This document shows positions 1 through 40,033 of a stretch of DNA of 40,033 bases, piece after piece. The position numbers and the translations under genes are program-made. The stretch's first letter is position 1; every line of letters begins with the position of its first letter. The notes beneath the pieces were generated by a model. The model saw nothing but the letters and a program-made list of their open reading frames with translations. It was not told where the DNA came from and searched no databases. This DNA is from Candidatus Kuenenia stuttgartensis (GTDB lineage Bacteria; Planctomycetota; Phycisphaerae; Phycisphaerales; SM1A02): contig CAMBUI010000003.1 of the NCBI GenBank assembly GCA_945870915.1, positions 1 through 40,033 on the forward strand, given 5' to 3'.

Positions 1-41
1 CCCCGGCCGCGAGATCGGACGATGCGCCGCGTCGTCCCTGA

Positions 42-95
42 AACGAACAAACCTGTCAGAACGCGCGCGTCCAGTCCTGGGCGCGCGTGTTCGTT
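42..95. other. Imperfect inverted repeat, possible terminator of an off-window gene
   Basis: An inner stem ACGCGCGC (61-68) / GCGCGCGT (81-88) lies inside outer arms AACGAAC (42-48) and GTTCGTT (89-95), with an unpaired stretch on the 5' side. A run of four T follows on the plus strand and T-rich sequence lies on the other side, so it could end transcription in either direction. No gene is visible beside it in the first 190 bases. Function is inferred. Confidence 0.3.
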
Positions 96-158
96 TTCGG
101 GAGGGTGGGATTGCGCCGAGGCGGCGCGGCGTGGTCGCCGAGGCGGGGACGGCGAGGC

Positions 159-188
159 GCGAACCGGCGCGTCGCGAACCGGCGCGCG
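159..188. repeat. Two 15-bp tandem units
   Basis: The units GCGAACCGGCGCGTC and GCGAACCGGCGCGCG follow each other directly, differing at two bases. They lie just beyond the terminator of the isc operon. It is the smallest of the junction arrays in this window. Confidence 0.5.
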
Positions 189-190
189 CG

Positions 191-226
191 CCAAAAAGAA
201 CGCCGCCCCGCGCATGCGGGGCGGCG
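191..226 (-). terminator. Rho-independent terminator of the isc operon
   Basis: A perfect 11-bp stem, CGCCGCCCCGC (201-211) with GCGGGGCGGCG (216-226), closes a 4-base loop. Read on the minus strand it is followed by TTCTTTTTGG. It lies 37 bases beyond the iscA stop codon. Confidence 0.85.
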
Positions 227-262
227 TGGATGTGTGCGAGTCTCGACGCGCTTCGGCGCGGA

Positions 263-688
263 TCAGGCGCTGAAGCTCGAGCCGCAGCCGCAGGTCGAGG
301 TCGAGTTCGGGTTGTTGAAGACGAAGCCCGAGCCCATGATCTCGTCCTTGTAGTCGATCGTGGTGCCGTTGAGGTAGAGGTAGCTCTTGGGATCGCAGAC
401 CACGGTGACCGTGAAGGTCTCCGCGGTATCGGTCGCGGTGGCGGTCGCCGTGCCGCCGCCCTGCTCGCCGAGCGCCGCGGTGGAGACCGCCGGCGTGCGG
501 CTGTAGGTGAAGCTCCACGCCTCGTCGGAGTCCTTCTGGACTTCGGTGAGGTCGAGGGTGTAGTTGAAGCCCGAGCAGCCGCCGCCCTTGACGCCCACGC
601 GGAGCTTCATGGTCGAGGCTTCGAAGCCGTGTTCCTGGATGATCTGGTCGATGCGGCGGGCCGCGAGTTCGGTGACGGTGACTGGCAT
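263..688 (-). CDS. iscA: IscA/ErpA-type Fe-S cluster assembly protein with an internal insertion
   Basis: A-type carrier that receives or passes on Fe-S clusters in the cytoplasm. The 141-residue product keeps the three cysteines of the family: C38 in GGGCSGF, and C133 and C135 in the C-terminal CGCGSSF. IscA proteins are usually near 107 residues. The excess is one insertion, roughly residues 57-89, between two strands of the fold. It ends in a low-complexity stretch GGGTATATATDT. An extra cysteine, C98, follows it. The start has a good ribosome site, GAGAGGAC, a few bases upstream. It is the last gene of iscS-iscU-iscA, 55 bases after iscU, and is followed by a strong terminator. The family is certain; whether it acts more like IscA, ErpA or SufA cannot be told from sequence. 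Confidence 0.9.
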   Translation of the reverse strand: MPVTVTELAARRIDQIIQEHGFEASTMKLRVGVKGGGCSGFNYTLDLTEVQKDSDEAWSFTYSRTPAVSTAALGEQGGGTATATATDTAETFTVTVVCDPKSYLYLNGTTIDYKDEIMGSGFVFNNPNSTSTCGCGSSFSA

Positions 689-743
689 GGTGGTTGTCCT
701 CTCTCGGTCGGGCCGCCCTCGGCGCGACCGGTCGATGCGCGGA

Positions 744-1175
744 TCAGTGGGCGGCGGCGGTGGCGGTCGACTCGGCCGCGACGCCGTTCTTCTTCTTGTA
801 GTCGGCGATGGCGCTGCGGATCGAGTCCTCGGCGAGCACCGAGCAGTGGATCTTGACCGGCGGGAGGCTGAGCTCCTCGACGATCTGGGTGTTCTTGATC
901 GCGAGCGCGTCGTCGATCGACTTACCCTTGATCCACTCGGTGGCGAGCGAGCTCGACGCGATGGCCGAGCCGCAGCCGAAGCACTTGAACTTGGCGTCCT
1001 CGATGACGCCCTGCTCGTTGACCTTGATCTGGAGCTGCATCACATCGCCGCACTCGGGGGCGCCGACGATGCCGACGCCGACATCCTTGCGCGTCGCCAC
1101 GTCCTTGGACGTGCCGAAGCTGCCGACGTTGCGGGGGTTCTGGTAGTGGTCGATGACCTTGTCGCTGTAGGCCAT
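744..1175 (-). CDS. iscU: Fe-S cluster assembly scaffold IscU
   Basis: Scaffold on which a 2Fe-2S cluster is built from sulfur given by IscS. The 143-residue product is a full-length IscU. Expected ligands are present: C42 and D44 in ECGDVM, C68 in FGCGSAIASSSL, and H110-C111 directly after the chaperone-recognition motif LPPVK (104-108). C65 is an additional cysteine beside the conserved one. The C-terminal tail after residue 131 is a short Ala/Thr-rich extension. It is the middle gene of the operon, separated from iscS by five tandem hairpins. No hscA, hscB, fdx or iscR lies beside it. The ribosome site is weak (GAAAGGGA). Confidence 0.95.
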   Translation of the reverse strand: MAYSDKVIDHYQNPRNVGSFGTSKDVATRKDVGVGIVGAPECGDVMQLQIKVNEQGVIEDAKFKCFGCGSAIASSSLATEWIKGKSIDDALAIKNTQIVEELSLPPVKIHCSVLAEDSIRSAIADYKKKNGVAAESTATAAAH

Positions 1176-1239
1176 GGTGTGGTCCCTTTCAAAGCGCGGC
1201 GTTGTGCGCGCGGAGTTCTGCGTTGCTTTCTCACGCTCA

Positions 1240-1430
1240 GGATCCGGCGAGTACTTCGCCGGATCCGTGAATCCTCGACTCAGGATCCAGCGAGTCCTTC
1301 GCTGGATCCGTACTTCCCCCAGGATCCAGCGAGTACTTCGCCGAATCCGTGCTTCCCCCAGGATCCGGCGAGTACTTCGCTGGATCCGTACTTCCCCCAG
1401 GATCCAGCGAGTACTTCGCTGGATCCGTAC
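1240..1430 (-). repeat. Five tandem 39-bp palindromic units between iscS and iscU
   Basis: Five hairpins begin at 1240, 1283, 1322, 1361 and 1400, a spacing of 43, 39, 39 and 39 bases. Each has arms GGATCC[A/G]GCGA and TCGC[T/C]GGATCC, 11 bp, around a 5-base loop, mostly GTACT. A short spacer, mostly GTACTTCCCCCA, joins them. The first unit is A-to-G in one arm and T-to-C in the other, so pairing is kept; units 3 and 4 carry mismatches. The array starts immediately after the iscS stop codon and lies wholly within the presumed iscSUA transcript, ending about 65 bases before iscU. A role in mRNA processing or stability is inference. Confidence 0.9.
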
Positions 1431-2669
1431 TCAATGCGTTTGCCACTCGATCTTCGACACGTCGATGCCCTCCTTGTGGAGGTCCCACAGGGGGCTCATC
1501 GTGCGGAGATGGTTGACCGCCTTCACGATGCCCTCGATCGCATAGTCGATCTCCTCCTCGGTCGACCAGCGGCCGAGCGAGAGTCGGAGGCTCGAGTGCG
1601 CGAGCTCGTCGCCCACGCCGAGGCTCTTGAGCACGTAGCTCGGCTCGAGGCTGGCGCTGGTGCAGGCCGAGCCCGACGAGCAGGCGATGTCCTTGATGCC
1701 CATGAGCAGCGACTCGCCCTCGACGAAGCCGAAGCTGATGTTGAGGATGTGCGGGACGCGGCGCTCGAGATGGCCGTTGACCTGCGTGACCTCGAGGCGC
1801 GAGGAGAGCTCGCGCTCGAGCTTCCGGCGGAGATTCAGCAGGCGCTCGTGGTCGGTGTCCATCTCCTGCAGCGCGAGCTCGCAGGCCTTGCCGAGGCCGA
1901 CGATGCCGGTGACGTTCAGCGTGCCCGAGCGCATGCCGCGCTCGTGGCCGCCGCCGTCCTGGATCGCCTCGAGGCGCACGCGCGGGTTGCGGCGGCGCAC
2001 ATAGAGGGCGCCGACGCCCTTGGGGCCGTACATCTTGTGACCCGACCACGACATGAGGTCGATGTGGTCCTTCTCGACATCGGTCGGCATCTTGCCGACC
2101 CACTGGGTCGCGTCGGTGTGGAAGATCACGCCGCGCTCGTGGCAGAGGGCGCCGATCTCGGGCACCTCGTTGATGGTGCCGATCTCGTTGTTGGTCCACA
2201 TGATCGACACCAGGATGGTGTCGTCGCGCATGGCCTCGGCGACCATCTGGCGGGTGATCACGCCGTCGGCCGGAGGCTGCAGGAAGGTGACCTCGAAGCC
2301 CTCGTTCTGGAGGCGCTTGCAGGGGTCGAGGACGGCCTTGTGCTCGTGGGCGGCGGTGATGATGTGACCGCGTCCGGTCTGGCCCTCGGGCGCCTTCGCG
2401 TACATGCGCGCGGCGCCCTTGATCGCCAGGTTGTTCGACTCGGTGGAGCCGCTGGTCCAGACGATCTCCTTCGGGCTCGCGCCGATGAGCGCGGCGGCCT
2501 GCTCGCGGGCGCGATCGACGGCGTCCTCGCCCTCCCAGCCGAACTTGTGGTTCCGGCTGGCGGAGTTGCCGAACTTCTCGGTGAAGTACGGCAGCATCGC
2601 CTCGACCACGCGGGGGTCGGTGCGGGTCGTGGCGGCGTTGTCCATGTAGATGGGCAGTTTGACTGCCAT
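1431..2669 (-). CDS. iscS: Cysteine desulfurase IscS
   Basis: PLP enzyme that takes sulfur from cysteine, leaving alanine, and passes it to IscU. The 412-residue product aligns with IscS from end to end. The PLP lysine is K212 in [10 protein letters not shown], the catalytic cysteine is C336 in [10 protein letters not shown], and H110 lies in HEHKAVLD. The closing region ([13 protein letters not shown], then SPLWDL and IEW) is that of E. coli-type group I IscS rather than SufS. The ribosome site GAGGAG lies just upstream of the ATG. It is the first gene of the operon, divergent from panC across 165 bases. Confidence 0.97.
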
Positions 2670-2747
2670 CGGAATCTCTCCTCAGAAGGTGGTGATTGGC
2701 CGCGCGGAGCCGCCCCCTCGGGCGACGCCTTGTTGCGACCAAGTCTC

Positions 2748-2753
2748 ATCATA
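2748..2753 (-). promoter_or_regulatory. Candidate -10 element of the isc operon
   Basis: TATGAT on the minus strand, five of six matches to TATAAT, lies about 80 bases before the iscS start in the divergent iscS/panC gap. No convincing -35 hexamer is at the right distance. Confidence 0.3.
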
Positions 2754-2792
2754 GGGCTTCGACGGTGTCGGGAGAGCGGAGTCGGTGTCCGT

Positions 2793-2798
2793 TAGAAT
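2793..2798 (+). promoter_or_regulatory. Candidate -10 element of panC
   Basis: TAGAAT, four of six matches to TATAAT with TA and AT kept, lies 36 bases before the panC start. No clear -35 element is seen. Confidence 0.35.
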
Positions 2799-2834
2799 CG
2801 GGTTTTCGAGTTTCCTCAGGAGCGAGCCCCCACC

Positions 2835-3683
2835 ATGCGCATCATCGAAGACCCCGCCGAACTGCAGGCTCCCGACTTGTGCGGCTGCGGGTTCGTACCC
2901 ACGATGGGCGCGCTCCACGCCGGCCATGGCTCGCTCGTGACCCGCGCGCGGGCCGACGGGCGGCCCGTGGTCGTGAGCATCTTCGTGAACCCGACCCAGT
3001 TCGGACCCAACGAGGACTACGCCCGATATCCCCGGACGCTCGACTCCGACTGCGCGCTGCTGGAGCCGCTTGGCGCGGCGGCGGTCTTCGTTCCGCCGGT
3101 GGAGGCGATCTACCCCAACGGGCTGGCGGCGGCACGGATCGAGTCGGAGGCCATCGCGCTGCCGGCGGTCGCCACCGCGCCGGGGCTCGAGGACGCGTGC
3201 CGGCCGGGGCACTTCGGCGGCGTGGCGCTGGTGGTCGGACGGCTCTTCGACCTGGTCCGGCCGAGCGCGGCGTACTTGGGCGAGAAGGACTACCAGCAGC
3301 TCCGCCTGGTGCAGGACATGGTCTCCGCAGACCGGCCGCGCTACGGCGAGCTTCGCATCGTGCCCTGCCCCACCGTGCGCGAGGGCGACGGCCTCGCGAT
3401 GTCGAGCCGCAACCGCTATCTCTCCAGCGACGAGCGGACCGCCGCGATCGCGCTCGCGCGGGCGCTGCAGGTGGCGCATTCGGCGCAGCGGGTCGAGACC
3501 GCCGAGCGCCTGATGCGCGAGACGCTCGAGTCGTTCGGCCTCTCGACCGAGTACGCCGTCGTGCGCGATGCGCGCACGCTGATGCCGGTGAAGGGCTTCG
3601 AACAGCCGACGCGCGCGCTGATCGCCGCCCGGCTGGGCGCGACGCGGCTGATCGACAACGCCGCGATGACGGTCTGGCGCTGA
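2835..3683 (+). CDS. panC: Pantothenate synthetase
   Basis: Joins pantoate and beta-alanine with ATP to make pantothenate, the precursor of coenzyme A. The 282-residue product has the family landmarks: PTMGALHAGH (22-31), the HIGH-like nucleotide site; NPTQF (52-56); RPGHF (123-127); GEKDYQQ (149-155); and REGDGLAMSSRNRYLS (182-197), the KMSKS-like region. The length is normal and a ribosome site CAGGAG precedes the ATG. No panB or panD is nearby, so it is not in a pantothenate operon here. It is divergent from iscS, and the next gene downstream is unrelated. Confidence 0.96.
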   Translation: MRIIEDPAELQAPDLCGCGFVPTMGALHAGHGSLVTRARADGRPVVVSIFVNPTQFGPNEDYARYPRTLDSDCALLEPLGAAAVFVPPVEAIYPNGLAAARIESEAIALPAVATAPGLEDACRPGHFGGVALVVGRLFDLVRPSAAYLGEKDYQQLRLVQDMVSADRPRYGELRIVPCPTVREGDGLAMSSRNRYLSSDERTAAIALARALQVAHSAQRVETAERLMRETLESFGLSTEYAVVRDARTLMPVKGFEQPTRALIAARLGATRLIDNAAMTVWR

Positions 3684-3712
3684 CGCGCGCGGCGCGCCAC
3701 GACGCAAACGGG

Positions 3713-3762
3713 GTCGAATGCGCGGGAAAAGTGCACCGCCTCGGGGAGAGGCTGCATTCGAC
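3713..3762 (+). other. Nested inverted repeat between panC and the thioredoxin-fold gene
   Basis: Outer arms GTCGAATGC (3713-3721) and GCATTCGAC (3754-3762) pair perfectly over 9 bp. Inside, GCCTC (3738-3742) and GAGGC (3748-3752) pair around the loop GGGGA, next to the 3' outer arm. The 5' side keeps 16 unpaired bases. There is no T-run, so it is not an ordinary intrinsic terminator. It ends 27 bases before the next start codon and could be an RNA element or an operator. Confidence 0.5.
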
Positions 3763-3765
3763 AGG

Positions 3766-3776
3766 TACACTTCCGC
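3766..3776 (+). promoter_or_regulatory. Candidate -10 element TACACT-TCCGC
   Basis: TACACT followed by TCCGC lies 18 bases before the ATG at 3790. It resembles the elements at 5231, 15070 and 33581, which share TANNNT followed by TCGC. Confidence 0.4.
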
Positions 3777-3789
3777 CTCGGAGCACACC

Positions 3790-5055
3790 ATGATCAAGAA
3801 CCGCCTCTTCCTCCTCGGTCTCTCGCTCGCCGCCTGCATCGCCCTCGCGGGTCCGATCGCGGTGGGCAACGCCCCCGCGTCGGCGCAGCAGGACTCCGGC
3901 AAGGAATCCCCCGAGAAGGACGGCTCCGGCAAGCGCGGCGAGAAGCCCTCCGGCCGCGCCGCCAAGGACGAGCGCGAGGCCGCCCGCGCCAAGGCCAAGT
4001 GGTTCGAGAAGCTCGAGAAGGAGGACCGCGCGGCGGTCGACGCCGCGGTCGGCTTCGCCGCTCCCGCGATCCCCGAGTCGGTCGAGTTCATCAACGCGAA
4101 CTTCAAGGACCTCAAGGAGCTCCGCGGCAAGGTCGTGGTCATCCAGACCTTCACCTCGAAGAACGCCGGCGGGCTGGTGGCGGTCGAGAAGACCGTCGAG
4201 AAGGTCAAGGGCGTCGGCACCGAGGCCAAGATCTCCGCCGATGACCTGGTGCTGATCGCGATCCACACCCCCGAGGCCGCCGACAAGGCGAAGGCCGCGA
4301 TCGAGAAGCGCAAGCTCGAGCTCCCCATCGTGGTCGATGCCGACGGCGCCCTCTGCGACGCGCTGGGCGCGTACCGCCGGCCGATCGCCTACATCGTCGA
4401 CCGCCAGGGCAACCTGCGGTACGCCGGACTCAGCGGCGAAGGCATCGCCGCCGCGGTGAAGGAGCTCGCCGCCGAGAAGTTCGACCCGCAGGTCGAGGCC
4501 CGCAAGCGCGAGGAGAAGCCGCTCGACGCGACCGTCGCGTTCCCCGAGTTCGGCGGATCTGTGGGCAGCGCCGCCGACCTGCGCGGCAAGCCCGGCCCCT
4601 CTCCCGCGATCCAGAAGTGGTGGAACCACGAGCCGAACATCCAGGGCAAGCTCATGGTGGTCGACTTCTGGGCCACCTGGTGCGGCCCGTGCCGCGCGGC
4701 GATCCCCCACATGAACGAGATCGCCCGCGCCTACCCGCAGGACGTCGCCTGCATGGGCATCTCCGACGAGACCAACTCGAACTTCGACGAGGGCGTGCTC
4801 AAGCACCGGCTCAACAAGGGCGACTTCGCCTACGCGGTGGGCATCGACCCGCAGGCGCGCATGAAGAACGCCTTCCAGATCCGCGGCATCCCGCATGTCG
4901 CGATCATGTCGTCGGACGGCATCGTCCGCTGGCAGGGCCACCCGATGTCGCTCAACGCCGACGTCATGAACCAGCTCATCGCGGCGAACCGCGCGCTGCT
5001 CGCGAAGAACGGCGTCGGCGGCGCGGCGAACCGCTGGTCGAAGACGAAGCGCTGA
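3790..5055 (+). CDS. Exported TlpA/redoxin-family protein with two thioredoxin folds
   Basis: The start at 3790 gives a typical Sec signal peptide: basic MIKNR, a hydrophobic core to about residue 28, and a likely cut after ASA (about residue 32). A charged Lys/Glu-rich linker spans about 35-80. Two thioredoxin-like domains follow. The first, about 95-230, has FTSKNAGG where the active-site cysteines should be, so it cannot do dithiol exchange. The second, about 245-410, has FWATWCGPC (active cysteines 298 and 301) and the cis-proline region RGIPHVAI. The total is 421 residues. An extracytoplasmic thiol-disulfide or reducing role is expected from the family; the substrate is unknown. An in-frame start further upstream at 3718 would spoil the signal peptide. 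Confidence 0.85.
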   Translation: MIKNRLFLLGLSLAACIALAGPIAVGNAPASAQQDSGKESPEKDGSGKRGEKPSGRAAKDEREAARAKAKWFEKLEKEDRAAVDAAVGFAAPAIPESVEFINANFKDLKELRGKVVVIQTFTSKNAGGLVAVEKTVEKVKGVGTEAKISADDLVLIAIHTPEAADKAKAAIEKRKLELPIVVDADGALCDALGAYRRPIAYIVDRQGNLRYAGLSGEGIAAAVKELAAEKFDPQVEARKREEKPLDATVAFPEFGGSVGSAADLRGKPGPSPAIQKWWNHEPNIQGKLMVVDFWATWCGPCRAAIPHMNEIARAYPQDVACMGISDETNSNFDEGVLKHRLNKGDFAYAVGIDPQARMKNAFQIRGIPHVAIMSSDGIVRWQGHPMSLNADVMNQLIAANRALLAKNGVGGAANRWSKTKR

Positions 5056-5062
5056 GGCCGGC

Positions 5063-5175
5063 GAGGCGGGACCACCTCGCGCCGGGGGGCGTGATCACCT
5101 TGCGCCGGTGAGGCGTGATCACCTCGCGCCGGTAAGGCGGGACCACCCCGCGCCGGTGAGGCGTGATCCCTCCGC
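5063..5175 (+). repeat. Five tandem units of about 24 bp
   Basis: Units start at 5063, 5086, 5110, 5134 and 5158, each beginning [G/A][A/G]GGCG and continuing with GGACCAC or TGATCAC, then CTCGCGCCGG. Copies differ by a few bases and the last is degraded. The array starts 8 bases after the stop codon of the thioredoxin-fold gene and fills the first half of the 211-base gap before the methyltransferase gene. Confidence 0.8.
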
Positions 5176-5230
5176 GGGCCCGAACCGACATCTTCCGAGC
5201 GTTCACCGCCCGATGCGACGCGTCGGGCGG

Positions 5231-5240
5231 TATCTTTCGC
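5231..5240 (+). promoter_or_regulatory. Candidate -10 element TATCTT-TCGC
   Basis: GG-TATCTT-TCGC lies 30 bases before the ATG at 5267, directly after the tandem array. It closely matches the elements at 15070 (TACATT-TCGC) and 33581 (TACGCT-TCGC). Confidence 0.45.
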
Positions 5241-5266
5241 GGCTTCACGATTCGGATCGACACCTC

Positions 5267-6217
5267 ATGGCGAAGCCCAGCAACAGCACGAAGCCCACGA
5301 AGTCCCGCGCGACGAAGTCCCGCACCAAGAAGCCGGGCGCCGCCCGCGGCAAGCGCGCCGGATACTGGCGGACCGCCGCCAACAGCGACCGCCACGAGCT
5401 CTACGAGCTGGCCGTGCAGGAGGTCGTGAGCGAGTGCGACTTCATCGACAAGACCTGGCGCAAGCTGCGCGGGCGCCTCGCGTCGACGCTGCGCGAGGAC
5501 TTCTGCGGCACCGCGAAGGCCTGCACCGAGTGGGCGCGCCGCCGCAAGGACAACCACGCCGTCGGCGTCGACCTCGACGAGTCGGTGATCCTGTGGGGCG
5601 AGCACCGCCACCGCTCGAACCTCCCGGAGTCGATCTCGTCGCGCATCACGATCCTGCAGGCGGACGTCATGGCGGTCGAGACCCCGAAGGTCGAGACGAT
5701 CGTGGCCATGAACTTCAGCTACTTCATCTTCAAGAAGCGCGAGACGCTGGTGAAGTACTTCCGCCGCGTGCACGAGTCGCTGGCCGACGACGGCCTCTTC
5801 TTCTGCGACGCCTACGGCGGCAGCGAGGCGCACAGCGAGGTCGAGGAGGAGCGCCACCTCGACGGCTTCACCTACGTCTGGGACCAGAACAAGTACAACC
5901 CGATCACGGGCGATGTGGTGAACCACATCCACTTCCGCTTCCCCGACGGCAGCGAGATGAAGCGCGCCTTCACCTACGAGTGGCGCCTCTACAGCCTGCC
6001 CGAGATCCAGGACATGCTGCGCGAGGCCGGCTTCGAGAACGTGACCATCTACTGGGAGGGCACGAACCACAAGACCGGCGAGGGCAACGGCGTGTTCAAG
6101 CCCTCCACCAAGGGCGAGGCCTGCGCGGGCTGGATCGCCTACCTGGTGGCCGAGAAGAAGACCGGCGGACGGATCGCGCGCAAGGTCGGCGGAACGGCGA
6201 ATCGCGCGCGCCGCTGA
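5267..6217 (+). CDS. Class I SAM-dependent methyltransferase, substrate unknown
   Basis: A 316-residue soluble protein. After a Lys/Thr/Ser-rich, probably disordered tail (residues 2-30) comes a Rossmann methyltransferase fold. EDFCGTA (77-83) stands at the SAM-binding loop, VGVDLD (99-104) ends strand 2 with an acidic residue for the ribose, QADVM (131-135) follows, and AMNFSYF (147-153) is the motif IV region. There is no PPY or NPPY signature, so a DNA or protein-glutamine target is not indicated. The ATG at 5267 was chosen because the frame upstream reads into the tandem array. Stop to the next start is only 16 bases, so it is probably cotranscribed with the polyprenyl synthase. A quinone or lipid substrate is possible from that context but is a guess. 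Confidence 0.75.
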   Translation: MAKPSNSTKPTKSRATKSRTKKPGAARGKRAGYWRTAANSDRHELYELAVQEVVSECDFIDKTWRKLRGRLASTLREDFCGTAKACTEWARRRKDNHAVGVDLDESVILWGEHRHRSNLPESISSRITILQADVMAVETPKVETIVAMNFSYFIFKKRETLVKYFRRVHESLADDGLFFCDAYGGSEAHSEVEEERHLDGFTYVWDQNKYNPITGDVVNHIHFRFPDGSEMKRAFTYEWRLYSLPEIQDMLREAGFENVTIYWEGTNHKTGEGNGVFKPSTKGEACAGWIAYLVAEKKTGGRIARKVGGTANRARR

Positions 6218-6233
6218 CGGCGAAGGAGGCGGG

Positions 6234-7217
6234 ATGTCGAGAGCTTTCCCGGACACGGCGCTGGCGGCGGACATCGCGGCGGGACTCGCACGCGTCGAGA
6301 CGCTGTTCGAGTCGCAGCTGCTGAGCCGCTTTCCCGCGGTCAACGACCTCTGCAAGCACGTCGAGCGCTACCGGGGCAAGATGCTCCGACCGACGCTGGT
6401 GATCGTGTCGGGGCTCTCGTTCACGCGCGACGGCGAGGCGCTCCGGCCCGAGCACGACATCATCGCGGCGACCGTCGAGATGATCCACATGTCGACGCTG
6501 GTGCACGACGACGTGCTCGACGACGCGGAGATCCGGCGCCGCGGGCAGACGGTCAACTTCCTGCGCGGCAACGAGACCGCGGTGATGCTCGGCGACTACC
6601 TCATCTCGAACGCGTTCCACCTGTGCTCGCGCGCGGGGGATCCCTGGCTGAACCTGCGGCTGGGCGAGGTCACCAACACGCTGTGCGAGGGCGAGCTGGT
6701 GCAGCTGTCGCGCCGGCACGACCTCGGGCTCGACGAGAACACCTACTTCGAGATCGTGCGGCGCAAGACCGCCGTGCTGGTCGGCGCGTCGTGCGAACTC
6801 GGCACGCGGCTGGCGGGCGCGACCGCGGAGGAGACCGCGGCGATGCGCGCCTTCGGCGAGCACCTCGGCGTGGCGTTCCAGATCCAGGACGACCTGCTCG
6901 ACCTCATGGGCGATGAGGCCACGGTCGGGAAGTCGGTCGGCCGCGACCTCGAGAAGGGCAAGCTCACGCTGCCGATGATCATGCACATCGCCTCGACCAC
7001 GGGCGCCGAGCGCATGGCGGCGATCCGCGCCATCGAGGCGAAGGACGGCGCGGCGCTGCGTGCGGCGCTCGTGCGCTCCGGTTCGCTCGATGCGGCGCGC
7101 GCGCGCGCGGTCGAGATCGTCGAGGAGGCGAAGCGCGGGCTGCCAGAGACGCGCCGCGCCCACTCGCGCGAACTGCTGCTCGAGCTGGCCGACCGGGTCG
7201 TGTCGCGGGATTCCTGA
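6234..7217 (+). CDS. Polyprenyl diphosphate synthase (IspB-like)
   Basis: Chain-elongating trans-prenyltransferase that condenses isopentenyl diphosphate to a long allylic diphosphate for quinone side chains. The 327-residue product has GKMLRP (48-53), a first Asp-rich motif DDVLD (92-96) in LVHDDVLDDAEIRRRG, and a second, DDLLD (219-223), in FQIQDDLLDLMGD. GRDLEKGKLTLP (236-247) follows. The length is typical of octaprenyl- or solanesyl-type enzymes rather than the shorter farnesyl synthases, but chain length cannot be read from this. A strong ribosome site, AAGGAGG, precedes the ATG. Confidence 0.92.
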   Translation: MSRAFPDTALAADIAAGLARVETLFESQLLSRFPAVNDLCKHVERYRGKMLRPTLVIVSGLSFTRDGEALRPEHDIIAATVEMIHMSTLVHDDVLDDAEIRRRGQTVNFLRGNETAVMLGDYLISNAFHLCSRAGDPWLNLRLGEVTNTLCEGELVQLSRRHDLGLDENTYFEIVRRKTAVLVGASCELGTRLAGATAEETAAMRAFGEHLGVAFQIQDDLLDLMGDEATVGKSVGRDLEKGKLTLPMIMHIASTTGAERMAAIRAIEAKDGAALRAALVRSGSLDAARARAVEIVEEAKRGLPETRRAHSRELLLELADRVVSRDS

Positions 7218-7231
7218 GACGACTTGGGCGG

Positions 7232-7276
7232 GACGAGGCGTGGCGCGTCGCGGACTGGCGCGACGAGGAGTGGCGC
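7232..7276. repeat. Three degenerate 15-bp tandem units
   Basis: GACGAGGCGTGGCGC, GTCGCGGACTGGCGC and GACGAGGAGTGGCGC follow each other directly, with a partial fourth. They lie in the 126-base gap between two convergent genes, just after the polyprenyl synthase stop codon. No terminator hairpin with a T-run is seen in this gap. Confidence 0.6.
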
Positions 7277-7343
7277 GACCCGACGGCCAACGCGGCCGAT
7301 CGGTGCGCCGACCTTCGACATCGAGATTGAACTCACGCCCGGC

Positions 7344-9008
7344 TCAGCCGGTCCACGCCGAGAGCACCGCCGCGAGGTCGCCCGCGCCGACCGTGCCGTC
7401 GCCATCGATGTCGGCGGCGCCTCCGGTCGAACCCCAGGTATCGAGCACGATCGCGAGGTCGACCGCCGCCACCCGTCCGTCGCGGTCGACATCGGCCGAC
7501 ACGAAGCAGAGGGCGTTGGTCTCCTGCACGCAGGTGGCGTCCCAGGCGGTCTCGCAGCAGAAGGCGTCGAGCGTGCAGACCTCGACGCAGCAGTCGGCGT
7601 CGGCGCAGGCGGGGGTCGCGTGCTCGGCGGTGCAGGCGCCGGCGGTGGGTGAGCCGCAGACAGGCAGGCCCGGGCACTGGGCGCCGCAGTAGATGGTGGC
7701 GTAGGCGATGCAGACCTCGTCCCACGCGGTCTGGCAGCAGTACGGGTCGACGGCGCAGGTGCAGGCGCTCACGGCGGCGTCCTCGCAGGTCGGCGTCCCC
7801 TGCTCGCAGCACGCGTGCGGTCCGGAGGTCGCCTCGAGCAGCGCGATGTCGTCGAAGGTCGCGAGGTTCGACACGCTCGAGCCCGACGAGAAGCGGAACC
7901 GCACCGACGGCTCGCCCGCGAGCGGCGCGAGATCGAGCTCGACCGACGCGCATCCGCCGGCGAACACCACGGGCGCGCTCCATGCGGACACCCATGTGGT
8001 CCCGTCGAGCGAGTAGTCGATGCGCGGGCCGAGCGTGCCCGTCTGCTTCGAGTAGGTGAACGCCAGCACGGGCGCGGTGCGCGACGCGAAGCCGATGCAG
8101 CGGGTCACGGCCGCCGAGTAGGGCAGTCCCGAGGCGAAGCGCATCGCGATGTCGGAGGTCGAGGCGCAGCCGAGGCTCGAGGTCAGGAACGGCGCCGTGC
8201 CCTCGCACGCCTCGAACACCGACGGGAACCGCGCGCAGACGCTGCCGCCCTGGTAGAGGGTGCCGAAGTCGAGGGCGAGCGCGTCGAGGCAGGGCGCGCC
8301 TCCCCCGCCGCCGCCGCCGGCGCAGCTGCCGCAGCCGAACTGCGCGATCTCGGCCACGCACTGCGCGTCCCACTGCGTCTGGCAGCAGAACGGATCCTGC
8401 GCGCACACGCAGGCCGCCACGGCCGCGTCGGTGCATCCGGGACCGCCCGCCTCGCAGCAGGAGTGGCCGCCGCTGGTGCAGCACCCGACGCGGCGGATCT
8501 CGAGGTCGTCGATGGTGATCGCGTTGGTGTTCACGCCGTGGTCGAGGCGGATGCAGACGCCCGGCGCGCCGTTGAGCGGGATCGTCGCGCTGAACGCCGT
8601 GCACGCGCCGCCCGTCGCGGTGAGCGCACCGAGGATGTTCGGCGTGGCGGCGCTGCAGCTGACCGCCGTGGCGGTCGTCGTGCCGTACTTCACCACCGTC
8701 TGCGACGCGGCGAACTGGGCGTAGTTGAAGCGGATCTCGATCGCCGTGCAGCCCGCGCCGCCGGTCGCGACGAGGACGACGGGGTCGTCGCCGGACGCGT
8801 CGAGCTTGAGCGCGCCGCCCGAGTTGCAGAAGTTCGAGCTGGTCACGGTCGCGCCCGCGATGCACCATTGCACGCGGAGGTCACCGTCGGCGAGGTCGGG
8901 CGGCCCACCGAAGGACGCGAAGTCGGTCGCGTACATCGGGCACGACTGCGCCATCACCGCGCGCGACAGCGTGGCCGCGAGGGCGCCGATGAGCGCGCCG
9001 CGGAGCAT
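7344..9008 (-). CDS. Secreted Cys-rich protein with three repeated modules and a dockerin-like end
   Basis: A 554-residue exported protein of unknown function. The start at 9008 opens a signal peptide (hydrophobic MLRGALIGALAATLSRAVMA, likely cut before QSC). Three copies of a Cys-rich module follow at about 182-229, 398-445 and 463-501. The shared pattern is C-x-D...C-x-C-x3-D-x-[FY]-C-C-x3-W-D-x2-C-[VI]; the third copy is shortened at its front. Between them are beta-rich, low-lysine segments that look like extracellular domains. The C-terminus (about 506-554) has two EF-hand-like calcium loops, DVDRDGRV and DIDGDGTV, each followed by a DLA-x-VL helix, as in dockerin type I. The neighbouring secreted peptidase has the same ending. 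It may sit in the cell envelope or at the surface. Confidence 0.8.
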   Translation of the reverse strand: MLRGALIGALAATLSRAVMAQSCPMYATDFASFGGPPDLADGDLRVQWCIAGATVTSSNFCNSGGALKLDASGDDPVVLVATGGAGCTAIEIRFNYAQFAASQTVVKYGTTTATAVSCSAATPNILGALTATGGACTAFSATIPLNGAPGVCIRLDHGVNTNAITIDDLEIRRVGCCTSGGHSCCEAGGPGCTDAAVAACVCAQDPFCCQTQWDAQCVAEIAQFGCGSCAGGGGGGGAPCLDALALDFGTLYQGGSVCARFPSVFEACEGTAPFLTSSLGCASTSDIAMRFASGLPYSAAVTRCIGFASRTAPVLAFTYSKQTGTLGPRIDYSLDGTTWVSAWSAPVVFAGGCASVELDLAPLAGEPSVRFRFSSGSSVSNLATFDDIALLEATSGPHACCEQGTPTCEDAAVSACTCAVDPYCCQTAWDEVCIAYATIYCGAQCPGLPVCGSPTAGACTAEHATPACADADCCVEVCTLDAFCCETAWDATCVQETNALCFVSADVDRDGRVAAVDLAIVLDTWGSTGGAADIDGDGTVGAGDLAAVLSAWTG

Positions 9009-9176
9009 GGCTCGTCCGTGTCTGGTGGTGTTCTTCCCGCGCACGGACGGAGCATGGCACCGACCCTCCGCAGCGCCACCGATCGCGCGCCCGAGCGCCC
9101 GAATGGCGGGCATGGGGCGGTCTTCGGGGCCGCACAGGCGATGCAGACCGCACGCGTGGAACGGCGCGGCCCCTGC

Positions 9177-11474
9177 TCACCCCCAGCTGTTCAGCACGGC
9201 CGCCAGGTCCGCCGAGTCGACCGTGCCGTTGCCGTCGATGTCGCCCGGGCCGGGGGTGCCCCAGCCGTTGAGGACGATGGCGAGGTCCTGCGAGTCGACG
9301 GTGCCGTCGCCGTCGAGGTCGGCGGGGTCGCCGCCGGGCGGACAGGCGGTGGTGAGGATGCGCACGAAGTCGACGCCCGCCTCGACCACCGAGCCCGACG
9401 CGAGGTCGCGCGCCTGGAAGCGCACGCGCACATTCGCGCTGGGCGCGACGAAGTCGGCGACGCGGAAGCTCTTCTCGACCCACGCGCCGGCGTTCTCGAC
9501 GACATCCTCGAGCGTGACCCATGTCGCGCCGCCGTCGCCCGAGATCTGCACGGGCATCGAGTCGGCGTTGGGCGCGCTGCCGGTGTTGTTGGAGTACCAG
9601 CGGCGGTAGCTCAGCACCGACTCCGGGCTGCTCGCGTCGAGCACGGGAGAGACGAGCGTCGTGGTGCCGCCGTCGACATCGGCGGCGCCGACCGCGCCGC
9701 CCACGGCGCCCTGCCCGGTCACCCAGCACAGCGCGCCGGCGTCGGCGGAGTCGTTCTCCGGCTGCGCGGCGGTGCCGACGGGGTCCGCGCGCGTCCAGAT
9801 GCCGCTGGTCGCGTTGTCGCCCGCGGCGCCGACCGTCCAGCCAGCGTTGGTCTCGAAGGTGTCCTCGAAGGTCACGGTGGTGGAGGTCGCGAGCGTCGAC
9901 GCGAACGAACCCGGCGTGCGCGGCCAGCGGCCGGTGCCCACCGAGGTGCGCGCGGTCACGAACCACTGCACGGTCGATCCGCAGGGAACGGCGCCGAACG
10001 CGGCCCCGTACGAACCGCCCGCACCCGCGGCCATCGCCGATTCGGTGAAGGCCCCCGACGAACCCACGCGCCAGTGGAGCGTGACGCCGTCGGCGGCGAG
10101 CGTGCCGCGGATGGCGCGCACCTCGGCCACGATCGGGGCGGGCGCGTCGTACTGCACGGTCGTCGGCGCGCCGGCGGCGAAGCGGATCACCGCGCCGTCG
10201 ACGGTGGCGTCGGCGAGTTCGAGCGCGGCGGCGAAGTTCTCCGTCGCGTTCGGCAGGATCTCGGTCACCGGCATGACGAAGCCGTAGGTGCCCGTGTCGC
10301 GCACCTCGATGGTGTAGCTCGGCACGCCGTGCGCGCCGTAGGCGTGGTCGACCGAGCTGCCGCTCGCGATGTAGAGCGTCGAGGCGATCGGTCCGACCGT
10401 GTAGTTCAGGCCGTTGGTGCGGCGGATCGCGTCCTTCATCTCGCCTCCCAGCGCGAGGAACGCGTCGTTGTTCGGCGCAGGCGCGGTGGTGTAGCCCCAC
10501 GGCGACAGCACCAGCTGGCTGTACGCATGGAAGTCGATGTGCCCCGCGAGCGTGGTGTTCGCGATGAAGTAGTCGCGCAGCGCGGCGCTCTCGGGCTCGC
10601 TGAACGGCGACGGGCCGCGGTAGGTGTCGTCGTTCGGGACCGCGCTCGCGCCGCCGCCGCCCCACTGGAACGCCCAGTTGCGGTTGAGATCGACGCCGAA
10701 GGTGCCGTCGCCGTTGATGCGGCGGTTCTTGCGCCAGAGTCGGTTGGTGGTCCAGGTGTGCACATAGCCGTCGGGATTGCACACCGGGATCACATCGACC
10801 GAGGCGCGGTCGAGCAGCGCGGTCACGCGCGGGTCGGTGCCGTAGGAGGAGAGCAGCCGGTCGGCGATGTACATCGCCGTGGTGGTGGCGCCCCACTCGC
10901 GGGCGTGCTGGGTGGCGTTGAACAGCACGACGGGTCCGCCCGCGGGCGCCTTGCCGATGCGGATTCCCCGGATCGGACGACCCTCGAGCGATGTGCCGAT
11001 CGTGAACGGCGCCACGAGGTCGGGCCGCGTCACCGCGTAGAGGTCGAGCCGGGCGTTGATCTCGTCGATGGTGCGGAACGCCGCGAAGAAGTCCGCGCCG
11101 GCGACGCCGCCGTCGCCACCACCGCCCTGGCCACCACCGCCCTCGCGATCGCGCGCCTCGTGGTCGGCGCGCAGCAGCGGTCCGATGTCGGCGACGAGGA
11201 TCTCGAACGGGATGCCCGACTTCCGCAGCGCCTCGAGCGCGTCCGGCTCGAAGAGGAAGTCCGCCGGACCGTAGTCGAGCCGGTGGGTGAACGCGTCGCG
11301 CGACAGCGTGAGCAGCGTCCTCAGGTCGCGCGCGGAGCGAATGGTGGCGCGCACCACCGACTTCCCGTCGTGGTACTCGGGCCTCCACTGCGCGGCGGCC
11401 GGTGCCGCGGCGGCGAGTGCGACGGCGGTCCATGCGAGAATGGCGTGTGCGCGGCGGCGGATCGGGAGGCTCAT
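9177..11474 (-). CDS. Secreted M14 zinc carboxypeptidase with a dockerin-like end
   Basis: A 765-residue exported metallopeptidase. A signal peptide (basic SLPIRRRAH, then an Ala-rich core to about residue 28) is followed by a propeptide-like segment containing a Gly-rich stretch near 112-124. The catalytic domain keeps the M14 residues: zinc ligands H190 and E193 in QHARE, N264-R265 in DLNRNW, zinc ligand H316 in DFHAYSQL, and the general base E390 in TIEVRDTG. Residues after about 430 are beta-sandwich-like, with an FEDTFETNAGW segment typical of adhesin or MAM-like modules. Two dockerin-like loops, DLDGDGTVD and DIDGNGTVD, end the chain (about 719-765). The ATG at 11474 was chosen because it starts the signal peptide. 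The exact peptide specificity is unknown. Confidence 0.9.
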   Translation of the reverse strand: MSLPIRRRAHAILAWTAVALAAAAPAAAQWRPEYHDGKSVVRATIRSARDLRTLLTLSRDAFTHRLDYGPADFLFEPDALEALRKSGIPFEILVADIGPLLRADHEARDREGGGGQGGGGDGGVAGADFFAAFRTIDEINARLDLYAVTRPDLVAPFTIGTSLEGRPIRGIRIGKAPAGGPVVLFNATQHAREWGATTTAMYIADRLLSSYGTDPRVTALLDRASVDVIPVCNPDGYVHTWTTNRLWRKNRRINGDGTFGVDLNRNWAFQWGGGGASAVPNDDTYRGPSPFSEPESAALRDYFIANTTLAGHIDFHAYSQLVLSPWGYTTAPAPNNDAFLALGGEMKDAIRRTNGLNYTVGPIASTLYIASGSSVDHAYGAHGVPSYTIEVRDTGTYGFVMPVTEILPNATENFAAALELADATVDGAVIRFAAGAPTTVQYDAPAPIVAEVRAIRGTLAADGVTLHWRVGSSGAFTESAMAAGAGGSYGAAFGAVPCGSTVQWFVTARTSVGTGRWPRTPGSFASTLATSTTVTFEDTFETNAGWTVGAAGDNATSGIWTRADPVGTAAQPENDSADAGALCWVTGQGAVGGAVGAADVDGGTTTLVSPVLDASSPESVLSYRRWYSNNTGSAPNADSMPVQISGDGGATWVTLEDVVENAGAWVEKSFRVADFVAPSANVRVRFQARDLASGSVVEAGVDFVRILTTACPPGGDPADLDGDGTVDSQDLAIVLNGWGTPGPGDIDGNGTVDSADLAAVLNSWG

Positions 11475-11540
11475 CGTGCGACGAGTGTCGCGAACGGTCG
11501 GGGCACCCGCAAGACCGAGGCGCCAGATTGGCGGATTCCG

Positions 11541-11592
11541 GCACGCGGGGCTGGCACGCGGGGCTGGCACGCGGGGCTGGCACGCGGGGCCG
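11541..11592. repeat. Four exact or nearly exact 13-bp tandem units
   Basis: GCACGCGGGGCTG is repeated at 11541, 11554, 11567 and 11580, the last ending CCG instead of CTG. The array lies in the divergent gap between the carboxypeptidase and the ChaN-like gene. It is one of the least degraded arrays of the window. Confidence 0.9.
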
Positions 11593-11635
11593 GACGCCCC
11601 GCGGAAGGCGCCCCGATCGGCGCGAGGTCGAGCGG

Positions 11636-11641
11636 TACACT
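11636..11641 (+). promoter_or_regulatory. Candidate -10 element implying a leaderless transcript
   Basis: TACACT lies only 6 bases before the ATG at 11648, so a start about 7 bases downstream would fall on the A of the ATG. No Shine-Dalgarno sequence precedes this gene. The Dabb-domain gene at 32544 shows the same geometry. Confidence 0.4.
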
Positions 11642-11647
11642 CGACGC

Positions 11648-12631
11648 ATGCTCCATCCGCGCCGCTCCCCCGCCGTCGCGCTCCTCGCCGCCGCGCTCGC
11701 CACGCTTTGCTCGATGCTCGCAACAGGTTGCGCCAGCGCGCGACCGGCGCGGCCCGACCCGGCGGCGCGCACGCTGCACATCTTCGACGGCGCCTCCGGG
11801 GAGACGCTCGGGTGGTCCGATGTGGTGGCGCGCGCCTCCGACGCCGACGCGACCTTCGTGGGCGAGCGGCACGACGATCCCACGGGACACGCCGTGCAGC
11901 TGGCGATCTACCAGGACCTCCTCGCGCGCTTCCCGGGCACCGCGATCGCCGTCGAGCACCTCGAGCGCAACGAACAGGACACGCTCGACCTCTACCTGCG
12001 CGGCGAAATCACCCCCGACCAGTTCATCGACGGCACCGAGAGCCGCGACTGGGCCGGCAAGGACACCTGGATCGGCTTCTGGCAGCCGCTTGTCGACACC
12101 GCGCGCGAGTACGACTCGCCGGTGATCGCCGGCAACGCGCCGCGCGACTTCGTGCGCCGCGCGCGCACCGAGGGACACGCCGCGCTCGACGGGCTCCCGC
12201 AGCCCGAGCGCGCGCTCTTCGACATCCCGCTGCAATCGGTCCCCGGCGACGCCGCGTGGGACGCGCGCTGGGCCGCCTACAAGCGCCGCTTCCAGGAGTT
12301 CATGTCGGGCGGAGATCCGACGGCCGAGGATCTCGAGCGCACGGCGACCGTGTTCCTCTCGCAGTCGACCTGGGACGGCACGATGGGCGCATCGGCCGCG
12401 CAGGCGCTCGCGGCGGGCGCGCCGAAGGTGGTCTTCTGCGCGGGCTGCTTCCACATCGAGCGTTCGGGCGGCACGGTGCTGCAGTTCCTGGCGCGGCGTC
12501 CAGGCGCGAAGGCGCTCACGGTGACCGTCGTCGACAGCTCGAGCCCCGAGCTCCGCGACGAGGACCGCGGCCTCGCCGACATCGTCATCTACGGATTCCC
12601 CGTGCAACGCGCCCCCCGCACGAACGGCTAG
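11648..12631 (+). CDS. ChaN-like (DUF399) haem-binding-type lipoprotein
   Basis: A 327-residue product with a signal peptide ending at a lipobox-like LATGC; C28 would be the lipidated residue. The -3 residue is Ala rather than Leu, so lipidation is likely but not certain. The mature part is the ChaN family: DATFVGERHDDPTGH (68-81), then IAVEHLERN (100-108) and a downstream GCFHIERSGG. Known ChaN binds haem and is linked to iron uptake, but no TonB receptor or haem gene is nearby, so the role here is inferred from family only. It is divergent from the carboxypeptidase. The ATG at 11648 starts the signal peptide; longer in-frame starts run through the tandem array. Confidence 0.75.
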   Translation: MLHPRRSPAVALLAAALATLCSMLATGCASARPARPDPAARTLHIFDGASGETLGWSDVVARASDADATFVGERHDDPTGHAVQLAIYQDLLARFPGTAIAVEHLERNEQDTLDLYLRGEITPDQFIDGTESRDWAGKDTWIGFWQPLVDTAREYDSPVIAGNAPRDFVRRARTEGHAALDGLPQPERALFDIPLQSVPGDAAWDARWAAYKRRFQEFMSGGDPTAEDLERTATVFLSQSTWDGTMGASAAQALAAGAPKVVFCAGCFHIERSGGTVLQFLARRPGAKALTVTVVDSSSPELRDEDRGLADIVIYGFPVQRAPRTNG

Positions 12632-12709
12632 ACTGCCGTGCCCGACGCGGACGCCGCGGCGGGACCGCGATCCCGCCGGCGAGCACGCCGTCCCAACGTC
12701 AGGCCCACC

Positions 12710-13090
12710 ATGTCCGAACTGCCCGCCAAGAAGACCACCACCCACGTCGAGATCGAGGTCCGCTCGAAGCTCCTCTACGTCAAGTTCATGGGACCGCAGG
12801 TGGGGCAGCGCGAGTCGCCGATCATCAGCCAGGAGGTCGAGCCGTACCTCAAGGCGGCGGGCAAGGACCTCAAGCACTTCATCGTCGATCTCAAGAGCGT
12901 CAACTTCATGAGCTCGATGGGCGTCGGCGTGTGCATCGCGCTGCGCAACAAGGCGGTCGCCGCCGGCGGCAAGCCGATCCTCTTCGGCACCTCGCCCGAG
13001 CTGGTCAAGCTGCTCGCCATGATGAAGATCGACCAGATGTACAAGCTCGCGAAGGACCAGTCCGAGCTCGACATGCTGCTGCGCGGCTGA
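12710..13090 (+). CDS. STAS-domain protein (anti-sigma-factor antagonist type)
   Basis: A 126-residue single STAS domain like SpoIIAA or RsbV. The conserved loop is DLKSVNFMSSMGVG (60-73), where S68 or S69 would be the phosphorylated residue. GGKPILFGTSPELVKLL follows as in the family. Such proteins switch partners with a serine kinase/anti-sigma factor, but none lies nearby, so the partner is unknown. A GTG at 12638 in the same frame would add 24 Arg-rich residues; the ATG at 12710 fits the domain better. It starts 78 bases after the ChaN-like gene. Confidence 0.8.
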   Translation: MSELPAKKTTTHVEIEVRSKLLYVKFMGPQVGQRESPIISQEVEPYLKAAGKDLKHFIVDLKSVNFMSSMGVGVCIALRNKAVAAGGKPILFGTSPELVKLLAMMKIDQMYKLAKDQSELDMLLRG

Positions 13091-13110
13091 GGCGGAGGAG
13101 GCTGCGCGGC

Positions 13111-13188
13111 GCCGTCCCGCAACGCCATGCCGCACCGCCGTCCCGCACCGCCATCTCGCAACAACGGCCCGCAACAACGGCTCGCGCA
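13111..13188. repeat. Six degenerate 13-bp tandem units
   Basis: Units start every 13 bases from 13111: GCCGTCCCGCAAC, GCCATGCCGCACC, GCCGTCCCGCACC, GCCATCTCGCAAC, AACGGCCCGCAAC, AACGGCTCGCGCA. They occupy most of the gap between the convergent STAS and SixA-like genes. No intrinsic terminator is visible there. Confidence 0.75.
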
Positions 13189-13221
13189 GGATTCGCCCGC
13201 GCCCCCGGAACGCCTGACGCG

Positions 13222-13758
13222 CTACTTCGCCGAGCGCCGCATCCGCGCCGCGACCCGCGGCGTGACCATCCAGAGCAGTTCGCAGCGGTCGTCGCGGCCG
13301 AGCCGCAGCGCGACGGCGGCGCCCTTCTTGAAGTCGATCGCCATGCCGTCCGCCCTTCCAGTGAGGAGCCGCGACGCCAGGCGCGACAGCATCGGCTCGT
13401 GACCGACCCAGGCGACGGCGTCGATGCCGCGCATGCCCGCGAGGGCGCGCACGAGCGACTCGATGTTGTCGCCGGATGAAGTCTCGCCGCCACCCGCACT
13501 CTCGCCGCCCTCGAGCCGCTCCAGCCGCGACGGACGGGGCCAGCCGGTCTGCTCGGCGAGGATCTGCGCCGTCTGCCACGCGCGCACGAAACCGCTCGAC
13601 TCGACCAGCTCGACGCCGGGAACGATCCGACCGAGCCGCTTGGCGAGCCGGCGGAACTCCTCGCGCCCCGCGGCGGTGAGGGGGCGCCGGGCGTCATCGG
13701 GCCAGGCGGCGGCGTCGCGGTCGAAGGCTCGGGCGTGGCGGATGAGAATGAGGTCCAT
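13222..13758 (-). CDS. SixA-like histidine phosphatase
   Basis: A 178-residue member of the histidine phosphatase (RHG) superfamily. The catalytic histidine is H8 in LILIRHARA and the second histidine is H120 in WVGHEPML. The short length and the arrangement 'RHA...D...RRPLTAAGREEF' match SixA, which removes phosphate from phosphohistidine on signalling proteins; other small-molecule substrates are possible. The start at 13758 puts the RHA motif at the N-terminus as in the family. It is divergent from hutI, with 55 bases between starts. Confidence 0.85.
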   Translation of the reverse strand: MDLILIRHARAFDRDAAAWPDDARRPLTAAGREEFRRLAKRLGRIVPGVELVESSGFVRAWQTAQILAEQTGWPRPSRLERLEGGESAGGGETSSGDNIESLVRALAGMRGIDAVAWVGHEPMLSRLASRLLTGRADGMAIDFKKGAAVALRLGRDDRCELLWMVTPRVAARMRRSAK

Positions 13759-13813
13759 CGGTGCGGGGACTCGGCTGACGCGGGGAAGACACTTCTGCAA
13801 CACTCCGCACGAT

Positions 13814-15049
13814 ATGGCCCGACTGATCCTCGCAAACGCTCGGATTCTGACACTCGCCTCGCCCACGCCCGGCCCCCGCCGCGGCGCCGCGATGCGCGAG
13901 CTCGGCGTGATCGAGCACGGGTTCGTGGTGGTGAACGGCGACCGGATCGAGACCGTGTCGGCCGGCGACCCGCCGCCCTACTTCGGCGACGAGTACGACG
14001 TGGAGGGCCGCGTCGTCATGCCCGCGTTCACCGACTGCCACACCCACGCGTGCTTCGCGGGCGAGCGCTACGGCGAGGTCGCGATGCGCCTGGCGGGAAC
14101 GCCCTACCTCGACATCCTCGCGGCCGGCGGCGGCATCATGTCGACCGTGCGCGCGACCCGCGCCGCGTCCACCGCCGATCTCGTCGAGGGCATCCGGGCG
14201 CGCCTGCGGCAGATGCGCACCACCGGCACCGCGCACGTCGAGATCAAGTCGGGCTACGGGCTCGAGCAGGCCGCCGAGTTCCGCATGCTCGACGCGATCG
14301 AGGAGGTCGCTCGCCACGACCTCGGGCTGGTGCGGCCCACGTTCCTCGGGGCGCACGCGATCGACGGCGACGAGGCCACCTACACCGCGCGCGTGATCGA
14401 CGAGATGCTGCCCGCGATGGTCGCGCGCTACGGACCGGTCACCTGCGACGCCTACTGCGAGAAGGGCGCCTGGTCGCGCGCCGACGCGCGCCGCCTGTTC
14501 GAGCGGGCCAAGGCGCTCGGCTGCCCGCTGCGCGTCCATGTCGACCAGTTCCACGAGCTCGGCTTCCTCGACGACGCGCTCGAACTCGGGGCGCGGACGG
14601 TCGACCACCTCGAGGCGACCTCCGACGCGGGACTGACGCGGGTCGCGCGGTCGGAGGCGATCGGCGTCCTGCTGCCCGGCGCGGGGCTGACGCTCGACCT
14701 CCGCTTCGCCAACGGCCGGCGGCTCATCGACGAGGGCGGCGCGGTGGCGATCGCCACCAACCTGAACCCGGGATCGAGCCCGCTCACCTCGATGCCGCTC
14801 GCGATCGCCCTCGCGGCCCGCTTCTGCCGGCTGACGCACGCGGAGGCGATCACCGCCGCGTGCTGGAACTCCGCCTGCGCGCTCGGAATCGAGCGCCACG
14901 CGGGCTCCATCGAGCCGGGCAAGCGCGCGGACCTGGTCATCCTTCCCTCGGGCGACGAGCGCTCGCTCGCCTACGAGTGGGGCGCCGCGACCCCGATCTC
15001 GACCTACATCGGCGGCGAACTGCTCGACTGCTCCGACATCTGGTGCTGA
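13814..15049 (+). CDS. hutI: Imidazolonepropionase-like amidohydrolase
   Basis: HutI opens the ring of imidazolonepropionate to N-formimino-glutamate in histidine breakdown. The 411-residue product is full length for the family. It has the metal pair H76/H78 in DCHTHACF, EIKSGYGL (143-150), H181, H242 in VHVDQFHE and H265. At the place where the family usually has TD-x-NPG, with Asp as zinc ligand, this protein reads TNLNPG with N316. No hutH, hutU or hutG is in the window, so the rest of the pathway must lie elsewhere. With the Asp change, a different ring-opening amidohydrolase activity cannot be excluded. map follows 35 bases downstream. Confidence 0.87.
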   Translation: MARLILANARILTLASPTPGPRRGAAMRELGVIEHGFVVVNGDRIETVSAGDPPPYFGDEYDVEGRVVMPAFTDCHTHACFAGERYGEVAMRLAGTPYLDILAAGGGIMSTVRATRAASTADLVEGIRARLRQMRTTGTAHVEIKSGYGLEQAAEFRMLDAIEEVARHDLGLVRPTFLGAHAIDGDEATYTARVIDEMLPAMVARYGPVTCDAYCEKGAWSRADARRLFERAKALGCPLRVHVDQFHELGFLDDALELGARTVDHLEATSDAGLTRVARSEAIGVLLPGAGLTLDLRFANGRRLIDEGGAVAIATNLNPGSSPLTSMPLAIALAARFCRLTHAEAITAACWNSACALGIERHAGSIEPGKRADLVILPSGDERSLAYEWGAATPISTYIGGELLDCSDIWC

Positions 15050-15069
15050 TCGGCCGGCGGCGGATCGGC

Positions 15070-15079
15070 TACATTTCGC
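15070..15079 (+). promoter_or_regulatory. Candidate -10 element TACATT-TCGC
   Basis: GGC-TACATT-TCGCC lies in the 35-base gap between hutI and map, 9 bases before the map ATG. Transcription from it would give a leader of only a few bases, and no Shine-Dalgarno sequence is present. Confidence 0.45.
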
Positions 15080-15084
15080 CTCCC

Positions 15085-15897
15085 ATGCTGGTGACCAAGC
15101 CCGAGGACATCGAAGGCGCCACGCGCGCGGCCGAGTGCGTCGTCAAGACCCACGAGCGGCTCGTCGGGTACCTGCGCGAGGGACTGACCCTCGCCGAGAT
15201 CGACGCGTTCGTCGGCAGGACGCTCGCGGAGCTCGACGCACCCTCCTGCTTCGTCGGCTACCGGATCCGCGGGCACCCGCCGTTTCCGTCGCACGCGTGC
15301 CTTTCGGTCAACTCGTGCGTCGTCCACGGCACGCACGACATGCGCGCCTCGCCGCTGCGCAGGGGCGACCTGATCTCGGTCGACATCGGCGTCCGCCACA
15401 AGGGCTGGATCGGCGACGCGGCCTGGACCTACGCGATCAAGGAGCGCGACCCGCTCAGCGAGGCGCTCATGAAGTGCGGCGTCGAGAGCCTCCGCCGCGG
15501 CGTGGCCACCCTCAAGCCGGGCCGCCCGCTCATCGACTTCGCCAAGGCGGTGCAGGGCTATGTCGAGGGCGAGTGCAAGTTCTGCCTCGTCCGCGGGCTC
15601 GGCGGTCACGGCTACGGCAAGGAGCTGCACGGCCCGCCGTTCGTGTCCAACGTCGTGCCGTCGTACCAGGGCGAGTGGCCCGAGGCGTGGAAGCAGGTCA
15701 AGCCCGGACTCCTCGTCGCGGTCGAGCCCATGATCGCCGTGTCCAGCTCGGAAACGCGCTCGAACGGACGGGAATGGCCGGTCTTCACCGCGGACGGCTC
15801 GATGAGCGTCCACTACGAGGCCGACGTGCTGGTCACCGCCGAAGGGCCGGTGAACCTGACCGAGGGCCTCTTCGCGCTTCCCGAGATCGTCGGCTGA
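15085..15897 (+). CDS. map: Type I methionine aminopeptidase
   Basis: Removes the N-terminal methionine from new proteins. The 270-residue product has all five metal ligands of the pita-bread fold: D100 and D111 (SVDIGVRHKGWIGD), H175 (GGHGYGKELH), E214 (AVEPMIA) and E245 (HYEADVLV), plus H81 in VVHGTHD. The length is standard for a bacterial type I enzyme without an N-terminal extension. It is probably an independent transcription unit, given the candidate promoter in the gap after hutI. No rpsM, infA or secY neighbours are present. Confidence 0.95.
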   Translation: MLVTKPEDIEGATRAAECVVKTHERLVGYLREGLTLAEIDAFVGRTLAELDAPSCFVGYRIRGHPPFPSHACLSVNSCVVHGTHDMRASPLRRGDLISVDIGVRHKGWIGDAAWTYAIKERDPLSEALMKCGVESLRRGVATLKPGRPLIDFAKAVQGYVEGECKFCLVRGLGGHGYGKELHGPPFVSNVVPSYQGEWPEAWKQVKPGLLVAVEPMIAVSSSETRSNGREWPVFTADGSMSVHYEADVLVTAEGPVNLTEGLFALPEIVG

Positions 15898-15974
15898 CCG
15901 GCGCCGGCCGAACGCCCCGATCGAGCCCCGCCTCGTCGACCGTTGTCTTTGCAACCCGAACCACAACGCGCCCC

Positions 15975-15980
15975 TACCAT
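15975..15980 (+). promoter_or_regulatory. Candidate -10 element of the oligopeptidase gene
   Basis: TACCAT, followed by GGCGC, lies 21 bases before the ATG at 16002. The same hexamer stands before the Dabb-domain gene and before prpD. No good -35 is at standard spacing. Confidence 0.3.
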
Positions 15981-16001
15981 GGCGCGTTCCACGGAGTCCC
16001 C

Positions 16002-18131
<2,130 letters not shown>

Positions 18132-18195
18132 GCGGCCCGCACCGGCGCGGAGGCCGGCGACCCGAGCCGGGAACCGAAGCCCGAAGCAACACCCC

Positions 18196-18230
18196 GCGGA
18201 CCGCGCCCACGCGCGGTCCGCGCTGTTTTT
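18196..18230 (+). terminator. Rho-independent terminator after the oligopeptidase gene
   Basis: A perfect 11-bp stem, GCGGACCGCGC (18196-18206) with GCGCGGTCCGC (18211-18221), around the loop CCAC, followed by GCTG and TTTTT. Confidence 0.9.
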
Positions 18231-18351
18231 GCGCGACGGCACCGTCCCCCGCGGCCGCCGCGCGCCCACGCCGCCGCGCGCACGCCCGAGGCATGCACCC
18301 CATCGGGCGCGGTGGGGCCGAGAAAGCGGCGGCGCGTTGAAGTCGCCCCCG

Positions 18352-19785
18352 ATGCGTGCCGATGCCGTCTCCGTGCGGTCCTACGACCTCATCTCCATTG
18401 GATCGGGCCCGGCCGGCGAGAAGGCCGCGCTGGTGGCCGCCCAGTACGGCCGCCGTGCCGCGATCGTCGAGATGGCGCCGAGACCGGGCGGGGCCATGGT
18501 CAACACCGGCACCGTCGCCTCGAAGGTGCTGCGCGAGACCGCGCTGGTCGCGAGCGCGCTGCGCCGCAGGCCGATCCCCGGCTTCGAGTCGGCCGTGCCG
18601 AAGGGCATGTCGATGCAGCGCTTCATGGCGCGTCGCACGCTGGTCCAGATGGAGGAGCACGACCACATCGAGGAGCGCCTCGAGGGTTCGGGCGTCGAGA
18701 TCATCCACGGCCGCGGCGAGATCGTCGACGCCCACACCGTGAAGGTCACCTGCACGGACGGCTCCACGCAGCTGCTGACCACCGACTTCATCCTGGTCGC
18801 CACCGGCTCCTCGCCGGCGCGCGGGCGCAACGTCGACTTCGGCCATCCCGCGGTCGTCGACGCCGACGGCATCCTCGAGCTCGAGACCATGCCGCATTCG
18901 CTCGTCGTCGTCGGCGCGGGCGTGATCGGCAGCGAGTACGCGAGCATCTTCGCCGAGCTCGGCGTCGACGTGACGCTGATCGAGCCGCGCAACGCGATCA
19001 TGCGCTTCCTCGACGAGGAGGTGCGCCGCGTGCTCGTGCACGGCATGGAGGACGTGGGCATCAACATCCGCTTCGGACACGCGGTCTCCGGCGTCGCGGG
19101 ACTCCCCGACGGACGCGCCCGCACGACGCTCGACGACGGGACCGTCCTCGAGAGCGACTGCGTGCTCTGGTCGCTCGGCCGCAACGGGAACACCCGCGGG
19201 ATCGGTCTCGAGAACATCGGCGTCGCGCCCGACGAGCGCGGCAACATCAAGGTCGACGCGCACTACCGCACGCCTTGCCAGAGCGTGTTCGCCGCGGGCG
19301 ATGTGATCGGCTTCCCGGCGCTCGCCTCGACGAGCATGGAGCAGGGCCGCGTCGCGGCATGCCACATGTTCGGCATCCCCTTCCTCACCAAGATCGCCGA
19401 CACCGTGCCGATGGGGATCTACACGATTCCCGCGATCGGCGCCGTCGGGCTCACCGAGGAGGAGGCGCGCAACGGCGGACGCGACATCGTCGTGGGCCGC
19501 GCCTACTACCGCGACAACGCGCGCGGCCGCATGCTCGGCGACGACCAGGGCCTGCTCAAGGCCGTGTTCGACCGCCGCACGCGGGCGCTGCTCGGCGTCT
19601 CCGTCGTGGGCGAGGACGCGACCGAACTCGTGCACTTCGGGCAGCTCGCGATCCACAGCGGCCACGGCGTGCAGCATCTCATCGAGATGTGCCTCAACTA
19701 CCCGACCCTCACCGAGCTCTACAAGGCCGCCGCCTTCGACGCCATGATGGCGCTCGCGGCGCCTGCCGCGCGCGACGCGGCCTGA
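18352..19785 (+). CDS. sthA: SthA-like soluble NAD(P) transhydrogenase
   Basis: FAD protein of the dihydrolipoamide dehydrogenase fold that moves hydride between NADPH and NAD. The 477-residue product has an FAD dinucleotide motif GSGPAGEKAA (17-26), an NAD(P) motif GAGVIGSEYA in its centre and a second FAD site AAGDVIGFP. The region that holds the redox disulfide in lipoamide dehydrogenase reads GGAMVNTGTVASK, with M49 and T54 where cysteines would be, so it has no disulfide. The C-terminal LNYPTLTELYK lacks the His of the disulfide reductases. These features favour SthA over a lipoamide or glutathione reductase. The start at 18352 removes a basic, implausible extension. No pdh or other partner is nearby. 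Confidence 0.85.
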   Translation: MRADAVSVRSYDLISIGSGPAGEKAALVAAQYGRRAAIVEMAPRPGGAMVNTGTVASKVLRETALVASALRRRPIPGFESAVPKGMSMQRFMARRTLVQMEEHDHIEERLEGSGVEIIHGRGEIVDAHTVKVTCTDGSTQLLTTDFILVATGSSPARGRNVDFGHPAVVDADGILELETMPHSLVVVGAGVIGSEYASIFAELGVDVTLIEPRNAIMRFLDEEVRRVLVHGMEDVGINIRFGHAVSGVAGLPDGRARTTLDDGTVLESDCVLWSLGRNGNTRGIGLENIGVAPDERGNIKVDAHYRTPCQSVFAAGDVIGFPALASTSMEQGRVAACHMFGIPFLTKIADTVPMGIYTIPAIGAVGLTEEEARNGGRDIVVGRAYYRDNARGRMLGDDQGLLKAVFDRRTRALLGVSVVGEDATELVHFGQLAIHSGHGVQHLIEMCLNYPTLTELYKAAAFDAMMALAAPAARDAA

Positions 19786-19914
19786 ACGCCACCCCCGTGG
19801 CGGGGTCGCATCCGCTTCGGCGCGCAGGCGGTTGCCGAACCCACGATCGCCCGCGGATGCAGGTGACGCCGGAATCCGCGGCGCGGATGACCCGCCGGCC
19901 GCGACGGCCGCCGC

Positions 19915-22194
19915 TCACGCCCTGCTGAGCTTCGCGTGCTCGACGATGAGCGTCTTGAGGCCGACGGAGCGGAACGAGATGCGCGCCCGCGTACCGCCGA
20001 AGCCGCGCGCGAGGAACTCGACCTTGCCCACGCCGAAGATCGGGTGCCGCACCATCGAGCCCACCGGGAAGACCTCGCCCACATCCATGTCGCCGAACGC
20101 CTCGGGGTCGTCGTACTCGACGCGACCGCCGGCGTAGCGCTCGGTGAGGTCGGTCCGCTGCACGTCCTTGGCCGGGATCTCGCGCAGGAACTCGCTCTCG
20201 ATCGACGCCTGGCGCACGCCGCGCACGGTGCGCACGGCGGCGGAGCTCACCATCAGGAGCCGCTCGGCGCGGGTCATGCCCACGAAGAGCAGGCGGCGCT
20301 CCTCCTCGACCCCGTCCTCGCCCTCGCTCGAGGCGCGCATGTGCGGCAGCAGGCCGTTCTCGACGCCGATCACCGCGACGGTGTCGAACTCGAGGCCCTT
20401 GGCGGCGTGGAGGGTCATGAGCGTCACGCTCCCCTGCTCCGGATCGATCGCGTCGGCGTCGGCCACCAGCGAGACGGTCTCGAGCCAGAGGCGGAGCGCG
20501 TCGCCGAGCGTCGGCAGCGCGGGCAGCGACGACGCGAGGTCGGCATCGGCGGGCGGAGGTGCGGTCGGATCGTCGCCGTCCGCCGTGGGATCGTCGTCGG
20601 GCAGCCGGAACTGCGCCGCGGCCGAGACGAGTTCCTCGAGGTTGGCGACGCGCTCGCGCTCGTCGACGGTGGCGTGGTCGGCGAGCCGGTCGAGCCCGCT
20701 CGTCTCGAGGACCTCCGACACGAACGACGCGAGGTCGCCGGGCACGCGGGTGTCGAGCGCCTGCGCGAAGTCGCGGATCATTGCGACGAAGCCGTCGACC
20801 GCCTTGCCGATCTTGCCCGACACGATGCCGGCGTTGGCCGCCTGCGCGAAGGCGGAGATCAGCGGGATGCCGTGCGACACCGCGTAGGCCTCGATCTTGC
20901 GCACGCTGGTGTCGCCGATGCCGCGGGCGGGCGTGTTGATGATGCGGCGGAGCGAGACCTCGTCGCGCGGGTTGGCGCAGACGCGCAGGTACGCCATCGC
21001 GTCCTTGATCTCCTTGCGGTCGTAGAACGCGGTGCCGCGCGCGACGGTCGAGGGGATCATGCGCCGGCGCAGCGCGTCCTCGACCACGCGCGAGAGCGCG
21101 TTCATGCGGTAGAGCACGGCCATCGCGCGCCACGGGACGCCTGCGGCCGCGCGTTCGGCCAGCATGTCGGCGACCCTGTCGGCCTCCTCGTGCTCGTCGT
21201 TGGCCTTGAGCAGGCGCACGGGAAGGCCGTCGCCGAGGCCGGTGGTGAGATCCTTGTGCTTGCGACGGCGGTTGTGCGCGATCAGGCCGGCCGACGCCGA
21301 CACGATGTGCGCGGTGGAACGGAAGTTCTCGCCGAGCGGAATCACGCGCGCGCCGGGGAACTGCTCCTCGAAGTCGAGGATGTTCGAGATGTCGGCGCCG
21401 CGCCAGCCGTAGATCGACTGGTCGGGATCGCCGACCACGAACAGGTTCCGCGAGCGCTCCGCCAGCGCGTGCGCGATGACGAACTGCGCGTGGTTGGTGT
21501 CCTGGTACTCGTCGACCAGCACCCAGCGGTGGCGGTTCTGCAGCAGGTCGCGCACCTCGGCGTCGTTGCGCAGCAGGAGCGCGACCTTGAGCAGCAGGTC
21601 GTCGAAGTCGACGGCGTTGGAGCGGGTGAGGGTGTCCTCGTAGGCCTTGTAGGCCTTCGCGACCGAGCGGCTCCAGAAGTCGTTGGCCTCGGCGAGGTAG
21701 GCCGCCGCGTCGCGCAGCGCGTTCTTCGCGTCGGAGATCTCGGCGAGCACGCTCGCGGGCGTCCACTGGGTGTTCGAGAGCCCCGCCTCCTCGATGGACG
21801 CCTTGATCGCGTCCTTCTGGTCGCCGGCGTCGTAGATCGAGAATCCGGCCTGCAGTCCGATGCGGTCGCCGAAGCGGCGCAGGATCGCGGCGCAGTGCGA
21901 GTGGAAGGTCGACACCACGAGGCCGGTCCGCGAGCCATCCTCGCGGGCGACGAGCTGCGACACGCGCTCGCGCATCTCGCCCGCGGCCTTGTTGGTGAAG
22001 GTCAGCGCGAGGATCTGCCAGGGCGGCACACCGCGCTCGATGAGGGCCGCGATGCGGCGGGTGATGACGCGCGTCTTGCCCGAGCCCGGGCCCGCGAGGA
22101 CGAGCGCGGGTCCCCCGCCGTGCGACACCGCCTCGCGCTGGGCGGGCGTGAGCTTGTCGAGCAGTCCGGGATTGATGTCGGGGCGCAGTGTCAC
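19915..22194 (-). CDS. UvrD/PcrA-type superfamily 1 DNA helicase
   Basis: ATP-driven 3'-5' helicase of DNA repair and replication restart. The 759-residue product begins LTPAQREAV, the Q-like motif, then Walker A GPGSGKT (35-41), TFTNKAAGEM, DEYQDTN (228-234), GDPDQSIYGWRGA (255-267), ENFRSTAHI, TLHAAKGLEFD and VGMTRAERLL. A C-terminal tudor-like segment, VRHPIFGVGKVEF, binds RNA polymerase in PcrA/UvrD. An acidic, proline-rich linker near 560-590 is less usual. The start is GTG at 22194. It converges on sthA across 129 bases that hold only a weak hairpin. Whether to call it uvrD or pcrA is undecidable here. Confidence 0.95.
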   Translation of the reverse strand: MTLRPDINPGLLDKLTPAQREAVSHGGGPALVLAGPGSGKTRVITRRIAALIERGVPPWQILALTFTNKAAGEMRERVSQLVAREDGSRTGLVVSTFHSHCAAILRRFGDRIGLQAGFSIYDAGDQKDAIKASIEEAGLSNTQWTPASVLAEISDAKNALRDAAAYLAEANDFWSRSVAKAYKAYEDTLTRSNAVDFDDLLLKVALLLRNDAEVRDLLQNRHRWVLVDEYQDTNHAQFVIAHALAERSRNLFVVGDPDQSIYGWRGADISNILDFEEQFPGARVIPLGENFRSTAHIVSASAGLIAHNRRRKHKDLTTGLGDGLPVRLLKANDEHEEADRVADMLAERAAAGVPWRAMAVLYRMNALSRVVEDALRRRMIPSTVARGTAFYDRKEIKDAMAYLRVCANPRDEVSLRRIINTPARGIGDTSVRKIEAYAVSHGIPLISAFAQAANAGIVSGKIGKAVDGFVAMIRDFAQALDTRVPGDLASFVSEVLETSGLDRLADHATVDERERVANLEELVSAAAQFRLPDDDPTADGDDPTAPPPADADLASSLPALPTLGDALRLWLETVSLVADADAIDPEQGSVTLMTLHAAKGLEFDTVAVIGVENGLLPHMRASSEGEDGVEEERRLLFVGMTRAERLLMVSSAAVRTVRGVRQASIESEFLREIPAKDVQRTDLTERYAGGRVEYDDPEAFGDMDVGEVFPVGSMVRHPIFGVGKVEFLARGFGGTRARISFRSVGLKTLIVEHAKLSRA

Positions 22195-22203
22195 GGGGCG
22201 GCG

Positions 22204-22209
22204 ATCCTA
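22204..22209 (-). promoter_or_regulatory. Candidate -10 element of the helicase gene
   Basis: TAGGAT on the minus strand, followed by CGCC, lies 9 bases before the GTG start at 22194. The geometry is the same as at map and would give a nearly leaderless transcript. Confidence 0.35.
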
Positions 22210-22344
22210 CGGGCGGCGGGCGCCCGCTCCGACGGCAGGACGCGCGCACGGCGAAATCGATCAACGCGGCGAGGAGTTCGGCCCCCGGACGCGGGAGCGA
22301 ACGCCGCCGACGCCGAAAGCCCGATCGACCGAACCGCTCGAGCC

Positions 22345-22374
22345 TTGCGATGTTCGCATTTTGTTTGGTATCGT
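22345..22374 (+). promoter_or_regulatory. Candidate sigma-70-type promoter within an inverted repeat
   Basis: TTGCGA (22345-22350), an 18-base AT-rich spacer and TATCGT (22369-22374) make a plausible promoter reading toward dcd. Inverted arms CCTTGC (22343-22348) and GCAAGG (22375-22380), extended by GAT/ATC, embrace both hexamers, so a regulator could bind here. Confidence 0.4.
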
Positions 22375-22712
22375 GCAAGGGAGGCCGCGCCCTGCGGACA
22401 GGTCTCGACACAGGTTGTCCACCAGGCGCGCATCCGGTTCTGTCGGTTGCGTGCCAGCAGTACCCTTCGCGACCCCAGTGCTGAACGGAAGCAGGGCGAA
22501 CGGGAGGCGGACTGGACAGGCGGGGACTGAAGGCAGGAGTGCAGCGCTGAAGGAGTCGTTCAGGGTCGGGGTGTTCGAAGGATGGAGCGCTCCCCCGCCC
22601 ATCGCCCGCCGAAGGGTCGAACCGCGTTTCCGACGCGTCCTCGCCGAGTCGGTTCGACGCGGTTCCGGACATTCCAAATACATCCTGAAGAAAGTTGGAA
22701 AAGAACTACCTC

Positions 22713-22756
22713 TTGGGGTGCTTCTCCCTTGCGACCCCAATAGGTTGGGGTAGGAT
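22713..22756 (+). promoter_or_regulatory. Three-arm alternative-pairing element or promoter with operator
   Basis: TTGGGGT (22713-22719), ACCCCAA (22734-22740) and TTGGGGT (22745-22751) lie in a row. The middle arm can pair with either neighbour, with loops of 14 or 4 bases. As DNA, TTGCGA (22729-22734), a 16-base spacer and TAGGAT (22751-22756) form a possible promoter whose spacer is the perfect palindrome CCCCAATAGGTTGGGG. Which reading is right is unknown. Confidence 0.4.
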
Positions 22757-22864
22757 CAGCCCCGCGGTCGACTGGTAGAGTCGTTTCGTCGTCCGCGCCG
22801 ACCAACTTGAAGGTTCTCGGACCTCTGCGGGATTCGCGAGATTTCCTGCCGACTCTAGAGAACA

Positions 22865-22992
22865 GCGTTGCATGGGCAACGCGAAACGTCTGAGGCAACA
22901 GGCTGTCTGGATGACGGCCTGAAACAAAGCACCCCGTCTCGATGCGCATGGTGGCGCGCGCGACGGGGACCGTGCGGGCCGGTGGGGCCCGC
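22865..22992 (+). ncRNA. Candidate structured leader of dcd-nrdJ with four hairpins
   Basis: Four stems follow one another: GCGTTGC/GCAACGC (22865-22882, loop ATGG); CAGGCTGTC/GACGGCCTG (22899-22921, 9 bp with one G-U, loop TGGAT); CCCCGTC/GACGGGG (22932-22968, with an inner GCGC/GCGC); and GCGGGCC/GGCCCGC (22974-22992, loop GGTGG). The last ends 14 bases before the dcd ATG, and no Shine-Dalgarno sequence is clear. A-rich linkers (GAAACG, GAAACAAAGC) separate them. I find none of the conserved boxes of the cobalamin riboswitch. GC-rich DNA makes hairpins by chance, but four close-set stems of 7-9 bp with A-rich joints look selected. Confidence 0.4.
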
Positions 22993-23006
22993 GTCCGGTG
23001 TGCTGC

Positions 23007-23681
23007 ATGCCAGTGTTGAGTGACACCCAGATCCGCGAGCTCGTGCACATCGAGCCCTTCGCGTCGAACGAGAAGCGGCCAGGCGTGGTCAGCTTCGGCG
23101 TGTCGAGCTATGGCTACGACGTCCGCGTCGGAACCAAGTTCAAGATCTTCACCAACGCCACCAGCGGCGGCACCGCGGTCGTCGACCCGAAGAACTTCAC
23201 CAACGACCTCTTCGTCACCATCGACACGGCGGTCACCGGCCGCGACCACATCATCATCCCGCCGAACTCCTTCGCGCTCGCCGAGACGGTCGAGGAGATC
23301 CATGTCCCGCGCGACATCCTGGCGATCTGCGTCGGCAAGTCGACCTACGCGCGCTGCGGCATCATCGTGAACGTCACCCCCCTCGAGCCCGAGTGGCGCG
23401 GCAAGGTCACGATCGAGATCTCCAACACGACGCCGCTTCCGGCCAAGATCTACGCCAACGAGGGCATCGCGCAGATGGTCTTCCTCAAGGCCGACCGCGT
23501 GTGCTCCATCAGCTACGCCGACAAGAAGGGCAAGTACCAGGACCAGGCGGGACTCACCCTCCCCATGGTTGATGGAATCAGGGTCGATGGCATCACGGTT
23601 GATGGCATCACCGCCCTTGCCCCCAACTCCGCGTCCTCCACCCCGTGCTGCAGCAGCCGGGTGCCGGCCGGAGCCCACTGA
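23007..23681 (+). CDS. dcd: dCTP deaminase with a repeat-made C-terminal tail
   Basis: Deaminates dCTP to dUTP, feeding dTTP synthesis. Residues 1-186 are a normal Dcd: [10 protein letters not shown] (4-13), [12 protein letters not shown] (31-42), [13 protein letters not shown] (110-122) and [11 protein letters not shown] (130-140) with the catalytic E137, then [12 protein letters not shown] (175-186). Family members stop about here. This one continues for 38 residues, beginning with [15 protein letters not shown] encoded by three 15-bp units, then a Ser/Ala-rich end. The tail is probably a late addition without catalytic role. The bifunctional dUTPase type cannot be excluded by eye. nrdJ follows after 193 bases, so both serve deoxynucleotide supply. 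Confidence 0.93.
23568..23612 (+). repeat. Three 15-bp tandem units at the 3' end of dcd
   Basis: GTTGATGGAATCAGG, GTCGATGGCATCACG and GTTGATGGCATCACC are in frame and encode the pentapeptides [10 protein letters not shown] and VDGIT beyond the normal end of the enzyme. Confidence 0.85.
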
Positions 23682-23738
23682 GACATCCACCGGCCCGAGC
23701 CACGCCCGCGTCCGCGCGGGTGCGGCGACGGCCGAACC

Positions 23739-23788
23739 GACAACGATCCGACAACGATCCGACAACGATCCGACAACGATCCGACATC
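23739..23788. repeat. Four and a half 11-bp tandem units between dcd and nrdJ
   Basis: GACAACGATCC is repeated exactly at 23739, 23750, 23761 and 23772, with a partial fifth copy, GACATC. A GC hairpin CCCGCG/CGCGGG lies shortly before it at 23705-23720, without a T-run. The rest of this 193-base gap holds nothing else I recognise apart from a ribosome site, AGGAAG, before nrdJ. Confidence 0.9.
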
Positions 23789-23874
23789 GAAACGAACCCG
23801 CCAGCCCCAATCCCGTCCAGCCAGTCCGCAGCAACCTCTCTCCGCCCGCTCGATCGCGCAGGAAGCCCTAGAAA

Positions 23875-26800
23875 ATGAAGATCTCGCGACGCTTCACCAA
23901 GTCCGGCCAGAACGTCTATGACACCGTGGAATGGACCAAGAAGTCCAGCCGCATCTCGAACTCCGACGGCTCGACCGTCTTCGAGATGAAGGATGCGGAG
24001 ATCCCCGCGTCCTGGAGCCAGCTGGCGACGGACATCGTGGTGAGCAAGTACTTCCGCAAGGCCGGCGTGCCGCAGGTCGACGCGAGCGGCAACCCGGTCG
24101 TCGACGACGCGGGCAAGCCCGTCACCGGCCCGGAGAAGTCGGTGAAGCAGATCGTGCACCGCCTCGCGGGCTGCTGGACCCACTGGGGCGAGAAGTTCGG
24201 CTACTTCTCGACGAAGCGCGACGCCGAGGCGTTCTACGACGAGCTCGCGTACATGCTGCTCACGCAGATGGCCGCGCCGAACAGCCCGCAGTGGTTCAAC
24301 ACCGGCCTCAACTACGCGTACGGCATCTCGGGTCCGGCGCAGGGCCACTGGATCGCCGACCACCGCACCGGCGCGACCAAGCTCGCGACCGACGCCTACA
24401 CCCACCCGCAGCCGCACGCGTGCTTCATCCAGGCGGTGAAGGACGACCTCGTGGGCGAGGGCGGCATCATGGACCTCTGGACGCGCGAGGCGCGCCTCTT
24501 CAAGTACGGCTCGGGCACCGGCACCAACTTCTCGCAGTGCCGCGGTGAGAACGAGCCGCTCTCGGGCGGCGGCAAGAGCTCCGGCCTGATGAGCTTCCTC
24601 AAGATCGGCGACCGCGCCGCGGCCGCCATCAAGTCGGGCGGCACCACCCGCCGCGCCGCCAAGATGGTCTGCCTCGACCTCGACCACCCCGACATCGAGG
24701 GCTTCGTGAACTGGAAGGTCCGCGAGGAGATCAAGGTCGCCGCGCTGGTCGAGGGCATGAAGGTCCTCGGCGAGGACCAGAAGAAGCTCGCCGAGAAGTT
24801 CAAGCTCAAGCTCGACTACGACTTCAACGGCGAGGCCTACTACACGGTCAGCGGCCAGAACTCGAACAACTCGGTGCGCATCCCCGATGCGTTCTTCGAC
24901 GCGATCGACGCCGACAGCGACTGGCAGCTGCTCCGCCGCACCGACGGCAAGGTCGCCAAGACCATCAAGGCGCGCGAGCTCTGGGAGGAGATCAACTTCG
25001 CCGCGTGGCGCTGCGCCGATCCGGGCGTCCAGTACGACACGACCATCAACGCGTGGCACACCTGCCCCGCGGGCGGCCGCATCAACGCCAGCAACCCGTG
25101 CTCCGAGTACATGTTCCTCGACAACACGGCGTGCAACCTCGCGTCGATCAACCTGCTCAAGTTCTACGACTCCCAGACGCGCCGCTTCGACCTCGAGGGC
25201 TACGAGCACGCGATCAACCTCTGGACGATCGTGCTCGAGGTGTCGGTGCTCATGGCGGCGTTCCCGTCCAAGGAGATCGCCGACCTCTCGTGGCGCTACC
25301 GCACGCTCGGCCTCGGCTACGCCAACCTCGGCGCGATGCTGATGCAGGCGGGCATCCCCTACGACAGCGAGGAAGGCCGCGCCGTCTGCGGCATGCTCTC
25401 CGCGATCCTGACCGGCCGCTCGTACGCCGAGAGCGCCCTGCTCGCGGCCGAGCACGGACCGTTCGCCGGCTACGCCGAGAACCGCGAGAACATGCTGCGC
25501 GTGATCCGCAACCACCGCCGCGCCGCGCTGGGCATGTCGCGCGACAGCAGCGAGTACGAGGCGCTCCGCATCCGCCCGGTGCCGATCGACCACGCGCTGG
25601 TCAAGGCCGGCCGCATCAACTTCGCCAACGCCGACAAGATGCTCGAGCGCTCGGTCGCCTGCTGGGACGACGCCCTCAACTACGGCGAGAAGTTCGGCTT
25701 CCGCAACGCGCAGACCACCGTCATCGCGCCGACCGGCACCATCGGCCTGCTCATGGACTGCGACACGACGGGCGTCGAGCCCGACTTCGCGCTCGTCAAG
25801 TTCAAGAAGCTCGCCGGCGGCGGCTACTTCAAGATCGCCAACCAGTCGCTGCGCCCGGCCATCCGCGCGCTCGGCTACACCGCCGAGCAGGCCGACGACA
25901 TGGTCACCCACGTCATGGGCTCGCTCAGCCTCGATGTGAAGCTCCCCGCGGCCGACGGCAGCGCGGCGGCGGGCGCGGGCTCGTTCCGCGACTTCCTGCT
26001 CTCGAAGGGCTACACCCACGAGCAGCTGGTCGCCGTCGAGAACTCGCTCCCGACGGTGTTCGAGATCGCGTTCGCCTTCAGCGCCTGGTCGATGCCGACC
26101 GGCGTGCTCGAGGCCTGCGGCGTCGACGCCGGGGCGGCCAAGAACGACTTCTCGTTCAACGGCCTCCGCGCGCTCGGACTCACCCGCAAGCAGATCGACG
26201 CCATCAACCGCGCGATCTGCGGCACGCAGACCATCGAGGGCGCGCCGCACCTCAAGGACGAGCACCTCGCGGTGTTCGACTGCGCGAACCGCTGCGGCCC
26301 GCTGGGCACGCGCTTCATCAAGCCCGAGGGCCACATCCGCATGATGGGCGCCTCGCAGCCGTTCATCACCGGCGCGATCTCGAAGACCATCAACCTCCCC
26401 ACCGACGCGTCGGTCGAGGACATCGGCGCCTGCTACCGCCTGAGCTGGGAGCTCGGCCTCAAGGCCAACGCGCTCTACCGCGACGGCTGCAAGCTGAGCC
26501 AGCCGCTCTCGACCAAGTCGGACAAGGAAGAGAAGGACGACGACAAGATCGACGCGAAGGTTGACGCGAAGGTTGACGCGAAGGTTGACGCGAAGGTTGA
26601 CGCGGTCAAGGTCGAGGCGAAGCTCGCCGAGCCCATCACCGACGCGGCCGAGCAGAAGGAGCTCCTCACCGAGGCGCTCGCCGCCGAGGCCGTCACCGCG
26701 ATTCCCGCGGCGCTGCCGGCCGAGGTGCGCGAGATCGTCGTCGAGCGCGTCGTCGAGCGGATCATCGAGCGTCCGATGCGCCGCCGCCTGAACGACACCC

Positions 26801-27717
26801 GCGAGTCGATCACCCACAAGTTCAACGTCGCCGGACACGAGGGCTACCTCATCGCCGGCCTCTACGAGGACGGTCGCCCCGGCGAGCTGTTCATCACCAT
26901 GGCCAAGGAAGGCTCGACCATCGGCGGCCTGATGGACTCGCTCGGCACCGCGGTGTCGGTCGCGCTCCAGTACGGCGTGCCGGTCGAGAGCCTGGTGAAC
27001 AAGTTCGCCCACCAGCGCTTCGAGCCGATGGGCATGACCACCAACGCGGACATCCCGTTCGCGAAGAGCCTGGTCGACTACATCTTCCGCTGGCTCGGAA
27101 TGCAGTTCATCCCCGGCTACCGCGAGCAGAACTCGCCGCGTCGCCCGGTGGCGTCGCCCGAAGTTCCCGTGGTTGGCGGCATGGTTGGCGGCATGGTTGG
27201 CGGCATGGTCGGCGTCGAGACCCGTTCGGACAACCGCAAGGAGGACGCATGCGCTCAAGGACCGAGCTCAGGAACGAGCCCCGCCGCGAATGCCGGCGCT
27301 TCTGCCGGCACCATGCAGACGGGCATGCAGACGGGCATGCAGACAGGATGGTCGACTCGTCGGGAGAACGCGCTGGAGGCCGTGAAGGCCGATCGCGCGA
27401 AGTCGGAGTACGGCGATTCGGGCGCGAGCTCGATCGCGCCGTCGGCCATGCCGACCTCCCCGATCACCACTTCGCGCGTCACGACTTCGCACAGCATGAG
27501 TGCCGTGACCGAGACGATGATCGGCGACACCCGCGTGATCGAGGCCGTGACCGCCGTCGAGCGGACCGCGAAGACGGTGGCCGCGAATGCGCTCGATGCG
27601 TCGAACGCGGCGCTCATGGGCGACGCGCCGGCATGCGATGGCTGCGGTTCGATCACGGTGCGGAACGGCACCTGCTACCGCTGCCTCAACTGCGGCAACT
27701 CCATGGGTTGCAGCTGA
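23875..27717 (+). CDS. nrdJ: Adenosylcobalamin-dependent (class II) ribonucleotide reductase
   Basis: Reduces ribonucleotides to deoxyribonucleotides with a cobalamin-made thiyl radical. The 1280-residue product is of the long NrdJ type. C183 in HACFIQ is a likely redox cysteine; NPCSEY carries C409 and E411 of the active site, followed by DNTACNLASINL. PTGTIG and the barrel core run to about residue 880. The C-terminal third is unusual: KVDA units at about 891-910, then a conserved domain (about 960-1080, THKFNVAGHEGYLIAGLYEDG...GELFITMAKEGS), VGGM units from 1100 and MQTG units from 1147. The chain ends in a zinc-ribbon-like cluster, C-x2-C-x9-C-x2-C-x2-C (1254-1273), and C1279. All repeats are in frame. 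It is downstream of dcd. The B12 need links it to the cobalamin-binding fusion protein at 33628. Confidence 0.95.
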   Translation: MKISRRFTKSGQNVYDTVEWTKKSSRISNSDGSTVFEMKDAEIPASWSQLATDIVVSKYFRKAGVPQVDASGNPVVDDAGKPVTGPEKSVKQIVHRLAGCWTHWGEKFGYFSTKRDAEAFYDELAYMLLTQMAAPNSPQWFNTGLNYAYGISGPAQGHWIADHRTGATKLATDAYTHPQPHACFIQAVKDDLVGEGGIMDLWTREARLFKYGSGTGTNFSQCRGENEPLSGGGKSSGLMSFLKIGDRAAAAIKSGGTTRRAAKMVCLDLDHPDIEGFVNWKVREEIKVAALVEGMKVLGEDQKKLAEKFKLKLDYDFNGEAYYTVSGQNSNNSVRIPDAFFDAIDADSDWQLLRRTDGKVAKTIKARELWEEINFAAWRCADPGVQYDTTINAWHTCPAGGRINASNPCSEYMFLDNTACNLASINLLKFYDSQTRRFDLEGYEHAINLWTIVLEVSVLMAAFPSKEIADLSWRYRTLGLGYANLGAMLMQAGIPYDSEEGRAVCGMLSAILTGRSYAESALLAAEHGPFAGYAENRENMLRVIRNHRRAALGMSRDSSEYEALRIRPVPIDHALVKAGRINFANADKMLERSVACWDDALNYGEKFGFRNAQTTVIAPTGTIGLLMDCDTTGVEPDFALVKFKKLAGGGYFKIANQSLRPAIRALGYTAEQADDMVTHVMGSLSLDVKLPAADGSAAAGAGSFRDFLLSKGYTHEQLVAVENSLPTVFEIAFAFSAWSMPTGVLEACGVDAGAAKNDFSFNGLRALGLTRKQIDAINRAICGTQTIEGAPHLKDEHLAVFDCANRCGPLGTRFIKPEGHIRMMGASQPFITGAISKTINLPTDASVEDIGACYRLSWELGLKANALYRDGCKLSQPLSTKSDKEEKDDDKIDAKVDAKVDAKVDAKVDAVKVEAKLAEPITDAAEQKELLTEALAAEAVTAIPAALPAEVREIVVERVVERIIERPMRRRLNDTRESITHKFNVAGHEGYLIAGLYEDGRPGELFITMAKEGSTIGGLMDSLGTAVSVALQYGVPVESLVNKFAHQRFEPMGMTTNADIPFAKSLVDYIFRWLGMQFIPGYREQNSPRRPVASPEVPVVGGMVGGMVGGMVGVETRSDNRKEDACAQGPSSGTSPAANAGASAGTMQTGMQTGMQTGWSTRRENALEAVKADRAKSEYGDSGASSIAPSAMPTSPITTSRVTTSHSMSAVTETMIGDTRVIEAVTAVERTAKTVAANALDASNAALMGDAPACDGCGSITVRNGTCYRCLNCGNSMGCS
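26551..26602 (+). repeat. In-frame 12-bp tandem array in nrdJ (DAKV units)
   Basis: GACGCGAAGGTT is repeated exactly at 26551, 26563, 26575 and 26587, with a partial fifth copy. It encodes the tetrapeptide DAKV in a charged linker after the catalytic barrel. Confidence 0.95.
27172..27213 (+). repeat. In-frame 12-bp tandem array in nrdJ (VGGM units)
   Basis: GTTGGCGGCATG is repeated at 27172, 27184 and 27196, followed by a partial, diverged copy. It encodes VGGM units in the C-terminal linker. Confidence 0.95.
27313..27348 (+). repeat. In-frame 12-bp tandem array in nrdJ (MQTG units)
   Basis: ATGCAGACGGGC occurs at 27313 and 27325, and ATGCAGACAGGA at 27337. It encodes MQTG three times, only about 100 bases after the VGGM array. 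Confidence 0.95.
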
Positions 27718-27771
27718 TGGGTTGCAGCTGATGGGTTGCAGCTGACGGGCTGCAGCTGCCGGGTTGCAGCC
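27703..27771 (+). repeat. Five 14-bp tandem units across the nrdJ stop codon
   Basis: ATGGGTTGCAGCTG is repeated exactly at 27703, 27717 and 27731, then diverges at 27745 and 27759. The nrdJ stop TGA (27715-27717) lies at the junction of the first two units, so the first copy encodes the last residues MGCS and the rest are untranslated. Confidence 0.95.
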
Positions 27772-28284
27772 GACGCTCCCTCTCGTGGGGACCGGCGGCT
27801 GGGCTCGACTCAGGCGGACCGAAGAATCAAACGGGTCGTACGACCCCGGTGAGGCGCGACGCACGGCGCTCCACCGACACAAACGTGTGCGGCTGGAGGC
27901 TGATGGCAGCGAGGACGCAATCCCGCTGCAGCGACTGATCGTGCGCCACAGGAGGTGGCTGAACTCGGAATCACCGGCACCCGCGGTGCCGGCGAACACC
28001 GAGATGATTGACAGGAACGGAAGCCGAATATCACGCACGGTCACTCACCCGGGTGTTTGCTGAGGACTCCGACACACCCGGCACAGTTCACGAAGGATGA
28101 TCCAGGTTCAGGAAGGCTGGCGAGTAGAAGGATCTGGCTCGCACCGGCAAGGCGCGCAAGGAGTTGGCAGAGCCTTCCCCAGCATGCACGGCCTCACGTG
28201 CAGCGCAGGAGACCGACCGGACCACGGATCAGACTTCGTTCCAGACCACCACGGCGGGGCCAACCACGCGAAGGCCCCGCTCTC
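27772..28284 (+). ncRNA. Gene-free structured stretch before a strong terminator; candidate ncRNA or long nrdJ 3' UTR
   Basis: The 744 bases from the nrdJ stop codon to the next start hold no frame with the codon use of this genome. Stems with perfect pairing are CCGGCACC/GGTGCCGG (27974-27992, loop CGC, nested inside CTCGG/CCGAG), CCGGGTGT/ACACCCGG (28049-28081), TGCACG/CGTGCA (28185-28202) and GCGGGGCC/GGCCCCGC (28254-28280). The terminator at 28285 then follows at once. The stretch is less GC-rich than nearby coding DNA. I do not find tmRNA, RNase P, SRP or 6S landmarks. Either it is the tail of the nrdJ message or a separate RNA; the sequence does not decide. Confidence 0.35.
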
Positions 28285-28324
28285 GCCGCCCGCGGACCCC
28301 ACCTCCGCGGGCGGCTTTGTTTTT
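28285..28324 (+). terminator. Strong Rho-independent terminator downstream of nrdJ
   Basis: A perfect 12-bp stem, GCCGCCCGCGGA (28285-28296) with TCCGCGGGCGGC (28304-28315), around a 7-base loop, followed by TTTGTTTTT. It is the best terminator of the window, yet lies 570 bases after the nearest upstream gene end. Confidence 0.92.
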
Positions 28325-28461
28325 CCCAGGCCGTGTCTTTCTCGGGCCGTGTTTTTCCCAGGGTTCGAACGCGCCGCGCAGAGGGCCGAGCGGGATCGGG
28401 CACAATGCGGCGCCGGCACCGATGCCGGCACCCGCGCAACCCACGCATGCCCGAGATCCCG

Positions 28462-29418
28462 ATGCATCGATCCACCTTCCGGTGCGCCCTGCTGCTCGGC
28501 GCGCTCCTTCCCCTCGCCACCTGCATGAGCGCCTCCACCAACGCCACCTCCGCCACCCAGCACGCCGACTGGCACGCCAAGCGCCTCGAGACCCTGCGCG
28601 CGGAGGACGGCTGGCTGACCTTGGTCGGACTCGACTTCCTGCCCGAGGGCACCTCCACCATCGGCAGCGCGGACGGGGCGACGTTTCGCTACCCGAACTG
28701 CGCGGAGCCGATCGTTGGCCGGCTCGAGGTCGCGGACGGGCGGGTTTCGTTCCGCCAGGGCGCGGGTGATGGCAACGCGGTCGGGACGGAGGTCGGGACG
28801 GAGGCCGGGACGGCGGGCGGTGCGGTCGTCTGGACCGCCGACGACGCGGGTCCGCCGACGGTGCTGCGGAGCGGCACGGTGTCGTTCACGCTGGTACGCC
28901 GCAACGGACGGCTGGCGCTGCGCGTGCGCGACAACGCGAGCCCCGTGCGCACGGGATTCGCGGGCATCGCGCTCTTCCCCTACCAGCCTGCGTTCGCCGT
29001 GCGGGCGCGCGTCGAGGCGCCGCCGGCGGGCGCCACGGTCGCGATCACGAATGTGACCGGCTTCGTCGAGGAGCAGCCGGTGGCGGCGGTGCTGCGGTTC
29101 CGACTGCCCGACGATGCCGGCGGGGTGCCGGAGGCCGAGCACCGCGTCATCGCGACCGCGGGTTCCGGAGGCCGGCTGTTCGTCGTGTTCGGCGACGCGA
29201 CCAACGGCGCCGAGACCTACGGCGGTGGGCGGTTCCTCGACATCGCAGCGCCCGTGGACGGGTGGACCACGATCGACTTCAACCGGGCGACGAACCCTCC
29301 CTGCAGCTTCACGCCGTACGCGACCTGCCCGCTGCCGCCGGAGGACAACCGCCTTCCGGTCCGCGTCCCTGCAGGCGAGAAACATCGGGTGGCTGCGGAA
29401 CTTCACGCGGATCGCTGA
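28462..29418 (+). CDS. DUF1684 lipoprotein
   Basis: A 318-residue exported protein of the DUF1684 family, function unknown. The N-terminus MHRSTFRCALLLGALLPLATC is a signal peptide with a possible lipidation site at C21, though Thr at -1 is unusual. Family landmarks follow: WHAKRLETLRAEDGWLTLVGLDFLPEG (37-63), FAGIALFPYQPAF, LFVVFGDATNGAETYGGGRFLD, and the ending DFNRATNPPCSFTPYATCPLPPEDNRL. Residues 107-118 are VGTE-VGTE-AGTA from a 12-bp in-frame array. A start 15 bases upstream at 28447 is also possible; 28462 gives the more compact signal peptide. No ribosome site is clear at either. Confidence 0.85.
   Translation: MHRSTFRCALLLGALLPLATCMSASTNATSATQHADWHAKRLETLRAEDGWLTLVGLDFLPEGTSTIGSADGATFRYPNCAEPIVGRLEVADGRVSFRQGAGDGNAVGTEVGTEAGTAGGAVVWTADDAGPPTVLRSGTVSFTLVRRNGRLALRVRDNASPVRTGFAGIALFPYQPAFAVRARVEAPPAGATVAITNVTGFVEEQPVAAVLRFRLPDDAGGVPEAEHRVIATAGSGGRLFVVFGDATNGAETYGGGRFLDIAAPVDGWTTIDFNRATNPPCSFTPYATCPLPPEDNRLPVRVPAGEKHRVAAELHADR
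28780..28815 (+). repeat. In-frame 12-bp tandem array in the DUF1684 gene
   Basis: GTCGGGACGGAG occurs twice exactly, then GCCGGGACGGCG. It encodes VGTE, VGTE, AGTA. Confidence 0.9.
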
Positions 29419-29483
29419 GAGAAGCGGCGAGGATCTCCTGAAGTGGGGTGCCCCGCGTCCCGGGGCAGACTGAGGAGTCTTCC

Positions 29484-30635
29484 ATGCGATCGGTGATCAT
29501 TGGCGGTGGCGTCGGCGGTTGTGCGATGGCGGCGGCCCTGCGGGGAAGTGCCGTCGGGCGCGAGGTCGCGATCCTGGAGCGGCGCGCCGTGGGCGCGGCG
29601 GGCGGCATGGGCTTCATCCTGATGCCGAACGGCGTCGATGCGCTCGAGCGGATCGCGCCGGAGATCGCCTGGCGTTCGTCGGGCCGCACCATCGACCGGG
29701 TCGCCCTGCGCGCCGCCTGCGGACGCGAACTGTCGAGCCACGCGATCGACCCGGCGCTGTGCGTGTCGCGCGAGCGCTTCCTGGGCTTGCTGCGACAGGC
29801 GGCGGGCGGGGCGCGCTTCATCGAGGGCGCGACGGTGACGGGGCTGACCCATCGGGCGGAGGCCGGGGCGGGCGAGCGCGGGTCGGGAGATGGTTTCGAC
29901 CTTGCCGCGGACACCTTCGCCAGCGTGACCTACACGGGTGATCGGGGCGTCGAGCAGCTCGGCGGCGACGCGTTCTTCGGCTGCGATGGCGCGGCGTCGC
30001 GCACGCGGGCGCTGGTGTTTCCCGAAGCGCAGCTCGCGGAGGTGGTGGTCAAGGAGATCGTGTCGGTCGCGCATGCGCCGGCGCTGGCGAAGCGGCTCGG
30101 CTCGACCTTCCACAAGTTCCACGACGAGGAGGGCGGACTCGCGGTCGGCGTGCTCGCCGAGAGCGACGAGCGGGTCGTCTGGTTCACCCAGTTCGACAGC
30201 CGGCGCTGGCCGGGCGTCGCGGCGACGGCCGCGGGCATGGCGGGCTTTGTGGCCGAGCGGCTCGCAGGCTGGTCGGACGAGGTCGCGGAGGCGTGCGCCG
30301 CCACCGACTTCGGGCGCAGCCATCTCTGGCCGACGCGGGACCTGCCGCCGATGGCGTCGCTGGCGCGGGGCAACCTGGCGCTGGTCGGCGATGCGGCGCA
30401 CGCGTGCCTGCCGTTCACCAGCCAGGGTGCCAACGGCGCGCTGGCCGATGCGGCGCTGCTGCAGGAGCTGCTGGCCGAGGTGCGCGATCCGCGCGCGCTG
30501 CGGACCGCGCTCGAGCGGTACAGCGCCGTGCGCCGTCCGCATCACCGGCGGATGTTCATGGAGGGACGGCGGCTGCGCGAGGCGTTCCTGGCGCCGATGC
30601 GTCACGGGGCGCCGGTGGTTCCGCTGGTGGATTGA
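29484..30635 (+). CDS. FAD-dependent monooxygenase (PHBH fold)
   Basis: A 383-residue flavoprotein that probably hydroxylates a small, perhaps aromatic, substrate using NAD(P)H. The FAD dinucleotide motif GGGVGG (7-12) is in VIIGGGVGGCAMAAALR. The acidic residue ending strand 2 is E33 in ILERRAVG. The second FAD motif is the GD region VGDAAHACLPFTSQGANGA with D303. The ATG at 29484 has a ribosome site, GAGGAG, and puts the FAD motif at the N-terminus. The substrate cannot be inferred; neighbours (DUF1684, a PLP enzyme) do not form a known pathway. Confidence 0.85.
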   Translation: MRSVIIGGGVGGCAMAAALRGSAVGREVAILERRAVGAAGGMGFILMPNGVDALERIAPEIAWRSSGRTIDRVALRAACGRELSSHAIDPALCVSRERFLGLLRQAAGGARFIEGATVTGLTHRAEAGAGERGSGDGFDLAADTFASVTYTGDRGVEQLGGDAFFGCDGAASRTRALVFPEAQLAEVVVKEIVSVAHAPALAKRLGSTFHKFHDEEGGLAVGVLAESDERVVWFTQFDSRRWPGVAATAAGMAGFVAERLAGWSDEVAEACAATDFGRSHLWPTRDLPPMASLARGNLALVGDAAHACLPFTSQGANGALADAALLQELLAEVRDPRALRTALERYSAVRRPHHRRMFMEGRRLREAFLAPMRHGAPVVPLVD

Positions 30636-30710
30636 GGCGGGCGACGCGGCGCGGGTGAACCGCTCCGGGCGCGGATCCGCTGGCGAATCGAGAAACCCCT
30701 ACTGTGCCTG

Positions 30711-30752
30711 TCCTGCGTCCTTCCTGCGCCCTTCCTGAACCTTCCTGAACCT
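30711..30752. repeat. Four degenerate 10-11-bp tandem units
   Basis: TCCTGCGTCCT, TCCTGCGCCCT, TCCTGAACCT and TCCTGAACCT are contiguous in the 142-base gap before the PLP enzyme gene. A second array begins 26 bases further on. Confidence 0.65.
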
Positions 30753-30777
30753 CGCCGGCCCCCCGCCTGAGCCACGC

Positions 30778-30825
30778 ATGCAGCCACGCATGCAGCCATC
30801 CATGCAGCCACCCATGCAGCCACGC
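30778..30825 (+). repeat. Four 12-bp tandem units at the 5' end of the PLP enzyme gene, each beginning with ATG
   Basis: ATGCAGCCACGC, ATGCAGCCATCC, ATGCAGCCACCC and ATGCAGCCACGC are followed by a fifth in-frame ATG at 30826. They encode MQPR, MQPS, MQPP and MQPR. Any of five ATGs could start the protein. Confidence 0.95.
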
Positions 30826-32100
30826 ATGTCTGTCCAACCTCCCGACGCCCCGCACCACGAGCCCGATTTCGAGGCGTTGCGTGAGCGCGCGTTCAACCTC
30901 CGCTGGGCGACGGTGGCGCCGGATGTGATCCCGCTGACGGCGGCGGATCCCGATCTGCCGGTCGCGCGCGAGGTGACCGAGGCGATCGCGGACTACATCG
31001 CGCGGCCGCACCTGAGCTACGGACCCGCGTGCGGGCTGCCGCCGTTTCGCGAGGCGGTGGCGCGGCACTTCGCGCGGGAGAAGTCGGCGCCGGGCGTCGA
31101 TGCCGCGCGGGTGATCGCGACCAACTCGGCGGCGAGCGCGATCACGCTGGTCGCGCGGCACCTGCTGACGGCGGGCGACGAGGTGGTGGTGCAGGATCCG
31201 GTCGACTTCCTGGTCGCCGAGAGCGCGCGTCGCGCGGGTGCCGTGATCCGCAGGTGGGAACCCACGCCCGGCGGCTCCGGTGGCGGGCCCGGTGCGGCGG
31301 GCGGATCGCGCCGGAGGTTCACCGCCGCGGGGCTGCGCGCGTTGCTCGCGTCGCCCGAGGGCGCGCGGGTGCGGCTGGTGTCGGTCTGCCACCCGCACAA
31401 TCCGCTCGGCTCGCTGTGGAGTGCGGCGGAGGTCGCGGAGATCGCGGAGGTCGTTGCGGCGCACGGCGCGGCGCTTCTGTCGGACGAGGTCTGGTCGGAC
31501 GTGCTGCTCGACGGAGCCGGGTTCGCGAGTTTCGCGGGGCAGGTCCGGCCGCGGCTCGCGCCGTGGGTGGTCTACGGCCTTTCGAAGGGCTACGGGCTGG
31601 CGGGACTGCGCATCGGCGCGGTGGTCGCGCCGGATGCCGACGCGGCGGCCGGGTTCGCGCAGGCGCAGGGCTTCGAGCACACCATCGAGGGCGTTTCGAC
31701 GCTGTCGCAGGTTGCGGCGACGGCGGCGCTCGGGCACGCGGGTGCGTGGAGGTCGGAGTTCCTCGCCCACTGCACGCGGCAACGCGATCTTGCGATCGAC
31801 CGGCTCGCGGCGCTGCCGGGCGTGCGGATCGACGACGCGCCGGAGGCGACCTTCGTCCTCTTCTGCAACATCGAGGGCACGGGGCTTTCGGAGGACGTGC
31901 TCGCGGAGCGGATCGAACGGATCGCGCGCGTCAAGGTCGTGCCGGGCAGTCCCCGCTGGTTCGGTCCCGGCGCCGCGGGGCACCTGCGCCTGAGCCTCGC
32001 GACGACGCACACGGTGCTCGAGGAGGCGCTGGACCGCATCGTGCGGGCGTGGCCGGCCATCATCGCCCCTGGCGCCGACACCGCGACGATGGCGCCCTGA
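30778..32100 (+). CDS. MalY/PatB-like PLP enzyme (aminotransferase fold)
   Basis: Fold-type I PLP enzyme. The longest form has 440 residues. N208 lies in CHPHNPLG, a motif of the MalY/PatB cystathionine beta-lyase branch. D236 in SDEVWSDV binds the pyridine nitrogen and K270 in YGLSKGYGLAG is the PLP lysine. SYGPACGLPPFREAVARHF (80-98) is the usual substrate-domain segment. A Gly-rich insert lies near 165-177. A C-S lyase or an aminotransferase are both possible. The first 16 residues are four MQP-x units of a tandem array, absent from the fold, so the true start may be the ATG at 30826 (424 residues). No ribosome site is obvious before any of them. Confidence 0.82.
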   Translation: MQPRMQPSMQPPMQPRMSVQPPDAPHHEPDFEALRERAFNLRWATVAPDVIPLTAADPDLPVAREVTEAIADYIARPHLSYGPACGLPPFREAVARHFAREKSAPGVDAARVIATNSAASAITLVARHLLTAGDEVVVQDPVDFLVAESARRAGAVIRRWEPTPGGSGGGPGAAGGSRRRFTAAGLRALLASPEGARVRLVSVCHPHNPLGSLWSAAEVAEIAEVVAAHGAALLSDEVWSDVLLDGAGFASFAGQVRPRLAPWVVYGLSKGYGLAGLRIGAVVAPDADAAAGFAQAQGFEHTIEGVSTLSQVAATAALGHAGAWRSEFLAHCTRQRDLAIDRLAALPGVRIDDAPEATFVLFCNIEGTGLSEDVLAERIERIARVKVVPGSPRWFGPGAAGHLRLSLATTHTVLEEALDRIVRAWPAIIAPGADTATMAP

Positions 32101-32142
32101 GTCGACGCAGGGCGATCGGCCCTGCAGGCGGCGACGGTGCGC

Positions 32143-32544
32143 TCACGGCGCGAAGTCGACGATGTAGGAGCGACGCCAGCGGGGTTTCCAGGTGCGGACG
32201 AGCTCGACATGCACCGGGTGCTCGAGGTACGCCTTGTAGTCGTCGGGGGAGTCGAACTCGACGACGATGCCGAGGTCGTAGTCCTTCGCGACGTTCGGAC
32301 GCCCGGTCTCGAACGGTGTGCCGCAGACATAGCGACGCACCGAGGGAATGCCCGGCAGCATGCGGTCGGAGTCGGCGCGCATGGCGGCGATGTCGGCGTC
32401 GTCGGCGAGATCGACGAGCACCACATGCTGGAGCCGCATGCCGGAGGAGCTGGCCGCCGGGCCCTCGTCCCGTCCAACGCCCGCTCCGCGGCAGGCACAG
32501 ATCGAGAGGCAGAGGAGGAACGCGGCCGCGGAGCTTCGGTGCAT
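32143..32544 (-). CDS. Dabb-domain (stress-responsive A/B barrel) lipoprotein
   Basis: A 133-residue product. MHRSSAAAFLLCLSICAC is a signal peptide with a possible lipobox ICAC. The rest is a Dabb domain (about 35-131): LQHVVLVDLADDADI, then MLPGIPSVRRYVCGTPFE, YDLGIVVEFDSPDDYKAYLEHPVHVEL and a closing strand YIVDF. Dabb proteins form dimeric barrels; their function in exported form is not known. The stop lies 45 bases past the convergent PLP enzyme gene. The GGAGGG just before the ATG is too close to act as a normal ribosome site, which fits a leaderless message. Confidence 0.8.
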   Translation of the reverse strand: MHRSSAAAFLLCLSICACRGAGVGRDEGPAASSSGMRLQHVVLVDLADDADIAAMRADSDRMLPGIPSVRRYVCGTPFETGRPNVAKDYDLGIVVEFDSPDDYKAYLEHPVHVELVRTWKPRWRRSYIVDFAP

Positions 32545-32550
32545 CCCTCC

Positions 32551-32556
32551 ATGGTA
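32551..32556 (-). promoter_or_regulatory. Candidate -10 element implying a leaderless transcript
   Basis: TACCAT on the minus strand lies 6 bases before the ATG at 32544, the same distance as TACACT before the ChaN-like gene at 11648. Confidence 0.4.
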
Positions 32557-32765
32557 CGGGTAGCATGCGTCCGAGAACGGATTCGGCATCGGCGCCCTAC
32601 CGTCGGGGCTCGACATGCCGATGACTCCGTGTCCCAGGGACCCGACAAACCGAGGAATCGTGGGGCTCGCGCAACGACCGGGCACGATCGGACCGAAAAC
32701 CACTCCACTCCGGCGCGCCTCGTCCGACGCCGCCGCCATGACGAAGAAGGGCTCGCGAACCACCT

Positions 32766-33458
32766 ATGGCCATCCAGACCCGCATCCAGCCGCGCCAGAC
32801 CATCCAGAACATCGCGTACGCGGTCATCTGCCTCGTGCTCGCGCTGTGGGGCTGGTACGACTACTCCGTCAAGATCCCGGGCAAGGAGGTCGCGTTCGCC
32901 GAGTACACCACGGCGGAGAAGGCGAAGTCGACGCTCGAGGAGAAGGTTCGGACCACCCCGCTGACCGCCGACGAGAGCGCGCAGTACCGCACCGCCATCG
33001 AGACGCTGGGCAAGTACAAGGAAAAGCCGGCGGAACCCGCCGCGTACGACCGACCTGTCCAGCTCTGGCTCTACATCGTGGGTTGCGGCGTGATGGGCGT
33101 GCCGTGGTTCGCGTGGGCGCAGTGGCGCCTCTCGCGCTCGCGGTACCGGCTCAACGACGACGGCTCGTTCGACTGCGGCGCGGGCAGCTTCGCCCACGAC
33201 GAGGTCACGGGCATCGACATGGACCGCTGGATGGCGAAGTCGATCGCGTTCGTGCTGCTCAAGGACGGTCGCCGGATCGAGCTCGACGACTTCAAGTACA
33301 AGGGCGTGGAGGACATCGTGGCGGCGCTCGCCGCGCGCTTCCACCCCGGACAGTGGACGAGCGACGCGCGTCCGATCGGCGATCCGAAGTCGCGCGACAC
33401 CAAGAAGGCCGCCGAGGCCGCGGCATCGGCCGGGACTCCGGACGCGCCGCAGGGATAA
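32766..33458 (+). CDS. Membrane protein of unknown function with two transmembrane segments
   Basis: I do not recognise the family. The 230-residue product has a transmembrane helix at about 15-34 (IAYAVICLVLALWGWYDY), an extracytoplasmic or loop region of about 65 charged residues with coiled-coil character (AEKAKSTLEEK), and a second helix at about 99-119 (LWLYIVGCGVMGVPWFAWAQW). A cytoplasmic domain of about 80 residues follows, with short alternating strands (YRLNDDGSFDCG, IAFVLLKDGRRIELDDF) that recall a PH-like domain; this is a guess. An Ala/Lys-rich tail ends the chain. It is divergent from the Dabb-domain gene, with 221 bases between them. Confidence 0.75.
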   Translation: MAIQTRIQPRQTIQNIAYAVICLVLALWGWYDYSVKIPGKEVAFAEYTTAEKAKSTLEEKVRTTPLTADESAQYRTAIETLGKYKEKPAEPAAYDRPVQLWLYIVGCGVMGVPWFAWAQWRLSRSRYRLNDDGSFDCGAGSFAHDEVTGIDMDRWMAKSIAFVLLKDGRRIELDDFKYKGVEDIVAALAARFHPGQWTSDARPIGDPKSRDTKKAAEAAASAGTPDAPQG

Positions 33459-33554
33459 ACCCTCCCAGCGCGGGCGGAACCCGCGTTCGGGCGCCGGACG
33501 CACGCTGCCCGAGGCGGAAGTCCGCCCGTTCCACACCTATCGCCCCTGCCGACC

Positions 33555-33577
33555 AACCCGCGCCCGACGCGGGTTTT
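33555..33577 (+). terminator. Probable terminator after the two-helix membrane protein gene
   Basis: AACCCGCG (33555-33562) pairs with CGCGGGTT (33568-33575) around CCCGA, and four T are at the end, two within the stem. A second GC stem, CGCGGG/CCCGCG (33469-33485), lies nearer the stop codon without a T-run. Confidence 0.55.
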
Positions 33578-33580
33578 GGC

Positions 33581-33590
33581 TACGCTTCGC
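33581..33590 (+). promoter_or_regulatory. Candidate -10 element TACGCT-TCGC
   Basis: GGC-TACGCT-TCGC lies 3 bases after the terminator and 41 bases before the ATG at 33628. It matches the elements at 5231 and 15070. Confidence 0.45.
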
Positions 33591-33627
33591 GACTTGCGGG
33601 CGGGTGCCCGCACACCCGAGTCCAGCC

Positions 33628-34749
33628 ATGCGCGCCACCACCGAACCGACCACGCCGATCGAGAAGCAGGACCGCTGCAGCGATCTCTCGCACCGCCCCC
33701 GGGTCCTGCTCGGCAAGATGGGCCTCGACGGCCACGACCGCGGCGTCAAGCTCATCGCGCGCGTGATGCGCGACTCGGGCATCCATGTGATCTACTCCGG
33801 CCTGTGGCAGACGCCGCGCAGCCTTGCGATCAGCGCCCGCGACGAGGACGCCGACTGCATCGCCTGCTCGATGATGTCGAACTCGCACCTGGTGCTGGTC
33901 CCGCGCCTGCTCGAGGAATGCGCCAAGGTCGGCCGGCCGGACATGATCGTGAACGTCGGCGGCATCATCCCGCAGGACGATGTGCAGAAGCTCCTCGACG
34001 CCGGCGTCGCGCGGGTCTACCACACCGGCACCGGCATGACCGAGATCGTGGGCAGCGTGCGCGACAGCGTGCGCGACTACGCGCCCCTGGCGGCGAAGGT
34101 CACGACCCACCCCACCGCGCTGCTCGCGCGCAACATCTCGCTCGCGCACGCGGGCGCGAAGACCGACGCGCCGCGCCGCCGCCCGAGGCAGGTCGTGGGC
34201 ATCACCGGCTCGCCCGGCGCGGGCAAGTCGACGCTCGTTGCCGCGATGGCCAGCGAGGCCGTGCGCCGCGGCGAGCGGATCGCGGTCGTCGCGTTCGACC
34301 CGATGAGTCCGATCACGGGCGGCGCGCTGCTGGGCGACCGCCTGCGCGTCGACTTCAACGCCGTCGACGAGGGGATCTTCTACCGCTCGCTGGCGATCGT
34401 GGGCGAGGACTACCGCACGCTCAACGAGATCATCGAGCTCATCGGCGGCGCGGGCTACGACAAGCTCATCGTCGAGACGGTGGGCGCCGGCCAGAACGAC
34501 GTCGCGATCCGCACCTTCGTCGACCGCACCGCGGTCGTGGTGGTGCCCGGCATGGGCGACTCGGTGCAGATGGACAAGGCTGGCATCCTCGAGATCGCCG
34601 ACCTGTTCGTCGTGAACAAGGCCGACCACGCCGGCGAGTCGAAGCTGGTGCGCGAGCTGCTCGACATCGCGGGCGGACGCCGGATCTTCGAGACGATCGC
34701 GACGCAGGGCAAGGGCATCGTGGAGCTGCTCGAGGGACTGTTCGCCTGA
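33628..34749 (+). CDS. Fusion of a cobalamin-binding domain and a MeaB/IcmF-type GTPase, without mutase domain
   Basis: A 373-residue two-domain protein. Residues 24-155 are the B12-binding domain of acyl-CoA mutases: VLLGKMGLDGHDRGVKLIA holds D34-x-H36-x2-G39, whose His displaces dimethylbenzimidazole from cobalt, with later SMMSNSHL and NVGGIIPQDD. Residues 187-373 are a G3E P-loop GTPase like MeaB: Walker A GSPGAGKS (194-201), DPMSPITGGALLGDR (224-238), ETVGAGQND (283-291) and the base-recognition NKAD (330-333). MeaB loads and protects cobalamin in methylmalonyl-CoA mutase. In IcmF these two domains come in this order and are followed by the mutase barrel; here the chain stops after the GTPase, and no mutase gene is in the window. 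The long N-terminal helical region of free-standing MeaB is missing. The ATG at 33628 was preferred to an in-frame GTG at 33604. Confidence 0.9.
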   Translation: MRATTEPTTPIEKQDRCSDLSHRPRVLLGKMGLDGHDRGVKLIARVMRDSGIHVIYSGLWQTPRSLAISARDEDADCIACSMMSNSHLVLVPRLLEECAKVGRPDMIVNVGGIIPQDDVQKLLDAGVARVYHTGTGMTEIVGSVRDSVRDYAPLAAKVTTHPTALLARNISLAHAGAKTDAPRRRPRQVVGITGSPGAGKSTLVAAMASEAVRRGERIAVVAFDPMSPITGGALLGDRLRVDFNAVDEGIFYRSLAIVGEDYRTLNEIIELIGGAGYDKLIVETVGAGQNDVAIRTFVDRTAVVVVPGMGDSVQMDKAGILEIADLFVVNKADHAGESKLVRELLDIAGGRRIFETIATQGKGIVELLEGLFA

Positions 34750-34861
34750 GTGCGGCCGGGGTCGCGACCGCGCGACCGCTGAACCGCATGCGCCGAAGCC
34801 CTTCGGCACCGAAGCCCTGCAGCACTGAAGCCCGCCACCGCAGCCCGCGACCGCCCGCCCC

Positions 34862-35422
34862 ATGCTCTCGACCCTGTTCAACACCGAGGACACGGGCCTC
34901 TGGTCCGTCACCGCGATCTCGCTGGCCATCGTGCTGGCGCGCCTGATCGACGTCTCGCTGGGCACCTTCCGCACCGTCGCGGTCGTGCAGGGCCGGCGCG
35001 GGCTCGCGTGGATCCTCGGGTTCTTCGAGGTGCTCACCTGGGTGCTGGTGGTGAGCGAGGTGCTCGCGACGGTCAAGGACCACACCTGGTTCGCGATCCC
35101 CTACGCGGTCGGCTTCGCCACCGGCAACTACGTGGGCATCATGGTCGAGGCGCGCCTCGCGCTCGGACGGCAGGTGGTGCGGATCTTCTCGAAGGACGGG
35201 ACGCGGCTGGCGGCGGCGCTGCGCGAGGCGAACTTCGGCGTCACCGAGTTCGACGGGCGCGGCAAGGACGGGCCGGTGACGATGCTCTTCGTCGAGGTCG
35301 AGCGCAAGACCGTCGGCGAGATCGTGCGCCGTGCGCGCGAGGTCGACCCGCGCTGCTACTACACGGTGGGCGATATCCGCGTGGCCTCGACGGCCGCGGG
35401 AATGCCGACGCGGACGAGCTGA
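34862..35422 (+). CDS. UPF0316 (DUF2179-type) membrane protein
   Basis: A 186-residue protein with three predicted transmembrane helices (about 14-35, 44-68 and 76-95) and a soluble C-terminal domain (about 105-170) of the DUF2179 kind: VVRIFSKDGTRLAAALREANFGVTEFDGRGKDGPVTMLFVEV. The N-terminal part, ARLIDVSLGTFRTVAVVQGRRGLAWILGFFEVLTWV, is the UPF0316 signature. The family's function is unknown; the soluble domain resembles small ligand-sensing domains. It follows the fusion gene after 112 bases that contain a degenerate repeat of GAAGCCC-type words, and converges on the GNAT gene with one base between stop codons. Confidence 0.85.
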   Translation: MLSTLFNTEDTGLWSVTAISLAIVLARLIDVSLGTFRTVAVVQGRRGLAWILGFFEVLTWVLVVSEVLATVKDHTWFAIPYAVGFATGNYVGIMVEARLALGRQVVRIFSKDGTRLAAALREANFGVTEFDGRGKDGPVTMLFVEVERKTVGEIVRRAREVDPRCYYTVGDIRVASTAAGMPTRTS

Positions 35423-35423
35423 C

Positions 35424-35951
35424 TCAGAGCTTCCGGGTGGCGAAGTAGGTCACGCCCGCAGGCGCGGTGGCGGCGACGCCGTCGAGCCCGGTGTAGCCGA
35501 GGCGCCGGTAGAGGCGGATCGCTCCGCCGTTCGACGCGGCCACCTCGAGGGTGATCTTGCCGAACCCGTGCTCGCGGCCGAGGTCGGCGAGCACCTCGAG
35601 CATCGCGGTGCCGAGGCCCTTGCCGCGGGCCGCGGGCGCGACGTGCACGTCGTGCACGTTGAACAGCTGCGTGCGGCCGAACGACGAATAGCCCTCGAAC
35701 GCGATCAGCACGCCCTCGGTCTCCTCGCTCTCGGCGCGGGCGGCGAGCAGCACCAGCGTGCCCGCGCGGCGCGCGAGGTCGTCGGCGACGCGGCCGAAGT
35801 GCGCGGCGTCGAGGTGCGGCGAGCCCGACACCGGCTCGGCGGCGAACTCGGCCATCAGGCGCGCGAACGCGGCCCGGTCGTCGGGATCGGCGAAGTCGCA
35901 GATCCAGACATCGTGCTCGCCCGCCTGCGGCTGCGCGGTGGGATCACTCAT
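35424..35951 (-). CDS. GNAT-family N-acetyltransferase
   Basis: A 175-residue acetyl-CoA-dependent acyltransferase. The acetyl-CoA loop is ARGKGLGTAML (108-118) after VHDVHVAPA, and the closing region is SNGGAIRLYRRLGY (140-153). The N-terminal half, FARLMAEFAAEPVSGSPHLDAAHFGRVADDL, resembles small-molecule (diamine or amino acid type) acetyltransferases; the substrate is unknown. Its ATG overlaps the end of prpD: the shared string ATGAGTGA holds this start and the prpD stop, so translation is probably coupled. Confidence 0.85.
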   Translation of the reverse strand: MSDPTAQPQAGEHDVWICDFADPDDRAAFARLMAEFAAEPVSGSPHLDAAHFGRVADDLARRAGTLVLLAARAESEETEGVLIAFEGYSSFGRTQLFNVHDVHVAPAARGKGLGTAMLEVLADLGREHGFGKITLEVAASNGGAIRLYRRLGYTGLDGVAATAPAGVTYFATRKL

Positions 35952-37518
35952 ACTTGCCGCGATTCGCGATCTGGAAGTCGTGGAGCGACGCCAGCTCGGC
36001 CGCCGAGAGCGACGCGATGCGGTTGAACCGGTCGATGATCGGCTGGGCGTTGTCCGAGGCGAGCTTGCCGAGGTTCTCCGCCTTCTTGGCGAGGATGCCC
36101 TTGAGGTCGGCGGTCGTGTTGCGCGCGTGGCCGGCGGGGTACATCACGAGGCCGGAGTCGTACTTCCTGCCGTCGGCCATCTCGATGACGAGCGACGTCG
36201 GGATGCCGTCCGGATAGCGGCGGTCGTACTCGGGGCCGCCGTGGGTGAAGGAGAACTTCTCCATCAGCGCGCGGGTCTTCTTGTTGGAGATGGCGTCGGG
36301 CGCGTAGTCGTGCGGCACGAGCATCAGGTACTTCCAGTAGCAGTTGTCGCAGTGGCCGAGCTTGGTCGACTTGGTCGACTCGGCCATTTCAATGGCCTTC
36401 CGCAGCAGGGTGCCGACGATGTAGACCATCGAGTGGTCGGCCGACTGGCGCGTCTTCGGGTCGCGCTTGGCGGGGTCGCCGATGATGCCGAAGGCGGGCT
36501 CGTAGGCCACGATGTTGATGGACTTGATCTGGTCCGACTGCTCGAGAATCTGCGGATTCTCGCGGAGGAGCGTGAGCACGCCCTGCAGCGCGCCCGCCGA
36601 CTGGTGCTCGTACAGGCCGAGCTTGAAGTGCATGCCCATCACGGCGAAGTCGCTGCCCGAGTGCGAGAGGACGAGGTCGAACGGGCTGTCGCCGCCGGTC
36701 TTCTCGAACTGGCGGAACATGCTCTCGGGATTGCGGAAGATGTCGCGCGGGCCCATGAATCCGCGCATCGAGCGCATCATCGAGAGGACGGCGACCTCGG
36801 TCGAGATCGCGGCCGACGCGCCCTTCGAGTCGCTGAGCTGCTTGCCCGCGCGGATCGCGCGCCACGGGATGTAGTGGGCGACGGTCATGCCGATCGCGCT
36901 CTCGATCTGCTCGGCGGTCGCGCCCATCATCGCGCCGTAGGTCGCGGCGCTGGCGATCGCGCCGTGCACGACATGGTCGATCTTGTAGGTCTTGAGCGAG
37001 AAGACCTCGGCCAGGCGGCCGCGGATCTCGTCGATGCAGACCATGCCGCGCAGCGCATACGCGCCGTCACGGCCCTGCTGCTGCGCCGCGGCGACGGCGA
37101 CCGGGTAGAAGTCGTTGTGGCCGAACTCGCCGGCGGTGTGGCCGAGCGTCGGGTTGAAGCCGAAGTTGGTGCCGTTCGAGTCCCACTCGCGCACGGCGTT
37201 CGAGTTGGCGACGATCGCCTTTTCGGCCGCGACCTTCAGGTTCGAGCCGAAGACGGTGGCGCCCTTCGCAGCGGGATACTCGGCGGCCTCCGCGCGCAGG
37301 ATGACCGGCGCGTTGGTGTTGAGCGCGATCGCGCTGATGCCGCACAGCACCGCGTCGGTGTGGAACATCGTGGTGCGCTCGAGCACCGACGCGTCGGGGT
37401 TGCCGATCTTGCCCGACATGAAGTCGATGGCGAACTGGCCGATGCCGAGCGCCTGGTTCGTGTTGCGGGGAAGGACGGTCTGGTTCTTGAGCGCTGCTGC
37501 GTCGGTCGGGATGGCCAT
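35944..37518 (-). CDS. prpD: MmgE/PrpD family 2-methylcitrate dehydratase
   Basis: Dehydrates 2-methylcitrate in the methylcitrate cycle that turns propionyl-CoA into pyruvate and succinate. The 524-residue product is somewhat longer than E. coli PrpD (483). It has the family's first helical domain with VREWDSNGTNFGFN...GHNDFYPVAVAAAQ, and PWRAIRAGKQLSDSKGASAAISTEVAVLSMMRSMRGF, then the second domain SINIVAYEPAFGIIG...HSMVYIVGTLLRKAIE and FSFTHGGPEYDRRYPDGIP. The family also includes cis-aconitate decarboxylase relatives, so the exact substrate is not certain. No prpB or prpC is present. The start at 37518 has GAGAGG 9 bases upstream. Confidence 0.85.
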   Translation of the reverse strand: MAIPTDAAALKNQTVLPRNTNQALGIGQFAIDFMSGKIGNPDASVLERTTMFHTDAVLCGISAIALNTNAPVILRAEAAEYPAAKGATVFGSNLKVAAEKAIVANSNAVREWDSNGTNFGFNPTLGHTAGEFGHNDFYPVAVAAAQQQGRDGAYALRGMVCIDEIRGRLAEVFSLKTYKIDHVVHGAIASAATYGAMMGATAEQIESAIGMTVAHYIPWRAIRAGKQLSDSKGASAAISTEVAVLSMMRSMRGFMGPRDIFRNPESMFRQFEKTGGDSPFDLVLSHSGSDFAVMGMHFKLGLYEHQSAGALQGVLTLLRENPQILEQSDQIKSINIVAYEPAFGIIGDPAKRDPKTRQSADHSMVYIVGTLLRKAIEMAESTKSTKLGHCDNCYWKYLMLVPHDYAPDAISNKKTRALMEKFSFTHGGPEYDRRYPDGIPTSLVIEMADGRKYDSGLVMYPAGHARNTTADLKGILAKKAENLGKLASDNAQPIIDRFNRIASLSAAELASLHDFQIANRGKYE

Positions 37519-37619
37519 CGGTGTCGCCTCTCGGTGTCGCTTCGTGGATTCGCGTCGTGGTGCCGCTTCGTTGTGTCGCCTTTGGGATTCGCGCCCGAAA
37601 GCGGCCGCGAAGGGCGGAG

Positions 37620-37625
37620 ATGGTA
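37620..37625 (-). promoter_or_regulatory. Candidate -10 element of prpD
   Basis: TACCAT on the minus strand, followed by CTCCGCCC, lies about 100 bases before the prpD start. The leader between contains degenerate direct repeats of GGTGTCGC- and GATTCGCG-type words (37520-37595). Confidence 0.3.
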
Positions 37626-37685
37626 GCAGAGGCCGCGGCGCGAAACTCCCGCGAAATGCAGTGTCGGGACGCATGCCCCGCGCGG

Positions 37686-38453
37686 TCACGGCAGCTGCCG
37701 GCGGCAGACCTCCGCGACCGCACCGACCTGGGCGAAGCCGATCGCCATCGTGACCGTCCACGCGATCGGGGCGAAGAACCACCCGAGGAACGGGACGAGG
37801 ATCAGCAGGTAGACGCCGATGAGCCCCCACCGCGCGAGCGGCGGCATGACCGCGTGCCAGCCCGAGACGAGCGCCGACGACTCGCGCCGCAGCGAGCCGA
37901 GGACGCCGAGCGTGACGAAGTCGGAGCCGATCGCCAGGAGCGGCGCGAGGAGATAGGCGGCGACATACATCCCGTCGAACGCGCCGCTGCGCGTCGACGC
38001 GAGCAGCGCATCGACGGCGAGCAGCGCCACCACCATCGCGAACGCCGCGATGCGCGCCACCATCGCGACGCGCAGCGTGCGCACCCGTGCCGGTCCGAGC
38101 TCAGGCATCGCCATCCGCCACACGGCGACGGCCTGCGTGACGATCTGCAGCGGCATGAGGATGAGGAATGCCACGATCGTCGCGATCCAACCGCCATCGC
38201 CGCCGACGGACAGAAGGGAGCCCGTCACCAGCAGTACGAACAGCGCCGGCACCGCGAGCAGCAGCAGGCACGGGATCCACGCCAGCCGCGACATCCGCGC
38301 CAGCCGGTGCAGGCAGTCTGCGGTCCACCAGCTCAGACCGGGCGCGTCGATGACCCACCCGCACTCGGGACAGGTCTCGCCGACGGCGCGGCCACGCAGG
38401 TCGTATCCACACCGGCATGGAAACAGCCGGTGAACAGGCATGCTCTCGTTCAC
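37686..38453 (-). CDS. Zinc-ribbon membrane protein, paralog 1
   Basis: A 255-residue protein of unknown function. An N-terminal zinc-ribbon-like knuckle, FPCRCGYDLRG...ETCPECG, has cysteines at 13, 15, 28 and 31; the first pair is C-x-C instead of the C-x2-C seen in its neighbours. About five transmembrane helices follow: about 57-80, 87-110, 124-150, 160-185 and 210-245. The GTG start at 38453 overlaps the stop codon of the preceding gene in the string GTGA, which supports it over the ATG four codons later. It is the last of three similar genes. The architecture is one I associate with planctomycetes; its role is unknown. Confidence 0.78.
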   Translation of the reverse strand: MNESMPVHRLFPCRCGYDLRGRAVGETCPECGWVIDAPGLSWWTADCLHRLARMSRLAWIPCLLLLAVPALFVLLVTGSLLSVGGDGGWIATIVAFLILMPLQIVTQAVAVWRMAMPELGPARVRTLRVAMVARIAAFAMVVALLAVDALLASTRSGAFDGMYVAAYLLAPLLAIGSDFVTLGVLGSLRRESSALVSGWHAVMPPLARWGLIGVYLLILVPFLGWFFAPIAWTVTMAIGFAQVGAVAEVCRRQLP

Positions 38454-39178
38454 GGCGCCGCCCTCCGATGCGACTCGTCGCGCGGTGTCAACTCGGCCTT
38501 GATCCGCCGGAGTGCAACCGCGCACGCGATCGCACCGATCGCGCCCGACCGCAGGACCCAGGTCGTGATGCCCGACGGGTCGACCGTGAGCGGCATGCGC
38601 GCGACCACCATCCCGTAGCCGGCCGCCGCAACGGCGATGTAGGCGGGAGCCTTGCTTGCCGGCGACAGCCCGCCGCTCGGCGCGATCCGCGCGACCGCGA
38701 TCGCAAGCAGCAGGTCGCCCGCCAACTGCACCGGCAGCTCCGCAACGAGGCTGTACGGGACGATCGAGGTCAACTCGAACGCCAGCAGCGCGCATCCCCA
38801 CACGGCCCTTCCCGCCATCACGATCCAGAGCGCCCGATGCCACGGCGAATCCCTCGGCAGCATGCGTGCGACCAGCACGCACAGGTAGGCGCCGAGCAGG
38901 ATGGCGAGCCCGTGCGCAACGTGAAGCGCACCATCGAGCGCCGCGTTGACCGAGGGCTGCGGATCCAGCAGCTGTCCCAGAATCGCGACCGCCAGCGGAA
39001 CCGCCAGCAGCGCAGCCACCGCGACAGCGAGCCGCGCCGCTGGACGCGCGTTCAGGGCACCACCGTCGGCGAGCCCGCCGGTGAGTGCGATCGTGATCGA
39101 TTGCGCTCCGCACTCCGGGCAGCGTGCTCCCTTCGCGCTTCCGCCGAGGTCGTAGCCGCACTCGATGCAGCGGTTCAT
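38450..39178 (-). CDS. Zinc-ribbon membrane protein, paralog 2
   Basis: A 242-residue protein with a zinc-ribbon-like start, MNRCIECGYDLGG...ARCPECG (cysteines 4, 7, 20, 23), and about five to six hydrophobic helices (about 48-70, 84-105, 113-133, 145-167, 177-195 and 210-225). The ATG at 39178 shares the string ATGA with the stop codon of the upstream gene, and its own stop overlaps the next start, so the three are translated in series. Function unknown. Such ribbons usually hold structural zinc; a regulatory or adaptor role in the cytoplasm is a guess. Confidence 0.78.
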   Translation of the reverse strand: MNRCIECGYDLGGSAKGARCPECGAQSITIALTGGLADGGALNARPAARLAVAVAALLAVPLAVAILGQLLDPQPSVNAALDGALHVAHGLAILLGAYLCVLVARMLPRDSPWHRALWIVMAGRAVWGCALLAFELTSIVPYSLVAELPVQLAGDLLLAIAVARIAPSGGLSPASKAPAYIAVAAAGYGMVVARMPLTVDPSGITTWVLRSGAIGAIACAVALRRIKAELTPRDESHRRAAP

Positions 39179-40029
39179 GCCCGCTCCAGCGCGCGCAGGC
39201 GCCGCGCGAGCGCGAGCAGTTCCGCCGACGTCCATCCGAGGAAGACCGCCGAGGAGAGAAAGGCGCCGTAGGGTGGCCTCGGCGACATGAGGACGCTCCG
39301 CGACCACAGGATGGCGGCGATGGCGCCCAGCGCGCACATCACGATCCATCGGGCACGCGGGATCGGCGCCACGCGGGTTCCGCGCGCGACATGCTCGATC
39401 GACCACGCGAACACCGCGTCGCTGAAGGCGATCACGGCGATGCAGACCTCCACGAAGCGCGTCGAGCCCGATCGCCCGACAAGGGGGAACCCGATCGCGA
39501 GCAACGCCAGCATGGCGAGCATCCGCACCGCGGCCGCGGATGCACCGATGGTGCGTCGCCGCGCGTCGGCCGGATGGCGCGCCATCGCGAACATCCCGAG
39601 TGGGAGTGTGACCTGCGAGACGACGAGGCCCACGACCACGGTCGCCGTCCCACGCGTGGATATGAGAAGAAGCACCGTCACCAGCGCGAACGACGCCGCG
39701 CCGCACGCCATCACCCACGCTCCGGCCGCGAAGCGCCGACGCCCGGACGCCGTCGACCACGCGCCGCGGAAACGCGCCGGCTCGACGGCAAACCCGCACT
39801 CGGGGCAGTTGTCGCCGACCGTGCTGCCCGCGAGGTGGTAGTCGCAGCGCTCGCAGCGCGCGGGAATCCCACCGGCTTCCGACCCCCGCGGCCGCGGCTT
39901 GAGGCGCGTGCCCTCCGGCAGCAGCTCCGCGACCTCGACCTCCGCGCGCGACGGCAGCGACGGAATCGCGCCCTCGCGCATCGCGGCCAGCGCGCCGGCT
40001 GCATTGCCGCGGGCGAGCGCACGCGGCAT
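39175..40029 (-). CDS. Zinc-ribbon membrane protein, paralog 3, possibly cut by the window edge
   Basis: An open frame of 284 codons reaching to within 4 bases of the window end. The zinc-ribbon-like knuckle, ARCERCDYHLAGS...NCPECG, has cysteines at 59, 62, 75 and 78, and about five transmembrane helices follow. The 58 residues before the ribbon are absent from the two neighbours. They may be a true extension, a start chosen too early, or part of a longer protein beginning outside the window. An ATG at 39981 would give a shorter form. It is the first of the three overlapping genes in the direction of transcription. Confidence 0.65.
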   Translation of the reverse strand: MPRALARGNAAGALAAMREGAIPSLPSRAEVEVAELLPEGTRLKPRPRGSEAGGIPARCERCDYHLAGSTVGDNCPECGFAVEPARFRGAWSTASGRRRFAAGAWVMACGAASFALVTVLLLISTRGTATVVVGLVVSQVTLPLGMFAMARHPADARRRTIGASAAAVRMLAMLALLAIGFPLVGRSGSTRFVEVCIAVIAFSDAVFAWSIEHVARGTRVAPIPRARWIVMCALGAIAAILWSRSVLMSPRPPYGAFLSSAVFLGWTSAELLALARRLRALERA

Positions 40030-40033
40030 GTCG

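Follow-up and report, generated by a model that had tools for sequence, protein, structure and literature searches.

Introduction

Intercistronic hairpins of bacterial operons have been described operon by operon, and repeated palindromes as scattered REPs. In the iscRSUA operon of Escherichia coli, an intercistronic structure involving RyhB gives the cistrons different mRNA fates (PMC3896431), and the galE E-hairpin is located at a cistron end within an operon (PMC9239205). REPs usually exceed 100 copies per genome (PMC2817692). Those of E. coli are numerous, alternate in orientation within BIMEs and come as close as 15 nt to a stop codon in about 11% of cases; copies less than 16 nt away can cause ribosome stalling and reduced translation (Liang 2015, as cited in PMC12306157). 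Members of the GTAG- and CGTC-tagged REP superfamilies have been reported in Planctomycetes (PMC3733652). In yeast, AGNN substrates of Rnt1p combine a loop starting with A-G, which serves as an identity element, with a stem of free sequence (PMC8708148).

Here we analyzed a row of five hairpins between iscS and iscU in a window of 40,033 nucleotides, which is an entire contig from the draft genome of an uncultured planctomycete (2.73 Mb, 265 contigs, 82.9% complete). By its sequence features, the hairpin family resembles intercistronic mRNA hairpins and stop-proximal REPs, yet it is not a REP by the tests made. The E. coli isc structure also stands between isc genes, but it separates iscR from iscS, requires an sRNA and belongs to a single operon in the account of PMC3896431. 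The galE hairpin shares the position at a cistron end, whereas PMC9239205, as far as its account goes, deals with one operon and no constant-loop family. Like E. coli stop-proximal REPs, which may act on translation or mRNA (PMC12306157), the hairpins described here are palindromic and start a few nucleotides behind stop codons; in contrast to them, they occur in few copies and one orientation, start no more than 15 nt past the stop codon in 30 of 41 arrays, and have a constant loop on a free stem. They are short intergenic palindromes, as are the GTAG/CGTC superfamilies described in PMC3733652, but untagged, of low copy number and without a conserved stem sequence. The likeness to Rnt1p substrates is an analogy only, since here an AGNAC pentaloop closes an 11-bp stem in a bacterium. 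A search of Rfam at the gathering score with eight loci gave no match, and a known RNA family was rejected on this basis. No description of an AGNAC hairpin element was found in the literature covered, which leaves out most subscription journals.

Five tandem hairpins between iscS and iscU

The preliminary description of this DNA reported five near-identical 27-base palindromes in the iscS-iscU gap, and all five were confirmed at the positions listed in Table 1. Their common mRNA form is approximately (U/C)AC-GGAUCC-NNN-GA-AGNAC-UC-NNN-GGAUCC-UG(A/G), with a hairpin of 27 nt, 11 bp and a 5-base loop A-G-N-A-C. The array begins at the iscS stop codon, as had been claimed, with the first stem 4 nt past it on the minus strand. 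The proposed 39-base period applies to four of the five hairpins and fails for one (spacings 43, 39, 39 and 39); TRF reported a period of 39 with 4.9 copies and a score of 282, the maximum in the window. The paired change noted earlier in one unit was also found, the unit at 1240-1266 having G-C where those starting at 1283 and 1400 have A-U. Of the other units, that at 1361 contains an A.C mismatch and that at 1322 differs by G.U.

Table 1. Positions of the hairpins and neighbouring features in the window
Feature	Position	Strand	Remarks
Hairpin 1 (nearest iscS stop)	1400..1426	-	11-bp stem, loop AGUAC
Hairpin 2	1361..1387	-	loop AGUAC, single A.C mismatch within stem
Hairpin 3	1322..1348	-	loop AGUAC, stem with G.U pairs
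Hairpin 4	1283..1309	-	loop AGGAC
Hairpin 5	1240..1266	-	loop AGUAC, G-C replacing A-U (paired change)
iscS-iscU gap, array-bearing	1176..1430	-	255 nt
iscS (cysteine desulfurase), upstream cistron	1431..2669	-	NCBIfam
iscU (scaffold), downstream cistron	744..1175	-	NCBIfam
iscA/erpA-type gene, last of gene row	263..688	-	NCBIfam
Terminator-like hairpin with T tail, 3' of iscA-type gene	200..227	-	terminator scan; differs in kind from the five hairpins

A single hairpin unit has a folding energy of -21.1 kcal/mol. The whole gap folded as RNA with z = -8.4, none of 200 shuffled sequences being equally stable, and stem-pair covariation exceeded that of shuffles; folding with covariation testing had been proposed in the preliminary description. 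The tandem units could also pair with one another in the folded gap. No valid second copy of the hairpin was present elsewhere in the window, in agreement with the earlier observation.

Distribution in the genus and beyond

A search with the array DNA revealed three further units between rpsK and rpoA in the same genome, and matches in 10 of 15 other genomes of the genus. The window genome also contains other relatives. With a maximum of two mismatches, the pattern GGATCC-N3-GAAGNACTC-N3-GGATCC occurred at 55 places in 12 of the 16 genus genomes, whereas the reversed pattern gave no match in the same search. A covariance model (R1) built from 27 hairpins matched 14 of the 16 genomes at E ≤ 0.05, with 0-19 matches per genome; 150 candidates were scored in each genome, so that counts of weak matches are lower bounds. 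Copies scoring at least 26.9 bits were called strong, and weaker matches were excluded from all position counts. This gave 88 strong copies in 45 arrays from 13 genomes. In a midpoint-rooted tree of ribosomal proteins, the three genomes with no strong copy (G001, G009 and G015) fall outside the clade that the other 13 form. A wider model based on 23 stems gained little: some of its borderline extra matches fell at gaps already found, tuf in G010 and rpsJ in G007, and others were false ones within coding sequence. The palindrome count across the genome, which the preliminary description had set as a test of its reading, thus showed few copies in a handful of gaps and not the scatter of an ordinary REP.

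Of 80 iscS-iscU loci, 54 were examined, the other 26 being incomplete or from distant relatives. The hairpin was present in the gap of 10 of these 54 records, with a variant in one additional record, and the gaps of farther relatives lacked it. The records are metagenome-assembled planctomycetes, some derived from ponds or lakes. In the outgroup genome G009 (locus L050), the gap contains a tandem pair of hairpins that resemble the AGNAC hairpin in their flanks and outer stem but have a different loop (GAGGGGACCTC); this pair is perhaps a precursor or sister form. Several farther relatives (L065-L072) have A+T-rich direct repeats around AAGTTTGA in this gap in place of hairpins.

Outside the genus, a search of 151 family genomes, 10 of which belong to the genus, gave one weak match in each of 11 non-genus genomes. 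Five of these 11 matches overlap called genes; all were treated as chance, and spread beyond the genus was rejected. A DNA search of 24 genomes from the same order gave one weak match. In 815,255 bases comprising stretches of two genomes and the window, no AGNAC hairpin stood behind a stop codon beyond the window array (775 kb of other sequence), indicating that the element is sparse and local. On these sequence searches, the family was found only in one group of planctomycetes.

Position and orientation relative to genes

Genes around the copies were called using a codon-usage script. All 88 strong copies were intergenic, and none was antisense to both neighbours. The upstream gene lay on the same strand for 83 copies; two copies, both in G012, were located in the leaders of dnaK and of an unnamed gene, the gene upstream being on the opposite strand, and three at contig ends had a same-strand downstream gene. 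Each of the 45 arrays was confined to a single strand, with no BIME-like alternation of orientation. Tandem copies were present in 24 arrays, up to a maximum of five, with a centre-to-centre spacing of mostly 36-44 nt (one G012 array, which sits at two contig ends, was possibly counted twice). An upstream gene on the same strand was present for 41 arrays, and in 30 of these the first stem started at most 15 nt past the stop codon, often at 3-8 nt. For one array (G006, contig C264), the closest called upstream gene was 1483 nt away, and the true upstream gene is probably a nupC missed by gene calling.

The upstream gene was iscS in 11 genomes, rpsK in seven, rpsC in five, an amino-acid dehydrogenase gene in four (one from a fragment only), nupC in three and probably four, tuf in two with a weak third in G010, and rplF in two. 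Further cases were found behind rplB (strong in G012, less so in G000 and G008), rpsJ in G005 (with weaker or different stems in G000, G002 and G007), groEL in G000 (weak in G008) and pdhB in G014 (at the limit in G012), and behind prepilin-type genes at two gaps in G012. From the identity of these genes, we infer that they are heavily used. Their codon bias among the sampled genes reached the 99th percentile for groEL, the 98th for tuf and the 85th for iscS; iscU, which lacks the hairpin, ranked higher, and ribosomal genes with a hairpin did not rank above those without one.

At locus L182 (positions 430-4173; G000, contig C11), groEL, the hairpin, groES and a second groEL-like gene, named from its sequence only, follow each other on one strand. 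In the ribosomal protein clusters L252-L267, intergenic gaps are long, often 50-390 nt, leaving room for hairpin elements.

Constant loop and freely changing stem

Three checks made no use of the covariance model, namely the survey of 815,255 bases, the pattern search and a scan that used no motif. Of these, the pairing of free stem columns in the pattern search and the motif-free scan are independent of how the hairpins were selected. In the free NNN columns of the pattern search, 104 of 111 cells were paired, compared with a shuffle mean of 64%. The motif-free scan covered 247 of 338 ribosomal-protein gaps, fetched via the RpsC protein only; the 91 excluded gaps were shorter than 40 nt or came from three contigs that had been fetched for hairpin matches. 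Sense hairpins whose loop has 5 nt numbered 57, compared with 3.1 on average in shuffled gaps, and 20 of the 57 carried an AGNAC loop, which occurred neither in 100 shuffles nor on the antisense strand.

Among the distinct matches with exactly two mismatches, both changes fell on partner positions in 12 of 21, and the pair was restored in 11 (P = 8e-11, with related sequences that are not independent). Stem-pair covariation above shuffled sets is the behavior of a structured RNA element, and in 23 hairpins picked for differing stems all 11 pairs varied on both sides while 95.7% of cells were paired. Two of the hairpin sets used for covariation, one of them these 23, were chosen partly for pairing and loop, so that their counts lean towards structure.

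In 75 full-length copies, the loop G was present in all 75, the last C in 74, the first A in 72 and the fourth A in 71, counts that are favored by the model used for finding the copies. The middle base was T, G, C or A. In the window genome, rpsM and rplE are followed by hairpins with unrelated stems and an AGTAC loop, and rpsJ by one with an unrelated stem and the loop AGTGC. Flanking bases were mostly UAC or CAC on the 5' side and mostly UGA or UGG on the 3' side. Wobble pairs (18 G.U and 11 A.C) did not clearly favor the sense strand, and their count does not decide in favor of RNA.

Inheritance of the arrays

Arm letters were 78.9% identical between orthologous copies (the same gap in different genomes), 70.6% between paralogous copies and 69.7% between unrelated ones, a difference reached by none of 2000 label shuffles. 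Copies in the same gap of different genomes thus resemble each other more closely than those from different gaps of a single genome, so they are inherited in place and have long resided where they are now found. On the tree, the iscS-iscU hairpin is explained by one change. The other gaps need two or three, indicating that gaps also gain or lose the hairpin.

Possible function and alternative explanations

The copies lie in the sense orientation only, keep a constant loop and follow stop codons, all of which points to action at the RNA level. We tentatively propose, as the reading we favor and one that may well hold although it falls short of probable, that the five hairpins belong to a genus-level family of sense-strand elements that work in mRNA at the upstream cistron's 3' boundary, where they would influence stability or processing. 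The A-G-N-A-C loop could be read by a protein or fold in a fixed way, and the tandem hairpins would set the point of trimming or protection in the polycistronic mRNA. In this way the upstream cistron of a long operon would acquire a stable 3' end within the operon, an effect that additional tandem copies might reinforce; in the window, the iscS mRNA would be stabilized or delimited relative to iscU-iscA. An intercistronic structure of comparable role in E. coli iscRSUA (PMC3896431) speaks for this reading. Several results count against such a 3'-boundary role. Many of the genes bearing the hairpin (rplB, rpsC, rpsJ) are needed in the same amount as their downstream neighbours, sister genomes can lack the hairpin at the same gap, and the codon bias of ribosomal genes, the wobble counts and the ability of tandem units to pair with one another weigh on the same side.

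A different action on the same transcript is conceivable, since a stem 3-13 nt past the stop codon could meet the terminating ribosome, slow termination and lower or time the output of the upstream gene. The short distance to the stop in the 30 arrays would agree with the 15-nt rule for E. coli REPs (PMC12306157, citing Liang 2015), and it fits a 3'-boundary element as well. The latter is favored by the copies located well past 15 nt in 24 of 45 arrays, and 11 of the 41 arrays begin farther than 15 nt from the stop. A road-block would need no constant loop, and slowing the most used genes of the cell seems costly; we regard a translation brake, the close rival of the 3'-boundary reading, as unlikely. 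Cleavage by RNase III, with the loop as the recognized feature by analogy with the AGNN tetraloops of yeast Rnt1p, would agree with the A-G-N-A start of the loop and the free stem sequence. However, the 11-bp stem is shorter than both the 13-bp Rnt1p minimum and the 12-bp minimal E. coli substrate, and bacterial RNase III is not loop-specific in the account of PMC8708148, making this proposal very improbable. Equally poor prospects attach to an intrinsic terminator or attenuator, or to a DNA palindrome bound as a duplex, which we consider highly unlikely. The stem is stable and GC-rich, and at least four T occur within 8 nt after it in 13 of 88 copies, but TTTT follows only one of the 88, and the terminator scan reported the hairpin at the end of the isc row and none of the five. 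Intrinsic termination was rejected for the missing U-tract and the absence from that scan, while a duplex DNA site would not require a fixed strand.

The hairpins might also be a nearly neutral fossil, left by a small palindrome that a single-strand-specific Y1 transposase spread into transcribed gaps, with some paired changes produced by template-switch correction. Tandem growth, the gain and loss implied by two to three tree changes for five gaps, and Y1_Tnp genes in 13 of 16 genomes (12 above the cut-off) are consistent with this origin. Elements spread by Y1 transposases can have a strand-specific orientation. Against it, copies from one genome resemble each other no more than unrelated copies do (70.6% versus 69.7%), there are just 0-19 model matches per genome (E ≤ 0.05, weak ones being a lower bound) and none in the 775 kb of other sampled sequence, and the GTAG/CGTC tag is absent. 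The best model score at the four Y1_Tnp loci examined, of 28, was 15.4 bits, which is not a good match, and G011 and G013 bear arrays with no Y1_Tnp match, a weak point as both are draft genomes. As an explanation of the family we judge this unlikely, although a mobile REP-like origin is possible for the first colonisation of the gaps and template-switch correction could have added paired changes. An ordinary scattered REP was rejected by copy number, orientation, the missing tag and the low similarity within genomes.

These results bear unevenly on the preliminary interpretation, in which selection and a role as a barrier or protein target fit and a dosage role specific to isc does not. Of selection and arm-to-arm copying, the two causes offered for the paired changes, the former agrees with the constant loop, the sense-only orientation and the place behind stops; copying may add paired changes but leaves loop, strand and position unexplained. 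An exonuclease barrier or protein target, as suggested there, would be consistent with the same three features. An isc-specific device for setting IscS against IscU is contradicted by the same hairpin behind many other genes, some of them ribosomal and needed equally with their neighbours, and a unique isc device was rejected because of the copies at other gaps.

If the hairpins act on mRNA, the ribosomal, EF-Tu, GroEL and Fe-S operons of Planctomycetota would have a point of post-transcriptional control in common. What has been retained across the divergence of 13 genomes is a hairpin of constant loop and free stem, in one orientation, behind the stop codons of growth-machinery genes. It is a more doubtful extension that one candidate RNA-binding protein of the clade binds A-G-N-A-C behind the stops of ribosomal, EF-Tu, chaperonin, PDH and Fe-S genes, jointly setting mRNA life or translation termination, with stems drifting freely as long as they pair.

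Other repeats in the window

A second, unrelated tandem array occupies positions 5057-5172, directly 3' of the stop codon of a thioredoxin-like gene (3790-5055, plus strand). Its unit measures roughly 24 or 47 bases and contains palindromic GTGATCAC cores, and no further copy was found in the genome. Clean tandem repeats are also present at 23733-23790 (an 11-base unit, CGATCCGACAA, repeated 5.3 times) and at 11540-11590 (a 13-base unit repeated 3.9 times).
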